Below are positions 1 to 64,000 of a stretch of DNA of 64,000 nt, one piece after another (the first letter of the stretch is position 1; the number at the start of each line of letters is the position of its first letter). Below the pieces are notes generated by a model. The model saw only the letters and a list, made by a program, of their open reading frames with translations, did no database searches and had not been told where the DNA came from. Source of the stretch: Pigmentiphaga sp. NML080357 (GTDB lineage: Bacteria > Pseudomonadota > Gammaproteobacteria > Burkholderiales > Burkholderiaceae_B); assembly GCF_002188465.1 (NCBI RefSeq), contig NZ_NINW01000041.1:1-64000 (forward strand), in the 5' to 3' direction. The translations under genes were made by a program, and so were the position numbers.

Positions 1-82
1 GCAGATTCGTCAGGCTGACGTTGCCGCGCTGTCGCGGCAAACAGTGCTCGATCTGCTGATATTGGGCTTCGGTGATTTCCAT
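1..82 (-). CDS. IS5-family transposase, N-terminal fragment
   Basis: Only the first 27 residues are in the window, starting with ATG at 82. The opening (MEITEAQYQQIEHCLPRQRG, then NVSLTNL) matches from memory the conserved N-terminal DUF4096-type region of IS5-family transposases. It would encode the DDE transposase that moves the element. Whether the gene is intact, or split by a frameshift as in some IS427-group members, cannot be judged. There is no obvious Shine-Dalgarno sequence, which is common for such genes. Confidence 0.75.
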   Translation of the reverse strand, partial: MEITEAQYQQIEHCLPRQRGNVSLTNL

Positions 83-127
83 ACCCGAAGTATACGAGCA
101 AATTCATTTAGTGTGAACACGCCCTAG
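1..127 (-). mobile_element. End of an IS5-family insertion sequence (truncated by window edge)
   Basis: The segment holds the start of an IS5-type transposase reading off the left edge, preceded by a short terminal stretch ending at about 124 (GTGTGAACACGCCC, 111-124), read here as the terminal inverted repeat. The next bases are TAGG, and CTAG overlaps the boundary, which fits the short TA- or CTAG-type target duplications of IS5-family elements. The exact end and the other inverted repeat cannot be checked because the rest lies outside the window. The element sits downstream of ectD and does not interrupt it. Confidence 0.75.
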
Positions 128-213
128 GAAGCGGCCGCAACCGGCCAGGTGCGTTTATACCCGATCAGGACCGGTTCGCACCAACGGCGGTCCGGCGCCC
201 CCTTCCCGCGACA

Positions 214-233
214 AGGGCGTCCGAAGACGCCCT
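214..233 (-). terminator. Stable tetraloop hairpin after ectD
   Basis: Read on the minus strand this is AGGGCGTC-TTCG-GACGCCCT, an 8-bp stem closed by a UUCG tetraloop, 21 nt after the ectD stop. No U-tract follows (TGTCGCG comes next), so it may be a 3'-end stabiliser or a weak terminator for the ect operon rather than a classic intrinsic terminator. Confidence 0.45.
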
Positions 234-254
234 CTGGCCAGCGCGCGGAGGCCG

Positions 255-1187
255 TCAGACCGACCGCAGGTAGCCCGGTTCGACCGCCTGGATGGGCGCG
301 AAGCTTTCGCGCGTGGCGATGAACTCCGGCCGGGGATTCAGGCCGTACCTGGGATTGCTCAGGGTATTTTCCACGCTGTTATACACCATGAACACATTGG
401 AGCGCGGATAGGGCGAGATGTTGCTGTTCGACCCGTGCATGATGTTGCAGTCGAAGAACACCACCGAGCCGGCGGGGGCCGACAGCACGTCGATGCCGCC
501 CTGGTCCACCAGCAGTTGCAGGCTCACCGGGTCCGGCACGCCGTACTCCTGCTTCTTGAGCGACTGCTTGTAGTGGTCCTGCGGAGTCTCGCCCACGCAC
601 GAGACGAATTGCCGGTGCGAGCCGGGCACCACCATCAGCGGGCCGTTGCTGGCGTCGTTGTCGGTCAGCAGTACCGAGCAGCTCAGCGCCCGCATGGCCG
701 GCATGCCGTCTTCGATGTGCCAGGTCTCGAAATCCGAGTGCCAGTAGAACTCCTTGCCCTTGAAGCCGGGCTTCATGTTGGCGCGCGACTGGTGGATGTA
801 GACGTCGGACCCGAGGATCTGCCTGGCGATCCCCACCAGGCGCATGTCCTGCGACAGGCGGCCGAGCAGCTTGCTCAGCTTGTGGACCATGAACACCGAA
901 CGCACCGCGTCGCTGCCTTTCTCGGTGATGGCTTCTTCGCGGCGGCGGATGGCGGGATCGCGCACCAGGCGCTCGACTTCGCGTTTCAGGGCCTGCGTTT
1001 CCTGGCTGGAGAAGAAATTCTTGAGCAGGATGTAGCCGTTGCGTTCGTAGCCGCCCAGTTGCTCGGCATCCAGGCCGGTGCCCGGTTCGGTCTTGGCGCT
1101 GCCGTAGACCACCGGGTCCCGGCGCTGCACGATGCCGGCCGCGCGGTCGGCTCGTGAAGAATAGATATCGCGTGCGGGAGTAATCAT
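255..1187 (-). CDS. ectD: Ectoine 5-hydroxylase EctD
   Basis: Fe(II)/2-oxoglutarate-dependent dioxygenase that converts ectoine to 5-hydroxyectoine in the cytoplasm. The 310-residue length fits the family. The signature FYWHSDFETWHIEDG is present and supplies the iron ligands His150 and Asp152; the third ligand is His251 in DCNIMHGS. ATG at 1187 is chosen because AGGAGG lies just upstream. A longer frame to 1355 exists but has no ribosome site and contains atypical arginine-rich translation. It is the last gene of ectRABCD, 121 bp after ectC, so this strain should make hydroxyectoine as well as ectoine. Confidence 0.96.
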   Translation of the reverse strand: MITPARDIYSSRADRAAGIVQRRDPVVYGSAKTEPGTGLDAEQLGGYERNGYILLKNFFSSQETQALKREVERLVRDPAIRRREEAITEKGSDAVRSVFMVHKLSKLLGRLSQDMRLVGIARQILGSDVYIHQSRANMKPGFKGKEFYWHSDFETWHIEDGMPAMRALSCSVLLTDNDASNGPLMVVPGSHRQFVSCVGETPQDHYKQSLKKQEYGVPDPVSLQLLVDQGGIDVLSAPAGSVVFFDCNIMHGSNSNISPYPRSNVFMVYNSVENTLSNPRYGLNPRPEFIATRESFAPIQAVEPGYLRSV

Positions 1188-1308
1188 GTTTGCCCTCCTG
1201 TTCTCGTCGGCGACCGTCCCGCCCGCCGGCGGGCGCGGCCGCTTGCCATGGCCGGGCGTGGCGCCCGGCCGGAGACGCGCGCCGCGGCGGCGCGCGCCGG
1301 CCATGCCG

Positions 1309-3708
<2,400 letters not shown>

Positions 3709-3775
3709 ACTCCGACCCTCCTGACGTTTCGCACGCCGGCGTGACGGCCGCGGCGTGCTGGTTGATGGCGCCGGG

Positions 3776-4345
3776 TCAAACCGCCAGGCCTGACTCCGGA
3801 GACGTATCCGACGCATTGATGTCCAGGATGGGCGAAGTATCCGTTCCGGGAGTTTCCATCAGGCTCACGATGCGTTCGAGCGAGAGCGTGATCGTGGCCT
3901 GCTCCAGTTCCGGCAGCGCGCTCAAGGCATCGGCCAGCGTTTTCTGCAGCGGCGAAGGCGCCTGGCTTGCCACTTCGCGCCCGGCGTCGGTAGCCGACAC
4001 CAGCACGGTGCGGCGGTCTTCCCTGCTGCGTTCCCGCTTGACCCAGCCTTTTTCCTCCAGGCGATCGAGTATGCCGACGACCGTGCTCGGACTGACCGAG
4101 ATTTCGCGGCTGATGGCGGTGGCCGTCAGCGGCCCCGACTCGATCACGGCCAGGAGGCAGACCAATTGCGGCGCGGTGATGTGGCTGCAGGCGGCCAACT
4201 GCTTGGAGTGCAGCGCAATGTTGCGCGTGATGCGGCGCAGTGCGCGCAAGATGCGCAAGTTGTAATTGACGCCGGTATCCACGGCCGAACCGGTATGGTC
4301 CATATCCTTCTGGAAATCAAAAATGCGTGGTCGAAAAAAAATCAT
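3776..4345 (-). CDS. ectR: MarR-family transcriptional regulator of the ectoine operon (EctR-like)
   Basis: Winged-helix MarR protein; the recognition region reads ATAISREISVSPSTVVGILDRLEEKGWV and is followed by the wing RERSREDRRTVLVSATDAG. EctR proteins of this family repress ect genes at low salt. Here the gene is co-directional with ectABCD, 67 bp upstream of ectA and with no good promoter in that gap, so ectR is probably the first gene of a single ectRABCD transcript. The start is uncertain: ATG 4345 has a weak GAG motif but lies inside the operator palindrome, while ATG 4303 gives a 175-residue protein closer to the conserved region, with AAGGA placed too near. GTG 4354 is also in frame. 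Confidence 0.88.
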   Translation of the reverse strand: MIFFRPRIFDFQKDMDHTGSAVDTGVNYNLRILRALRRITRNIALHSKQLAACSHITAPQLVCLLAVIESGPLTATAISREISVSPSTVVGILDRLEEKGWVKRERSREDRRTVLVSATDAGREVASQAPSPLQKTLADALSALPELEQATITLSLERIVSLMETPGTDTSPILDINASDTSPESGLAV

Positions 4346-4374
4346 TGCTCTCACGCTATGTAGAGCAATGATTT
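4339..4374. promoter_or_regulatory. Palindromic operator, probable EctR site
   Basis: Perfect inverted repeat with 13-bp arms, AAATCATTGCTCT and AGAGCAATGATTT, around a 10-bp spacer. It begins about 12 bp downstream of the -10 box of the ect promoter and covers the first possible ectR start codons. This position would let a bound dimer block transcription just after initiation. Assignment to EctR is inferred from location. Confidence 0.75.
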
Positions 4375-4385
4375 CAACTCAAATA

Positions 4386-4414
4386 ATTTTAGTCAGAAAC
4401 GCCTTCCCTGTCAA
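4386..4414 (-). promoter_or_regulatory. Sigma-70 promoter of the ectR-ectABCD operon
   Basis: On the minus strand TTGACA (4414-4409), a 17-bp spacer and TAAAAT (4391-4386) form a near-consensus housekeeping promoter. The predicted start is near 4379, immediately before the 13-bp-arm palindrome. The AT-rich patch stands out from the GC-rich surroundings. Confidence 0.75.
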
Positions 4415-4459
4415 CCCTTTGCCGCCGGGAATTTGCGGGGAACGGCTCCGAAATTACCC

Positions 4460-6712
4460 CTATTCGCCCGGATCAGGCTGACATCGCGCCGTAGCATGCC
4501 GTCCGGCAAGATCCGCTGCCGCGAAACTGTCCACTTCCACCACTTCCGCTACGACACGCTCCATTTCTTCGAGCATCGCCGCCTGGCCGGAATCCAGGGC
4601 GCCGCTTCCGGCGCCCTCCCGCCAGTCCTTGATGCCGGCGCGGCGCAGCTCGTCGAGCACCGGGGCGCAGTGGGCCGCCAGCTCGAAAGCCCGCGCAAGA
4701 TGGTCCAGCGCCTCGCCCGCACGCGGCCGGGCGAGGCCGGGCAGCAGGCGATCCCGGGCCGGCGAAGGTTCGAGCAGCAAGGCGGCGCAAGCTTGCGTCA
4801 GCGCGTCGGACGGGCCGCGGCGGCGCACGCCCCATGGCAGGCAAATGAATCGCAGCAGGCCGGCGGCCGCTCGCGCCGGCAAGTTGGCCAGCACCGCATC
4901 CAGGCGTTCCTCGATGGTCGCGAGACCGCTCTCCATGCACCACTGCACCAGCGGCAGGTCGTCGGCCTGCCGTCCTTCGTCGTGCCAGCGCTTGAGGACC
5001 GCAGAGAGCAGGTACAGTTCGGCCAGGATGTCGCCCAGCCTTGCGGACAGCATTTCCTTGCGCTTGAGGGCGCCGCCCAGTGTCGCCAGCGTGACGTCGG
5101 CCACCAGGGCGAAGGCCGACGCATACCGGTTCAGTTGCCGGTAGTAGCCCGCCGTCGCGCCGACGGCGCGCGGGGCGGGCGCGAAACGCCCATCGGTCCA
5201 GGCTCGCGCGAAGGCGCGCAGGGCGTTGGCGGCAGCATGGCCGGCGTGGCGCCAGAAGGTGCGGTCGAACTCCTCCAGTCCGCGCCGCGTGTCGGGGTCG
5301 GCGAGGGCCGACATTTCCTGCATCAAGAACGGATGCGCCCGGATCGCCCCCTGCCCGAAGACGATCAGGCAGCGCGTCAGGATATTCGCGCCTTCGACCG
5401 TGATGCCGATGGGAATGGCCCGATAGACGTTGGACAGGTAATTGCGCGGCCCGTCGATCACGCCCTTGCCCGCGTGCACGTCCATCGCGTCGTTCACGGC
5501 GATGCGCATGCGCTCGGTGGCGTGGTATTTCATGATGGCCGAGATTACGGCCGGCTTGTGGCCGGCATCCAGGCCGGCGCAGGTCAGGCGGCGGGCCGCG
5601 TCCACCTGGTAGGCCAGCGCCGCCATGCGCCCGAGTTTTTCCTGCACGCCCTCGAACTTGCCGATGGGGATGCCGAACTGCTGGCGCACGCGCGCATAGG
5701 CGCCGCTGGTGTGCGCCGAGAACGCGCACGAGGCCGCGGCCAGCGAAGGCAGGGAGATGCCCCGCCCCGCCGCGAGCGCGGTCATCAGCATCTGCCACCC
5801 CTGGCCCGCCCGCTCGACGCCGCCGATGATGGACTCCAGGGGGATGAACACCTCGCGGCCCCGGTTCGGGCCATTCTGGAACACCTGCATGGCCGGTATG
5901 TGGCGGCGGCCGATCTCGACCCCCGGCGTATCGGTCGGCACCAGGGCCACGGTGATGCCGAGCTCTTCGCGGTCCCCGAGCAGGCGACCGGGATCGTAGA
6001 GCTTGAACGCGAGCCCCAGCACCGTCGCAACCGGCCCGAGCGTGATGTAGCGCTTATGCCAGTTCAGCCGGATGCCGAGCACTTCCCTGCCTTGCCAGGT
6101 TCCCTTGCAGACCTCGCCGCGGTCCACCATCGACGCCGCGTCGGAGCCGGCCTCCGGGCTGGTCAGCCCGAAGCACGGGATTTCCCGTCCGTCCGCGAGC
6201 CGCGGCAACCAATAGTCGCGCTGGGCATCGGTGCCGAAATGCAGCAGCAGTTCGCCCGGCCCCAGCGAATTGGGCACCATGACCGTGACGGCGGTCGTGA
6301 GCGAGCGGGTGGAGATGCGGCGCACCACCTCCGAATGCGCATAGGCGGAAAAGCCCAGTCCGCCGTACTTGCGGGGGATGATCATGCCGAAGAACTTGCG
6401 GGCCTTCAGGAACGCCCAGATGTCGGGCGGCAGATCGTGCAGCTCCCAGTTGATCCGCCAGTCATCGACCATCGCGCAGAGCTCGGTCACCGGCCCGTCC
6501 AGGAATGCGCGCTCTTCGTCGGTCAGCCGGGCGGGAGGCGTATCGAGCAGCTTGCGCCACGCGGGATTGCCCGTGAACAATTCGGCATCCCACCATATGT
6601 CGCCCGCCTCGATCGCCTCCCGTTCGGTATCCGACATGGTCGGCAGCGCTTTCGCCGCCCAGCGGAACAGGGGTTTGGACAACCAGTCGCGGCGCAATGC
6701 GGATACGGCCAT
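4460..6712 (-). CDS. fadE: Acyl-CoA dehydrogenase, FadE type with DUF1974 C-terminus
   Basis: FAD-dependent first step of fatty-acid beta-oxidation (acyl-CoA to trans-2-enoyl-CoA). The 750 residues hold an N-terminal/middle acyl-CoA dehydrogenase region with PRKYGGLGFSAYAHSEV and GLTSPEAGSDAASM, a C-terminal flavin domain with GIPIGKFEGVQEKLGRMA, and a long C-terminal extension typical of the FadE/DUF1974 family (E. coli FadE is about 814 residues). ATG 6712 follows AAGGAGG. The gene is transcribed away from the exonuclease gene, with a 136-bp shared intergenic region, and its stop is 114 bp before ectR. Confidence 0.93.
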   Translation of the reverse strand: MAVSALRRDWLSKPLFRWAAKALPTMSDTEREAIEAGDIWWDAELFTGNPAWRKLLDTPPARLTDEERAFLDGPVTELCAMVDDWRINWELHDLPPDIWAFLKARKFFGMIIPRKYGGLGFSAYAHSEVVRRISTRSLTTAVTVMVPNSLGPGELLLHFGTDAQRDYWLPRLADGREIPCFGLTSPEAGSDAASMVDRGEVCKGTWQGREVLGIRLNWHKRYITLGPVATVLGLAFKLYDPGRLLGDREELGITVALVPTDTPGVEIGRRHIPAMQVFQNGPNRGREVFIPLESIIGGVERAGQGWQMLMTALAAGRGISLPSLAAASCAFSAHTSGAYARVRQQFGIPIGKFEGVQEKLGRMAALAYQVDAARRLTCAGLDAGHKPAVISAIMKYHATERMRIAVNDAMDVHAGKGVIDGPRNYLSNVYRAIPIGITVEGANILTRCLIVFGQGAIRAHPFLMQEMSALADPDTRRGLEEFDRTFWRHAGHAAANALRAFARAWTDGRFAPAPRAVGATAGYYRQLNRYASAFALVADVTLATLGGALKRKEMLSARLGDILAELYLLSAVLKRWHDEGRQADDLPLVQWCMESGLATIEERLDAVLANLPARAAAGLLRFICLPWGVRRRGPSDALTQACAALLLEPSPARDRLLPGLARPRAGEALDHLARAFELAAHCAPVLDELRRAGIKDWREGAGSGALDSGQAAMLEEMERVVAEVVEVDSFAAADLAGRHATARCQPDPGE

Positions 6713-6848
6713 CGAGATGCCTCCTTGCAGGCTCTTCTTTCCCCATATAGTACGAGGCTCCCGGCAGGACCGGCGAGCCGCCGGTTTCGCGCTGGTTAAC
6801 ATAGGGGATGAAAGGCGATATTTCTCCCATTGCAAGCAAGGAGCACCC

Positions 6849-7922
6849 ATGACGACCCGGCTGGCCTTCGTCGACCTGGAGACCACCGGCACCACGCCGC
6901 AGAGCGACCGCATCACCGAAATCGGCATCGTCCTGGTCGATGAACACGGGCAGCGGGAGTGGAGCAGCCTGGTCAACCCCGGCCGCCCCATTCCGCCCGC
7001 TATCCAGTCGCTGACCGGCATCTCGAACGCCATGGTGGCCCAGGCGCCGCCCTTCGAGGCGCTGGCGGGCGAAATCGCCGCCCGGCTCGAAGGCTGCCTC
7101 TTCATCGCGCACAACGCCCGTTTCGACTACGGCTTCCTGCGGCAGGAATTCCAGCGGCTGGAGCGGCCTTTCCGGGCCGACGTCCTGTGCACCGTGCGCC
7201 TGTCGCGCAGGCTGTATCCGCAGCATCGCCACCACAATCTCGATGCGCTGATCGCCCGCCATGGCCTGCATGTCCATGCGCGCCACCGGGCCCTGGACGA
7301 CGCGCGGCTGCTATGGCATTTCTGGCGGGAGATCCATCGCGAATTCCCGTCCGAGCACATCGGCGGCCTCGTCGACGCCCTTGCCGGGCGGGTGCAATGG
7401 CCCGACCACCTGGATCCGGAGCTGCCCGGCATCCTGCCCGAGGACCACGGCGTCTATGTCTTCCACGACGCCAACGGCCAGGCCCTCTATGTGGGCCGGG
7501 CCGATCGACTGCGGGACAAAGTGCTCTCCCATTTCCAGCCCATGCGCTGGAAATCGGCCAAGGCGCGGCGGCTGGCCGAGCAGGTGCGGCGCATCGAATG
7601 GCTGGAGACGGGAGGCGCGATCGGAGCCCTGCTGCACGAGAGCCGCCTGTTGCGCGAACTGGCGCCCACGCACAACCGCCGGCCGCGTGCCGCGGCGCCT
7701 ACGATAGACAGGCATTGGCCTTATGACGGGCCGGTCGGCATACGGGAGGCCCGCCTCATCCACGTCATCGAAGGCTGGCGTTTCCTGGGCAGCGCCACCA
7801 CCGACGAGATGCTGTACGAACTTCTGGACGGCGGCCGCGCCGGATACGACGCCGAAGTACACCGTCTCCTGCGCGACCGGCTGGCCCTGGTCCCGCTCCT
7901 GCGATTGCGCCCTGCGCGCTAG
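6849..7922 (+). CDS. DEDDh exonuclease fused to a GIY-YIG (UvrC-N-like) domain
   Basis: The N-terminal part is a DnaQ-like 3'-5' exonuclease: Exo I is FVDLETTG (Asp9, Glu11), Exo II is HNARFDYGFL and Exo III is HRALDDARLL with the DEDDh histidine. From about residue 200 comes a GIY-YIG domain, GVYVFHDANGQALYVGRA with DKVLSHF, as in UvrC and Cho. Such fusions occur in bacteria and are often misnamed Pol III epsilon; a DNA-repair nuclease role is likelier than replication. The protein is 357 residues, with AAGGAG before ATG 6849. The tail (LLHESRLLRELAPTHN) matches the UvrC/Cho region following GIY-YIG. Confidence 0.9.
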   Translation: MTTRLAFVDLETTGTTPQSDRITEIGIVLVDEHGQREWSSLVNPGRPIPPAIQSLTGISNAMVAQAPPFEALAGEIAARLEGCLFIAHNARFDYGFLRQEFQRLERPFRADVLCTVRLSRRLYPQHRHHNLDALIARHGLHVHARHRALDDARLLWHFWREIHREFPSEHIGGLVDALAGRVQWPDHLDPELPGILPEDHGVYVFHDANGQALYVGRADRLRDKVLSHFQPMRWKSAKARRLAEQVRRIEWLETGGAIGALLHESRLLRELAPTHNRRPRAAAPTIDRHWPYDGPVGIREARLIHVIEGWRFLGSATTDEMLYELLDGGRAGYDAEVHRLLRDRLALVPLLRLRPAR

Positions 7923-7986
7923 CTACGGGGCGTCCAGTCGCTCTTTTTATTTCTACTTCGCCAGCGAGACTCGGAGATCGCGCCCG

Positions 7987-8190
7987 CTATTTTCCGCCCG
8001 GGCCGGCCACGTCGATGCCGCTGCCCGACAGCTTGTTCGATTTCGGCGAGCGTCCCAGCTCGTCGGCCGAAGTATTGCGGTCGTTCTGCCGCTCGATCTG
8101 TTCGCGAGTGAGGGAGAAATCGTCGGCGTCCCCGGCCCGGTCTTCCGCGGACCGGTCATCCGGCGGGGTTTTCTTGGACGAAGGTTTCAT
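7987..8190 (-). CDS. Small hydrophilic hypothetical protein (67 aa)
   Basis: Starts at ATG 8190 with GGAG seven bases upstream. The protein is charged, has no membrane segment or cysteine, and ends in KSNKLSGSGIDVAGPGGK; the middle is FSLTREQIERQNDRNTSADE. Sequences of this style appear as short conserved hypotheticals in Bordetella and Achromobacter, but no function is known to me. It is convergent with the exonuclease gene and divergent from the reductase gene. Confidence 0.65.
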   Translation of the reverse strand: MKPSSKKTPPDDRSAEDRAGDADDFSLTREQIERQNDRNTSADELGRSPKSNKLSGSGIDVAGPGGK

Positions 8191-8295
8191 AAATGCTCCA
8201 GACGGCTTATCGTTGACTCGAACCACCCGCGAGGTGGCCCACGCTTTCCTTCAGCATGAAACGTTCCCGGCCGAGCCGGATGCCAGGAGACCCCG

Positions 8296-9327
<1,032 letters not shown>

Positions 9328-9335
9328 GAAATTCT

Positions 9336-9367
9336 GCGATATCCTATCCCCCCCGATAGGATATCGC
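9336..9367. promoter_or_regulatory. Operator of the CsoR/RcnR-type repressor: C6 tract between 13-bp inverted arms
   Basis: GCGATATCCTATC, six C, GATAGGATATCGC form a perfect 32-bp dyad directly before the regulator ATG (9369). A G/C tract flanked by AT-rich inverted repeats is the known operator design of RcnR/CsoR-family metal repressors. The only candidate Shine-Dalgarno bases (AGGA) lie inside the right arm, so operator and ribosome site overlap. A weak -10 (TATCCT, 9340-9345) is also within it. Confidence 0.75.
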
Positions 9368-9368
9368 C

Positions 9369-9623
9369 ATGCATCGCACCCATCCCGACATCGTTCCCCG
9401 CCTCAAGCGCGCCGAGGGCCATCTGCGCTCGGTCATCGCCATGATCGAAGAAGGCCGGGACGGCCTCGCCCTCGCCCAGCAGCTGCACGCCGTCGAGGCG
9501 GCCGTTGCCAAGGCCAAGCAGGCGCTGATCTTCGATCACATCGAGCATCTCCTGGAAGAATCGCGGCCGGCGGAAGTGCAAGAGGCCTTGCGCGACATGA
9601 AGGCATTCGCCAAGTATCTTTGA
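9369..9623 (+). CDS. dmeR: CsoR/RcnR/DmeR-family metal-responsive repressor
   Basis: All-helical 84-residue CsoR-family repressor (RLKRAEGHLRSVIAMIEEGR, QQLHAVEAAVAKAK, IFDHIEHLLEE). Members bind a tetrameric operator and release it on binding Ni, Co, Cu or on reaction with formaldehyde. Here the Cys usually found in helix alpha2 (GR-x-C-L-x-x-AQQL) is Gly32 and the later Cys/His position is Leu61. Remaining candidates are His2, His5, His40, His57 and His60, pointing to a nitrogen-only site that suits Ni or Co. It lies 13 bp ahead of the CDF exporter gene, so a DmeR role is inferred. Confidence 0.85.
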   Translation: MHRTHPDIVPRLKRAEGHLRSVIAMIEEGRDGLALAQQLHAVEAAVAKAKQALIFDHIEHLLEESRPAEVQEALRDMKAFAKYL

Positions 9624-9636
9624 CGCCGCCGCCATC

Positions 9637-10632
9637 ATGTCCGACTTTCCTCCCAAACAGCACGGCCACGTTTTCCTGGGCAGCCGCCACGATGCGCACG
9701 AGCGCCGGACCTGGCAGGTCGTGGCGCTCACGGCCGCGATGATGGTCGCCGAAATCGCCGGCGGCACCCTCTTCGGTTCCATGGCCCTTGTGGCCGACGG
9801 CTGGCACATGTCCACCCATGCGGCGGCGCTTGCGCTGGCCGCCGTCGCTTACAGAGTGGCGCGCAAGCACCAGCATGACGCCCATTTCACTTTCGGCACC
9901 GGCAAGTTCGGCGAGCTGGCGGCATTCGGCAACGCGCTGCTGTTGCTCGTCATCGCCCTCCTGATCGGCTATGAGAGCCTGCAGCGGCTCTTCGCGCCGG
10001 TGCCCATCCACTTTGCGGAGGCATTGCCCATCGCGGTGGCGGGACTAGCCGTCAACCTGGCCAGCGCCTGGCTGCTGCGCGACCACGATCATGGCCACGG
10101 GCACGATCACGGGCACGATCACGGGCACGGACACAATCACGGGCACGATCATGACCACGATCACGCGCCGGCCGCTCGGCCGCCCGGCCACCACCACGCC
10201 CACGACACCAATTTGCGCGCGGCCTATGTGCACGTTCTCGCCGACGCCTTGACCTCGGTGCTGGCGATCGCCGCCCTGCTGGCCGGCTACTTCGGCGGCG
10301 TGCAGTGGCTGGATCCGGTCATGGGACTGGTGGGCACGGTGGTCATCGCCATCTGGTCCTGGAATCTCCTGAAGGCGGCCAGCCGCGTCCTGCTGGACCG
10401 GGTGCCGGACCCGGCGCTCGCCGCCCGCATCCGCAATCGGCTGGAACAGGACGGCGATCGCGTCATCGATTTCCACCTGTGGCGCCTGGGCCCGGAGCAC
10501 CTCGGGCTGATCGCGGCCATCGTCAGCCCGCACCCCCGGACGCCGGATCACTACAAACGCAGGCTGGCCGACGTCGCGCACCTGGCCCACATCACCATCG
10601 AGGTGCACGACACGGCGCCAGCCGCCGCCTGA
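9637..10632 (+). CDS. dmeF: CDF-family cation efflux transporter, DmeF-like
   Basis: Cation diffusion facilitator that exports divalent metal using the proton gradient. Six membrane helices are visible. The helix 2 metal site reads ADGWHMSTHAAAL and the helix 5 site VHVLADALTSVLAI. A cytoplasmic loop between helices 4 and 5 is extremely histidine-rich (alternating DH/GH, roughly residues 149-180). The HxxxD-type pattern with His in helix 2 and the adjacent CsoR/RcnR-type repressor match the DmeF (Co/Ni) branch rather than ZitB. The C-terminal domain (VIDFHLWRLGPEHLG) is of the cytoplasmic CDF type. Length is 331 residues. Confidence 0.9.
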   Translation: MSDFPPKQHGHVFLGSRHDAHERRTWQVVALTAAMMVAEIAGGTLFGSMALVADGWHMSTHAAALALAAVAYRVARKHQHDAHFTFGTGKFGELAAFGNALLLLVIALLIGYESLQRLFAPVPIHFAEALPIAVAGLAVNLASAWLLRDHDHGHGHDHGHDHGHGHNHGHDHDHDHAPAARPPGHHHAHDTNLRAAYVHVLADALTSVLAIAALLAGYFGGVQWLDPVMGLVGTVVIAIWSWNLLKAASRVLLDRVPDPALAARIRNRLEQDGDRVIDFHLWRLGPEHLGLIAAIVSPHPRTPDHYKRRLADVAHLAHITIEVHDTAPAAA

Positions 10633-10777
10633 CCTCGCTACGGGCAGTTGAAACGGCTCGTCAATCATTATGGGTAGCCGCCACAGACCGAATCCGGCCG
10701 GCGTGCTACCCTAAAGGCGTCATCGAACAATTACAAGCAGGTCGCGCCCCGGCGCCACACTGCGACAGGAGACTCGT

Positions 10778-11239
10778 ATGACTTGCCAAGTGATTCCCCT
10801 GCGGCCTCGCCGCGCCAAGCGGCGGGCGTTTCCCGTAACGGGCAAGTTGTTGATGATCGCGGTGCCAGTGGTCCTGTCCATGGGCTGGCTGCTCGCACTG
10901 CCCGGCATGCCGCATGCGCAGGCCGGTCCCGGAGCCTCCGAGGAGCTCCGGCAGGACTTCGCCGTTTCGGCGGGCGACCTGCGCCCCGCGCTCGAGAAAT
11001 ATGCCCGGCAGGCGGGCATCCGGCTCTCGTTCGATCCCGCGAAGGTCTCGGGCTTGACCACGCCGGGGCTGCATGGCCGTTACACGGTCCAGGAAGGGTT
11101 GAACCAGTTGCTGCGCGGCACCGGCTACGTGGGCGCGCAGGAAAACGGCCGCTATGTACTGGTGCCGGAACCGCCGGCGGCGGCGGACAAGCGCCAGCCG
11201 GCCGCCCCGCGGCTGGCGGGTGCGCTCATCCCTGCTTGA
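10778..11239 (+). CDS. Stand-alone STN-domain (secretin/TonB short N-terminus) protein
   Basis: The 153-residue protein has an N-terminal basic region, a hydrophobic segment at about residues 23-43 (KLLMIAVPVVLSMGWLLALP) that fits a signal peptide or anchor, and one STN domain at about 59-127 (FAVSAGDLRPALEKYARQAG, then LHGRYTVQEGLNQLLRGTGY). In FecA/FpvA-type receptors this domain lies before the plug and contacts an anti-sigma factor; here there is no plug or barrel and the frame stops soon after. ATG 10778 follows AGGAGA. The end overlaps dctD tail-to-tail by 14 nt. It could be a remnant of a receptor or a free periplasmic signalling domain. Confidence 0.8.
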   Translation: MTCQVIPLRPRRAKRRAFPVTGKLLMIAVPVVLSMGWLLALPGMPHAQAGPGASEELRQDFAVSAGDLRPALEKYARQAGIRLSFDPAKVSGLTTPGLHGRYTVQEGLNQLLRGTGYVGAQENGRYVLVPEPPAAADKRQPAAPRLAGALIPA

Positions 11240-12569
11240 AGTCCTCGGTGCTCAGGCCCAGCCTGTGCATCTTGTCGTAGAGCGTCTTGCGGGGCAGGCC
11301 GAGGAGTTCGCTGGCCGCCGCCGTGCGGCCGGAACAGCTCTTGAGCGCGTCTTCGATCAGCAGGCGCTCGAACATCGTCATCTGCTCTTCCAGCGAGCGG
11401 CGGCCCGCGGCCGCCGCGCATGCCAGGTTGTCCTTGGCCAGCCCCAATACGAACCGGTCGGCGACATTGCGCAGCTCCCGCACGTTGCCCGGCCAATGGT
11501 GCGCCATCAGCGATTGCAACTGCGCGCCCGATACCACCGGCGCCTCGCGGCCATAGCGCATGGCCGCCTGCAGCACGAAATGCTCGAACAGCAGCGGAAT
11601 GTCTTCGCGGCGCTCGCGCAGCGGCGGGATCTCCAGCACCGCGACACTGAGGCGATAGTAGAGATCCGGCCGGAACGCGCCGCGCTCGGCCTCGGCCAGC
11701 AGGTCGCTCTTGGTCGCGGCGACCACCCGGCAGTCCATGGGCAGCGGGTCGTTGGCCCCCAGGCGCTCGAACACCCGCTCCTGCAAAGTGCGCAGCAGCT
11801 TGATCTGCAGCACCGCCGGCATAGTTTCGATCTCGTCCAGGAACAGCGTTCCTCCCCGCGCATATTCGATCTTGCCGATGCGCCGCTTGACCGCCCCCGT
11901 GAAGGCGCCCGCCTCATGGCCGAACACCTCGCTCTCGAACAGGTTCTCCGGCATGCCGCCGCAATTGAGCGCCGAGAAATGCCGGTCGCGGCGCCGGCTG
12001 TAGTCGTGCAGGCAACGCGCCACGAGTTCCTTGCCGGTGCCCGTCTCGCCGACGACGAGCACGTCGGCGTCGGTGTCGGCCAGTTCCTGGACGACACGGC
12101 GAAGCGCCTCGATCGACGGCGACCGGCCCAGCAGTACCCCTTCGATGGCGCGGCGGTCGTCGAGCTGGCGGCGCAGGGATTGCACCTCCAGCGTCAATCC
12201 GCGCTTTTCCAGCGCGCGCTGCACGACCTCGGTCAGGAGTTCGGACGAGAACGGCTTCTCGATGAAATCGTAGGCGCCCAGGCGCATCGCCTGCACCGCC
12301 ATGGAAATGTCGCCATGGCCGGTCACCAGGATCACCGGCAGGCTGGGATCGATCTCCAGCGCGCGGCGCAGCAATTCGAGGCCGTCCATGCCGGACATCT
12401 TCACGTCGGTCACCAGCACGCCGGGAAAACCGGGGCCGACAAGCTTGAGCGCCTGCTCCGCGGACTCCAGCGCATTGACCTCCAGCCCGGCCAGCTGCAG
12501 CGCCTGCTTGCCGCCCAGCCGGACCGCCGGATCGTCCTCGACGAACAGCACCGTCAATCCTTCAAACAT
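11226..12569 (-). CDS. dctD: Sigma-54-dependent response regulator DctD
   Basis: NtrC-family activator of 447 residues. The receiver domain carries phospho-acceptor Asp55 (LVTDVKMSGMDG). The AAA+ domain has Walker A GETGTGKE (174-181), sigma-54 contact loop GAFTGA (221-226) and Walker B GGTLFLDEIE. A Fis-type helix-turn-helix lies at the C-terminus (RTAAASELLGLPRKTLYDKM). It overlaps the partner kinase gene by 8 nt. DctD activates C4-dicarboxylate or similar uptake genes. Two sigma-54 promoters in this window (near 18090 and 31888) are natural candidate targets. Confidence 0.95.
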   Translation of the reverse strand: MFEGLTVLFVEDDPAVRLGGKQALQLAGLEVNALESAEQALKLVGPGFPGVLVTDVKMSGMDGLELLRRALEIDPSLPVILVTGHGDISMAVQAMRLGAYDFIEKPFSSELLTEVVQRALEKRGLTLEVQSLRRQLDDRRAIEGVLLGRSPSIEALRRVVQELADTDADVLVVGETGTGKELVARCLHDYSRRRDRHFSALNCGGMPENLFESEVFGHEAGAFTGAVKRRIGKIEYARGGTLFLDEIETMPAVLQIKLLRTLQERVFERLGANDPLPMDCRVVAATKSDLLAEAERGAFRPDLYYRLSVAVLEIPPLRERREDIPLLFEHFVLQAAMRYGREAPVVSGAQLQSLMAHHWPGNVRELRNVADRFVLGLAKDNLACAAAAGRRSLEEQMTMFERLLIEDALKSCSGRTAAASELLGLPRKTLYDKMHRLGLSTEDFKQG

Positions 12570-14469
12570 CCACAGTCTCCTCCATCCTCGCCGGCCGCAA
12601 CTGCAGCACGAATGCCGCCCCGCCCTCCGGCCGGTTGTATGCCCTCAGGCTGCCGCCGAAATCCCGCACGATGCCGGCGGAGATCGCCAGTCCCAGGCCC
12701 AGCCCCACGCCTTGTTCCTTGGTGGTGAAGAAGGGCTCGAACAGGCGCTGCATGACTTCGTCCGGGATGCCCGGCCCGCTGTCGTTCACCGTGATGGAAA
12801 CCCATTCGTCGGTCTGCACCGTCACGTCCAGCCGCCGCTCGTCGCTGTGCGCCATGGCGTCGATGGCATTGCCCAGCAGGTTGACCAGCACCTGTTCCAG
12901 GCGGTTGCCATCGCAATAGGCGCATGCCTCCTCGGGAACGCTCACCTTGAGCGTGACCCGCTCCTGGCGCAGGCGCTGCTCGAGCAGGAAACAGGCGTCG
13001 GAGATCGCCACGGCGATCGAGGTCGGCTTGAGCAGCGCCGGCGACTTGCGGGCGAACTTCTTCAGCTGGCCGGTAATCTTGCCCATGCGCGCGGTCAGCT
13101 GCCCGATCATGGTGAGGTTCTCTTCCGCATCGGCCTGGCGGCCGCGCTGCAAGAGCACGGCGGCGTTGTCCGCCAGCGTGCGCAGCGCCGCCAGCGGCTG
13201 GTTCAGCTCGTGGGTGATGCTCGCCGCCATCTGGCCCAACGCCGCCATCTTGCCTGCCTGGACCAGCTCGTCCATCGTGGACTTGAGTTCTTCCTCGGCC
13301 CGCCGCCGCTCGGCGATCTCGGTATGCAGGTGGCGGTTGGCGTTGCTCAAGGCCTGCGTACGCGCCGCCACCTTGCGTTCCAGTTCGTCGTGTGCCCGCT
13401 GCAAGGCCGCGCTGGCCGCCAGGCTTTGCGCGATGGCGCGCCTGCGCTGCTGCAGGTAGAGGCCCAGTATCGCCAGGAACCCCATGGCCAGGGCCACCGC
13501 GATGGCGGTGTTGCGCGCCCGGGCATGGATGGGAGCGATATTCGACAGGGCCATGAGACGCCATTGGGTCCCGGGAATCGGCCGGCTCTGCACCAGATAG
13601 GAAGGCATCAGGAAATTGCCCCCTTCGCCGCCTCGTCCCGCCTCGCTGGTGAACTGCACGATGGTGGTCCCGTCCGGCGAGCGCCCGACCTCGGTCATGC
13701 CCAGCGGTTCCAGCGATCCGGCACGGTGGTATTGCCGGGTCACCGCCAGCTTCTCCAGGGTGCGCGCCGACAAGGGCTCCAGGGTCTTGAACTTCCAGCC
13801 CGGCACGGAGGTCAGGAAAATCACGCCATTCTCGTCGACCACCAGGACCTTCTCGTCGGCGCGCAGCCAGGCATCGTCCAGCTTGTCCAGGTCCACCTTC
13901 AGCGCCGCGACGCCCAGCATCCGGCCGCCATGGTAGATCCCGTACGAGAAGTAGTAGCCGGGCGACTGGCTCACCGTCCCGATGCCGTAGAAGCGGCCTG
14001 GCAATCCCTTGGCCGCGTCGATGAAATACGGCCGGTAGGAAAAGTTGCGTCCGACGAAGCTCGGCGGCCGGTTCCAGTTGCTGGCGGCGAGCGTGAGCCC
14101 CTCCATGTTCATGACGTAGATTTCGGACGACCCGGCCTTCAGGTTGACCGTTTCCAGATAGTGGTTGACCCGGGCCAGCCACTCCGGATTGCCGGGATCC
14201 TGCAAGAGCGCGATGACGTCCTTGTTCAGCGACAGGATGCCCGGCAGGTAGTCGTATCGGGTCAGCTCGCTCTGCAGGCCGCCGGCGTAGATGTCGAGCC
14301 GGTGCTCGACCCCCTGGCGCATGGCCCGGATGCCGGTGCGCTCGCCCCAGGCGTAGGCCAGCGCCACGGCCAGCGCGGCGGCGAACAGGCACGCGCCGCC
14401 CCAAACCAGGCGCCGATTGAAGGATCTGCGTGCGTACGGACTGGCGCGCAAGTCTCCACCCATTGTCAT
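12562..14469 (-). CDS. dctB: Sensor histidine kinase DctB
   Basis: Membrane sensor partner of DctD. Two membrane helices (about 21-42 and 320-340) enclose a periplasmic double-Cache-like domain. They are followed by a coiled coil, a HisKA region with His420 in ASITHELNQPLAALR and a HATPase_c domain with NLLGNAIDAM and DSGPGIPDEV. The 635-residue length with ATG 14469 is typical. A GTG at 14532 would add 21 residues, and neither start has a strong ribosome site. It is probably co-transcribed with the Bug gene upstream. The ligand is likely a small carboxylate, but the sequence does not say which. Confidence 0.93.
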   Translation of the reverse strand: MTMGGDLRASPYARRSFNRRLVWGGACLFAAALAVALAYAWGERTGIRAMRQGVEHRLDIYAGGLQSELTRYDYLPGILSLNKDVIALLQDPGNPEWLARVNHYLETVNLKAGSSEIYVMNMEGLTLAASNWNRPPSFVGRNFSYRPYFIDAAKGLPGRFYGIGTVSQSPGYYFSYGIYHGGRMLGVAALKVDLDKLDDAWLRADEKVLVVDENGVIFLTSVPGWKFKTLEPLSARTLEKLAVTRQYHRAGSLEPLGMTEVGRSPDGTTIVQFTSEAGRGGEGGNFLMPSYLVQSRPIPGTQWRLMALSNIAPIHARARNTAIAVALAMGFLAILGLYLQQRRRAIAQSLAASAALQRAHDELERKVAARTQALSNANRHLHTEIAERRRAEEELKSTMDELVQAGKMAALGQMAASITHELNQPLAALRTLADNAAVLLQRGRQADAEENLTMIGQLTARMGKITGQLKKFARKSPALLKPTSIAVAISDACFLLEQRLRQERVTLKVSVPEEACAYCDGNRLEQVLVNLLGNAIDAMAHSDERRLDVTVQTDEWVSITVNDSGPGIPDEVMQRLFEPFFTTKEQGVGLGLGLAISAGIVRDFGGSLRAYNRPEGGAAFVLQLRPARMEETVDV

Positions 14470-14556
14470 TGTTGTCACGCGATCGTCAATGTATCCCACC
14501 GGCGCCCGAAACGGCAGCGGGGCTTGCGTCACGTCCCGGCCGCAAGCCCGTTCCGG

Positions 14557-15534
14557 TCAATCGGCGTAGACTCCCGCGGCCCGGATGATGGGCGTCCATT
14601 TGCCGATTTCGTTGCCGAGGTGCTTGCGCAGCGATTCCGGCTTGGCGCGATCCGCCGTCGCCGCCTGGGCCCCCAGCTCTTCCATTTTTGCCCGGAACAC
14701 CGGATCCTGCACCGCCGCCTGCAGCGCCGCCGACAGCTTCTCGATCACCGCCGGCGGCGTGCCCTTGGGCGCGTACATGGCATGCCAGATCTTGACCTCG
14801 ATGCCGGGCAGCCCTTGCTCGGATGCGGCCGGTATCTCCTTGAACGCGTCGATCCTGGAGGATTGCATCGCGATGTAGGGCTTGACCACGCCCGCCTTGA
14901 GCTGGCCCGCCACATTGGTGGTCTGGTCGCACATCAGGTTGACCTGGCCGCCGATCAGGTCGGTCAACGCGGGGGCCGTACCCTTGTAGGGCACCGTTCC
15001 CAGCTGCGTGCCGATGGCGCTCATGAACAGCAGGCCGCACAGGTGCGAGGCCGATCCGATACCGGCATTCGCGAGGAACAGCTTGCTCGCGTTAGCCTTG
15101 ATGTAGGGCAGCAGTTCCTTGAAGTTCTCCGGCGGCAGGTTCTTGTTGCCCAGCAGCACCATCGGGACGTCGGCGATCTCGCCCACCATCTCGAAGTCCT
15201 TGAGCGGATCGAATCCCAGTTGCCGGTAGAGCGCCGGCGCGGTGGACATGCCGATATGGTGGATCAGCACGGTATGGCCGTCGTTGCGCGCGGCGGCGAC
15301 TTTCTTGGCCCCTATGGTGCCGCCCGCGCCGCCGACGTTCTCGATGACGATCTGCCCCTTCAGGTGCTTGCTCATGATGGCCGTCACGTCGCGCGCCACC
15401 TTGTCGGTGGGCCCGCCGGCGGCAAACGGCACGACGGCTACGACGGGGTTGCCGCCAGGATAGTCCTGGGCCTGGACGGTGGTCGCGGCCAGCGCCGCCA
15501 GCACCGTCATCGGTATCTTGGAAAGAAGTTTCAT
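14557..15534 (-). CDS. Bug/TctC-family tripartite tricarboxylate-type periplasmic binding protein (1)
   Basis: Secreted solute-binding protein of 325 residues with a Sec signal ending near VQAQ (residue 23). The family signatures are VVPFAAGGPTDKVARDV and, later, GTVPYKGTAPALTDLIGGQVNLM. No TctA or TctB membrane subunits lie nearby, as for most Bordetella Bug proteins. In known cases such proteins can act as sensors or co-receptors for two-component systems. Placement between the DUF6351 gene and dctBD makes a ligand-presenting role for DctB plausible, but this is inference. Confidence 0.92.
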   Translation of the reverse strand: MKLLSKIPMTVLAALAATTVQAQDYPGGNPVVAVVPFAAGGPTDKVARDVTAIMSKHLKGQIVIENVGGAGGTIGAKKVAAARNDGHTVLIHHIGMSTAPALYRQLGFDPLKDFEMVGEIADVPMVLLGNKNLPPENFKELLPYIKANASKLFLANAGIGSASHLCGLLFMSAIGTQLGTVPYKGTAPALTDLIGGQVNLMCDQTTNVAGQLKAGVVKPYIAMQSSRIDAFKEIPAASEQGLPGIEVKIWHAMYAPKGTPPAVIEKLSAALQAAVQDPVFRAKMEELGAQAATADRAKPESLRKHLGNEIGKWTPIIRAAGVYAD

Positions 15535-15547
15535 GTCTCGTCCATGG

Positions 15548-15589
15548 AAAAAAAGAAAGCCATACCCGTCCACGCGGTGGCGTGGACGG
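15548..15589 (-). terminator. Hairpin with downstream U-rich stretch after the DUF6351 gene
   Basis: On the minus strand CCGTCCACGC-CACC-GCGTGGACGG is a perfect 10-bp stem (15589-15566). A U-run corresponding to the A-tract at 15548-15554 follows about 11 nt later, further than in a classic terminator. It may act as a partial terminator or attenuator between the DUF6351 gene and the downstream Bug-dctB-dctD genes. Confidence 0.45.
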
Positions 15590-15631
15590 CCGAGGCCCGC
15601 CCTCCGGACGGGCGATGACGAACCAGCCGCA

Positions 15632-17851
15632 TCACGGGCGGGTGACGTCGAACAACAGGTTCTTCTTCGACGGACCGAACGAGATCCAGGTGCTCTTGAG
15701 CGGCTGCTGCTCCACGCCCGGCTTGCTCCAGTCGCAGACGCCCTCGGGGAAGATCTGGCGCAGACGGCTCAACTGCCCGGCATCCATCGCGACCTTGTAG
15801 TCGGCAGGGTCCACCGGCTTGAGCTGGCACTTGACGATGTTGTCCGCCAACGGCTCGCCGGCTACCAGCCGCGGCGTGGTGCCGGCCGGATACAGCTGGT
15901 TGCAGCGGCCATTGCCGAAGGCGGTGGACGGTTCGACGATCTTGGCGCCCGTATCGTCCCAGCAGGCGTCGGCCAGTCCCGCGGGCTTGTGGGCCACGAC
16001 CTTGCGCGCCTTGGGCTGGTCCGAGGTATCGCCCACGACGCCCATCAGCCACCGGTCCATCAGCTGCAGCAGGTTGTCCCCCACCGGCCCGGGCCCGAGA
16101 ATCACGTGGTTGTCGAAGTGGCCGTTGGCGGCCTTCAGGCGCTCGCGCACCGAGTACGAGTGGATCTTGTTGTGGATGTCGCCGTTCACGGCGTTGTCGA
16201 AGTAGTCCCGGTGCTCCAGGATGGCCGTCGAGGCCAGCCCGCCTCCGCCGTAGGTAATGCGCCCGGACTGGTAGGCCCGGCGGATGGCGTCGACGTCGCC
16301 GGCCGTGCGCGCCGCCGTGGGTTTCATGTCCGCGTCCAGCCCGCCGATATTGGCATTGAGATCAAGGAACTCTTCCACCGTGATGGCGCCGTCGTTCAGC
16401 GCCTTCAGCCCGTATTGCACGCCCACGTTGTCGATCGGGCGCAGCGCGAACCCGCGCGAGTCCTTGCCGTAGACGTTGACCGTGTGGTCGTACACGGTCG
16501 CGCGGACGCCGCCGGGCCGGTTGACGGGATCGTATTTCATGTCCTCCGGGAAGCCCGCGGGAAACGACACCACCGGGTCGAGGCGCCCGGCGCTGCCGCT
16601 CATGTTGGCGATGTTGCCCACCTGCAGGTAGCCGGAGATCGCCTTTTTCTTCTCGTCCGTATAGGGCAGCCCGCCCGCGCGGTTGAAATAATTGTTCAGC
16701 AGCCGCGAGTCGAAAACCTTGAACAGCGTGGCCGACGTCACGTCGGGAAAGACCATGTTGACGATGATGCCGTCGAACAGCCCCGGATAGTTGTCCGAAG
16801 TCTGGAAGCTCTGGTAGGCGCCGCCCGAGCCGCCGGTTCCGATCGTATAGACCGGGAGCCCATAGGCCTCGATGAAGCGTTCCTTGGTCATGGCCACCGT
16901 CTCGGACGACAGCAGGTCATTGCAGTTGGAGCCGAAGATATTGAGGGTGGACGTGACCGCGGCGTAACCCTGCTTCATCCACTCGTCGACGATCAGCGTG
17001 CCGAAGGTCGCGCCCTGGGTGTACCAGCCGCCCTGGCAGCCACCGCCCAGCGGATACATCAGCTTGCCGTTCCAGGCCTTGGAGCGCTTGTTCGGGCCGA
17101 TCTCGCCATCGTTGAGCGGGTCGTGCAGCATTGCCGACTGGTAGATGCCGCGGTTGATGGTGCCCGTCTCGAGACGCACCAGATAGGGCACGGTGCGTTC
17201 GGTAGGCTTGCCTTCGTCGATGGTGATGTAGGTCATGTCCGCCGGATAGGCGGTGGGAGTGTTCCAGCGGCTGTTTCCCCCGGACTTATTGCGGTAGAAG
17301 TAGTCGATGCGGGTATTGGTAGAGCAATGCTCGTCCAGCGGACCGTCGAGCGTGCCGCCGCCCAGCCGGCCGAAGCTCGTCGTCGTGCACAGGAAAGGCT
17401 TCTCGTGGGGACCGGAGATCATCGGCCCGGTAATGGGATAGTTGGTGACCTCCAGGGTGGCGGTCGATTCCCCCACCTGTGCGCGGAGCGTGTTCTTGCC
17501 CAGTTCCATGCCGCGCACCAGCCCCTGCCAGGTCGAGCTTCCGATCTGCGTGAACGCGCGCGATACGTCGTTCTTGTCGAGTGTCACGACGGGCGTTCCG
17601 GTTACGCCGGCGGGCAGGTCGATCCGGACCAGCGCATCGCCGCCGGTCACGTAATCCGGCAGCGACGAGACCGTGGTCAACGTCAGGGCCGATACAGGCG
17701 GATCCACGGGCGGATCCACCGGCGGTGCGTTGCCGCCGCCATCATCGCCCCCGCAAGCGGCGGCCAGCACCGCGGCCGCGCCCGCCGCCAAGGTCCATCT
17801 CGCCAACCCGAATCCGCCCTTTCGCAAGCGGCCAGTACGCATCTGTCGCAT
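15632..17851 (-). CDS. Secreted DUF6351-family (esterase-like) protein
   Basis: Exported protein of 739 residues. A basic start and hydrophobic stretch end in LAAAC (Cys33), followed by GGDDGGG and a proline-rich linker, suggesting a lipoprotein or cleaved Sec signal. After an Ig-like region (about 54-140), a large domain contains GTGGSGGAYQS with Ser342 in a GxSxG context, resembling an alpha/beta-hydrolase nucleophile elbow. I recognise it as DUF6351; the substrate is not established. ATG 17851 is chosen because of AGGAGGAAGGG directly upstream and because longer frames would begin within the sigma-54 promoter. It heads the Bug-dctB-dctD gene line. Confidence 0.85.
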   Translation of the reverse strand: MRQMRTGRLRKGGFGLARWTLAAGAAAVLAAACGGDDGGGNAPPVDPPVDPPVSALTLTTVSSLPDYVTGGDALVRIDLPAGVTGTPVVTLDKNDVSRAFTQIGSSTWQGLVRGMELGKNTLRAQVGESTATLEVTNYPITGPMISGPHEKPFLCTTTSFGRLGGGTLDGPLDEHCSTNTRIDYFYRNKSGGNSRWNTPTAYPADMTYITIDEGKPTERTVPYLVRLETGTINRGIYQSAMLHDPLNDGEIGPNKRSKAWNGKLMYPLGGGCQGGWYTQGATFGTLIVDEWMKQGYAAVTSTLNIFGSNCNDLLSSETVAMTKERFIEAYGLPVYTIGTGGSGGAYQSFQTSDNYPGLFDGIIVNMVFPDVTSATLFKVFDSRLLNNYFNRAGGLPYTDEKKKAISGYLQVGNIANMSGSAGRLDPVVSFPAGFPEDMKYDPVNRPGGVRATVYDHTVNVYGKDSRGFALRPIDNVGVQYGLKALNDGAITVEEFLDLNANIGGLDADMKPTAARTAGDVDAIRRAYQSGRITYGGGGLASTAILEHRDYFDNAVNGDIHNKIHSYSVRERLKAANGHFDNHVILGPGPVGDNLLQLMDRWLMGVVGDTSDQPKARKVVAHKPAGLADACWDDTGAKIVEPSTAFGNGRCNQLYPAGTTPRLVAGEPLADNIVKCQLKPVDPADYKVAMDAGQLSRLRQIFPEGVCDWSKPGVEQQPLKSTWISFGPSKKNLLFDVTRP

Positions 17852-18080
17852 CCCTTCCTCCTCGTCTGTCTTATCGTCGGTACCACATTCGATGACGCGC
17901 GTGCCGGCACCGTCATGGCAAGCCATGCGCGCGCCCTTCCCGCCGGGTGGCGGTACATGCATGAACAGCGTGGTGCTGCAGGAAGGCGGCTTCGTGGACC
18001 GCCCGTGTCTCCGGACTCGTTGCGCCGGTACGGCAACGCCCCCGTTTTCGATCTTTTTGTTGTTACGGCGACGATGAACT

Positions 18081-18097
18081 AGCAACCCCTGTGCCAA
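18081..18097 (-). promoter_or_regulatory. Sigma-54 (-24/-12) promoter upstream of the DUF6351 gene
   Basis: On the minus strand TTGGCAC-AGGGG-TTGCT matches the sigma-54 consensus, with the -24 GG and -12 GC separated by exactly 10 bp. Transcription would start near 18070. A sigma-54 activator gene, dctD, lies in the same gene line downstream, so autoregulated activation is a reasonable inference. Confidence 0.75.
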
Positions 18098-18186
18098 GGC
18101 GCGAGCCGTCCGGGCCCGCCGCGCAGGAGGTTGTTTTCATTGATTTTTTTCGATCGACGGAACGCGGCCGCCGCGCTCGGCGGCCA

Positions 18187-18232
18187 GAATTCCGCAACAG
18201 GAAGAAGGAGCCATTCCGGATTTCCGCAATGG
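18187..18232. promoter_or_regulatory. Candidate DctD upstream activator sites
   Basis: A near-perfect dyad at 18211-18232 has outer arms CCATT/AATGG and inner arms CGGA/TCCG around TT, broken only by a C opposite C. The octamer TTCCGCAA occurs at 18190 and again at 18222, 32 bp (three helical turns) apart. They lie about 110-160 bp upstream of the sigma-54 start, the usual enhancer distance. The CGGA-TT-TCCG core resembles, from memory, the dyad described for rhizobial DctD. Confidence 0.5.
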
Positions 18233-18262
18233 CGGCCCGGCGACGCGCGGGCGCAGGAAAAC

Positions 18263-19330
18263 TCAGGCGCCGTCGGCCGGCGGCGGTCCGTCGATCGACG
18301 AGAACAGGTCCCACACGGCCATGAACAGCGCCGCGATCAGCGGCCCGATCACGAAGCCGTTGATGCCGAACAGGGCCATGCCGCCCAGGGTCGAGATCAG
18401 CACCACATAGTCCGGCATGCGCGTGTCCTTGCCGACCAGGATGGGGCGTAGGACGTTATCGACCAGGCCGATCACCAGGATGCCGTACAGCGTGAGGATG
18501 ATGCCCTGCCAGACGGCTCCGGTCAGGATGAAATAGATCGCCACAGGGCCCCAGATCAGGCCCGCGCCCACCGCCGGCAGCAGCGACAGGAAGGCCATTA
18601 CCACGCTCCACAGCAAGGCCGCCTTGATGCCCAGGATCCAGAAGATGAGTCCTCCCAGCACGCCCTGCGTGATGGCGACCACGATGTTCCCCTTGACGGT
18701 AGCCCGCACGACGGCGATGAACTTGCGGAACAGATGACGCTTGTGTTCCTCGGTCAGCGGCAGCGCCTGGCGGATGCGGCCCGAGAGGCTGGGCCCGTCG
18801 CGCAGCAGGAAGAACAGCAGATACAGCATGACGCCCAGGCTGATCACGAACTGGAAGGTGTTCTGCCCGATGTTCAGCGCCTGTGTGGCGAAAAACTGGC
18901 TGCCGCGGGTGGCGACCTCGGCCAGCTTGGCCTGGATGCTGGAGACGTCGACCAGTCCGAATTTGTCCATCAGACTGCGGACCGTGGGCGGCAGCGCCGC
19001 CACCGCCTGCTCGAGATAGGCGCCGAAATCGATGTCGCCGGCACGGATCTGCTCGTAGACCCCCGCCCCCTGGCTGATGATCGCGCCCGCGATGAGGGAA
19101 ACGGGAATGATGACGATCAGCACGCAGATCAGCAGCGTGGTCAGCGCGGCGAGGTTGCTCCGCCCGCCGAACAGCGTATAGAGCCGGCGCTGCATGGGAT
19201 AGAAAATGATCGCCAGGATCGCTCCCCAGAACACCGCGCCGAAGAATGGCCACAACAACCAGCCGAATGCGATGGTGACCAGGACCAGCAGGAACAGAAA
19301 GGTGCGGTACTGCAAAGAGGTTTGGCTCAT
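18263..19330 (-). CDS. AI-2E family transporter (YdiK/PerM-like membrane protein)
   Basis: Integral membrane protein of 355 residues with about eight hydrophobic helices and the family region LLPAVGAGLIWGPVAIYFILTG followed by DNVLRPILVGKDTRMPDYVV. The family includes TqsA, which exports the AI-2 signal, but most members including PerM/YdiK have other or unknown roles, and some act as sodium/proton antiporters. ATG 19330 follows AAGGACGG. The neighbour downstream on the same strand is the DUF6351 promoter region, and upstream is the TRIC-like gene with an 76-bp gap. Confidence 0.88.
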   Translation of the reverse strand: MSQTSLQYRTFLFLLVLVTIAFGWLLWPFFGAVFWGAILAIIFYPMQRRLYTLFGGRSNLAALTTLLICVLIVIIPVSLIAGAIISQGAGVYEQIRAGDIDFGAYLEQAVAALPPTVRSLMDKFGLVDVSSIQAKLAEVATRGSQFFATQALNIGQNTFQFVISLGVMLYLLFFLLRDGPSLSGRIRQALPLTEEHKRHLFRKFIAVVRATVKGNIVVAITQGVLGGLIFWILGIKAALLWSVVMAFLSLLPAVGAGLIWGPVAIYFILTGAVWQGIILTLYGILVIGLVDNVLRPILVGKDTRMPDYVVLISTLGGMALFGINGFVIGPLIAALFMAVWDLFSSIDGPPPADGA

Positions 19331-19406
19331 GAACCGTCCTTCAGCGGCGAAACGGGCGTGATCAGCAGCATAGCCGAAGCCGGGAAAAGGCCTGCGCCGG
19401 CGCCTT

Positions 19407-20027
19407 CTAGTCGTCCAGGCGCCGCCGGGTCGTGAACACCGGCAACGCGAGCCCCCACTTGATGGAAGCCAGCCGGAACAGGAACCCGGCCACCAGCGCT
19501 ATGGCCGTGGCATGCTCGTGGCTGGCGCCATAGCGCTGCAGCAGGACATACAGCGTCCCGGTCGCCAGCGCCACGGATGCGTACAGGTCCCGGCGCAAGA
19601 CCAGCGGCACCTGGTTGCAGAGCACGTCGCGCAGCAGGCCGCCGCAGATGCCCGTGACCATGCCCATCAGGACCACGATGGCCGGATGCACGCCCGCTGC
19701 GGCGGCGATATCGCAGCCGATCACGGCGAAAGCCACCAGCCCCAGCGCGTCGAGCAACAGGAAGGCCATGCGCACCCGATGCATGAAACGCACCAGGAAG
19801 GCCGCCGACAGCGCGGCGCCGACGGTAAAGAACAAGTACTCCGGATGGGCCACCCAGCCGAGCGGATAGTGCCCCAGCAACATGTCCCGGATGGAACCGC
19901 CTCCCAGGGCGGTGACCGTGCCGACCACGCAAATGCCGAATACGTCCATGCGGCGGCGCATGCCCATGATGGCGCCCGAGGCGGCCTCCGCGGTGATGGC
20001 GACCAGGTAAATGACTTGCAACAACAT
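19407..20027 (-). CDS. Trimeric intracellular cation channel (TRIC) family protein, UPF0126/YicG type
   Basis: Membrane protein of 206 residues built from two related halves, each with a glycine-rich motif: GTVTALGGGSIRDMLLG in the first and GMVTGICGGLLRDVLC in the second. Prokaryotic homologues form trimeric potassium or cation channels. Seven hydrophobic helices are visible. ATG 20027 follows GAGGGATCC. It may share a transcript with the AI-2E family gene. The metabolic role is not known from context. Confidence 0.88.
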   Translation of the reverse strand: MLLQVIYLVAITAEAASGAIMGMRRRMDVFGICVVGTVTALGGGSIRDMLLGHYPLGWVAHPEYLFFTVGAALSAAFLVRFMHRVRMAFLLLDALGLVAFAVIGCDIAAAAGVHPAIVVLMGMVTGICGGLLRDVLCNQVPLVLRRDLYASVALATGTLYVLLQRYGASHEHATAIALVAGFLFRLASIKWGLALPVFTTRRRLDD

Positions 20028-20148
20028 GATGGATCCCTCGCGGGCTAGCTCCTGTGCGGGGCGCCCGGCCGGGCGCGCGAACCTGCCGGATTATCGCAGG
20101 CCCCCGCCCGGCCCGCCGCGGCGGACGGTGGATCGGAGCCCGCCCACC

Positions 20149-21051
20149 CTACCCTCCGACCGCCGGCAAAGCCTGCACCAGGGTGGCGCGGAACGCCTCC
20201 ATGACCGCAGGCACCTTGAAGCCGCGCCGCGTCACCTGGTAGAGATCCACACTCACCGCCGGCTTGACCAGCAGATCGGTGGCCACCCTGTGGCGGTGGC
20301 AGGCCACGAGGGCGAAGGTGGGGATGACGGCCGTGCCTGCGCCCGCCTCCACCATGGAGATCAGGGTCTCGAAGAAATTGAAGCAGGGCCGGTCCTCGTT
20401 GCCGCGCCCGATCTTTTCCAGGTGCGGCTCAATCAACCGCTGGATGGGATTGCTGGGCGGTAGGCCGATCAGCGGCGCGTCGCGCAGGCTGGTCCAGGGC
20501 GCCGCGCCGATGGGACGGCCCGGCCCGCTCTCGTCGGGCGCCACCCGCATCAGCCTGAACTTGCCTACCGGGGCGCGCTCCAGGCCCGCCAGCGGCTTGA
20601 AGAAGAAGCCCAGCCCCAGGTCGGCCTCGCCGCCGGCGACCAGCGCCTCCACTTGCTGCAGGTCGGTATCCACCAATCGCAACTCGACGTGGGGGTGGGA
20701 ATCCTTGAAGCGCTGGAATACCTGCGGCAGGATGTTGGATGAGATCATGGGCGTGGCCGCGATACGCAAGGTCTGGCGCGCGCGCCGGCCCGCAACGCCG
20801 AGCTTGGACACCACCTCCTCGAGGTCGCCCACCACGCGCTGGGCCACCGGCAGCAGGTCGCGCCCGGCATCGGTAAGGACGACCATGCGCGTGGTCCGGT
20901 CGAACAGGCGGCAATCGAGCTGCTTTTCCATCTCGCGGATCATGATGCTCAGGCCGGCCTGCGTCATGTGGGCCTTTTCGGCCGCGCGGGTGAAATTGCC
21001 GATACGCGCGACGTGCAGGAAAACCTGGAGCTGGCGCAAGGATAGATTCAT
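20149..21051 (-). CDS. LysR-type transcriptional regulator, divergent from a flavin hydroxylase
   Basis: 300-residue LTTR: N-terminal helix-turn-helix LRQLQVFLHVARIGNFTRAAEKAHMTQAGLSIMIREME, then an effector domain starting near RQTLRIAATPMISS. It is divergently transcribed from the FAD monooxygenase gene with 121 bp between the starts, the classical arrangement for a pathway-specific activator of that enzyme. The ligand is probably an aromatic acid or hydroxylated intermediate of the pathway. Confidence 0.92.
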   Translation of the reverse strand: MNLSLRQLQVFLHVARIGNFTRAAEKAHMTQAGLSIMIREMEKQLDCRLFDRTTRMVVLTDAGRDLLPVAQRVVGDLEEVVSKLGVAGRRARQTLRIAATPMISSNILPQVFQRFKDSHPHVELRLVDTDLQQVEALVAGGEADLGLGFFFKPLAGLERAPVGKFRLMRVAPDESGPGRPIGAAPWTSLRDAPLIGLPPSNPIQRLIEPHLEKIGRGNEDRPCFNFFETLISMVEAGAGTAVIPTFALVACHRHRVATDLLVKPAVSVDLYQVTRRGFKVPAVMEAFRATLVQALPAVGG

Positions 21052-21172
21052 AAAACTCTAATATGTATTCATATCACATCTAAACTTCCAAAATAATACG
21101 ATCCGGCGCCTAATACCAGCACCGGCGGCCCGGGTGGGCCGTGCAAGACGGATTTTCAAGATAGGTGCGAAC
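21052..21172. promoter_or_regulatory. Divergent LysR/monooxygenase control region
   Basis: AT-rich stretch between the divergent starts. ATATG-TATT-CATAT (21061-21074) is an inverted repeat next to the LysR start and a candidate regulator-binding site. TTCATA (21068) and AATAAT (21092), 18 bp apart, could be a weak promoter for the monooxygenase. These calls are by eye only. Confidence 0.4.
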
Positions 21173-22432
21173 ATGAGCAGCAAAGAGGACGTCGTCATCG
21201 TCGGCGCCGGCATAGGAGGGCTGACGCTGGCCCTGAGTCTTCACCAGGCAGGCATTTCCTGCCGCATCTACGAGGCCGTACCCGCGCTCGCGCCGCTGGG
21301 CGTTGGCATCAACATCCTGCCTCATGCGGCGCGCGAGCTCTCGGAACTGGGCCTGCTGCCGGAACTGGACAAAGTGGGCGTGCGCACGCGCGAATCCATT
21401 TTCTTCACCGAGCACGGGCAATTCATCTTCCGTGAACCGGCCGGCCTTGCCGCCGGTTTCGACTGGCCGCAATACTCGATCCATCGCGGCGACCTGCAGA
21501 CCGTCCTGCTCGAAGCCGTCAAGCAGCGGCTGGGCGCGGACGCCGTGGTCTGCGGCAGCCGCTGCACCGGCGTATCGCAGGACGAGAACTCGATCACGGC
21601 CCATTTCGTGTCGCCCGAAGGAGAGCGCCTGCCGGACGTGAAGGCCGCGCTGGTCGTGGCCTGCGACGGCGTGCACTCGGCCCTGCGCAAGCAGCTCTAC
21701 CCGAACGAGGGAGCGCCTCGCTACTCGGGCGTCAACATGTGGCGCGGCACCACTGTCTGGAAACCCTTCCTCAGCGAAGCCAGCATGGTGCGCGCGGGCT
21801 GGCTGGACGTGGGCAAGATGGTCATTTATCCGATCCGCAACGACGTGGACGGCAAGGGCAGCCAATTGATCAACTGGGTGGCCGAGATCACCGATCCCAA
21901 TCCCGCCATCCGCGACTGGAGCCGGCCCGGACGCCTGGAAGACTTCCTGCCGACTTTCGAGGACTGGCATTTCGACTGGCTGGACGTGCCGGCGCTGATC
22001 CGCGCCTCCGACTCCATCCTCGAATATCCCATGGTGGACCAGGATCCCCTGCCGACCTGGACCCAAGGCCGCCTCACGCTGCTGGGCGATGCCGCCCATC
22101 CCATGGTGCCGCGCGGCTCGAACGGGGCGGGGCAGGCCATCATCGACGCGCGCTACCTCGCCGGCCAGTTGAAGAAGCGCGGCCTGACGCAGGAAGCCTT
22201 GCAGGACTACGACACAGTGCGCGTGGCCGCCACCACCCAGGTCGTCCTGACCAACCGCGTCAATCCGCCGGATGCCATTCTGCGCGAGGTCTACGAACGC
22301 ACTGGCGGCAAGCGCTTCGACCGGCTCGATGCCTTCGTCTCGGAAGCCGAGCTGCAAGCCATTTCCGACAACTACAAGAAGGTTGCCGGATACAGCCCGG
22401 CTGCGCTCAAGGCGCGCCCGTCGTTTCTCTAG
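21173..22432 (+). CDS. FAD-dependent aromatic hydroxylase (class A flavoprotein monooxygenase, PhzS/salicylate hydroxylase-like)
   Basis: 419-residue flavin monooxygenase. The FAD-binding GAGIGG is at residues 11-16, the DG motif is in VVACDGVHSALRK and the GD motif is GDAAHPMVPRGSNGAGQAI. The asparagine-rich GSNGAGQA form of the GD motif is characteristic of PhzS and related flavin-dependent hydroxylases acting on bulky aromatics. ATG 21173 has AGGTG upstream. It is transcribed alone, away from its LysR regulator, and ends at a clear terminator. The product is likely a hydroxylated aromatic, but the substrate is not deducible. Confidence 0.9.
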   Translation: MSSKEDVVIVGAGIGGLTLALSLHQAGISCRIYEAVPALAPLGVGINILPHAARELSELGLLPELDKVGVRTRESIFFTEHGQFIFREPAGLAAGFDWPQYSIHRGDLQTVLLEAVKQRLGADAVVCGSRCTGVSQDENSITAHFVSPEGERLPDVKAALVVACDGVHSALRKQLYPNEGAPRYSGVNMWRGTTVWKPFLSEASMVRAGWLDVGKMVIYPIRNDVDGKGSQLINWVAEITDPNPAIRDWSRPGRLEDFLPTFEDWHFDWLDVPALIRASDSILEYPMVDQDPLPTWTQGRLTLLGDAAHPMVPRGSNGAGQAIIDARYLAGQLKKRGLTQEALQDYDTVRVAATTQVVLTNRVNPPDAILREVYERTGGKRFDRLDAFVSEAELQAISDNYKKVAGYSPAALKARPSFL

Positions 22433-22498
22433 ACCTGGCCGGGGGGCGGCCACCCGCCCCCTCGGCCTTGCGCGCGGCGCGGCACCGCCGCGTTTTCC

Positions 22499-22521
22499 AG
22501 CCGCCTTGTGCGGCTTTTTTG
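22499..22521 (+). terminator. Rho-independent terminator after the flavin hydroxylase
   Basis: AGCCGC-CTTGT-GCGGCT followed by six T. It lies 67 bp after the stop and ends the single-gene transcript before the AT-rich promoter of the next operon. Confidence 0.8.
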
Positions 22522-22583
22522 TTGTCGCAAATACAGAAATAATTAATAAACCTTATCGGGAAATTTTCCTAATATTTAAAATC

Positions 22584-22624
22584 AAAGTATCTGATATTGA
22601 TACTTTTTTATAAATCCGTAGAAT
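22584..22624 (+). promoter_or_regulatory. Promoter with overlapping palindrome for the VOC-Bug-hydroxylase operon
   Basis: TTGATA (22597-22602), 16-bp spacer, TAGAAT (22619-22624). The -35 box sits in an inverted repeat, AAAGTATC-TGATATT-GATACTTT (22584-22606), a candidate operator. The regulator could be the IclR protein encoded at the end of the cluster. The surrounding 100 bp is strongly AT-rich against the GC-rich background. Confidence 0.6.
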
Positions 22625-22685
22625 CGCTGCAAGTTCATCGAAAGCCGCCCATCGGACATACCCCGTGGCGGCACAAGGAGACATC

Positions 22686-23204
22686 ATGGCAGCGCTCGTA
22701 CCCATACAGGGCTTGCATCACTACGCCTACCGATGCAAGGACGCGGAGGAAACCCGCCATTTCTACGAGGACATACTGGGCCTGCCCCTGGCCCACGTGA
22801 TCCGCGCCGAACGCGTGCCTAGCACCGGCGAATACTGCCCGTACGTGCACATCTTCTTCGAGATGCAGGACGGCTCGTACATGGCCTTCTTCGACCTGGG
22901 CGACGGCCAGGCCGCCGAACCGTCCGCCAATACGCCGGACTGGGTCAACCACATTGCCCTGCAAGTCGGCTCCGAAGCCGAACTGCGCCAAGCCAAGGCC
23001 ACACTGGAAAGCGCCGGCGTCGAGGTCATTGGCGTGACCGACCACGGCTTCGTCAGGTCCATCTATTTCTTCGACCCCAATGGCATCCGGCTGGAGCTGA
23101 CCACCCGCACCGCCCCCGCCGACCGGCTCGAGGCGTACAAGGCGCGGGCCCACGAGCAACTGGCGGAGTGGGTCCACGCGAAAGCTGCCGCCGCAGCGCG
23201 ATAG
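22686..23204 (+). CDS. VOC-family (glyoxalase/extradiol dioxygenase fold) protein
   Basis: 172-residue single-module vicinal-oxygen-chelate protein with paired beta-alpha-beta-beta-beta units: GLHHYAYRCKDAEETRHFYE, YVHIFFEMQDGSYMAFF, WVNHIALQVGSEAE and FVRSIYFFDPNGIRLELT. Metal-ligand candidates are a histidine of HH near residue 11, Glu in HIFFE, His in VNHIAL and Glu in IRLEL. It could be a ring-cleaving dioxygenase, an isomerase or a glyoxalase-like enzyme; the aromatic operon context favours a ring-fission-related role. AAGGAG precedes ATG 22686. First gene of the operon. Confidence 0.85.
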   Translation: MAALVPIQGLHHYAYRCKDAEETRHFYEDILGLPLAHVIRAERVPSTGEYCPYVHIFFEMQDGSYMAFFDLGDGQAAEPSANTPDWVNHIALQVGSEAELRQAKATLESAGVEVIGVTDHGFVRSIYFFDPNGIRLELTTRTAPADRLEAYKARAHEQLAEWVHAKAAAAAR

Positions 23205-23247
23205 GCCCCGCTTCCCTCGCCGCCTCGCGGCCCCTCGGAGACGCTCC

Positions 23248-24222
23248 ATGAAGATGCTGAAGTATGCGGCAAGCGTGCTGGCGCTTGCGACCCTTGGCAT
23301 GCAGCCGGCCGCCCGGGCACAGACCTATCCGGACCGGCCCATCCGGCTGATCGTGCCCTACGCAGCGGGCGGCGGCACCGACGTATTCGCCCGAACCATT
23401 TCCACCCGCATGGGGCAGGAGCTCGGCCAGCCGCTGGTGGTGGAGAACCGTCCCGGCGCTGGCACCATCATCGGCGCCGAAACGGTGGCGCGGGCCGAAC
23501 CCGACGGCTACACCCTCCTGCTAGGCGATAGCGGCACCTACAGCGTCAATCCCAGCCTGTACAAGAAGCTGCCCTACGATCCCGTCAAGGACTTCACCCC
23601 GGTCACGCTGACCGCCCGCTTCGCCCTGGCCCTGGTCGTCCATCCGTCGATGCCGGCCAAGACGGTGCAGGAGTTCGTCGACCTGGTACGGGCCCATCCC
23701 GGCAAATACGATTTCGCCTCGCCGGGAGCCGGCAGCCCGCACCACCTGGCCATGGAAATGTTCCGCCAGAAAGCGCACCTGCAGCTCACCCATGTGCCAT
23801 ACAAGGGCAATGGCCCTGCCTTGCAGGATCTGCTGGCCGGCCGCATCCCGTGCATGTTCCTCGACCTCGTCACCATACGCCAGCACGTCGAGAACAGGCG
23901 TCTGCGCGTGCTCGCCGTAGCAAGTACGCAGCGTCTGGAGCAATTGCCCGGCGTACCCACCATCGGCGAATCGGTCTCGCCCGGCTTCGAGGCCTGGGCG
24001 TGGCAAGGCCTCGCTGCGCCGGCCAGGACGCCGCCGGCCGTCGTCGCCCGCATCAATGCGGCCTATGCCAGGACCGTGGCCGATCCCGATATCAAGCGCC
24101 GGCTCCATGACATGTCGCTCGACCTCACGCCCGGCACGGCGGAGCAGATGGCGGCCCACGTCAAATCCGAGATCGTCAAATGGGCGGCGATCGTGAAGGA
24201 AGCCAACATCACGCTCGACTGA
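23248..24222 (+). CDS. Bug/TctC-family periplasmic binding protein (2)
   Basis: 324-residue secreted solute-binding protein. The signal peptide ends near ARAQ (residue 25), then come TYPDRPIRLIVPYAAGGGTDVFAR and later HVPYKGNGPALQDLLAGRI, both family hallmarks. It is embedded in the operon between the VOC gene and a flavin hydroxylase gene, so it probably binds the aromatic or organic-acid substrate of the pathway. No TctAB transporter genes are linked, so the uptake partner must lie elsewhere. Confidence 0.93.
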   Translation: MKMLKYAASVLALATLGMQPAARAQTYPDRPIRLIVPYAAGGGTDVFARTISTRMGQELGQPLVVENRPGAGTIIGAETVARAEPDGYTLLLGDSGTYSVNPSLYKKLPYDPVKDFTPVTLTARFALALVVHPSMPAKTVQEFVDLVRAHPGKYDFASPGAGSPHHLAMEMFRQKAHLQLTHVPYKGNGPALQDLLAGRIPCMFLDLVTIRQHVENRRLRVLAVASTQRLEQLPGVPTIGESVSPGFEAWAWQGLAAPARTPPAVVARINAAYARTVADPDIKRRLHDMSLDLTPGTAEQMAAHVKSEIVKWAAIVKEANITLD

Positions 24223-24255
24223 CGCGAGCGCCATCCATTCACCGCAGGCGGCCCC

Positions 24256-25956
24256 ATGCACCAGCCCGACACGACGCCACGAAAGTCGATATTCTTCGAT
24301 TACCGGATCCACCCCTTCTCCAAGCCGGCGGACTTCGACGCGCCTGCGCGCCAGCGCGTGATCATCATCGGCGCCGGCCCGGTCGGGCTCGTCACCGCGC
24401 TGTACCTGGCCCGTATGGGCGTGCCGTGCGTGCTCGCGACGGCGGACGTGCAGGTTTCCGAAGGCAGCCGAGCATTGGCCTTCACGCGCCGCTCGATGGA
24501 AATCCTCCAGCAGGTCGGCGCGGGGGAGCACGTCGTCCGCCACGGGCTGCCCTGGCAATACGGCAATTCCTACTACCGGGGGCGCCGGGTCTTTCGGCTG
24601 GAGATTCCTTATGCCGAGGACGATGCGTTCGCGCCACTCACCAATCTCCAGCAGCAATTGCTCGAAGAACATCTGGTCGAGCTGATCGACGCCGAGCCGC
24701 TGGTCGACCTGCGCTGGGGCACGCGTTTCGAGGGATTGGAGCAGGACGACGACGGCGTCACGGTCACGCTCGATACTCCCGCCGGCCCATACCGGATGGC
24801 CGCCGATTGGCTGGTAGCGACCGACGGAGCCAAATCCTCGGTTCGGCAAAGCATGAAACTGCGGATGGAGGGCGATTCCTACGAAGGCCGCTTCGTCATC
24901 GTCGACGTGCGGGTCGACCTGGGCTTGCCCACCGAGCGCCTGGCATTCTTCGACCCCGACTGGAACCCGGGCAATACCATCCTCATGCATCGGCAACCTC
25001 ATGGCCTCTGGCGCTTCGACTACCAGGTGCCCGCGGAGGAGAGCTCGGAAGCGGCCCTTTCGCCGGACTCGATCCGGGCGCGCGTGAACGCCCAGCTCGC
25101 GATGATCGGCCACGCCGGCAAGACCTGGGAAATGGATTGGGCCTCCATCTATTCGGCCCGGGCCATGACGCTGCCGCGCTACCGGTACGGCCGCGTGCTG
25201 TTCGCCGGCGACGCGGCGCACATGCTGCCCATCTTCGGTGTGCGCGGGCTGAACACAGGCTGGCAGGACGCGCAGAACCTGGCCTGGAAGCTGGCGCTGG
25301 TGGCGAAGGGCCGGGCGGCGCCGGCGCTGCTCGACAGCTACAGCGCCGAGCGCGTGGCCGCGGCCCGCGAGATCATCGACGAAGCCAGCAAGAGCGCCCG
25401 CTTCATGACACCGCCCACGCACGGATTCCGCCTGTTGCGCGACGCCACCCTGTCCCTCTCGCTCTCGCAGGCGTTCGTGCGGCCGCTGCTGCATTGGCGC
25501 ACCTCGCGGCCGCACGAATACACCCGTTCGCCGCTCAACACGGCGGCGGACGAGGAAAGCTTCGCCGAGGGGCCGCGGCCCGGCGCGACGGCCCCCAACG
25601 TCAGGCTGGACTCGGGCGGCTACCTGCTGGACCGGCTGGGGCCGGCGTTCCATCTGCTGTGCTTCTGCCAGGACGGCCGCGTGCCGGCGGTGCTCGCAGC
25701 CGAGGCGGCCGGCCTCGCGCGGGACGGCATCCCGGTTTCGGTCACCGCCCTCGCTCGCGCCGAGGCCCCCCTGCCCGCCGAGGCCATCGACGATCGCTCG
25801 CAGCGGGCCCACCGGCTCTATGGCGCGGACGGCCGGGACGCCGTCTATTTGCTGCGGCCCGACCAGCACGTCGCGGCGCGCTGGCGGCGCCCGCCATCCG
25901 GCGCCCTGACACGGGCGGTCCGGCACATGCTCGAATGCGAAGAGGTTCCATCATGA
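24256..25956 (+). CDS. FAD-dependent monooxygenase of the MhpA/phenol hydroxylase type
   Basis: 566-residue class A flavoprotein hydroxylase: GAGPVG at 39-44, the DG motif ATDGAKSSVRQSM, and GDAAHMLPIFGVRGLNTGWQDAQNLAWKL containing the GD motif and the long NTGxxDAxNLxWKLA signature of the MhpA/PheA/PobA-like branch. A C-terminal thioredoxin-like region (about 440-560) lacks a CxxC. It probably hydroxylates an aromatic ring with NAD(P)H and O2. It overlaps the next small gene in an ATGA arrangement, implying tightly linked production of the two proteins. Confidence 0.91.
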   Translation: MHQPDTTPRKSIFFDYRIHPFSKPADFDAPARQRVIIIGAGPVGLVTALYLARMGVPCVLATADVQVSEGSRALAFTRRSMEILQQVGAGEHVVRHGLPWQYGNSYYRGRRVFRLEIPYAEDDAFAPLTNLQQQLLEEHLVELIDAEPLVDLRWGTRFEGLEQDDDGVTVTLDTPAGPYRMAADWLVATDGAKSSVRQSMKLRMEGDSYEGRFVIVDVRVDLGLPTERLAFFDPDWNPGNTILMHRQPHGLWRFDYQVPAEESSEAALSPDSIRARVNAQLAMIGHAGKTWEMDWASIYSARAMTLPRYRYGRVLFAGDAAHMLPIFGVRGLNTGWQDAQNLAWKLALVAKGRAAPALLDSYSAERVAAAREIIDEASKSARFMTPPTHGFRLLRDATLSLSLSQAFVRPLLHWRTSRPHEYTRSPLNTAADEESFAEGPRPGATAPNVRLDSGGYLLDRLGPAFHLLCFCQDGRVPAVLAAEAAGLARDGIPVSVTALARAEAPLPAEAIDDRSQRAHRLYGADGRDAVYLLRPDQHVAARWRRPPSGALTRAVRHMLECEEVPS

Positions 25957-26141
25957 CCGTGAACGACCTGCCCATCTCCCGCCTGGAGGCGTTCTACGAC
26001 CAGCTGGCGGTGGCCCTGGACCGTGCCGGTCCGCAGAAAAGCGAGATCCTGCTGGTCAAGCTCGCCCTGCTGCTGGCCAACCAGACCGCCGACCCCGACC
26101 GCCTGGAAGCGGCGATCGAACTCGCCGCTCAGGATCTATGA
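25953..26141 (+). CDS. DUF2783-family small protein
   Basis: 62-residue helical protein (ISRLEAFYDQLAVALDRAG, EILLVKLALLLANQTAD). It fits DUF2783, a short family that I recall occurring beside FAD-dependent oxidoreductases. Its ATG overlaps the hydroxylase stop by 4 nt, and its TGA overlaps an in-frame ATG (26138) of the following hydrolase gene, so three genes are coupled. No function is established; a small partner or assembly protein of the flavoenzyme is an inference from context. Confidence 0.75.
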   Translation: MTVNDLPISRLEAFYDQLAVALDRAGPQKSEILLVKLALLLANQTADPDRLEAAIELAAQDL

Positions 26142-26161
26142 CTCTTTCCGGAGACCGCTAC

Positions 26162-27382
26162 ATGCCCACGCCCCCCAAGCACGAGTTCGACCGTATCCCC
26201 GTCATCCTGCAGTTCCGCGAACCCGTCGAGATGGTGGAGACTTACGGCTTCAACGGCAGCCAGGGCTATACCGTCCTCGAAGGCCAGCGCCTGGTGCCGA
26301 AGAACTCGCCATCCAAGGTCGTCTTTCTTTTCATGCATCCCGCATCGACGCTGCAGCTGCTGCCCATGCCGGTCGCCCTGGCCGAATCGGGCATGCACGT
26401 GCTGTGCGGCGGCAGCCGCTACGCCAAGAACGACTCGGCGCTGATCATGGAAAAAGTGGCGGCCGACCTGGGCGCCTACATTCGCCACGCGCGCGAGGAA
26501 CTCGGCTACGAGAAGGTCGTTCTCGTCGGCTGGTCGGGCGGCGGCGCACTGTCGCTGTTCTACCAGGCCCAGGCCGAAGCGCCGTCCATCACCCATACCC
26601 CGGCGGGCGATCCTTACGACCTGACCCAGGCGGGACTCACGCCGGCCGACGGCATCATCTTCATCGCCGCGCACCTGAGCCGTCCCGAGACGCTCACCGA
26701 ATGGATGGATCCGTCGCTGCGCAACGAACTCGATCCCGACGACCGCGACCTGGAACTCGACATCTACGCGCCCGACTGCCCGAACCGGCCCGCCTTCGAG
26801 CCCTCGTTCGTCGCTCACTTCCGTGCGGCGCAACTGGCCCGCAACCGCCGCATCAGCGCCTGGGTGCTGGAGACACTGGAGCGGCTCAAGCGCTCGCCGC
26901 AAGGCGAACGCGAGCGGGGCTTCGTCGTGCACCGGACCATGTGCGACGTGCGATGGATCGATCCCACGGTCGATCCCAATGGACGCAAGCCCGGCTGGTG
27001 CTACCTGGGCGATCCGCGGGTGGTCAACTCCGGCCCGGCCGGCCTGGCGCGCTTCAGCACCCTGCGTAGCTGGCTGTCGCAATGGTCGTACGACCACTCC
27101 AACATCAAGGGCCCGGTGAATGCGGCCCGCATACGGCGCGTGCCGGTGCTGCAGATCGAGAACGAGGCCGACGACGCGGTGCCGGCCACGCACAACCCGG
27201 CGATCCATGCGGCGCTCGGCACCCCGGACAAGGAATTCGTGCAGATCCGCGGTGCCACCCACTACTACCTGGGACAGCCCCGCGAGCTGGCGGTATGCAT
27301 CGCGACCATCGTCGACTGGACCCGCCGCAAGATCGCTCCGGACTTCGCACCGGCGTCCGCTTTCCTGCCCGTGGAGGGCTGA
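26162..27382 (+). CDS. Alpha/beta-hydrolase family protein
   Basis: 406-residue hydrolase with the nucleophile elbow GWSGGG (Ser125 in VVLVGWSGGGAL) and an oxyanion region FLFMHPAST near 56-63. A late segment VLQIENEADDAVPATHNP provides the acid-residue region and IRGATHYYLG the catalytic histidine. The large insert between about 170 and 330 is a cap domain. ATG 26162 is preferred for GGAGA eight bases upstream, though ATG 26138, overlapping the DUF2783 stop, would add 8 residues. A role in hydrolysing a ring-cleavage product or ester in the pathway is likely but unproved. Confidence 0.85.
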   Translation: MPTPPKHEFDRIPVILQFREPVEMVETYGFNGSQGYTVLEGQRLVPKNSPSKVVFLFMHPASTLQLLPMPVALAESGMHVLCGGSRYAKNDSALIMEKVAADLGAYIRHAREELGYEKVVLVGWSGGGALSLFYQAQAEAPSITHTPAGDPYDLTQAGLTPADGIIFIAAHLSRPETLTEWMDPSLRNELDPDDRDLELDIYAPDCPNRPAFEPSFVAHFRAAQLARNRRISAWVLETLERLKRSPQGERERGFVVHRTMCDVRWIDPTVDPNGRKPGWCYLGDPRVVNSGPAGLARFSTLRSWLSQWSYDHSNIKGPVNAARIRRVPVLQIENEADDAVPATHNPAIHAALGTPDKEFVQIRGATHYYLGQPRELAVCIATIVDWTRRKIAPDFAPASAFLPVEG

Positions 27383-27418
27383 CGCGGCAATCCGGCCCGG
27401 GATTGATTACCATTGAAC

Positions 27419-27451
27419 ACGCCCGGCCGGGCGCATCCGGGCCGGGCGTTT
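27419..27451 (+). terminator. Terminator after the VOC-Bug-hydroxylase-hydrolase operon
   Basis: ACGCCCGGCC and GGCCGGGCGT form a perfect 10-bp GC-rich stem with an 11-nt loop, followed by a short T-run (TTTCG). It is weak in U-tract but well placed, 37 nt after the hydrolase stop and before the iclR-type gene. Confidence 0.55.
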
Positions 27452-27484
27452 CGATTCCTGCCGTGCTCCGATCCCGATCCGACA

Positions 27485-28240
27485 ATGTCACAGTTCGCAA
27501 AAGTGCTCAAGGTCCTGGACCTGTTCTCCGAGGACAGGACCACCCTGGCAGCCGAGGAAATCGCAGACCTGCTCGAGGTCTCGCGTCCGACGGCCTTTCG
27601 CTACGTCAAGCAGTTGTGCGAAACCGGGCTGCTGGCCAACATCGCCGGCCGCTACGCGCTGGGTGCGAAGATCATCGAACTCGACTACCGCATACGGCGC
27701 TCGGAGCCCATCCTGCAAGCCAGCCGGGCCAGCATGAGAGAGCTGGCCCAGCGCACCGTCATGACGGTCGTGCTGTGCAATATCTATGGCGACGAAATCG
27801 TGCACAGCCATCATGAACTCGCCGGCGAGCTGGCCCCCATGAGCCTGGACCGCGGCCATCCCATGCCGCTGTTCAAGGGCGCCTCCTCGGCGGTGATCCT
27901 CGCCAACCTCCCCGCCGCCAGGCTCAAGCGGCTCTACGAGCGCAACAGGACCCACCCCGACCTGCCCGCCGACGCCGGCGACTGGCCCTCGTTCGCCAAG
28001 CACTACAAGCGGATCCGCAAGGACGGCCACTACGTCTCGCGCGAGGAAATCGATCCCGGGCTGATAGGCATCGCGGCGCCGATCTTCAACGATGGCCGGC
28101 ACGTGGTGGGCGCCATCACGCTGGTCTACGAAAAACGGCGCGAAAAGCTCGTCAACGAGGAGGGCTATGCGGAACTGGTGCGCGGATGCGCGGCGGCGAT
28201 CACGCAACAGATCGCCGCCGCGGCCGCGCGCTCGGACTGA
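27485..28240 (+). CDS. IclR-family transcriptional regulator
   Basis: 251-residue regulator with an N-terminal winged helix (TLAAEEIADLLEVSRPTAFRYVKQLCETGLL) and a C-terminal GAF-like effector domain (ISREEIDPGLIGIAAPIF-type region near 190-215). IclR proteins commonly control aromatic and carboxylate catabolism and bind pathway intermediates. The start is taken at ATG 27485, where similarity begins; an in-frame TTG upstream falls in the terminator hairpin. It lies downstream of the operon it probably regulates and converges on the TRAP genes. Confidence 0.9.
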   Translation: MSQFAKVLKVLDLFSEDRTTLAAEEIADLLEVSRPTAFRYVKQLCETGLLANIAGRYALGAKIIELDYRIRRSEPILQASRASMRELAQRTVMTVVLCNIYGDEIVHSHHELAGELAPMSLDRGHPMPLFKGASSAVILANLPAARLKRLYERNRTHPDLPADAGDWPSFAKHYKRIRKDGHYVSREEIDPGLIGIAAPIFNDGRHVVGAITLVYEKRREKLVNEEGYAELVRGCAAAITQQIAAAAARSD

Positions 28241-28273
28241 AGCGGCGGGGGCCGCGGCCGCCCCCATCCCGCG

Positions 28274-29971
28274 TCACTTGAAGTCGGCGTTGGGATCCTG
28301 GCCGCCCTGCCCCTGGCCCTGGCCGTAGGCTCCGCCCCCGCCGTAGCCCTCGCCATACGAGCTCTCGACGTCGATCTTGATGGTGCTGGGATCCACCGCC
28401 GCCTGGTCGCCCTTGTAGTGCATGACCAGCCCCGGAAAGAGCATCACCGCGGCCACCATCAGGAGCTGGATGACGATGAACGGGATCGAACCCCAATAGA
28501 TCTGTCCGGTGGTGACCTTGGCGATGCGCTTGCCGGTCACCTTGTCCGTATAGTCCTCCTTCGGCGCCACCGAACGCAGGTAGAACAGCGCAAAGCCGAA
28601 CGGCGGATGCATGAACGAGGTCTGCATGTTGACCGCGAGCAGCACGCCGAACCAGATCAGGTCTATGCCCATTTTCTCGGCCACCGGCCCCAGGAGGGGC
28701 ACGATGATGAACGCCAGCTCGAAGAAGTCGAGGAAGAACGCCAGCAGGAAGGTCAGGATGCTGACCACGATCAGGAAGCCCCACTGTCCGCCGGGTACGG
28801 AAGTCAGCAGATGCTCGACCCAGAGGTCGCCGCTCACGGCCCGGAACGTCAGGCCGAACACGGTCGATCCGATCAGGATGAACACGACGAAGCATGACAG
28901 CTTGGTGGTGGTGTCCATCGCCTGCTTGAGCAGGTTCAGGGTAAGGCGCCTGCGGATGAGGGCCATGGCGATGGCGCCCACGGCGCCCATGGCGCCGCCC
29001 TCGGTCGGCGTGGCCACGCCGATGAAAATGGTGCCCAGGACCAGGAAGATCAGGAACAGCGGCGGAATCATCACGAAGGTGACCCGCTCGGCCAGCGCGG
29101 ACAGCCATCCCAGCCGCAGCCATTTGTTGGCCAGCGCCATGATGAACGCAGACAGTCCCCACACCAGCATGGTGAGCACGATGCGCTCGTCCACCGGCGC
29201 CGTATCGTGTTCGAGATAGTCTCCCACGAACGCGGCGATCACCGCGGAAATCACCATCAGCACCAGCAGCGAGCGGCCGCCGCGCGTGCCGTTGGGTTCC
29301 TGGAAGCGGCGGGCCTCCTCCGGCAGGGCCGGCGCGCTCGACGGCTTGATGAACGACATCAAGACCACGTAAACCACGTAGGCGCCGGCCAGCAGGAAGC
29401 CCGGCAGCATCGCGCCGCGATAGATGTCGCCGATCGAGCGTCCGAGCTGGTCGGCCAGGATGATGAGCACCAGCGAGGGCGGAATGATCTGGGACAGCGT
29501 GCCCGAGGCGGCAATGACGCCGGTGGCGAGCCGCCTGTCGTAGCCATAACGCAGCATGATGGGCAGCGAGATCAGCCCCATGGAGATGACCGATGCGGAT
29601 ACCACGCCCGTGGTCGCCGCCAGCATTGCACCGACGAACACGACGGCGATCGCCAGTCCGCCGCGTATGGAGCCGAACAGCTGGCCGATGGTCTCGAGCA
29701 GGTCCTCGGCCATGCCGGATCGCTCCAGCACCAGCCCCATCAGCGTGAAGAACGGTACCGCCAGCAGCGAATCGTTGGTGATGATGCCGAATACCCGCTG
29801 AGGCAGCGCCTGGAACAGGACCGGCGTGAGCAGCCCGAGTTCGATGCCGATCAGCGCATACAGCATGCCATTGGCTGCCAGCGCGAACGCCACCGGGAAT
29901 CCCAGCAACAGGAATATCACCAGGTTGGCGAACATGATCGGCGCCAGGTTGGCAATCAGGAAGTCGACCAT
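28274..29971 (-). CDS. dctM: TRAP transporter large permease (DctM-type), with Gly/Gln-rich tail
   Basis: Membrane subunit carrying the substrate pathway of a Na+-coupled TRAP transporter. The 565 residues exceed the usual 425-440 because of an inserted loop near 220-290 and a soluble C-terminal tail of about 30 residues rich in Gly, Gln and Tyr (YGEGYGGGGAYGQGQGQGG). Family motifs include PFFTLMGLVLERSGMAEDL, GTLSQIIPPSLVLIILADQ and GVATPTEGGAMGAVGA. This longer form matches the mannitol/chloroaromatic (FcbT3-like) branch of COG4664. Its ATG overlaps the dctQ stop by one base. Confidence 0.93.
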   Translation of the reverse strand: MVDFLIANLAPIMFANLVIFLLLGFPVAFALAANGMLYALIGIELGLLTPVLFQALPQRVFGIITNDSLLAVPFFTLMGLVLERSGMAEDLLETIGQLFGSIRGGLAIAVVFVGAMLAATTGVVSASVISMGLISLPIMLRYGYDRRLATGVIAASGTLSQIIPPSLVLIILADQLGRSIGDIYRGAMLPGFLLAGAYVVYVVLMSFIKPSSAPALPEEARRFQEPNGTRGGRSLLVLMVISAVIAAFVGDYLEHDTAPVDERIVLTMLVWGLSAFIMALANKWLRLGWLSALAERVTFVMIPPLFLIFLVLGTIFIGVATPTEGGAMGAVGAIAMALIRRRLTLNLLKQAMDTTTKLSCFVVFILIGSTVFGLTFRAVSGDLWVEHLLTSVPGGQWGFLIVVSILTFLLAFFLDFFELAFIIVPLLGPVAEKMGIDLIWFGVLLAVNMQTSFMHPPFGFALFYLRSVAPKEDYTDKVTGKRIAKVTTGQIYWGSIPFIVIQLLMVAAVMLFPGLVMHYKGDQAAVDPSTIKIDVESSYGEGYGGGGAYGQGQGQGGQDPNADFK

Positions 29972-30597
29972 CAGCGTCCCCCGGCGTTGTTGGCTTGGGC
30001 GGCCGCCGCCTCGCGCGCCTGCGCTTCGCGGGCGATTTCCTCGGCCAGTTCTTCTTCCGCGGTCTTGCCGCGTTCGCGCTCGCGCGGATCAGGCCCCCTG
30101 CCCGTCAGGAAGGCCACGCACTTGATCAGGTGCGAAATGCCCGCCAGCACCAGCAGCAGGAAACCGGCCGGTATCAGCAGCTTGACCGGCCAGCGCACCA
30201 GCCCGCCGGGGTTCGACGACTGTTCGTTGGTCACGTAGGAGTCCACGAATACCGGCCAGGACAGCCACATGATCAATATGCACGCGGGCAGCAGGAAGAA
30301 CAGGACACCGAATATCTCTATCCAGATCTGCGTTCGCTGCGAGAGCTTCTGCGCGACGATGTCCACGCGCACGTGCTCGTTCTTCAACAACGTATAACCG
30401 GCCGCCAGGAGGAAGATGGCGCCGAACAGATACCACTGCAATTCAAGCCAGGCGTTGGAGCTGGTATGGAAGACCTTGCGCACGATGGCATTGCCCGCGC
30501 TGACCAGGACCACCACCAGGGTTAGCCAGGTGACGGCCTTGCCGACAAGCGTGTTGAGCTTGTCGACCAGGCGGGAAAAAGCGAGGAGAGCATTCAT
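29971..30597 (-). CDS. dctQ: TRAP transporter small permease (DctQ-type)
   Basis: 208-residue membrane protein with four helices and the DctQ-type segment WLELQWYLFGAIFLLAAGYTLLKNEHVRVD. The C-terminus is a charged, Ala/Glu-rich cytoplasmic helix (about 170-208), longer than average. It pairs with the large permease encoded next, and its stop overlaps that gene by one base. It is separated from the binding-protein gene by a hairpin terminator. Confidence 0.93.
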   Translation of the reverse strand: MNALLAFSRLVDKLNTLVGKAVTWLTLVVVLVSAGNAIVRKVFHTSSNAWLELQWYLFGAIFLLAAGYTLLKNEHVRVDIVAQKLSQRTQIWIEIFGVLFFLLPACILIMWLSWPVFVDSYVTNEQSSNPGGLVRWPVKLLIPAGFLLLVLAGISHLIKCVAFLTGRGPDPRERERGKTAEEELAEEIAREAQAREAAAAQANNAGGR

Positions 30598-30619
30598 GGT
30601 TGTGGCCCGATGCTGAACG

Positions 30620-30645
30620 AAAAACGCCTGGCACCGAGCCAGGCG
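30620..30645 (-). terminator. Intrinsic terminator/attenuator between dctP and dctQ
   Basis: On the minus strand CGCCTGG-CTCGGTG-CCAGGCG is followed at once by five T. It sits 64 nt after the dctP stop and 22 nt before the dctQ start. Partial termination here would raise binding protein over permease, a common arrangement in TRAP and ABC operons. Confidence 0.75.
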
Positions 30646-30708
30646 AACGATTCCTGCTTACGATGCGTGGCAGGTACCTGATGGGTGGCTGCCACGCTTT
30701 CCGGTCGA

Positions 30709-31802
30709 TTACTTGCGGATGGTGGACATGTAGCCGTCGAAGTTGCCTTCGGCTACGCGGAACCACGGCAGGACGTTGCCGCGGAACGCCACCATGCTGT
30801 CATAGACCTTTTCTTGAACTCGGGGCTCTTCGCGCTCATTTCGGCATACAGCTTGTTGGCCTCCGCGTAGCAGGCATCCATGACCGGCTTGGGGAAGGCC
30901 CGCAGCTGGGCACCTTGCGAAACCAGGCGGCGCAGCGCAGCCGGGTTCTCGGCGTCGTACTTGGCGATCATGTCGTTGGTCGCCGCGGCGCATGCCTGGT
31001 CCAGCGCCGCCTGGTAATGCTTGGGCAGCTTGTTGTAGGCGTCCTGGTTCACGTAAAGCGATACCTGCAGCGTGCCTTCCCACCAGCCAGGGTAGTAGTA
31101 GTTCTTGGCAACCTTGTGGAAGCCCAGTTTCTCGTCGTCGTAGGGGCCGATCCATTCGGCGGCGTCGATGGTGCCCTTCTCGAGCGCGGGATAGATGTCG
31201 CCGCCCGCGATCTGCTGCGGCACCACGCCCAGGCGGGACAGCACTGCGCCGGCGAACGCGCTGACGCGGAACTTCAAGCCCTTGAGGTCCTCGACCGACT
31301 TGATCTCCTTGCGGAACCAGCCCCCCATCTGGGTGCCCGTGTAGCCGCACGGGAAATTGACGACGTTGTATTTCTTGAAAACTTCGCGCAACAACTTCAG
31401 GCCGTCGCCGTGGCGCATCCAGGCGTTCATCTGGCGCGTGTTGAGGCCGAAGGGCACGGCGGCGTCGAAGCTGAGCGTGGGATCCTTGCCGTAGTAATAA
31501 TAGGAGGCGCTATGGCCGCACTCGATGGTCCCGTTCTGCACGCTGTCCAGCACTTGCAGGGCCGGCACGATCTCGCCGGCGGGAAAGGCGCGGATGGTGA
31601 ACTTGCCGCCGGTCGCCTCGGAGACGTACTTGGCCACGGCCTCGCCGCCGCTATAGATGGCGTCGGCGCTGCGCGGGAAGCTGGACGCGAGGCGCCAGGT
31701 GACGGTGGGCGAATCCTGGGCGAATACCGGTGCAGCCAGCGTCGTGCCGCCTGCGGCGGCGGCGCCCACGGTTGCCTTGGTCAGGAAGGAACGGCGGTGC
31801 AT
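30709..31802 (-). pseudogene. dctP: TRAP transporter substrate-binding protein DctP-type, frameshifted near the 3' end
   Basis: The frame opens with a twin-arginine-like signal (MHRRSFLTKATVGAAAAGG, cleavage near VFAQ) and continues as a COG4663-type binding protein (WRLASSFPRSADAIYSGGE, GWFRKEIKSVEDLKGLKFR, AAEWIGPYDDEKLGFHKVA). At a T4 run (30809-30812) it leaves frame after SPEFKK and would stop at about 30753. The correct tail (VYDSMVAFRGNVLPWFRVAE to the stop at 30709) is in the -1 frame. The span is one base short of a multiple of three, so one lost A in the message strand restores a 364-residue protein. This is a sequencing error or a true knock-out of the last 33 residues. AGGAGA precedes ATG 31802. 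Confidence 0.85.
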
Positions 31803-31879
31803 GTGCAGGTCTCCTGGGATGGGGTGGGAATCCCATGCGTGGCACCGGTCCTGGCAGGGCGTCACGAGCCTGCAATCGG

Positions 31880-31895
31880 TGCAAAACAAGTGCCA
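31880..31895 (-). promoter_or_regulatory. Sigma-54 (-24/-12) promoter of the TRAP operon
   Basis: On the minus strand TGGCAC-TTGTT-TTGCA has GG and GC separated by 10 bp, an excellent sigma-54 match. It lies 78 bp before the dctP ATG. A direct repeat CTGCGG (31938 and 31946) lies upstream and could be part of an activator site. DctD encoded at 11.2-12.6 kb is the only sigma-54 activator in the window. Confidence 0.75.
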
Positions 31896-31962
31896 CCCAT
31901 AGGTAGGGCAAATACATGATAACGGCCAGCGCTTGAGCTGCGGCCCTGCGGTAAACCCTGAT

Positions 31963-33334
31963 TCACCGTCGAGGGAATCCCGGCGGCATGCTCGTTCCGG
32001 CGCGAGGCGAACGCGCGGCACTCGGCGCCTTGAACCAGACACCGCGCGCAATGGCGCCGGCGTTGATCGCGCCGTAGACCACCAACGCCAGCGCCTGCGC
32101 ACCGAAGACCCCGGCCAGGCCCAGGCCGGCAGCGATGGCGGCCATCCCGCCGGCCGCGCTCAGTCCCAGCCGGACCACGCTGCCGGCAACGGGCCAGAAC
32201 AGCCGCCCGGCCCCCTGTGAAGCGAAGTAGAGCGCGAGCCCGGCCCCGAAGAAGCCATAGGCCGGGCCGACGATGCGCAGGTACATCGATCCCGTGGCCA
32301 GCATGCCGGGCTCGCTGCCGAACATCGACAGCCTCGGCCACGACGAATGCGCATCCCGCTCCCACCCAGGCAATGCGCAGCGCGCGATCGTGCCGGCCGG
32401 CGCCCATCGCGGCGCCGACCATGGCGACCATGGGGCCGCCCAGCCCGAACACCAGCGGCACCAGCAGGTACTCGAGGCGGGATGCGGTTCCGTAGCCGGC
32501 GATGGCCGCGGAGCCGAAGTGGCCGGTCAAGCCGGTGGCGATGCTGATGGCGACATTGATCGCGGCCGTGGATATGGCCGCGACTAGCCCCACGCGCAGG
32601 ATGTCGCGGAAAAGAAGCCAGCGCAGCGTCCAGCCGCGCCAGGAAAGCCGGACGACGCCCCGGCCGGAACAGAGGAAGGCCAGGAGCGCGACGCTGCCCG
32701 CCGCGTAATAGACGAGCAGCGCGATGGCGCCGCCGGCGATGCCCAGCCCCGGCAGCGGCCCCCAGCCGAAGATGAGCAGTGGCGACAACGGCACCAGCAT
32801 GGCGGTGCCGGCACATGTGACCACTGCGGGAAGGTTCATGTTGCCCGTGCCGCGCACGGCGGAAGCCAGCGAGTTGAACAGCCAGACGAGCGCCGCGGCG
32901 CCGAAGATCCAACGCGAATAGACCAGGGCCGCCTCGAGCGATGCGCCGGTGCCCCCCATGCTGGCGTACAGCCAGCGGCCGCCGGCCAGGCCCGCCACGG
33001 TAAAGCACAGGCTGAACAACAGGCCGACCAGGATGGCGTGATAGACCAGGGCATTGGCGTCTTCTCGCCGGCCGGCGCCCAGCGCCCGGGCGATCGACGA
33101 CGAAATGCCGCCCCCCACTGCCCCGCCCGACAACATCTGCATCAGCATGATGGTCGGAAAAACGAGCGCCACGCCGGCAAGCGCGTCGGTGCCCAGCCGG
33201 CCGATGAAATAGGTTTCGATCAGGCCCGCGCTCGCCTGGGCGGCCAGCACCAGCGTATTGGGCACGGCCAGGCGCAGCAGGGTCGGTACGATGGGTGCCT
33301 CGATGAGGCGGCGGGTACGCGGATCGATGGACAT
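31963..33334 (-). pseudogene. MATE-family efflux transporter, internal deletion with frameshift
   Basis: The first two-thirds are a normal MATE antiporter (PNTLVLAAQASAGLIETYFIG, LVFPTIMLMQMLSGGAVGGG, YGTASRLEYLLVPLVFGLGG). After GAGCAFVVAEA, near 32331, the frame turns to nonsense. The proper continuation (LSMFGSEPGMLATGSMYLRI, then YGFFGAGLALYFASQGAGRL) is in another frame up to 31963. By comparison with MATE proteins, about 12-14 residues (IGLAVA...W-type segment) are missing at the junction, so a deletion of roughly 40 bp that is not a multiple of three is likely. It follows the MFS gene by 13 bp. Confidence 0.8.
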
Positions 33335-33347
33335 GGCGCGGCTTGCG

Positions 33348-34649
33348 TCAGGCTGTCCCGGATGCGGGGGCCGCAACCGGAGCCGCCGCCGGCCGGCGGA
33401 TCAGGAAGACGATCAGCGCAGCCACGAGACATGCCGCGCCGGCCGCGTACAGTGCCGGCGTATAGGTCAACATCTGCGTGCGCACCACCCCGGCGCCGTA
33501 GGCGGCGATCGCCCCGCCTATCTGGTGGCCGGCGAACACCCATCCGAATACCATGCCCGCCCTCTCCTTGCCGAACTCGGCCGCCGCCAGCTTCACGGTG
33601 GGCGGTACGGTGGCGATCCAGTCCAGCCCATAGAACATGGCGAACAGCGACAGTCCGTAGAGCGTGAATTCCGAATGCGGCAGCCAGAACAGGGAGAGTC
33701 CGCGCAAGCCGTAGTACCAGAACAGCAGCTTGCGGTTGTCGAAGCGGTCCGAGAGCCAGCCCGAAAGTATGGTGCCGACGAAATCGAATGCTCCCATCAT
33801 CGCCAGCACCGAAGCGGCGGGCACGGCGGCCAGGCCGAAGTCGCCGCACAGCGAAATGAAATGTGTCTGGATCAGGCCGTTGGTGCTGAGGCCGCATACG
33901 AAAAAGGTTCCGAACAGCACCCAGAACGTCTTGCTGCCGGACACGCTGCGCAAGACCGTCAGCGGTGCCAGGAAGGAAGGCCGCGACGGCGCGGCCGCCG
34001 GGGCAGGCGCATCCGGATCGGCCCCATAGGGCAGCAGGCCGAGATCCTGGGGACGGTTGCGCGCCAGCAGAAACGCCAGCGCGGCGACGGCAAGGCAGCA
34101 GACCACCACCGGCACGACGGCGGCGCGCCAGCCGAAATGATCGATCAGCCACGCCGCCGCGGGCAGGAACACCAATTGGCCGGTGGCCGCGCTGGCCGTC
34201 AGCAGGCCCAGCACCAATCCGCGCCGCCGGTCGAACCAGCGGGTGGCGACGACCGCCCCCAGCACCACCGCCGTCAGGCCGGTGCCGAAGCCCAGCAGCA
34301 ACCCCCACAGCGCCACCAGGTGCCAGACCTCGGACATCTGCGTGGCCAGCAACAGGCCCGCCGCGACCAGGATCATGGCCGCGCACATGATGCGGCGCAG
34401 GCCATAGCGTTCCATCAGGATGGCCGAGAACGGTCCCATCAGGCCGAACAGCGCGAACCGCACGGCCAGCGCGGACGAGATCTGGTCGACGTTCCAGCCG
34501 AACTCCCTGGCCAGCGGCTGCAGGAAGGCGCCGGGCAATCCGAGCGCCGCCGACGACGACAGCATGGTCAGGAAAGCGAGGGCCACCATGACCCACGAGA
34601 AGTGGATGCCCCGCCGGGCCAGCCAGCGGGAGACGGGATAGGCGAACAC
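33348..34649 (-). CDS. MFS transporter, oxalate/formate or monocarboxylate-type
   Basis: 433-residue major facilitator with 12 hydrophobic helices. GFGTGLTAVVLGAVVATRWFDRRRGLVLGL is the helix 4-5 signature of the MCT/OFA-like branch, and GWLSDRFDNRKLLFWYYGL is the helix 8-9 loop. GTG 34649 with AGGA nine bases upstream is the likeliest start. It lies between tetR and the damaged MATE gene in a compact minus-strand operon. The substrate may be a carboxylate, or it may be a drug exporter under TetR control; the sequence favours the carboxylate-type subfamily. Confidence 0.88.
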   Translation of the reverse strand: MFAYPVSRWLARRGIHFSWVMVALAFLTMLSSSAALGLPGAFLQPLAREFGWNVDQISSALAVRFALFGLMGPFSAILMERYGLRRIMCAAMILVAAGLLLATQMSEVWHLVALWGLLLGFGTGLTAVVLGAVVATRWFDRRRGLVLGLLTASAATGQLVFLPAAAWLIDHFGWRAAVVPVVVCCLAVAALAFLLARNRPQDLGLLPYGADPDAPAPAAAPSRPSFLAPLTVLRSVSGSKTFWVLFGTFFVCGLSTNGLIQTHFISLCGDFGLAAVPAASVLAMMGAFDFVGTILSGWLSDRFDNRKLLFWYYGLRGLSLFWLPHSEFTLYGLSLFAMFYGLDWIATVPPTVKLAAAEFGKERAGMVFGWVFAGHQIGGAIAAYGAGVVRTQMLTYTPALYAAGAACLVAALIVFLIRRPAAAPVAAPASGTA

Positions 34650-34661
34650 GATGGGATCCTG

Positions 34662-35267
34662 TCAGGGATGGGGAAGGGAGTCGCCGTCGGACAGCAGGTG
34701 CCTGCGGGCAGCGGCAAGGATCCGGTCGGAAACGGGGTCGGGCGCGGTGGCCCGGGCGATCAGCAGCGCCCCGACCATGGTGGAAAACTGGGCCAGCGCC
34801 CGGTCGCGATCGGCCTCGGCATCGCCGCTGGCCTGCAGCTCCGCCAAGATGGAAATCAGCTCCTGGATGCCGTCGACGTAGCTCTGGCGCACGGGCTTGC
34901 CGCGCGCCTCGCGGGCCACGTCGGTGACCAGCGAGGCCGCCGGGCAGCTGTTGCCGGGGTTGTCCCTGGCGCGAGGGCCGAGAAATGCCTCGATGATGAG
35001 GCGCAGCGCGGCGCGCGGATCGCCGGCATCCGCGATCCGCTGGCGCCAGCGTTCGGACGACAGCGCGAAAGCTTTCGAGCACGCCGTTGCCGCCAGGGCG
35101 TCCTTGGACTCGAAATGCCCATAGAACCCGCCATGCGTGAGGCCGGCGGCCGCCATCAGGTCGGCGACGCTGACGCCATGGATGCCTTGTTCCCGGAACA
35201 GCCGCGCCGACGCTTCTTCGATGGCGGCGCGGTTCTGCTCGGTCTGCTGTCGCGATACGCGGGGCAT
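34662..35267 (-). CDS. TetR-family transcriptional regulator
   Basis: 201-residue repressor. The N-terminal helix-turn-helix reads ARLFREQGIHGVSVADLMAAAGLTHGGFYGHFESKDAL, with a TetR_C-type ligand domain following. ATG 35267 has AAGGAGGG upstream. The promoter contains a perfect palindrome placed between -35 and -10, so autorepression of tetR-MFS-MATE is expected. Inducer unknown. Confidence 0.92.
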   Translation of the reverse strand: MPRVSRQQTEQNRAAIEEASARLFREQGIHGVSVADLMAAAGLTHGGFYGHFESKDALAATACSKAFALSSERWRQRIADAGDPRAALRLIIEAFLGPRARDNPGNSCPAASLVTDVAREARGKPVRQSYVDGIQELISILAELQASGDAEADRDRALAQFSTMVGALLIARATAPDPVSDRILAAARRHLLSDGDSLPHP

Positions 35268-35296
35268 GCGGCCCTCCTTCTTGCGAACGAGCGCCG

Positions 35297-35325
35297 ATAA
35301 TAAATGATGTTCATCATTTATTCAA
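35297..35325 (-). promoter_or_regulatory. tetR promoter with embedded operator
   Basis: On the minus strand TTGAAT (35325-35320), a 17-bp spacer and TATTAT (35302-35297). A perfect palindrome with 11-bp arms, AATAAATGATG-TT-CATCATTTATT (35299-35322), fills the spacer and touches both boxes. This is the textbook geometry for TetR-family autorepression. Confidence 0.8.
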
Positions 35326-35367
35326 TACATGTTGTCCATCATCTATAGGAGCGTGGGGGCCCTCCCG

Positions 35368-39731
<4,364 letters not shown>

Positions 39732-39772
39732 CGCGGCCTTCTGTCTTGTGGTTATCGCATGTTGCGAGTCCT

Positions 39773-41026
39773 TCAGCGGCCGAGCACGCGATCGATCGCG
39801 ATGGCGGCCTGGTAGGTGTCGGCCATGGCGGCCAGATAGCGGATGCGTGCCTGGAACAGCGTGCGCTGCGCATCGAGCACGTCCAGAAAGCCCGACTTGC
39901 CCGTCTCGAAGCCTCGGGTGGCGGCCTCGTAAGCGCGTTGCGCGCCGGGCAGCACCGCATCCCGGAGCGTTTCCGCGCTCTTGCGCGCGAGCGCCAGCCG
40001 CGACGATGCCTGCCGGAGCTCCTGCTCCAGCCTGACCTGCAGCGCCCGGTGCAAGTCGCGGGCTTGATCGGCGCGCACGGTGGCCTCGTACAGGTTGCCT
40101 TGGTTGCGGTCGAACAGCGGCAACGGGATGGCGACGCCGAGCAGCGTCTGCCGCCGCCCCAGCTCGTTGTTGCGCTGCGACCCCGCGGTCAGGCGCACGT
40201 CCGGATACTGTTTGCTTCGCTCTACCTCGATCACGGCCTTGCGGCGCTCGACCTCCAGTCGGTGCGCGGCCAGCTCGGGAGACTGCGCGAGATCGCGGAG
40301 CAACGCCTCGATCGGAGGCCTGGCCGGCAGCGCGTCGATCATGCCCACGGCCTCCCCGAACCCCGCATCCGGGTCTCCCCAGAGCGAACCGAGCGCCTGC
40401 CGGGCTTGAACCAGCTGCGCGCGCGCCGCCTCGGCGTCAAGCTCGGCATTGGCCCGCTCGACCTGCGCCCGCGTTTCCTCCAGCGGCGCCACCTTGCCGG
40501 CGGCAACGCGGCGCGCCGCGATGTCGGCGGCACGGGCCGCCACTTGCGCCGACCCGTCCGCAAGCCGCTTTCGCTCCTGCGCGACCAGTACGTCGAAGAA
40601 CGCGCCGACCGTGGCGGCGCGCAGCGCGGCACGCGCGGCCACCAGCTCCGCCACCGCGACACCCTGCGCTTGTTCGGCGGCCAGCATGCGCGCCGACCGC
40701 TTGCCTCCCAGTTCAATCGGAATACTGAGCTCGGCAGCCGTGGTGCGCGTGTCGCGGCGCGTATCCTCCACGCTGAACGAGATTTCGGGATTGGGAAGAA
40801 GGCGCGCCTGAATCGTGCCGCCTTGCAATGCCTCGGCCTCCCTGGCGGCGGCGGCGAGCGCCGGATTATGCGCGGCGGCCAGCGCCAGCGCGGTATCCAG
40901 CGTCAGCGGCCCGCCGGCGGCCGGCACCTGGTCGAGAATGGGAAGGGGGTCCGGCCGCGGTTGCGCCGCGGCCAAGGGGCTGGACAATGCGGCCGCCAGC
41001 CCGAGCGGCCATAGAAGTCTGCGCAT
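39773..41026 (-). CDS. czcC: Outer-membrane efflux protein CzcC
   Basis: TolC-like outer-membrane factor of 417 residues with signal peptide (cleavage near LAAAQ, residue 21) and two repeats of the OEP domain. The first opens LTLDTALALAAAHNPALAAA; the second contains VAIPLPLFDRNQGNLYEATVRA, a sequence typical of CzcC and CusC-like proteins. It forms the exit duct of the CzcCBA complex. It is preceded by czcI and followed by czcB on the same strand. Confidence 0.93.
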   Translation of the reverse strand: MRRLLWPLGLAAALSSPLAAAQPRPDPLPILDQVPAAGGPLTLDTALALAAAHNPALAAAAREAEALQGGTIQARLLPNPEISFSVEDTRRDTRTTAAELSIPIELGGKRSARMLAAEQAQGVAVAELVAARAALRAATVGAFFDVLVAQERKRLADGSAQVAARAADIAARRVAAGKVAPLEETRAQVERANAELDAEAARAQLVQARQALGSLWGDPDAGFGEAVGMIDALPARPPIEALLRDLAQSPELAAHRLEVERRKAVIEVERSKQYPDVRLTAGSQRNNELGRRQTLLGVAIPLPLFDRNQGNLYEATVRADQARDLHRALQVRLEQELRQASSRLALARKSAETLRDAVLPGAQRAYEAATRGFETGKSGFLDVLDAQRTLFQARIRYLAAMADTYQAAIAIDRVLGR

Positions 41027-41089
41027 CGAATTGCACCTGGAAGTGGATCAGCGAATTCGGCGAGACGAAAGGAAATCGCGTCCCGCCGC

Positions 41090-41434
41090 TCAGGCGAGCG
41101 CGAACCACTGCGGGCGTTCGGGAAGCGAGACGGGCGCGGCGGCCAGGAATTCGGGCAGCGCGGGAGACCGGGGGTGTGCGGGGGGGCCGATCGAGACGGC
41201 GTGCGGGCCGTTGAGCACGGCCTGCAGCGCGATCATGTGGCAGACGGTGCAATCGGTATGCACGGCCTTCTTCGCCTCGGCCTTGTCCGCTGTGTCGTGG
41301 TGGACGTGCTCATGATGACCGAAATGGTCCTGGACCACGGCGCCGGTTTCATGCAGGCAATACGCGGCGGCCGCCGCCCAGGTGGCCTGGAACGGCAGAA
41401 ACGCGATGAGCAGCAGGATGAAGAGACGGCGCAT
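41090..41434 (-). CDS. czcI: CzcI-like periplasmic protein of the czc operon
   Basis: 114-residue secreted protein: signal peptide MRRLFILLLIAFLPFQATWA, then AAYCLHETG, a histidine cluster (HFGHHEHVHHD) and HTDCTVCHM, all typical of CzcI, which precedes czcCBA and modulates its expression or metal sensing. The conserved YC-HE and C-x2-C pieces are seen. Upstream, TACAAT (41446-41441) stands only 6 nt from the ATG, so if it is the -10 box the message would be leaderless; this is tentative. Confidence 0.85.
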   Translation of the reverse strand: MRRLFILLLIAFLPFQATWAAAAAYCLHETGAVVQDHFGHHEHVHHDTADKAEAKKAVHTDCTVCHMIALQAVLNGPHAVSIGPPAHPRSPALPEFLAAAPVSLPERPQWFALA

Positions 41435-41524
41435 GCGCCTATTGTACCCGCGCGCGATTGCCGCCGAAGCGACCGCCCGGGACCTGCGTGGACGCGGCCG
41501 CGTCGAGGCGAAGCGCCCCGGATG

Positions 41525-41941
41525 TCAGCGCAGCATCCGGCTGCCGCTGCGGTTCGAGCCGGACCGGTCGCCCGTACCCGACGACTCCGTCCCGGTGGAT
41601 CGGTCCTTGCCCGTGGCCGGGTCCTTGCCCCCGGGATTGGCGGCTCCCCGGTCCGCGGGCCGATCCTGGGCGCCGCCGTGCATCGTGCCGCCCGGTTGCC
41701 CGGCGCCGCCCGGGCCCGGCTTGCCCTGCGTGGACCCGCTCTGCTGGGCATTGCCCGACGCACCGGACGGACCGGCATTCGAGCTGCCGCGCGTGGGGCT
41801 CTCTGAACTGGAGCCGCTCGGCTGGTTGCTGCCCCCGCTCTGGCCGGTGCTCGCGCCGCTGCCGGTCTGGGCCGCGGCCATGGGGGCCGCAACGATCATT
41901 CCGGCGGATAGAAGAAGTCTTCCCAGTGTCGATCTGCGCAT
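41525..41941 (-). CDS. Secreted Gly/Ser-rich low-complexity protein (138 aa)
   Basis: After a signal peptide (MRRSTLGRLLLSAGMIVAAPMAAAQ) the protein is almost wholly Gly, Ser, Pro, Thr and Asn with scattered charged residues, and no recognised domain. ATG 41941 has GGGAG upstream, so it is a plausible real gene. A larger protein of similar composition is encoded at 55.4-56.1 kb. It lies in the same direction after the amidohydrolase gene and before czcI, but a role in either system is not supported. Confidence 0.65.
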   Translation of the reverse strand: MRRSTLGRLLLSAGMIVAAPMAAAQTGSGASTGQSGGSNQPSGSSSESPTRGSSNAGPSGASGNAQQSGSTQGKPGPGGAGQPGGTMHGGAQDRPADRGAANPGGKDPATGKDRSTGTESSGTGDRSGSNRSGSRMLR

Positions 41942-41995
41942 GGCGTTCTCCCTGACGAGGCGCCATGCGCAGCAGGATCCGTTCCCGGCTCCGGC

Positions 41996-42838
41996 CTACA
42001 GGCCCAGCACGCGTTCGGCATTGGCATGCATGACCTTCTCCATGACCGCGTCGGTGTAGCCCAGCTCTTCCCATTCCTTGAGGATGCGCGCGTAAGGCAA
42101 GCTGGGGTAGTCGCTGCCGAACATGATCTTGTCCTGCAGCCGGCCGCGGATGTCCACCTTGAGGTTGCCGGGAAAGTACTTGGGCGCCCAGCCGGACATT
42201 TCCCAGTACACATTGCCCTTGTGCAGCGCCACCGCCGTGGTCTCGTCCACCCAGGGCCAGCCTGGGTGGGCCATGATGATCTTCAGGCCGGGAAAATCGG
42301 CGGCCAGCTCGTCGATGGCCGAAGGGTGGGCATGGCGTATCCGCGCCCCCATGCCCCCCGGCAATCCCGCTCCCATTCCGGTCGTACCCACGTCGATCAT
42401 CACCGCCGCGCCCAACGACGCGATTTCCTCGAACAAGGGGTAATAGCGCCGGTCGTTCACGGCGAAGTGCTGCATGATTGGGTGGAAATGAAAACCCATG
42501 AAACCCAGTTCGCGCACCGCCGTGCGCGCCTGGCGGATCGCGATCTCGCCCTTGGCGGGCTCCAGTGCGCCCCAGCACTGGATGATGCGGCCGGCGTGGC
42601 GTTTCCACATGCCGTGCACGTATTCGTTCGTGCATGGCGGCGTCGCGACGGTGGTCTCGAGGTCGAGTGCCACCAGGCACGCGTCGACGCCGGCGGCGGC
42701 GAACTCGGCCACGACTTCGTCCTCGGTCTTGCCCACCCACTCCCGCTTCCAGTAGGTGGCCAGGGCGTCGACATAAGGCCCTTGGGCGTCGATCCAGGTC
42801 TGCGTCCCGGGGTAGCAATGCAGGTCGATGATGCGCAT
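41996..42838 (-). CDS. Amidohydrolase-family protein (ACMSD-like, COG2159)
   Basis: 280-residue TIM-barrel metal hydrolase or decarboxylase. Recognisable strands are MRIIDLHCYPG, GFMGFHFHP, LKIIMAHPGWPWVDET and KIMFGSDYPSLPY, the last with the catalytic aspartate. The usual HxH pair at strand 1 is reduced to a single histidine (LHCYP), which is atypical for ACMSD-type decarboxylases. It is the last enzyme of the Bug-SDR-aryl ligase operon, 29 bp after the ligase gene. It may decarboxylate or hydrolyse an aromatic-derived acid; substrate unknown. Confidence 0.85.
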   Translation of the reverse strand: MRIIDLHCYPGTQTWIDAQGPYVDALATYWKREWVGKTEDEVVAEFAAAGVDACLVALDLETTVATPPCTNEYVHGMWKRHAGRIIQCWGALEPAKGEIAIRQARTAVRELGFMGFHFHPIMQHFAVNDRRYYPLFEEIASLGAAVMIDVGTTGMGAGLPGGMGARIRHAHPSAIDELAADFPGLKIIMAHPGWPWVDETTAVALHKGNVYWEMSGWAPKYFPGNLKVDIRGRLQDKIMFGSDYPSLPYARILKEWEELGYTDAVMEKVMHANAERVLGL

Positions 42839-42867
42839 GGAAATCTCGTCTCGTGTCGATGCGGCGC

Positions 42868-44502
42868 TCAGGCCGCCTTGGCGGCCACCATCTCGGCCAG
42901 GGTCTTCTTCGATACCTTGCCGAAGGTGGAAACGGGAAAATCGCCCATTACCTCGAGCCGCTCGGGCAGCTTGAACTTGGCGATCTCGCGCTCCTTGAGG
43001 AATGCGACCAGCTCCTCGAGCGTCAGCGACGCGCCCTTGCGCAGCACCACGCATGCGCACATGCGCTCTCCCATGGCGGGGTCCGGCATGGGCACGCACG
43101 CCACGTTCTGTACCGCGGGATGCATGAGGATCAGGTTCTCGACCTCCTCAGCGCTGATCTTCTCGCCCCCCCGGTTGATCAGGTCTTTCTTGCGGCCCTC
43201 GACGACGTAATTGCCCGAGGGATGCATGCGCATGAGATCGCCGGAACGGTAGAAGCCGTCCGGAGTGAACTGCCTGGCGTTGTACTCCGGCACGCCGAAG
43301 TAGCCGCGCAACGTGTAGGGGCCGCGGCAGGACAGCTCCCCCACCTCCCCCGGCGCGACCTCGCGGCCCTCGTCGTCGATCAGCTTGACCTCGTCGTCGG
43401 GACACACGGGACGCCCGCAGGTCTCCATGAGCACATCCTCGGGATCGTCATGGCGCACGAACATCAAGAGCCCTTCCGACATGCCGAAATTCTCCTGCAC
43501 CAGCGCGCTCGGGATGAGCCGGCGCGTGCGCAGGCGCACCTCCGGCTGCATGCGCTGACCGCCGCTCTGGATGAGCTTGAGCGAAGACAGGTCGAACTTG
43601 CCGATGTCCGGGTCGTTGATCAGCCTAATCAGCAGCGCCGGCACGACCTTCAGGTGAGTGACCCGATGCCGCTCGATCAGCGCGAACATCTCGGCGGGCC
43701 GCGTGTTGGCGTGCAGCACCACCTTGGCGCCGTTGAGCAGGAAGCCCTGTATGCCGGGGCAGGCCAGCGGCAGGTTGTGGGCGATGGGCAGGACCAGCAG
43801 CAGGACCGAATCGGGCTCTACCCGGGTGACCTGCGAGGCGACCTTGGAGTTGTAGGCATAGTCGTTGTTCGTGCGGGGTATCAGTTTCGGAATGCCCGTG
43901 GTGCCCCCTGAGAGCTGGAAAATGCACGGGTCCTCGGGGTCGATGCGGATATCGCGCAACGCCGAGCGATCGCCGGGCGCGGGCGTGTCGATGAGCGCCG
44001 TCAACGAATGCTCGCCCGGGCCTGCGGGCCCCAGCACCAGCCTGAGCCGCAGGCAATCGTTCTCGCTCTGGACGCGTTCGATCACCGGCCCGAACGCGAA
44101 GTCCCCCTGGACGGCCGGATAGACGCAGCAGCGCGCCTGCGCCAGCCTGACGAACTGGCTGATTTCGAGATAGCGATGCGTGACGAGGGCCGCAATGGGG
44201 ATCGCGCCGATCTTCTGCAGCGCGAAGTACAGGATCACGAATTCGGCCACGTTGGGCAGGGTGGGCACCACGCGGTCCAGCGGCTTGAGCCCGAGCGCCA
44301 GCAGGTGCAGCGCCAGGTTGTCGCTCAGCCTGTCCAGATCGGCATACGTGTAGGTCCGCGGGCCGTCGATCAGCGCCACGCGGTCCGGATAGCGCTCGAA
44401 CATCTGCGCGAACTCCTGCGCCAGCGAACGGTCCTGCCAATACCCCCGCTGGCGATAGCGGCGGGCGAACTCGGGCGGGAATGGAACGAATCCTTCAAGC
44501 AT
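42868..44502 (-). CDS. Aryl-acid AMP/CoA ligase (EntE/DhbE-like)
   Basis: ANL-superfamily adenylating enzyme of 544 residues. The N-terminus RRYRQRGYWQDRSL, the phosphate loop SGGTTGIPK (198-206), LPIAHNLPLACPG with the aryl-acid Asn, and YRSGDLMRMHPSGNYVVEGR are all characteristic of 2,3-dihydroxybenzoate/salicylate-type ligases. The catalytic lysine is Lys529 in STFGKVSKK. With an SDR, an amidohydrolase and a Bug protein, and no NRPS or carrier protein, a catabolic aryl-CoA ligase (salicylate-, anthranilate- or related) is more likely than siderophore synthesis. GAGGAG precedes ATG 44502. Confidence 0.88.
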   Translation of the reverse strand: MLEGFVPFPPEFARRYRQRGYWQDRSLAQEFAQMFERYPDRVALIDGPRTYTYADLDRLSDNLALHLLALGLKPLDRVVPTLPNVAEFVILYFALQKIGAIPIAALVTHRYLEISQFVRLAQARCCVYPAVQGDFAFGPVIERVQSENDCLRLRLVLGPAGPGEHSLTALIDTPAPGDRSALRDIRIDPEDPCIFQLSGGTTGIPKLIPRTNNDYAYNSKVASQVTRVEPDSVLLLVLPIAHNLPLACPGIQGFLLNGAKVVLHANTRPAEMFALIERHRVTHLKVVPALLIRLINDPDIGKFDLSSLKLIQSGGQRMQPEVRLRTRRLIPSALVQENFGMSEGLLMFVRHDDPEDVLMETCGRPVCPDDEVKLIDDEGREVAPGEVGELSCRGPYTLRGYFGVPEYNARQFTPDGFYRSGDLMRMHPSGNYVVEGRKKDLINRGGEKISAEEVENLILMHPAVQNVACVPMPDPAMGERMCACVVLRKGASLTLEELVAFLKEREIAKFKLPERLEVMGDFPVSTFGKVSKKTLAEMVAAKAA

Positions 44503-44511
44503 GGGAGCTCC

Positions 44512-45273
44512 TCAGGTCGAGCTGGTGTAGCCACCGTCGATCACGACGATTTCGCCGGTGACGAAACGGTTCGATTGCAGGAGATTCAGCATGGTCTCGG
44601 CCACGTCGTCCGCCGTCACGCAGCGCCGCAGCGGCGTGGCCCGGGCGCGCTTGCCCATGAGGTCGTCGTACTTCTCGCCCAGCATGCGCTGCATCCAGTC
44701 GCCCTCCATCCATCCGGGCGCGACGGCGTTCACGCGGATGTCGGGCCCCAGGTTCCATGCCAGCGTCTTGGTCAGATTGACCACAGCCGCCTTGCTGGCC
44801 GCGTAGGGCAGCGGCTGCGGCCCGGGCCGCAGTCCCACGATGCTGGCGGTATTGACGATGGCCGGATCCTTTCCCTTGCGCAGCAGCGGCACCGCCGCGC
44901 GAGTGACCTGGAACATGCCCCGGACGTTGACGGCAAAAGTACGGTCCCATTCGGCCATGTCCAGGCTCTCGAGGTCCCGGATTTTCCACGACGCGGTCGT
45001 GCCGGCATTGTTGACGAGCGCGTCCAGCCGGTCGAAGGCCTCGTCGACTGTGCGCATCATTGCCCGCACGGCGGCATCGTCGGCGACGTCGCATTGCACC
45101 AGGAGCGTGCGCGCCCCGAGTTCCGCCGCCTCGGCGGCTACCGCTTGCGCCGCCTTCGCGCTCGAGGCGTAGTTGATCGCCACGTCGTACCCGGCCCTGG
45201 CCAGCGCCACGACGGCGCTGCGCCCGATCCCCGTCGCCCCGCCGGTGACGAGGGCCTTTCTTTTCTCGGTCAT
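44512..45273 (-). CDS. Short-chain dehydrogenase/reductase (FabG-like)
   Basis: 253-residue classical SDR: TGGATGIG (10-17) for NAD(P), NNAG (88-91), catalytic Ser144, Tyr157 and Lys161 (YAASK), and a C-terminal GEIVVIDGGYTSST. The enzyme oxidises or reduces a hydroxyl/keto group of a pathway intermediate. It lies 9 bp before the aryl ligase gene and 34 bp after the Bug gene, inside one minus-strand operon. Confidence 0.9.
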   Translation of the reverse strand: MTEKRKALVTGGATGIGRSAVVALARAGYDVAINYASSAKAAQAVAAEAAELGARTLLVQCDVADDAAVRAMMRTVDEAFDRLDALVNNAGTTASWKIRDLESLDMAEWDRTFAVNVRGMFQVTRAAVPLLRKGKDPAIVNTASIVGLRPGPQPLPYAASKAAVVNLTKTLAWNLGPDIRVNAVAPGWMEGDWMQRMLGEKYDDLMGKRARATPLRRCVTADDVAETMLNLLQSNRFVTGEIVVIDGGYTSST

Positions 45274-45307
45274 CGCTGCTTTTCCATCTTGGTTGAGAAG
45301 AAACCGA

Positions 45308-46309
45308 CTATTGCGGCTGGAGCGCCAGTTCCTGCACCGTGCCCTTCCAGACCGCCTGCTGATTTCGCACGAAGGCCCGCAGGTCGCCGGCGCCGCCATG
45401 CATCGAATAGACGCCGAGATCGGCCAGGCGTCCCACCAGTTCCTTGTCTTCAAGCAGGCGGTTGACGTCCGCATTGATGCGGCCGATCACCGCCTCCGGC
45501 GTTCCCGCCGGCGCAAAGAGCGCGAACCAGCCTATGGATTCGAAACCTGGCAGCGATTCCGCCACCGTGGGCACGTTCTCCAGCCCCGGCAGGCGGTTCG
45601 AGGACGTCACCGCCAAGGCGCGCAGCTTTCCAGCCTTCACGTGCTGGATCAGCGCCGGAATGCCGTCGATGGTCACGGCCGCCTCGCCGGCCAGTACCGC
45701 ATTGGTGGCCGCCGGGGATCCCGCATAGGGCACGGTGAACATCCGGAAGCCGCCGGCGCGCCCCAGCATTTCGCCGGTCAGGTGAGGCACCGATCCGGCC
45801 TGGGCGGCGGCGAAATTCAGCGTGCCCGGGCGCTGCTTGCCTTCGCGCGCCAGCTCATCGACGGAGCGGATGGCGGACCCGCCCGGCACCACGACCATCA
45901 TGGGACTGGTGCCGATCGCGGCCACCGGGACGATGTCGCGCTCGACGTCGTATTGCGGATTCTTGTAGAGCAGCGGCGTGAGCACGGCTGCCGCCGCGGG
46001 CACGAAGCCCACCGTGTAGCCGTCCGCCGGCGCTCGGGCCAGCGCGGACATGCCGGGAATGCCTCCCGCGCCGGGACGATTCTCGACGTAGACGCTCTGG
46101 CCCCAGCCGCGCGACAGCCGGTCGGCGATCAGGCGCGCCACCACGTCGGGCGCGGCGCCAGGCGGGAACGGTACGACCAGCCTGACCGGCTTGGCGGGCC
46201 AAACCTGGGCCATGGCGTCGCTTGCGGGTACCAACGACAGCGCGACGGCGAACCCTGCCGCCCACGCCGTCGACCGGCCGGGCCGGCACGCGGCGATGAT
46301 GCGTTGCAT
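45308..46309 (-). CDS. Bug/TctC-family periplasmic binding protein (3)
   Basis: 333-residue secreted binding protein with a long signal peptide ending near AMAQ (residue 35), then VWPAKPVRLVVPFPPGAAPD and later FTVPYAGSPAATNAVLAGE. The strictly usual glycine-glycine of the PFxxGG loop reads GAAPD here. It is the first gene of the operon divergent from the LysR gene at 46426, and GAGGAG precedes ATG 46309. Substrate probably the aromatic acid activated by the ligase. Confidence 0.92.
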   Translation of the reverse strand: MQRIIAACRPGRSTAWAAGFAVALSLVPASDAMAQVWPAKPVRLVVPFPPGAAPDVVARLIADRLSRGWGQSVYVENRPGAGGIPGMSALARAPADGYTVGFVPAAAAVLTPLLYKNPQYDVERDIVPVAAIGTSPMMVVVPGGSAIRSVDELAREGKQRPGTLNFAAAQAGSVPHLTGEMLGRAGGFRMFTVPYAGSPAATNAVLAGEAAVTIDGIPALIQHVKAGKLRALAVTSSNRLPGLENVPTVAESLPGFESIGWFALFAPAGTPEAVIGRINADVNRLLEDKELVGRLADLGVYSMHGGAGDLRAFVRNQQAVWKGTVQELALQPQ

Positions 46310-46390
46310 GCTTGTCTCCTCTCGCGTTCTATGAAGTTCTTGGTGGACGCGAGACGACTGTAGAAAAGTGGCGGTGCAACGGACAAGATG

Positions 46391-46419
46391 TCAAAATCCT
46401 TCGAGTGATTCGATTTTGA
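46391..46419. promoter_or_regulatory. LysR-type operator A between the Bug operon and its LysR gene
   Basis: TCAAAATC, 13-bp spacer, GATTTTGA: a perfect 8-bp-arm dyad ending 6 bp before the LysR ATG. A similar but imperfect dyad lies in front of the paralogous LysR gene (48315). TTGTCC and TACAGT, 18 bp apart on the minus strand, may be the promoter of the Bug operon. Confidence 0.65.
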
Positions 46420-46425
46420 TATCCC

Positions 46426-47331
46426 ATGAAACTCACCCAATTGCGGGACCTCGTGGCCATCGTGGAGCATGGCGGGCTGCGCGCCGCGGCGCGGCGCCTG
46501 GGCGTGGCGCAGCCTCTGCTCACGCGCAGCGTGCGCAGCCTGGAAAAGGAACTCGGAACGCCCCTGTTCGAACGCCAGGCGCGCGGCATGGTGCTCACGC
46601 CGCTGGGCCGCCTGTTCCACGAGCGGGCGCGCGGCATGGTCAACGAACTCCGCAGGGCCCGCGAGGAGCTGGCGCAAGCGCAGGGTTCGGGCGAAGGCAC
46701 CGTCATCGCGGGACTGTCCATCATGCCGCACATGGGATTGCTGCCGCGCGCCCTCCCGCTCTTTCGCCGGCGCTATCCGAAGGTCTACCTGCAGCTGATC
46801 GAAGGCTTGTTCCCCGACCTGGAACCGCAATTGCGCAGCGGCGCCATCGATTTCTATCTGGGCGCCGCGCCCAGTACCGTTGCCGCGGGCTTCGTGGTCG
46901 AGACGCTGTTCTCCAACACTCGCGCGGTGGTATGCCGCAAAGGCCATCCGCTGGCGCGCTCGCGCTCGCTCAAGGCCCTGACCGGCGCCGAATGGGCCTT
47001 GCCTTCGACCGACTACGACAATCAGGACGACCTGTCCCGCCTCTTCCAGGAATACGGCCTGCCCGCGCCGCGCGTGGTGCTGCAGGCCCGCACGGCGCTG
47101 TCCATGATGGTGGCCCTGGCGCACAGCGATCTGCTGGCGCTGCTGCCGGTCCAATGGCGGGATTTCGGCCTGACGCAGAACGCGTTGCAGGTAATCGCGG
47201 TGCGCGAGCGGCTGCCCGCGCCCGACATCGTGCTGATCCGCCGCGCCGAGATGCCGATGACCCCCGCCGCCGAGCACCTGTGCGACTTGATGCTGCGCAA
47301 CGCCCCGCGCCCGGGCCGCCCCGCCGCGTAA
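46426..47331 (+). CDS. LysR-family regulator, paralogue A
   Basis: 301-residue LTTR: MKLTQLRDLVAIVEHGGLRA begins the winged helix, GVAQPLLTRSVRSLEKELGTPLFERQA is the recognition region, and the effector domain opens GTVIAGLSIMPHMGLLPRAL. Divergent from the Bug-SDR-ligase-amidohydrolase operon that it likely activates. Its nearest relative in sight is the adjacent gene 47350-48237, with the same start and C-terminus (VVLIRRAE-type end), so the two arose by duplication. Confidence 0.93.
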   Translation: MKLTQLRDLVAIVEHGGLRAAARRLGVAQPLLTRSVRSLEKELGTPLFERQARGMVLTPLGRLFHERARGMVNELRRAREELAQAQGSGEGTVIAGLSIMPHMGLLPRALPLFRRRYPKVYLQLIEGLFPDLEPQLRSGAIDFYLGAAPSTVAAGFVVETLFSNTRAVVCRKGHPLARSRSLKALTGAEWALPSTDYDNQDDLSRLFQEYGLPAPRVVLQARTALSMMVALAHSDLLALLPVQWRDFGLTQNALQVIAVRERLPAPDIVLIRRAEMPMTPAAEHLCDLMLRNAPRPGRPAA

Positions 47332-47349
47332 CGCGCGGACTTCCTCCTG

Positions 47350-48237
47350 CTACTGGACGTAGCGCCGCATCAGTTCGCAGAAGCGTTCGGCGGCCGGGGT
47401 CATCGGCAGTTCGGCGCGGCGGATCAACACCACGTCGGGCGCGGCGAGCACTTCCTTGACGGCGATGGCCGCGAGCGCATCGGGATGGATGAGCGCCGAT
47501 TGCCACTGCACCGGCAGCAGCGCCAGCAGGTCGGTATTGGCCAACGCCGTCATGATGGTCATGGACGAATGGGCGTGCAGCGTTACCTCCGGCGCGGGCA
47601 GCCGATGGCGCGCGAACAGCCGTTGCAAGTCTTCCTCGGCATTGACGTTGATCGAGGTCACGGCCCATTCGGCCCGCGTCAGTTGCGCGAGCGACTTCGC
47701 ACCCGACAGCGGATGCCCCCGCCGCCCCACCACCGAACGCAGGTTGTGGCCCAGTACCTCTGTCAACAGCCCCGCGGCAGGCGTCGTGTACGGGCACGCA
47801 CCGACGTAGAAATCGATGCTGCCGTCGCGCAGCCCGCGTTCCATCACCGGGTACAACCCTTCGATGATCTTGAGCCGGATGTGCGGGAACTCGGCCTTGA
47901 AGCGGGGCAGCACATGGGGCAGCGGACCCATGTGGGGCATGATCGAAAGCCCTGCGACGACAGTGCCGCGCATGTCGCCCCGCCGTTGCGCCAGTTCGTC
48001 CTGGGCGCGCTTGAGTTCGTTCAGCACCGAGCTGGCGCGTTGATGGAACAGCCGCCCGGCCGCCGTCAGGGTCATGCCCTTGGCGGTCCTTTCGAACAGC
48101 GGTTCGCCCAGTTCGCGTTCGAGCGCATGGATGCTGCGCGTCAGCGCCGGCTGCGGCTGCCCCAGGTGGCGAGCGGCCGCCCGCAGGCTGCCGCGCTCGA
48201 CGATGGCCATCAGGTCACGCAGCTGGGTCAACTTCAT
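47350..48237 (-). CDS. LysR-family regulator, paralogue B
   Basis: 295-residue LTTR sharing with paralogue A the blocks MKLTQLRDL-AIVE-G-LRAAAR, LPLQPxLTRS-like recognition helix, GLSIMPHMG-LP and LALLPVQW, then VLIRRAE-PMTPAAE. The two genes converge with 18 bp between stops. This one is divergent from the reductase-VOC-Bug-hydrolase-FAH operon. The effector domain differs most in the middle, suggesting a related but distinct inducer. Confidence 0.93.
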   Translation of the reverse strand: MKLTQLRDLMAIVERGSLRAAARHLGQPQPALTRSIHALERELGEPLFERTAKGMTLTAAGRLFHQRASSVLNELKRAQDELAQRRGDMRGTVVAGLSIMPHMGPLPHVLPRFKAEFPHIRLKIIEGLYPVMERGLRDGSIDFYVGACPYTTPAAGLLTEVLGHNLRSVVGRRGHPLSGAKSLAQLTRAEWAVTSINVNAEEDLQRLFARHRLPAPEVTLHAHSSMTIMTALANTDLLALLPVQWQSALIHPDALAAIAVKEVLAAPDVVLIRRAELPMTPAAERFCELMRRYVQ

Positions 48238-48314
48238 GGTGTGCTCTCCCGCCCTGGCCGCGTCGACCTCCGCGACCGCCCCGCCGCCTTACCCGTACCG
48301 GCCGCGGCACGATA

Positions 48315-48357
48315 TCAAAAAATGCATCGGCTAGAAGATTTTGCCATCTTATTGGCA
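48315..48357. promoter_or_regulatory. LysR-type operator B before the reductase operon
   Basis: TCAAAA at 48315 and ATTTTGC ending at 48344 give an imperfect dyad matching operator A within one base of spacing. Immediately next, TGCCA-TCTTAT-TGGCA (48342-48357) forms a second inverted repeat. Both lie in the 184-bp gap between paralogue B and the reductase gene and are probably regulator contacts. Confidence 0.5.
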
Positions 48358-48421
48358 TCCCGGAAATTGCATAGAGTCGGCGCAAAGCCGCCCGGATCCG
48401 GGCGGAAAACCGGAGACTTCG

Positions 48422-49534
48422 ATGCCAGAAGGCTTTGCCGTTCCCGCGGACGCCGCTTCGCCGGCCAAGAGCGACGCACGTCCCGCGGGCCACACCGTGC
48501 GCTTCCATCCCAGCGGCAGGTCCATACACTGTCCGGACGGGATCACCGTCCTGGCGGCGGCCCTCGCCCAGGGCATCACACTGCCTTTCAGCTGCAGGTC
48601 GGGCGTATGCCGGACGTGCCGCGGACGGGTCCTGCATGGCGAGGTCGATCCGGGATTCGTCCACCCGTCCTACCTGAGCGCGGACGAACGCCGCGCCGGC
48701 CATGCGCACCTGTGCCAGGCCAAGCCGCTGTCGGACTGCACGATCGAAATCGCGGAATTCGAGGGACGCACGTTTCCGGTCCGCCAGTTGCCCGCGCGCA
48801 TCCTGGCGTTGCGCCGCGCGGCGCCCGACGTGGCCATCGTGCGTATAGGCCTGCCGCCCAACGAACCGCTGCACTACCACGCCGGCCAATACCTCGATGT
48901 CGTCCTGGAACACGGCCTGCGCCGTTCCTACTCCATCGCCACGCCGCCTCGTCCCGATGGCGTGCGCCAGCTGGAACTGCACATAAGGCACTTGCCAGGG
49001 GGCCGCTTCACCGATCGGGTCTTCGAGTCGATGCAGGCCCGCGACCTGATCCGCGTCGAGGCGCCGAACGGGCAGTTCTTCCTGCGCGAGGACAGCGACA
49101 AGCCCATCATCATGCTGGCTTCCGGCACCGGTTTCGCTCCCATCAAGGCCATGGTCGAACACAGCCTGGCTCGCGGCTCGCGCCGCCCCATTCTCCTTTA
49201 TTGGGGCGCCCGCCGCCGCAGCGACCTCTACCTGGACGAGCTGCCGCGCTCCTGGGCCCGCGAGCATCCGCACATCCGATACATCCCGGTGCTGAGCGAA
49301 CCCACGCCCGCCTGCGCGTGGAACGGACCCACCGGCCTGGTCCATCTCGAGGTCCTCTCGCAGCTGGGGGACCTGCGCGCCTACCAGACCTATGCCTGCG
49401 GAGCGCCCGCCATGGTCGAGGCGGCGCGGCGGGATTTCACGGCCGCCGGACTGCCCGCCGAGGATTTCCTGGCCGACGCATTCGTCAACGAAAGCCACAG
49501 GGAAAGACGGTTCCCCACGGAGATTCCATCATGA
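48422..49534 (+). CDS. 2Fe-2S/FAD/NAD(P)H oxygenase reductase component
   Basis: 370-residue flavoprotein reductase: an N-terminal plant-type ferredoxin domain with cluster ligands Cys58, Cys63, Cys66 and Cys98, an FAD domain containing RRSYSIATPP (RxYS motif), and a NAD domain with LASGTGFAPIKAM and YACGAPAMVEAARRDF. This layout is that of DmpP/phenol hydroxylase and dioxygenase reductases. No oxygenase terminal component is encoded in the operon, so its electron acceptor is missing or elsewhere. GGAGA precedes ATG 48422, and the stop overlaps the VOC gene by 4 nt. Confidence 0.9.
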   Translation: MPEGFAVPADAASPAKSDARPAGHTVRFHPSGRSIHCPDGITVLAAALAQGITLPFSCRSGVCRTCRGRVLHGEVDPGFVHPSYLSADERRAGHAHLCQAKPLSDCTIEIAEFEGRTFPVRQLPARILALRRAAPDVAIVRIGLPPNEPLHYHAGQYLDVVLEHGLRRSYSIATPPRPDGVRQLELHIRHLPGGRFTDRVFESMQARDLIRVEAPNGQFFLREDSDKPIIMLASGTGFAPIKAMVEHSLARGSRRPILLYWGARRRSDLYLDELPRSWAREHPHIRYIPVLSEPTPACAWNGPTGLVHLEVLSQLGDLRAYQTYACGAPAMVEAARRDFTAAGLPAEDFLADAFVNESHRERRFPTEIPS

Positions 49535-50043
49535 TCGACAGCAGCATTCTCGAAACCCCCATGCCGGCGGACTGCCGGGTACCGCCACGGGCCCGCACCT
49601 CCATCCTGCGCCCCTACTGCCTGGGCCATGGCACGCTGGAATGCCGCAACCTGGCCGCCTCGCGCCGGTTCTACGAAGAATTCCTGGGGCTGGAAGTCGT
49701 GCAGCACGCGGTCAGCGCGGCCTCCGTCAGGCTGGGCATGCGCTTTCACATCGTATGCGTGGAAGTAGGCGACCAGGTGCATCCCTGCAACGTGCTGAAT
49801 CACTGGGGGCTGGACGTGGCCACGCGGGCCGAGGTGGACGCCGCCCACGCGCACGCGCTCGGGCACCGCGATCGATATGGCATCCGCCAGGTCCTGGACG
49901 TGCAGGACATGCACGGCGTGTATTCGTTCTACCTGGAGGACCTGGACCACAACTGGTGGGAGATACAGCATTACGAGAATGGCTTCTGCCACGATGACTT
50001 CTTCGACTTCGGAGACCGCTTCGGTCCAGCGTCGGCCGCTTGA
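49531..50043 (+). CDS. VOC-family extradiol dioxygenase-like protein
   Basis: 170-residue VOC-fold protein, coupled to the reductase gene by an ATGA overlap. Metal and fold markers are LGHGTLECRNLAASRRFYEEFLGLE, VLNHWGLDVATRAEVDAA and YSFYLEDLDHNWWEIQHYEN. The length is that of a single-domain type I extradiol enzyme or a dioxygenase-like isomerase. With the adjacent reductase and FAH genes it suggests cleavage of a catechol-like ring followed by hydrolysis. Confidence 0.83.
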   Translation: MIDSSILETPMPADCRVPPRARTSILRPYCLGHGTLECRNLAASRRFYEEFLGLEVVQHAVSAASVRLGMRFHIVCVEVGDQVHPCNVLNHWGLDVATRAEVDAAHAHALGHRDRYGIRQVLDVQDMHGVYSFYLEDLDHNWWEIQHYENGFCHDDFFDFGDRFGPASAA

Positions 50044-50083
50044 TGGCCGCCGGCCCGAACCATAACGACAAAGGAGACACACC

Positions 50084-51061
50084 ATGCACGCAACGCGCCG
50101 CGCCGCCCTCGCCCGCCTGGGTGGCATCGCCGCCGCTCTTTCCGCGCCACTGGCCAGGGCGCAAGACCAAGTGGAGTCATCCCTTCGGCTGGTCGTTCCG
50201 CTGCCGCCCGGCTCGGGGGGAGACAACATCGCACGCATCCTTGCCTCCCGTCTGCGCGCGCAGCTCGGCCAGCCGGTGCTGGTCGAGAACCGGGCCGGGG
50301 GCGACATGATGATCGGGACCGCCCACGTCGCCAAGGCCCCGGCCGATGGCCGGACGCTGCTGATGGGCCACATCTCCTCCATGGTGCTCAATCCGTTGGC
50401 CTACAGCCAGGTGCACTACCACCCGCAGCAGGACTTTCTCCCTATCGGCAAGATCAGCGAAAGCACCGCCGTCATGGTCGTCAATCCGGCGGTTCCTGCG
50501 CGCACGCTGGACGAGTTCGTCGCGCTGGTGCGCCGCCAGCCGGACAAGCTCAGCTACGGCACGGCCATCCTGATGGTGCAGGTCTCCGGCGAACAGCTCG
50601 TGCATACCCGGGGCCTGCAGATCGCCCGGGTTCCCTACAAGGGCGGCGCGCAGCTGATGCAGGACACGGTGGCGCACCACATCGACATGTCGATCGCCGA
50701 CACCTCGTCCTATCTGGCCTTGATCCGCGCGGGCAAGCTGCGCCCATTGGCCACTACCGGCGCACGGCGCAACCCGCTCCTGCCCGACGTCCCCACCGTT
50801 CGCGAAGCTGGCTATCCCGAGATGGAAGTGGTCGGCTGGTGGGGCCTGTTCGCTCCGGCCGGGACGCCGCAGGAGGTCGCGAACCGTGTCGGGGCGGCCT
50901 TGAGGGCCACGCTCGGAATGCCCGACGTGATCGAGCAATTGCGTGCGATAGGCGCCGAGCCGAACTGGATGGCGGGCCAGGAGCTCGCCCGGGAGATGAC
51001 CGCGCAGTCGCAGCACTGGGGCGCCGTCATCAAGACCCTGAAGATCAACGCCAGCGAGTGA
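50084..51061 (+). CDS. Bug/TctC-family periplasmic binding protein (4)
   Basis: 325-residue secreted binding protein with an arginine-containing signal (MHATRRAALARLGGIAAALS, cleavage near ARAQ). Then come LRLVVPLPPGSGGDNIARIL and ARVPYKGGAQLMQDTVAHHI. AAAGGAG stands before ATG 50084. As in the three other cases no TctAB transporter genes are linked. It lies in the middle of the paralogue B operon and likely captures its aromatic or ester substrate. Confidence 0.93.
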   Translation: MHATRRAALARLGGIAAALSAPLARAQDQVESSLRLVVPLPPGSGGDNIARILASRLRAQLGQPVLVENRAGGDMMIGTAHVAKAPADGRTLLMGHISSMVLNPLAYSQVHYHPQQDFLPIGKISESTAVMVVNPAVPARTLDEFVALVRRQPDKLSYGTAILMVQVSGEQLVHTRGLQIARVPYKGGAQLMQDTVAHHIDMSIADTSSYLALIRAGKLRPLATTGARRNPLLPDVPTVREAGYPEMEVVGWWGLFAPAGTPQEVANRVGAALRATLGMPDVIEQLRAIGAEPNWMAGQELAREMTAQSQHWGAVIKTLKINASE

Positions 51062-51072
51062 GCCGCGCAACC

Positions 51073-52707
51073 ATGCCACAGGTCAACGTCACCCCGTTCG
51101 AGATCTCGTTCATCGACCGCCACGGCAACCGGTTGTGCGCCGATGTCTACCTGCCGCGCGGCTGCGATGGGCCCCTGCCTGTCCTGCTCGCGGCCTCGCC
51201 CTACCAGAAGGCGCTGCGGCACCTGCCGACCACCAGCGTATTCCCTTTCGTGGAATACGGTCCCATCCAGTTCTACCTGGACCAAGGCTATGCCTACGTC
51301 ATCCTCGACCTGCCCGGTTCCGGCATGTCGGCAGGCACGTGGGACCCGTGGGCGCGCTCGGAGGGCGAATCCACGCACGACGCGATCGAATATGTCGCCG
51401 CGCAGCCGTGGTCGAACGGCCGCGTCGGCATGATCGGCCAATCGTATTACGCCATGAGCCAATGGAACGCGGCGCGTACCCGGCCTCCCCACCTGAAGAC
51501 CATCGTCCCCTACGATGGTTCGAACGATCCCTACCGCGACTGGATGTACCAGGGAGGCATCCCTATCCAGGGCTTCCTCGGCTCCTGGCTGATCGGTTCG
51601 GTGCTGCTCCAGCACCATGCCCAGGGGCACGACCCCCGGGGCGGCGGACGCGGCGAGGTGTTGGCCGAGATGCTGACGCACACGCTGGACGACGAGTGGC
51701 AACGCAGGCGCGCGGCCTTCTGGGAGCTGGACGCCATCGACATTCCGGTCTTTTCCATCGGCCTGTGGGGCAAGATGTCGCTGCACCTGCGCGGCAACGT
51801 GAATGGTTTCGAGCGAGTCAAGGGCCCGCGCCGGCTGCTCATCGAGCGAGCCGGCACCTTCCATGCAGCCCAACATCTGTTCGCGCAGGAGGATTTCCAC
51901 CGCGAAGAGATCCTTCCGTGGTACGACCATCATCTCAAAGGCGTCGACAACGGCGTCATGAACCGCCCCGCCGTGCGCTACTACGTCAACAACGCCGACC
52001 GCTACGCCGACGCCAGCGGCTGGCCGCCCGATGACGTCAGGGCCAGCGCGTTCTATCTCTCCTCCGCGCGCAGCGGGCAGGTCCGCTCGCTCAATGATGG
52101 CTCGCTACGGGAAGAGCCGGCCGCCACGACCGGCGACGCCACCTCATGGAGCTATCCCGACGAGCAGTGGAACGCCGGCGTCACGGTCTTCGTCGACGGC
52201 CGGCCCGACCATACGGCCCGGGTCAACACCTATACGACGCCTGCCTTCGGCGCCGCGCGCGAATTCGCGGGCCAGGGCGCACTGGTGCTGCACGCGTCCA
52301 CCGACCAGACCGACATGGACGTGATCGTGAAGCTGTCTCTGCTGCCTTCCGGAGGAGGCGCGGCGCTCAAAGTGAGCCAAGGATGGCTGCGCGCATCGCA
52401 CCGTGCGGAAGACCCGGCGCTCAGCCGTCCTTTGCGGCCTTTCCATGCGCATCGCCAACGCGAGCCGCTGGTGCCCGGCGAGATCTATGAAATGCGCGTG
52501 GAGCTGATGCCGATGGCCTTTGCCGTGCGGCCAGGCGACCGCTTGCGCCTGGAGATCAGCAACCACGACTCTCTCATCGCCGATGCCCCCATGACCCATT
52601 GGTACGGACAGAAGGTCGGCACCGACACGTATTACCACGACGCGCTGCGGCCGTCCCGGTTGCTGCTGCCGGAACGCGCGGCCGGCCGCGCGGGAGAAAC
52701 CCCATGA
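51073..52707 (+). CDS. CocE/NonD-family serine hydrolase
   Basis: 544-residue X-Pro-dipeptidyl-peptidase/cocaine-esterase-type hydrolase. The nucleophile is Ser124 in GMIGQSYYAMSQ, and the DLPGSGMSAGTW segment and the jelly-roll C-terminal domain (about 345-540, ending YYHDALRPSRLLLP) are typical. It has no signal peptide, so it acts inside the cell. It overlaps the FAH gene by 4 nt. Such enzymes cleave esters or amides; in this operon it may release an aromatic acid from an ester. Confidence 0.87.
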   Translation: MPQVNVTPFEISFIDRHGNRLCADVYLPRGCDGPLPVLLAASPYQKALRHLPTTSVFPFVEYGPIQFYLDQGYAYVILDLPGSGMSAGTWDPWARSEGESTHDAIEYVAAQPWSNGRVGMIGQSYYAMSQWNAARTRPPHLKTIVPYDGSNDPYRDWMYQGGIPIQGFLGSWLIGSVLLQHHAQGHDPRGGGRGEVLAEMLTHTLDDEWQRRRAAFWELDAIDIPVFSIGLWGKMSLHLRGNVNGFERVKGPRRLLIERAGTFHAAQHLFAQEDFHREEILPWYDHHLKGVDNGVMNRPAVRYYVNNADRYADASGWPPDDVRASAFYLSSARSGQVRSLNDGSLREEPAATTGDATSWSYPDEQWNAGVTVFVDGRPDHTARVNTYTTPAFGAAREFAGQGALVLHASTDQTDMDVIVKLSLLPSGGGAALKVSQGWLRASHRAEDPALSRPLRPFHAHRQREPLVPGEIYEMRVELMPMAFAVRPGDRLRLEISNHDSLIADAPMTHWYGQKVGTDTYYHDALRPSRLLLPERAAGRAGETP

Positions 52708-53669
52708 GGCTGGTCTCCATCGACGAAGGCGAGCATGGTGCCTGCGGCGCGCTGCTGGCGGACGGCCAGATCCTGCACCTGCGACGCGCCGCGCGCCGGG
52801 ACGGCATCGAGGCCTGGCTGCCCGGCACCATGCGGGAATTGCTGGCGGCCGGTCCGGATGGCCTGGCGGTGGTGGCCGAGGTGATCGCCCGGGCCGCGCA
52901 TCCGGGGGAGCGCGCGCGTCTGCGTGAGCTCGGCGCGCTGCTGCCGCCGCACGCCCGCCTGCTGGCCCCTGTACCGCGTCCAGGCCTGGTCGTCGCTGCC
53001 GGCCTGGCCTATCGCTCGCACCTGGCCGAGATGGCCGGCACGCCGGCCCCGCCCTACCCCACCGCCTTCATGAAAAGCCCGCATTCCATCGCCGCCCCGG
53101 GCAGCGCCGTAGACTTGCCCGCCGCTCATGCGGAATGCGTGGACTACGAAGGGGAATTGGCCGTGGTCTTCGGTCGCCGCTGCCATGGCGCCGGGCGGGA
53201 CGAGGCGCTCGACTACGTGGCCGGCTACACCCTTGCCAATGACATGTCGGCGCGCGATTGGGTGCGGGACGTCTGGTCCGCCAAGACACCGTGGGAGGCA
53301 CGTCTGACCTGGGAAGTGAACCTCATGGGCAAGCAGTTCGATGGGTTCACGCCGTGCGGGCCCGCCCTGCTGACGGCCGACGAGGTGCCCGACCTCGGCG
53401 CGCTGCACCTGGCGACCCGGCTGAACGGGCGGCTCATGCAATCGGCGCCCTTGTCCGATCTGATTTTCGACTTGCCCGCCACCATCTCGCACCTCTCCCG
53501 GTGGTACACCTTCGAACCCGGCGACATGCTGCTGACCGGCACGCCGGCCGGGGTCGGCGTCGGCCGCGAGCCTCCGGTATTCATGCGGGAAGGCGATGTC
53601 GTCGAAGTCGAGGTCGAGCGCATTGGCGTCTTGCGCAATACGATCGCCCGAGCCCGCCCCGGGCAGTAG
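52704..53669 (+). CDS. Fumarylacetoacetate hydrolase (FAH)-family protein
   Basis: 321-residue FAH-superfamily enzyme with CVDYEGELAVVFGRRCH supplying acidic metal ligands, GYTLANDMSARDWV, and TGTPAGVGVGREPPVFMREGD. Family members hydrolyse or decarboxylate/isomerise ring-cleavage products such as fumarylpyruvate or 2-hydroxyhepta-2,4-dienedioate. As the last gene of the paralogue B operon it is a natural final step after the VOC protein. Its ATG overlaps the CocE stop. Confidence 0.9.
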   Translation: MRLVSIDEGEHGACGALLADGQILHLRRAARRDGIEAWLPGTMRELLAAGPDGLAVVAEVIARAAHPGERARLRELGALLPPHARLLAPVPRPGLVVAAGLAYRSHLAEMAGTPAPPYPTAFMKSPHSIAAPGSAVDLPAAHAECVDYEGELAVVFGRRCHGAGRDEALDYVAGYTLANDMSARDWVRDVWSAKTPWEARLTWEVNLMGKQFDGFTPCGPALLTADEVPDLGALHLATRLNGRLMQSAPLSDLIFDLPATISHLSRWYTFEPGDMLLTGTPAGVGVGREPPVFMREGDVVEVEVERIGVLRNTIARARPGQ

Positions 53670-53770
53670 AAGCCGTTTGCTCTCGCACGTTTTTTCGAGT
53701 CCAATGGCCGCCGGGACCATGGCGGCGTCGCCGCCGCAGCGCAAGGCGTCCACGACGCCACCGGACCGAC

Positions 53771-54661
53771 ATGATTCGCAAGCGCATCGAAGCACAGATA
53801 CTCGGCCTGACCGGCCTCGCCTTGGGCGGCGTCGATTTCGAGAACCCGCCGGGCGATCCGGGCCTTTTCGGTCCCGGCTCGATCAGCTGGAAAGTCCATG
53901 GCGATTTCACTTCCATGCTCATCGGTGGCATCGCTGCCTTGCTCATGCAGATGCTGCACCCGCTCGCGCTCTCGGGGGTGTGGGACCACTCCAATTTCCG
54001 CAAGGACATGCTGGGCAGGCTGCGCCGCACCGGACAGTTCATTTCCGGCACGACCTATGGAAGCACCGCCGATGCCGAGCGGCTCATTGCCCGCGTGCGT
54101 GGCATCCATGAGCAAGTGCGGGGCGTGGCGCCCGACGGCAGGCCCTACGCCGCGAACGACCCCGACCTCCTGACATGGGTGCACGTGGCCGAGGTCAGCA
54201 GTTTTCTCGCCGCCCACCTGCGCTACCGGAACCCGGCGCTTTCCGGGTCCGAGCAGGACCGCTACTACGACGAGATCTCGCTGATCGCCTACCGGCTCGG
54301 CGCGCGGGACGTGCCCCGCTCGCGCGCACAAATCGCGGATTACCTCGAACGCATGAAGCCGCTCCTGGCGTGCGACGAGCGCACCCGGGAAATCGCCGAC
54401 ATCCTGTTGTCGCATCCTCCCGCGGTGAGCCCATGGGCACGGCCGGTCAGCAAGCTCATGCTGCAGGCCGGCGTCGCCCTGCTGCCCGACTGGGCGGCGC
54501 AGATGCTGGATTTGCGGCAGGCTGCATGGCGCCGCCGCGCGATCGAGCTTTCCATTGACCGCGTGGCCCCCGTCCTGCGATGGGCCGTACGCAACGGCTC
54601 GGCCCACCGCGCCAAGCGCCGGATGGGACTGCAGCCGCCGGGAACCGGCCCGCGGCTTTGA
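53771..54661 (+). CDS. DUF2236 / MpaB-latex clearing protein-like oxygenase family protein
   Basis: 296-residue helical protein. The family marks are ALLMQMLHPLALSGVWDHSNFRKDMLGRLRRTGQFI, GTTYGSTADAERLIARV and LLTWVHVAEVSSF, whose histidine is a heme-ligand candidate by analogy with latex-clearing proteins. Members include b-type heme oxygenases, but most are uncharacterised. It has no signal peptide. It sits 102 bp after the FAH gene and is probably transcribed separately. Confidence 0.82.
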   Translation: MIRKRIEAQILGLTGLALGGVDFENPPGDPGLFGPGSISWKVHGDFTSMLIGGIAALLMQMLHPLALSGVWDHSNFRKDMLGRLRRTGQFISGTTYGSTADAERLIARVRGIHEQVRGVAPDGRPYAANDPDLLTWVHVAEVSSFLAAHLRYRNPALSGSEQDRYYDEISLIAYRLGARDVPRSRAQIADYLERMKPLLACDERTREIADILLSHPPAVSPWARPVSKLMLQAGVALLPDWAAQMLDLRQAAWRRRAIELSIDRVAPVLRWAVRNGSAHRAKRRMGLQPPGTGPRL

Positions 54662-54706
54662 CGTCCGAAAAGCAAGCGCCTAACATATTCTTTACAGAAA
54701 TTTGCT

Positions 54707-54723
54707 TATTTCTTCTAGAAATA
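54707..54723. promoter_or_regulatory. Dyad over the persulfide dioxygenase start
   Basis: TATTTC-TTCTA-GAAATA is a 6-bp-arm inverted repeat ending at the A of the ATG. The whole 54680-54730 stretch is strikingly AT-rich and there is no Shine-Dalgarno sequence. TTTACA at 54691 could be a -35 box. The arrangement suggests a redox or sulfide-responsive repressor site; identity unknown. Confidence 0.45.
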
Positions 54724-55445
54724 TGATATTCCGCCAGTTTTTCGACGCCGACTCCAGCACCTATACCTATCTCCTCGCCTCGCGCACGGGGGGAGAAGCG
54801 CTGATCATCGATCCCGTCAAGGAACGCCTGGACCAATACCTGCAAGCCATCCGCGAACTGGATCTGCGGCTGGTTCACGCCATCGATACCCATACGCACG
54901 CCGACCACATCACCGCGCTGGGCGACCTGCGGGATGCCACGGACTGCACCACGATCATGGGCGAACGGTCGCGCGCCGAATGCGTCTCGCGCCAGGTCCG
55001 CGACGGCGAAGTCCTGCGCGTGGACGGCATCGTGCTGCAGGCGCTTTACACGCCGGGCCATACCGACGAATCGTTCAGTTTCGTCCTTCAGCCGGACGCC
55101 CCCTCGGCGGTCTTCACCGGCGACGTGCTGCTGATCCGCAGCACCGGCCGCACCGATTTCCAGGGCGGCGATCCGGCGCGATCGTGGGAATCCATCGTGG
55201 GGCGCCTGTTCGCCCTGCCGGACGATACCCTGCTTTACCCCGCGCACGACTACAAGGGCTGGACCGCGTCCAGCATAGGCGAGGAAAAGCGGCACAATCC
55301 GCGACTCGCGGGAAAGACGCAGGCCGAGTACATCCACATCATGCGCAACCTCAACCTGCCCAACCCGCGCCTGATGGACGTCGCCATCCCCGCGAATCTG
55401 GCCTGCGGCCAGCCGGCGCCCCAGACTGGCGCAAACCCGAGCTAA
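54723..55445 (+). CDS. Persulfide dioxygenase (ETHE1-like MBL-fold protein)
   Basis: 240-residue metallo-beta-lactamase-fold iron enzyme that oxidises glutathione persulfide to sulfite in sulfide detoxification. The metal motif is DTHTHADH (His57, His59, Asp61, His62), with later ligands in GHTDESFSF and FTGDVLLI, and YPAHDYKG. The N-terminus MIFRQFFDADSSTYTYLLA is characteristic of the family. There is no fused rhodanese domain and no sulfide:quinone reductase gene nearby. It converges with the Gly-rich gene, overlapping by 4 nt. Confidence 0.92.
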   Translation: MIFRQFFDADSSTYTYLLASRTGGEALIIDPVKERLDQYLQAIRELDLRLVHAIDTHTHADHITALGDLRDATDCTTIMGERSRAECVSRQVRDGEVLRVDGIVLQALYTPGHTDESFSFVLQPDAPSAVFTGDVLLIRSTGRTDFQGGDPARSWESIVGRLFALPDDTLLYPAHDYKGWTASSIGEEKRHNPRLAGKTQAEYIHIMRNLNLPNPRLMDVAIPANLACGQPAPQTGANPS

Positions 55446-56131
55446 CGGCCGCCGCCGCTGCCGGAGCCTCCACTGCTCGAGCCGGTACCTCCCGAGCCCG
55501 GCGACCCGGTACCACCCGAACCGGTACTGCCCGGCCCCGTGCCACTCGATCCGGTACCGCCGGAACCCGAGCCGCCGGATCCGGGGCGGCCCGGTCCCAT
55601 GCTGCCCGATCCGCCCGTGGTCCCGTCCTGGGCGCCGCCGCTCGGGCTGGCGCCGCGATTGATCGGGCCGCCAGGACGCGGCGGCGAATCGGGCGGCACG
55701 GCGCCGGGCTGCGCACCCGCGCCGCCCTGTCCCATATTGCCGGTGCCCCCCGTGCCGGACTGGCCGCTGCCCTGCCGGGTGCCCGACCGGCCGCTCGTTC
55801 CGTCCTGGCCTCGCGTGCCCTGGCCGGACGCGCCGTAGCCCGGCGTGCCTTCGCCGCCTCCCGGCTGCTGCATGCCGCCGGACGAGGATCCTGTGCCGCC
55901 CGGCGTGCCGCTGCCCGCACCCTGCGCGTACGCCGTGGAAACGCCGAAGGCCAATGCGGCCGCCGGCGTCTCGAATCCCTCCGCCCGGATGCCATCGGCA
56001 TCCAGCAGGTAGGCATAGCGCTCGTCGCGCACGCGCAATTCGCCCAGATCGACGATCTTGCCTGCCACGTTTTCCGCATAGACACGGTCGTTGGCGGCGT
56101 ACAGGGTGTAGGTGTGCTGCTTGGTGGCCAT
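55442..56131 (-). CDS. Protein with small conserved N-terminus and Gly/Ser-rich low-complexity tail
   Basis: 229 residues. The first 60 or so (ATKQHTYTLYAANDRVYAEN, LGELRVRDERYAYLLDADG) form an ordered-looking beta-rich unit without a signal peptide. A short Ala-rich step (AALAFGVSTAYAQG) follows, then about 150 residues dominated by GSG, GTG and GGS repeats with Gln and Pro. ATG 56131 has GGGAG upstream. No function is known to me. Composition resembles the secreted protein at 41.5-41.9 kb, but the two have unrelated N-termini. Confidence 0.7.
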   Translation of the reverse strand: MATKQHTYTLYAANDRVYAENVAGKIVDLGELRVRDERYAYLLDADGIRAEGFETPAAALAFGVSTAYAQGAGSGTPGGTGSSSGGMQQPGGGEGTPGYGASGQGTRGQDGTSGRSGTRQGSGQSGTGGTGNMGQGGAGAQPGAVPPDSPPRPGGPINRGASPSGGAQDGTTGGSGSMGPGRPGSGGSGSGGTGSSGTGPGSTGSGGTGSPGSGGTGSSSGGSGSGGGR

Positions 56132-56246
56132 GGCATGCTCCCATTGATGCACGGCATGCCGAGCAAATTGCGCGCCCGCCACACCGGCCTGTGGCGGGCG
56201 GTGGGAAGGCATATCATTGGACATCGGGTCTCGAACCACCTTGCCC

Positions 56247-56936
56247 ATGCCCGCTCTTCTCGCCCGCTATGAACGCAATGAACGCGGCCGCGATTTCGCG
56301 GTTGGAGACATCCATGGCCATTTCACGCGCCTGCAGGCGGCGCTGGACCGTATAGGCTTCGACCCCGGCGTCGACCGGCTCTTCAGCGTTGGCGACCTGG
56401 TCGACCGCGGGCCGGAGTGCGAGCAAGCTCTGATATGGCTTGCGCAGCCGTGGTTCCATGCCGTCCGCGGCAACCACGAAGACATCGCCATGCGCTATGC
56501 CAAGGGCAACCCGGTGGACGTGGGCAGCTACATCGCCAATGGCGGGGAATGGTTCGTGACGCTGGACCCCGCGCGGCGGCCCAGCTTTGCGCAAGCCTTC
56601 AGCCAGCTGCCGCTGGCGATCGAGGTCCAGACCGATGCCGGGCCGGTAGGGATCGTGCATGCGGACTGCCCCGTGCGCGACTGGAGCCGTCTGGGCATCG
56701 CGCTGCGCCTGCGGCGCGCGGCGCGAGACCGCGCGATGTGGACGCGCGAGCGGCTGCAGCGGGAAGACGCCAGCGGCGTCGCCGGCCTGCGGGCCCTGGT
56801 GGTAGGCCACACGCCGGTTGCCGAACCCGTGGTCCTGGGCAACGTGTTCCATATCGATACCGGCGGCTGGATGCCGGGCGGACGCTTCACGCTTCTGGAC
56901 CTCGATACGCTGGAGGTGGCAACCGATGCTTCCTGA
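56247..56936 (+). CDS. Serine/threonine-type metallophosphatase (PP/lambda phosphatase-like)
   Basis: 229-residue calcineurin-like phosphoesterase with all core motifs: GDIHG (20-24), SVGDLVDRGPE, VRGNHED and a late GHTPVAEP with HIDTGGW. Such prokaryotic PPP enzymes use Mn or Fe and act on proteins or small phosphoesters. The gene overlaps putA by 11 nt and putA is read from a site inside it, so the pair is translationally coupled; a regulatory link to proline catabolism is only an inference. Confidence 0.9.
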   Translation: MPALLARYERNERGRDFAVGDIHGHFTRLQAALDRIGFDPGVDRLFSVGDLVDRGPECEQALIWLAQPWFHAVRGNHEDIAMRYAKGNPVDVGSYIANGGEWFVTLDPARRPSFAQAFSQLPLAIEVQTDAGPVGIVHADCPVRDWSRLGIALRLRRAARDRAMWTRERLQREDASGVAGLRALVVGHTPVAEPVVLGNVFHIDTGGWMPGGRFTLLDLDTLEVATDAS

Positions 56937-59900
56937 ATCCACGCCCGGGCCTTTCGAGGATTTCATCCGCCAGGCCGCGCCGCAATCGGGCTCGCGCGCC
57001 GCCATCACGGCCGACTACCGGCGCGCCGAGCAGGACATGGTGGCGGTGCTCCTGGACGAGATCGATACCTCCCGCGACGCGTCCCCGGCCATGGACCTCG
57101 CCTATCGGCTCGCATCGGCCCTGCGCCGCCGCGGCGACGCGCCGGCGGCCGGCGGCCTGGCACAGATGCTGTTGCAGGAATTCTCGCTCTCGTCCGAGGA
57201 AGGCATCGCGCTGATGTGCCTGGCCGAGTCCATCCTGCGCATACCGGATGCCGCCACGCGGGACGCGCTCATCCGCGACAAGATCGGCAAGGGGCGCTGG
57301 GCGGCCCACCTGGGACACAGCTCCTCGCTGTTCGTCAATGCCGCGGTCTGGGGTCTCCTGATCACCGGCCGGCTGTATGCGGCGCAACAGGGCTCGGGCC
57401 TGCAGGCCGCGCTGGCGGGACTCATCGAGAAAGGCGGGGAGCCCCTGGTGCGGCGCGCGGTGGATGCGGCCATGCGCATGCTGGGCGAGCAGTTCGTCGC
57501 CGGCCGCAGCATCGACCAGGCGCTGGACCGCGCCCGCGGGCAGGAAGAACAAGGCTACACCCACTCGTACGACATGCTGGGCGAAGCGGCCGTGACCGAC
57601 GCCGATGCCCAGCGCTACATGCAGGCGTACGAGCACGCCATCCATCGCATCGGCCAGGCCTCGCGCGGCAAGACGCCCTACGACGGACCCGGCATCTCGA
57701 TCAAGCTGTCCGCACTGCATCCCCGCTATGCACGCAGCCAGCGGGAACGGGTACTGGACGAAATGTATCCTCGCCTGCTCGCGCTGGCCCGGAGCGCGCG
57801 GGGTTACGACATGGGCCTGAACATCGACGCCGAAGAAGCCGCGCGCCTGGATCTTTCGCTGGACCTGCTGGAGCGGCTCTGCGCCGATGCCGGACTGGCC
57901 GGCTGGCATGGCCTGGGCTTCGTGGTGCAGGCCTACCAGAAACGCAGCCTGCGCGTCGTCGACCATCTCGTTGCCCTGGCCCGCGCCAGCGGGCACCGGC
58001 TCATGGTCCGCCTGGTCAAGGGTGCGTACTGGGACAGCGAAATCAAGCTCGCCCAGGTCCAGGGCCTGGACGACTATCCGGTCTATACCCGCAAGCCGCA
58101 TACCGACATCGCCTATCTCGCGTGCGCGCGCAAGCTGCTGGCCGCATCCGACGCCGTGTTTCCGCAGTTCGCCACCCACAATGCCCACACCCTGGCGACG
58201 ATCTACCACCTCGCGGATCCCGGGAGCTTCCGCCCTGGCCAATACGAGTTCCAATGCCTGCATGGCATGGGCGAACCGCTCTACGAGCAGGTCGTCGGCG
58301 CTCCTTCGGATGGCGGGCTGGGCCGCCCCTGCCGCATCTACGCGCCGGTCGGTCCGCACGACACGCTGCTGGCCTACCTGGTGCGGCGGCTGCTTGAAAA
58401 CGGCGCCAACACCTCCTTCGTTCACCGGATCGCCGACCGCGAGATCCCGCTCGAGGTCGTGCTCCAGGACCCGCTGGCGTCCGTGCGCGACATCGGCGCA
58501 AGCGGCGGCGACATCGGCACCCCGAATCCGCGCATACCGCTTCCGCGCGATCTCTACGGCGCGGAACGCGCAAATTCGCGAGGACTGGACTGGTCCAGCG
58601 AAGCCGTCCTGCTGCAGCTCTCGCACCGGTTGGCGGGTGCCGGATCGCGAACCGCTGTCGCTCGCCCCATGCTGGACGACGACGTCGCACCCGCATCGCG
58701 CCGCGAAGTCCGCAATCCGGCCCATCGCGCCGACGTGGTGGGCCACGTGCAGGAAGCCTCGCCTGCCGACGTCGATGGCGCCCTCGACCGCGCCGCCCAT
58801 GCATCCCGGCTGTGGCAAGGCACCGCCCCTTCCGAGCGTGCGGCCATCCTGGAACGGGCGGCCACGCGTATCGAGGACGACAGCGCAGCCTGGATGGCGC
58901 TGCTGGTGCGCGAAGCCGGCAAGACCCTGCCCAATGCCTCGGGCGAAGTCCGCGAGACCGTCGACTTCCTCCGGTACTACGCGGCCGGGATACGCGCCGG
59001 CTTGGACCATGCCTCGCATCGCCCCCTGGGCATCGTCGCCTGCATCAGCCCCTGGAATTTCCCGCTGTCCATTTTTACCGGACAGGTCGCGGCGGCGCTC
59101 GCCGCGGGCAACGCGGTTCTGGCCAAGCCGGCGGAACAGACGCCGTTGATCGCGGCCCGCGCCGTGCAAGCCTTGCGGGACGCCGGCGTTCCGCCCGGCG
59201 CACTGCAATTGCTGCCCGGACGCGGCGAAACCGTCGGGGCCCGGCTGGTGGCCGATCCCAGGGTGCAGGGCGTCCTGTTCACCGGCTCGGTGGCGGTGGC
59301 TCGCGGCATCCGCGCCGCGCTGTCGGAGCGCCTGGGCAGCGACGGACGGTCCGTACCGTTCGTGGCGGAAACGGGAGGCCTGAACGCCATGGTCGTCGAT
59401 TCGTCGGCGCTGGCGGAACAAGTAGTGGCCGACGTGCTGGAATCCGCCTTCGACAGCGCCGGCCAGCGCTGCTCCGCGCTACGGCTGCTCTGCGTCCAGG
59501 AAGACATTGCCGACCGTGTGCTCGCCATGCTGCGCGGCGCCATGAACGAATATCGCATTGGCCGGCCCGACCGCCTCGCCACCGATGCGGGTCCCGTTAT
59601 CGACGACGAGGCCCGCGACGACATCGAGCGCTACATAGCCGGCATGCAGGCGGCCGGCCGCCCTGTCTTCCGGGCCTGCCGCATGGACGCGGCGGAATGC
59701 CGGCACGGCAGCTTCGTCGTGCCGGCGCTGATTGAACTGGATCGGCCGGAAGCGCTGCGCCGCGAAGTGTTCGGGCCTGTCCTGCACGTGGTGCGGTTTC
59801 CGGCGCGCCAGCTCGACAGCCTGCTGGACCGGATCAATGCGCTCGGCTATGGCCTGACGCTCGGCCTGCACACGCGCATCGACGAAACCGTCGCGCTGGT

Positions 59901-60666
59901 CGTGGAACGGGCGCGGGTGGGCAATATCTACGTGAACCGCAACATGGTGGGCGCGGTCGTGGGGGTACAACCGTTCGGCGGCGAGGGGCGCTCGGGAACC
60001 GGTCCCAAGGCGGGCGGCCCTCTCTACCTGCTGCGCCTCCTGTCCACGGCGCCACGGGATGCGGCCTTGCGCGCCATGGCCCGCCGTCCCCCGGCGCCCG
60101 CATGGCTACGTCCGCCATCGGGGCATCCCGCCTTGCCGGCTCTGCAGGCCTGGGCGCGGGAGCGCGGCATGGGGGAACTGGCAGCCCGCTGCGAGGTGTT
60201 CGCGGCTCAAGCGGCCGGGCTGTCCGCAATCGCGCTTCCCGGCCCCACCGGCCAGCTCGATGTGTATGCGCTACGCCCGCGCGAGGCGATATTGTGCGTG
60301 GCGGACGAAGCTCCCGACATGCTGGTGCAGCTGGCCGCCGTCCTCGCCACCGGCGCGTCGGCGCTCTGGCCCTCCAATCACCAGGCGGCCGCCTTGCACG
60401 CGTCGCTGCCCGCGCCAGTCGCGCAGCGGATCGCCGTGGTGGATCCCGCGTCGGCCTCGTTCGACGCGGCGTTGGTGCATGCGGTGGGCAACCGGCTACG
60501 TTCGGTGATGCGCCAGCTCGCCCGGCGCGAAGGCGCGATCGTGCCGGTCGTGGACCTCGCGCCCGGCGATGCGGACGTCCCGCTGGAACGCCTGCTCGTG
60601 GAACGCGCCATCAGCATCAATACTGCCGCGGCGGGCGGTAATGCGAGCCTGCTGGCATCGGAATGA
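56926..60666 (+). CDS. putA: Bifunctional proline dehydrogenase / P5C dehydrogenase PutA
   Basis: 1246-residue enzyme oxidising proline to glutamate. The proline dehydrogenase barrel (about 180-500) shows HSYDMLGEAAVTDADAQRYM, LSALHPRYARSQRERV and RLVKGAYWDSEIKLAQ. The aldehyde dehydrogenase part has CISPWNFPLSIFTGQ, active-site Glu815 (VAETGGLNAM) and Cys849 (GQRCSALR). A C-terminal region (about 1050-1246) is the PutA-specific end domain. The N-terminus has no ribbon-helix-helix DNA-binding domain, so PutA cannot repress its own gene here. GGAGGTG lies 7 nt before ATG 56926 within the phosphatase gene. Confidence 0.95.
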   Translation: MLPESTPGPFEDFIRQAAPQSGSRAAITADYRRAEQDMVAVLLDEIDTSRDASPAMDLAYRLASALRRRGDAPAAGGLAQMLLQEFSLSSEEGIALMCLAESILRIPDAATRDALIRDKIGKGRWAAHLGHSSSLFVNAAVWGLLITGRLYAAQQGSGLQAALAGLIEKGGEPLVRRAVDAAMRMLGEQFVAGRSIDQALDRARGQEEQGYTHSYDMLGEAAVTDADAQRYMQAYEHAIHRIGQASRGKTPYDGPGISIKLSALHPRYARSQRERVLDEMYPRLLALARSARGYDMGLNIDAEEAARLDLSLDLLERLCADAGLAGWHGLGFVVQAYQKRSLRVVDHLVALARASGHRLMVRLVKGAYWDSEIKLAQVQGLDDYPVYTRKPHTDIAYLACARKLLAASDAVFPQFATHNAHTLATIYHLADPGSFRPGQYEFQCLHGMGEPLYEQVVGAPSDGGLGRPCRIYAPVGPHDTLLAYLVRRLLENGANTSFVHRIADREIPLEVVLQDPLASVRDIGASGGDIGTPNPRIPLPRDLYGAERANSRGLDWSSEAVLLQLSHRLAGAGSRTAVARPMLDDDVAPASRREVRNPAHRADVVGHVQEASPADVDGALDRAAHASRLWQGTAPSERAAILERAATRIEDDSAAWMALLVREAGKTLPNASGEVRETVDFLRYYAAGIRAGLDHASHRPLGIVACISPWNFPLSIFTGQVAAALAAGNAVLAKPAEQTPLIAARAVQALRDAGVPPGALQLLPGRGETVGARLVADPRVQGVLFTGSVAVARGIRAALSERLGSDGRSVPFVAETGGLNAMVVDSSALAEQVVADVLESAFDSAGQRCSALRLLCVQEDIADRVLAMLRGAMNEYRIGRPDRLATDAGPVIDDEARDDIERYIAGMQAAGRPVFRACRMDAAECRHGSFVVPALIELDRPEALRREVFGPVLHVVRFPARQLDSLLDRINALGYGLTLGLHTRIDETVALVVERARVGNIYVNRNMVGAVVGVQPFGGEGRSGTGPKAGGPLYLLRLLSTAPRDAALRAMARRPPAPAWLRPPSGHPALPALQAWARERGMGELAARCEVFAAQAAGLSAIALPGPTGQLDVYALRPREAILCVADEAPDMLVQLAAVLATGASALWPSNHQAAALHASLPAPVAQRIAVVDPASASFDAALVHAVGNRLRSVMRQLARREGAIVPVVDLAPGDADVPLERLLVERAISINTAAAGGNASLLASE

Positions 60667-61091
60667 CCGGCAAAGGCGCCCGCTGCGGGGGGCCCCATCC
60701 GATAACGAAAAGAAACGAACCGAAAATCTGCCGGCGTGGTATGTTGTAATCGTCACGCACCTTCCATCCCGCGGTCGATTGCCGCCTAGGAGGAGGAAAG
60801 CGGGACCCGGGCCGTCGCGGGACGCAACGCGCCGACGGGTCGCGCCGACCGAAGGTATGCATACGAAGGCTCCAACAGCCCAGGCCCGTCCCGGCCCGTC
60901 TTACCGGGCCCCGCGGCCCCTTACTCGCCCATTCCACGCCCTCCCCCCGCGGCAGTTCCCCCGACGCTCAGCTTTACCCCTCTTCGCTGCTTCCCGGCCG
61001 GTCTACCCGACTCGGCCTTCACGGCGCCTTGCGACGCGGACCTGCGTCGCGCCTACCCCTTGCGCGCCTCACTTCAGACTGCGAGTGCATC
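60667..61091 (+). other. 425-bp leader region before the indolepyruvate oxidoreductase gene
   Basis: No convincing gene. Features seen are a weak -10-like TGTAAT (60745), an isolated strong Shine-Dalgarno string AGGAGGAGG near 60788 with no suitable ATG close behind, and a self-complementary GTATGCATAC (60855-60864). From about 60895 to 61025 there is a long stretch in which C far exceeds G, resembling Rho-utilisation sequence. The ATG at 61092 has no obvious ribosome site. Part of this may be a long regulated 5' untranslated region. Confidence 0.5.
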
Positions 61092-64000
61092 ATGAGCGCA
61101 CATCCCATCGATACCGCCGTCACCCTGGACGACAAATACACGCGGCCGCGCGGCCGCGTGTACATGACCGGCACCCAGGCGCTGGTGCGCCTGATGCTGG
61201 CGCAAAAGCAGCGCGATGAAGCGGCCGGGCTGAACACGGGCGGCTTCGTCTCCGGCTACCGGGGCTCGCCGCTCGGGTCGGTCGACCTGGAAATGTGGAA
61301 GGCGGCCCCGCACCTGGAGTCCCACCGGATCAAGTTCGTGCCCGGACTGAACGAAGAACTGGCCGCGACCTCGGTTTGGGGCACGCAGATGGTCAGCCTC
61401 GACCCGAAGGCGACGGTCGACGGCGTATTCGCCCTCTGGTATGGCAAGGGACCGGGCGTAGACCGCTGCGGCGACGTCTTCAAGCACGGCAACATCGCCG
61501 GCTGCTCCAGGCACGGAGGCGTCGTGCTGGTGGCGGGCGACGACCATGCCTGCAAGTCCTCCACGCTGCCCCACCAAAGCGAGCACGCTTTCATCGCCGC
61601 CATGATCCCGGTCCTGAATCCGGCCGGGGTGCGCGAATTGATCGAGTTCGGCCTGCACGGCTACGCGATGTCGCGCTACTCGGGCTGCTGGATCGGCCTG
61701 AAGGTGGTCAGCGACACCGTGGAGTCGTCCACCTCCATGGACATCGATCCCATGGCTGTCGAGATACGCGTGCCCGACACCTATCCGATTCCCGACGGCG
61801 GGTTCCACATCCGCTGGCCGGACCCGCCACTGGAACAAGAGAACCGGCTGCAGCGCGAGCGCCTGTATGCGCTGCTGGAATACGTGCGGCAGAACGGGCT
61901 GAACCGCCAGGACTGGGAGGCGCCCGGCGCCAGGCTCGGCATCGTGACCACCGGCAAGAGCTATCTCGACGTGCGCGAGGCACTGTCCATGATGGGCATA
62001 GACGAGGCCGCGGCCCGGGACATGGGGCTGCGCCTCCTGAAGATAGGCGTTTCCTGGCCGCTCGAACCGGAATGCATCTGCGAATTCGCCGAAGGGCTGG
62101 ACGAAATCCTCGTGGTCGAGGAAAAGCGCCAGATCATCGAATACCAGATCAAGGAGCACCTGTACAACGCCGCCATCGCCGCGCGGCCGCGAGTGGTCGG
62201 CAAGTATGACGAAACGGGCGAATGGGTGCACGTCCCGCACGACGGCATCCTGCTCTCGCCCAACGGCGAACTGACGCCGGCGGCCATCGCCGGCGTCATC
62301 GCCTCGCGCATCGCCAAGGTCATCGGCGCCGAGGCCCTCGGGCCGAGCGCCCGGCCGTATCTCGCCGCCCGCAAGCCGGCGGAGGGCTTCACCCGTCCCG
62401 CTCAGGGGACGCCGCAACGCCTGCCCTATTTCTGCTCGGGCTGTCCGCACAACACTTCCACCAAGGTGCCCGAAGGCTCGCGCGCGGTGGCCGGCATAGG
62501 TTGCCACTACATGGCACAGTGGATGAACCGCCGGACCGAAACGTTCACACAGATGGGCGGCGAAGGCGCGACCTGGATCGGCCAGGCCTTCTTCACGGAT
62601 ACGCCGCATATCTTCGCCAATCTGGGCGACGGCACCTATTCCCACTCGGGGTCGCTGGCGATCCGGGCCGCGGTGGCCGCCGGCGTCAATATCACCTACA
62701 AAATCCTCGTCAACGACGCGGTGGCCATGACCGGCGGACAACCGGTGGAAGGCGCGCCCACGGTCCCGCAGATACTGCAGCAGATGGTTGCCGAGGGCGT
62801 GCCCCACCTCCGCCTGGTCGGCGACGATCCCGACGCGCTGGCCGAGCTGCCCGGACTGCCGGCGGGCATCGCCATCAGCCATCGCGACAAAATGGACGAT
62901 ATCCAGCGCGAATTGCGGAACAAGCCCGGCGTGTCGGTCATCGTCTACGTGCAGACCTGCGCCGCGGAAAAGCGCCGTCGGCGCAAGCGCGGCAAGCTCG
63001 CCGACCCGCCGCGCCGGGTCGTCATCAACGAAGAAGTCTGCGAGGGCTGCGGCGACTGCGGCGTACAGTCCAACTGCGTGTCGATCCAGCCGCTCGAAAC
63101 GCCGCTGGGCCGCAAGCGCACCATAGACCAGAGCTCGTGCAACAAGGATTACTCGTGCCTGAAAGGCTTTTGCCCCAGCTTCGTCACGGTCGAGGGGGGG
63201 CGCCTGCGCAAGCCCGCCAGAAGCGCCGCGCCGCTGCCTACCGGCCTTCCGGCGCCGCGGATACCGGGACTGCATGAACCCTGCAACATCGCCATCACAG
63301 GCGTGGGCGGCACGGGCGTCATCACGATAGGCGCGCTGATGGGCATTGCCGCGCACCTCGAGGGCAAGGGCGTGGTGGTGCTCGACATGGCCGGGCTCGC
63401 GCAGAAAGGCGGGGCCGTCATGTCGCACGTCAGGCTGGCCGCCACGCCCTCGGCCCTGCACGCCACTCGCGTGCCGGCGGGCCGGGCCGATCTCATCCTC
63501 GGATGCGACCTGATGGTGGCCGCTTCGCTCGACGCTCTCGACATGATGTCGCCGGTGCGGACCCGGGCGGTGATCAACGCGGACGTAGCCCCCACCGGCG
63601 CGTTCACCCAGGATCCGGACTGGGCGATTTCGCCGCAGGCGATGCTGGAACAGGTCCAAGGGGCGACTCGCCACCTGGAGTCCCTCCAGGCCGGCGCCCT
63701 GGCGACCGCGCTGATGGGCGACTCCATCGCCACCAACGTCTTCATGCTGGGCTACGCGTGGCAGAAGAGCTGGATCCCCCTGGAGGAAAGCTCGCTGATG
63801 CGCGCCATCGAACTCAACGGCGCGGCGGTCGAGATGAACAAGGCCGCCTTCGCGTGGGGCCGCCAGGCCGCGCTCGACCCGGCGGCGGTCGCGGTGGCGG
63901 CAGGCCTGCGCCAATCCGGCACGGTGGTGATGATGCCGCCACGCACCCACTCGCTGGACGCGCTGCTCGCCGACAGGACGGCGCGCCTGACAAGCTATCA
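61092..64000 (+). CDS. Indolepyruvate ferredoxin oxidoreductase, fused IorA-IorB type (3' end outside window)
   Basis: First 969 residues of a thiamine-diphosphate/iron-sulfur enzyme that oxidatively decarboxylates aryl-pyruvates to aryl-acetyl-CoA, passing electrons to ferredoxin. The early region (GYRGSPLGSVDLEMWKAAP, SSTLPHQSEHAF) is the alpha-keto-acid pocket half, and NLGDGTYSHSGSLAIRAAVA is the TPP-binding module. CEGCGDCGVQSNC and CNKDYSCLKGFCPS form the ferredoxin cluster domain. ITGVGGTGVITIG begins the gamma-type domain. Full-length homologues are about 1150-1190 residues, so roughly 200 are missing. Function in Phe, Tyr or Trp degradation fits the other catabolic genes. Confidence 0.92.
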   Translation, partial: MSAHPIDTAVTLDDKYTRPRGRVYMTGTQALVRLMLAQKQRDEAAGLNTGGFVSGYRGSPLGSVDLEMWKAAPHLESHRIKFVPGLNEELAATSVWGTQMVSLDPKATVDGVFALWYGKGPGVDRCGDVFKHGNIAGCSRHGGVVLVAGDDHACKSSTLPHQSEHAFIAAMIPVLNPAGVRELIEFGLHGYAMSRYSGCWIGLKVVSDTVESSTSMDIDPMAVEIRVPDTYPIPDGGFHIRWPDPPLEQENRLQRERLYALLEYVRQNGLNRQDWEAPGARLGIVTTGKSYLDVREALSMMGIDEAAARDMGLRLLKIGVSWPLEPECICEFAEGLDEILVVEEKRQIIEYQIKEHLYNAAIAARPRVVGKYDETGEWVHVPHDGILLSPNGELTPAAIAGVIASRIAKVIGAEALGPSARPYLAARKPAEGFTRPAQGTPQRLPYFCSGCPHNTSTKVPEGSRAVAGIGCHYMAQWMNRRTETFTQMGGEGATWIGQAFFTDTPHIFANLGDGTYSHSGSLAIRAAVAAGVNITYKILVNDAVAMTGGQPVEGAPTVPQILQQMVAEGVPHLRLVGDDPDALAELPGLPAGIAISHRDKMDDIQRELRNKPGVSVIVYVQTCAAEKRRRRKRGKLADPPRRVVINEEVCEGCGDCGVQSNCVSIQPLETPLGRKRTIDQSSCNKDYSCLKGFCPSFVTVEGGRLRKPARSAAPLPTGLPAPRIPGLHEPCNIAITGVGGTGVITIGALMGIAAHLEGKGVVVLDMAGLAQKGGAVMSHVRLAATPSALHATRVPAGRADLILGCDLMVAASLDALDMMSPVRTRAVINADVAPTGAFTQDPDWAISPQAMLEQVQGATRHLESLQAGALATALMGDSIATNVFMLGYAWQKSWIPLEESSLMRAIELNGAAVEMNKAAFAWGRQAALDPAAVAVAAGLRQSGTVVMMPPRTHSLDALLADRTARLTSY

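Follow-up and report, generated by a model that had tools for sequence, protein, structure and literature searches.

Organization of the locus

The window, that is the whole 64-kb stretch of DNA analysed here, is part of G000:C58, where G000 denotes the genome of its own strain (5.73 Mb in 59 contigs). Positions 18081-18232 of this window lie between the gene of an AI-2E-type transporter, which is the upstream neighbour (18263-19330), and the gene of a DUF6351 protein, all on the minus strand. The DUF6351 protein (739 aa; 15632-17851, minus strand) matches PF19878 with 783 bits against a cut-off of 22.4, and its gene is followed on the same strand by those of a Bug (TctC-type) solute-binding protein (14557-15534; PF03401, 190 bits), a dctB-type sensor kinase (12562-14532) and a dctD-type response regulator and sigma-54 activator (11226-12569). 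The Bug protein has BugD (2F5X) as its nearest solved structure (E 1e-95). The sensor kinase carries HisKA and HATPase_c domains and a dCache_1 match just under the threshold (44.9 bits, cut-off 45), and the closest solved domains to its periplasmic part are those of V. cholerae DctB (3BY9) and S. meliloti DctB (3E4O). The response regulator combines a PF00072 receiver, a PF00158 sigma-54 AAA domain with the GAFTGA motif and a PF02954 Fis-type helix-turn-helix. An earlier sequence-only reading of this DNA had named the gene line DUF6351-Bug-dctB-dctD, and these identities proved right, with Pfam domain matches for all four products. None of the 25 NCBIfam equivalog families listed for DctB (of 80) reached its cut-off (best 158 vs 1000), nor did any of the 25 listed for DctD (of 107; best 402 vs 558.6).

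No dctA or TRAP permease gene was found within the operon or directly beside it, and no tctA or tctB among the operon neighbours (by eye, with Pfam for four neighbours). Downstream, a free-standing protein with an STN (secretin/TonB N-terminal) domain is encoded at 10778-11239 on the plus strand, convergent with dctD, and has 79-81% matches in four relatives (L004, L005, L007 and G196; locus labels are L004 for G190, L005 for G192, L006 for G197, L007 for G195, L062 for G196 and L153 for G086). The genome holds a very large Bug set: at least 150 places match the operon Bug at E 1e-40 or better (the best 150 of 311 candidates).

The promoter described below and the start of DUF6351 delimit a presumed 5' leader of ~218 nt (17852-18069, minus strand). 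The promoter-to-ATG distance is 246 bp in the window vs 72-73 bp in L004-L007, the leader being ~174 bp longer in the window; its part 17865-18060 is single-copy in the window's genome. A search of 17500-18400 against Rfam gave no match up to the gathering score; the one hit, to a CRISPR-repeat model, had 19.1 bits against a cut-off of 42 (E 0.49) and was taken as chance.

The sigma-54 promoter element

Promoters read by sigma-54 polymerase have GG and GC doublets 10 bp apart in the consensus TGGCAC-N5-TTGCW. The full -24/-12 element announced by the sequence-only reading is present: TGGCACAGGGGTTGCT, on the minus strand from 18096 to 18081, matches this consensus exactly, with GG at 18095-18094, GC at 18083-18082 and 10 bp between them. 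Transcription would presumably start near 18070, as a rule of thumb. The exact pattern TGGCACN5TTGCW occurs twice in the 64-kb window, where 0.05 occurrences are expected, and none of 100 shuffles reached two. At up to two mismatches the number of matches does not exceed the chance expectation (28 vs 30.17 expected), so that only the exact match lends weight to the promoter. Across the genome, which encodes RpoN, TGGCACN5TTGCW was found 13 times vs 2 for the reversed control and TGGCATN5TTGCW 7 times vs 1. Moreover, TGGCA(C/T)N5TTGCT precedes the operon in all seven further genomes in which we read the upstream region (L004-L007, G196, G193 and G194).

The second perfect element of the window, TGGCACTTGTTTTGCA (31880-31895, minus strand), lies 77 bp before a TRAP transporter set, also on the minus strand, that comprises DctP (30753-31802) and DctM (28274-29971), both by Pfam, and a DctQ-like gene (29971-30597, by eye). 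It falls within the 3'-terminal part of a MATE-like gene (by eye). Since no activator site of the operon type was found upstream of the TRAP set, this element is probably served by another activator.

Paired candidate activator sites upstream of the promoter

Upstream of the -24/-12 element are two candidate activator sites with a 32-bp spacing: TTGCGGAAATCCGG, which starts 133 bp from the element, and TTGCGGAATTCTGG, which starts 101 bp from it. On the minus strand the distal one reads TTGCGGAAATCCGGAA (18214-18229) and the proximal one TTGCGGAATTCTGGCC (18182-18197), which places them ~112-159 bp upstream of the expected start. The details given in the sequence-only reading, a dyad with the core CGGA-TT-TCCG and an octamer repeated at a distance of 32 bp, were all recovered: the core lies at 18217-18226 on the plus strand, and the octamer TTCCGCAA occupies 18190-18197 and recurs precisely 32 bp further on, at 18222-18229. 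The distal dyad extends beyond what that reading described, spanning 24 bp (18210-18233), and is self-complementary at 20 of 24 positions in the window and at 22 of 24 in the relatives. The proximal site forms no dyad by itself, with 4 of 18 self-complementary positions in the window (TTGCGGAATTCTGGCCGC) and 10 of 18 in the relatives (GGCGGAATTCTGGCCGCC).

The 12-nt core of the distal site, TGCGGAAATCCG, is identical to the core of the R. meliloti DctD site, published as TGTGCGgaaatCCGCACA (as quoted in an excerpt of PMC11077940), and occurs once in the window. Both sites also fit the CGG-N4-C(C/T)G shape of the consensus for AauR, TTCGG-N4-CCGAA, two copies of which are described upstream of a -12/-24 promoter (excerpt of PMC7962211). 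A pair of upstream sites like TGTGCGgnnntCCGCACA or CGG-N4-CCG is thus found here, as seen from the identity of the 12-nt core, the 32-bp pairing and the register. Scored against the full 18-bp R. meliloti consensus, the distal site of the window reaches 10 of 14, which is not significant alone: 1608 of 5000 first-order resampled upstreams reached the same score, and three of 19 other sigma-54 upstreams scored 11, above the distal site. The assignment to DctD is drawn from the identity of TGCGGAAATCCG to the R. meliloti core, its single occurrence in the window and the conserved register.

The shared pattern TTGCGGAANTCYGG, with at most one mismatch, was found twice in the window, both times exactly and at the sites, against 0.15 expected, and one of 100 shuffles reached two; this enrichment is partly circular because the pattern was drawn from the two sites, and conservation provides the independent test. 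The distal site is the genome's best match to the 16-mer of the relatives (one mismatch). Matches to this 16-mer with up to three mismatches are hardly above the reversed control (59 vs 48 genome-wide).

Conservation in related genomes

The intergenic region was aligned across five genomes of the genus (L004, L005, L006, L007 and G196). Within the two sites 31 of 32 columns are invariant, vs 66 of the 118 other gap-free intergenic columns (Fisher P 2.6e-6), the distal site contributing 16/16 and the proximal site 15/16. When the window's own sequence is added, the counts become 29 of 32 and 37 of 118, respectively. The exact form TTGCGGAATTCCGGAAC is present in 5 of 11 genus genomes and there at the operon locus only; the site of the window differs from it at two positions. 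A third conserved block, CAATGAAAACA (18132-18142, minus strand), lies between the sites and the promoter and is invariant in all six aligned genomes; it was not seen in the printed upstreams of G193 and G194, and it is perhaps a site for a DNA-bending protein.

In G193 and G194 the promoter reads TGGCA(T/C)GACCATTGCT and the upstream neighbour differs, no AI-2E gene having been found in the fetched 12.5 kb. When the R. meliloti DctD consensus was slid along the 260 bp upstream (243 positions), the two top scores in both genomes fell at -135 and -103 relative to the -24 element (11 and 10 in G193; both 10 in G194), which is the window's own register for the 18-bp consensus. The two genomes count as about one observation because they are close relatives. 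The C-terminal helix-turn-helix of DctD is nearly identical between the two forms of the operon. At locus L054 the gene upstream is divergent and exonuclease-like (by eye). The conservation of the dyads, on which the sequence-only reading had staked its promoter, is thus borne out, both in the invariant columns of the five genomes and in the positions kept in G193 and G194.

A chance resemblance with no function would draw on the frequency of partial matches in GC-rich DNA. It is contradicted by the exactness, the register and the conservation of promoter and sites, and we regard its probability as negligible.

The distal dyad starts 29 nt past the stop codon of the AI-2E gene, which would also suit an RNA hairpin that terminates or shields the AI-2E transcript, in addition to an enhancer or in its place. 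Indeed, the four relatives that were folded gave -31.5 to -36.9 kcal/mol with z from -2.65 to -3.63. One outer pair of the dyad changes symmetrically, from GCCATT/AATGGC in the window to GCCGTT/AACGGC in the relatives, a symmetry that a hairpin and a dimeric protein would each require. However, no T run follows the dyad, the terminator scan does not list it and reports instead a weak candidate at 18285-18268, and the window's own sequence folds little better than shuffled versions of it (z -0.89; matched by 37 of 200). A hairpin would, moreover, leave the proximal site, the 32-bp spacing and the positions in G193 and G194 unexplained. We consider it improbable that the dyad is such a hairpin and not an enhancer; it may additionally act where the AI-2E transcript ends.

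Taken together, the view of the sequence-only reading that a DctD-type site pair and a sigma-54 promoter control the DUF6351-Bug-dctB-dctD unit is well supported by conservation in five genomes, the register kept in two more, the R. meliloti core and the AauR-like shape, and the unit is predicted to be under this control.

Specificity of the sites within the genome

Twenty strong sigma-54 sites (TGGCAYN5TTGCW; 13 TGGCAC and 7 TGGCAT) were examined for TTGCGGAANTCYGG within 260 bp. At two mismatches or fewer the pattern accompanies one of them, the DUF6351 promoter; the other 19 have no activator site at this threshold, all standing at three mismatches or more. As no second promoter with such sites was found among these 20, the circuit looks dedicated to the DUF6351-bug-dctBD operon, by tests that would miss weak or degenerate targets. 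The recurring sequence TCGCGGATTTCCGGAAC of G190, G192 and G195 was considered as a second target and rejected, as it lies inside an open reading frame.

The sigma-54 promoter might also be served by another enhancer-binding protein, with DctD acting elsewhere. The genome does encode at least one more DctD-like protein, 52% identical and beside a DctA-like gene (by eye; G000:C4). Yet the sites occur at only this one of the 20 strong promoters, they accompany dctBD in all eight genomes whose upstream region was read, and they resemble the sites of DctD and AauR, so that we hold a foreign activator to be very improbable. The operon's own DctD is the preferred candidate.

Variation of the operon across genomes

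The complete order DUF6351-Bug-dctB-dctD, for which the sequence-only reading had suggested a search of homologous clusters, was found in 4 of 11 genus genomes (G000, G190, G192 and G195); in others either DUF6351 or Bug is missing. In G197 the line DUF6351-Bug-dctB is cut at about residue 612 of DctB (about 11401 of L006), and dctD lies ~0.87 Mb away on the other strand, because of either an inversion or an assembly error; this assembly has 8% contamination, and locus L006 is without DctD. G196 has Bug-dctB-dctD, its DUF6351 being reduced to the last 49-65 recognisable residues with one stop (L062, about 7012-7400), and it retains the promoter and both sites despite the loss of most of DUF6351. 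Bug-dctB-dctD was also found in G198, where no DUF6351 ortholog was found in an assembly of 340 contigs with 95% completeness and where the promoter is not visible because the contig starts 82 bp before bug. Conversely, G193 and G194 carry DUF6351-dctB-dctD and no operonic Bug, the best Bug of those genomes being 55-56% identical. G189 has only distant forms of DUF6351 (43%), DctB (39%) and DctD (61%), with DUF6351 apart from dctBD, and G191 gave no match to the operon proteins at the thresholds used.

Orthologs of dctB (at least 67% identity) are thus present in 9 of 11 genus genomes, each of which keeps DUF6351 or Bug or both. The two effectors can be lost independently of each other: some lineages lack DUF6351, others Bug, and none of the nine dctB carriers lacks both. 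Since each is missing in two genomes that keep dctBD, neither DUF6351 nor Bug is indispensable to the sensor. The dN/dS values of Bug, DctB and DctD between G196 and L004-L007 are low (0.04-0.12), like those of pairs without G196, and indicate that the sensor and Bug stayed under selection, although part of the branches may predate the loss.

Outside the genus, DUF6351 was found at 74-75% in three genomes from another genus of the family (G079, G080 and G090); the fetched 12.5 kb around it contained no bug or dctBD, and the 750-800 bp of upstream sequence read showed no convincing sigma-54 element. Among 399 genomes drawn from the order, DUF6351 at E 1e-120 or better was found, besides the window's own, in G406 and G611 only, and the 1.5-kb flanks fetched for these two lacked dctBD. 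The window's genome encodes a second DUF6351 protein, a paralog with 38% identity (G000:C23:25396-27606), and 37-38% matches occur in 7 of 11 genus genomes.

The DUF6351 protein

By inspection, the N-terminus of DUF6351 has a signal sequence, the motif AAAC|GGD and then a low-complexity linker, as in lipoproteins. S342, within G-x-S342-G-G (GTGGSGG in the window), D474 and H560 are invariant in all 16 aligned homologs, and their order would fit the triad of an alpha/beta-hydrolase. As far as such sequence features allow, DUF6351 is probably an exported serine hydrolase. Its Pfam description is tannase-like, and in G406 the DUF6351 gene lies directly downstream of a PF07519 tannase gene. No DUF6351 member (0/16) matched PF07519, even at E 1, and the search of solved structures found no relative by sequence (best E 0.093 with the protein and 0.019 with the 16-row profile). 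Structure prediction from five sequences, 88-89% identical to the first, gave a pLDDT of 31.9, too low for a usable fold. In the open-licence literature we found no described function of DUF6351, one incidental mention apart, nothing on a Bug protein with DctBD in this arrangement and nothing relevant on Pigmentiphaga tannases.

Hydrolases of the S15/CocE type were observed at two other places: upstream of a dctBD pair in G086 (L153, 8677-10509, minus strand; DctB 46% identical) and in the window itself (50171-52707, plus strand), where the gene adjoins a Bug-like gene.

Proposed function of the operon

The stretch 18081-18232 probably holds the control elements of one operon for carboxylate scavenging, which would regulate itself in the manner of DctBD/AauSR systems and carry a new cargo. 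DctB, judged by its family, would sense a small periplasmic carboxylate and phosphorylate DctD, which would bind the putative sites beginning at -133 and -101 and loop onto the sigma-54 polymerase at the -24/-12 element, so that DUF6351, bug, dctB and dctD would be turned on together. Indeed, carboxylate binding is predicted for the dCache domains of DctB, AauS and MifS (excerpt of PMC8694187). The output would be carboxylate acquisition; more tentatively, DUF6351 may release the acid from an ester, and the BugD-like protein may capture it for permeases encoded elsewhere and/or present it to DctB. DctBD of this soil-type bacterium would thus very probably switch on its own operon, including a secreted enzyme and a binding protein.

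The sequence-only reading went further and proposed a self-inducing loop: DUF6351 would cleave an ester outside the cell, Bug and DctB would recognise the released acid as inducer, and the operon would thereby feed its own induction. The gene order, the tannase-like character of DUF6351 with its invariant Ser, Asp and His, and its place beside the PF07519 gene in G406 speak for it. Precedents are the AauSR system of Pseudomonas, for which a periplasmic hydrolase has been described whose product may serve as the signal (excerpt of PMC7962211), and BctC-BctE, in which a Bug protein acts with a sensor kinase (excerpt of PMC5812351); in G225, an asparaginase gene and ABC-transporter-like genes precede a DctB/DctD-like pair. 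Nevertheless, bug-dctBD persist where DUF6351 is mostly deleted (G196) or was not found (G198), the operon of G193 and G194 has no Bug, and DUF6351 of G079, G080 and G090 stands with neither bug, dctBD nor a convincing sigma-54 element nearby. These genomes tell against the claim that the DUF6351 product is the ligand of Bug and DctB, and such a loop is conceivable but doubtful. The fully closed circuit, in which a polymer or ester would be detected, broken down by exported DUF6351 as an esterase and captured as an acid that Bug carries and that induces DctB, seems rather unlikely; if it were true, the partner losses in some lineages would represent a switch to sensing the free acid only.

The promoter, with its apparently dedicated regulator, gives a handle on DUF6351 and Bug, as the inducing acid is likely the DctB ligand and connected with both proteins. 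To our knowledge, many Bug proteins have no known ligand. Bug proteins have been reviewed (PMC5812351).

Comparison with known systems

DUF6351 resembles the tannase and feruloyl esterase family PF07519 in its Pfam description and its G-x-S-G-G serine motif, and differs from it in that the 16 members lack a PF07519 match. The Bug component recalls BctC-BctDE of Bordetella pertussis, where a Bug/TctC protein is linked to a two-component system and citrate-bound BctC is needed for BctDE signalling (review PMC5812351, in excerpt). BctC is, however, encoded with the permease BctBA, and bctDE form a separate operon (same source), whereas Bug of the present locus has no adjacent permease genes and shares its gene line and orientation with dctBD.

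With DctBD-dctA of Rhizobium the operon shares the TGCGGAAATCCG core and the paired sites (PMC11077940, in excerpt), as well as the closest solved periplasmic domains of DctB. The target there is dctA, the C4-dicarboxylate permease gene; in G000 a DctA-like gene has its own dctBD-like pair at another locus (G000:C4, by eye). The AauSR/aatJ promoter of Pseudomonas, serving acidic amino acid utilisation, is alike in its DctBD-type pair, its sigma-54 promoter and its two CGG-N4-CCG-type sites, and also in a possible co-expression with a periplasmic hydrolase, there AnsB, which makes the sensed amino acid (PMC7962211, in excerpt). It differs in that its target is an ABC transporter operon, whereas here the activator would target the operon that encodes it, which contains DUF6351 and Bug but no transporter gene. 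Our analysis adds a case of a DctBD pair that apparently drives its own operon only, with a hydrolase and a binding protein but no transporter: the switch of this operon is of a known kind, and its cargo is what is new.
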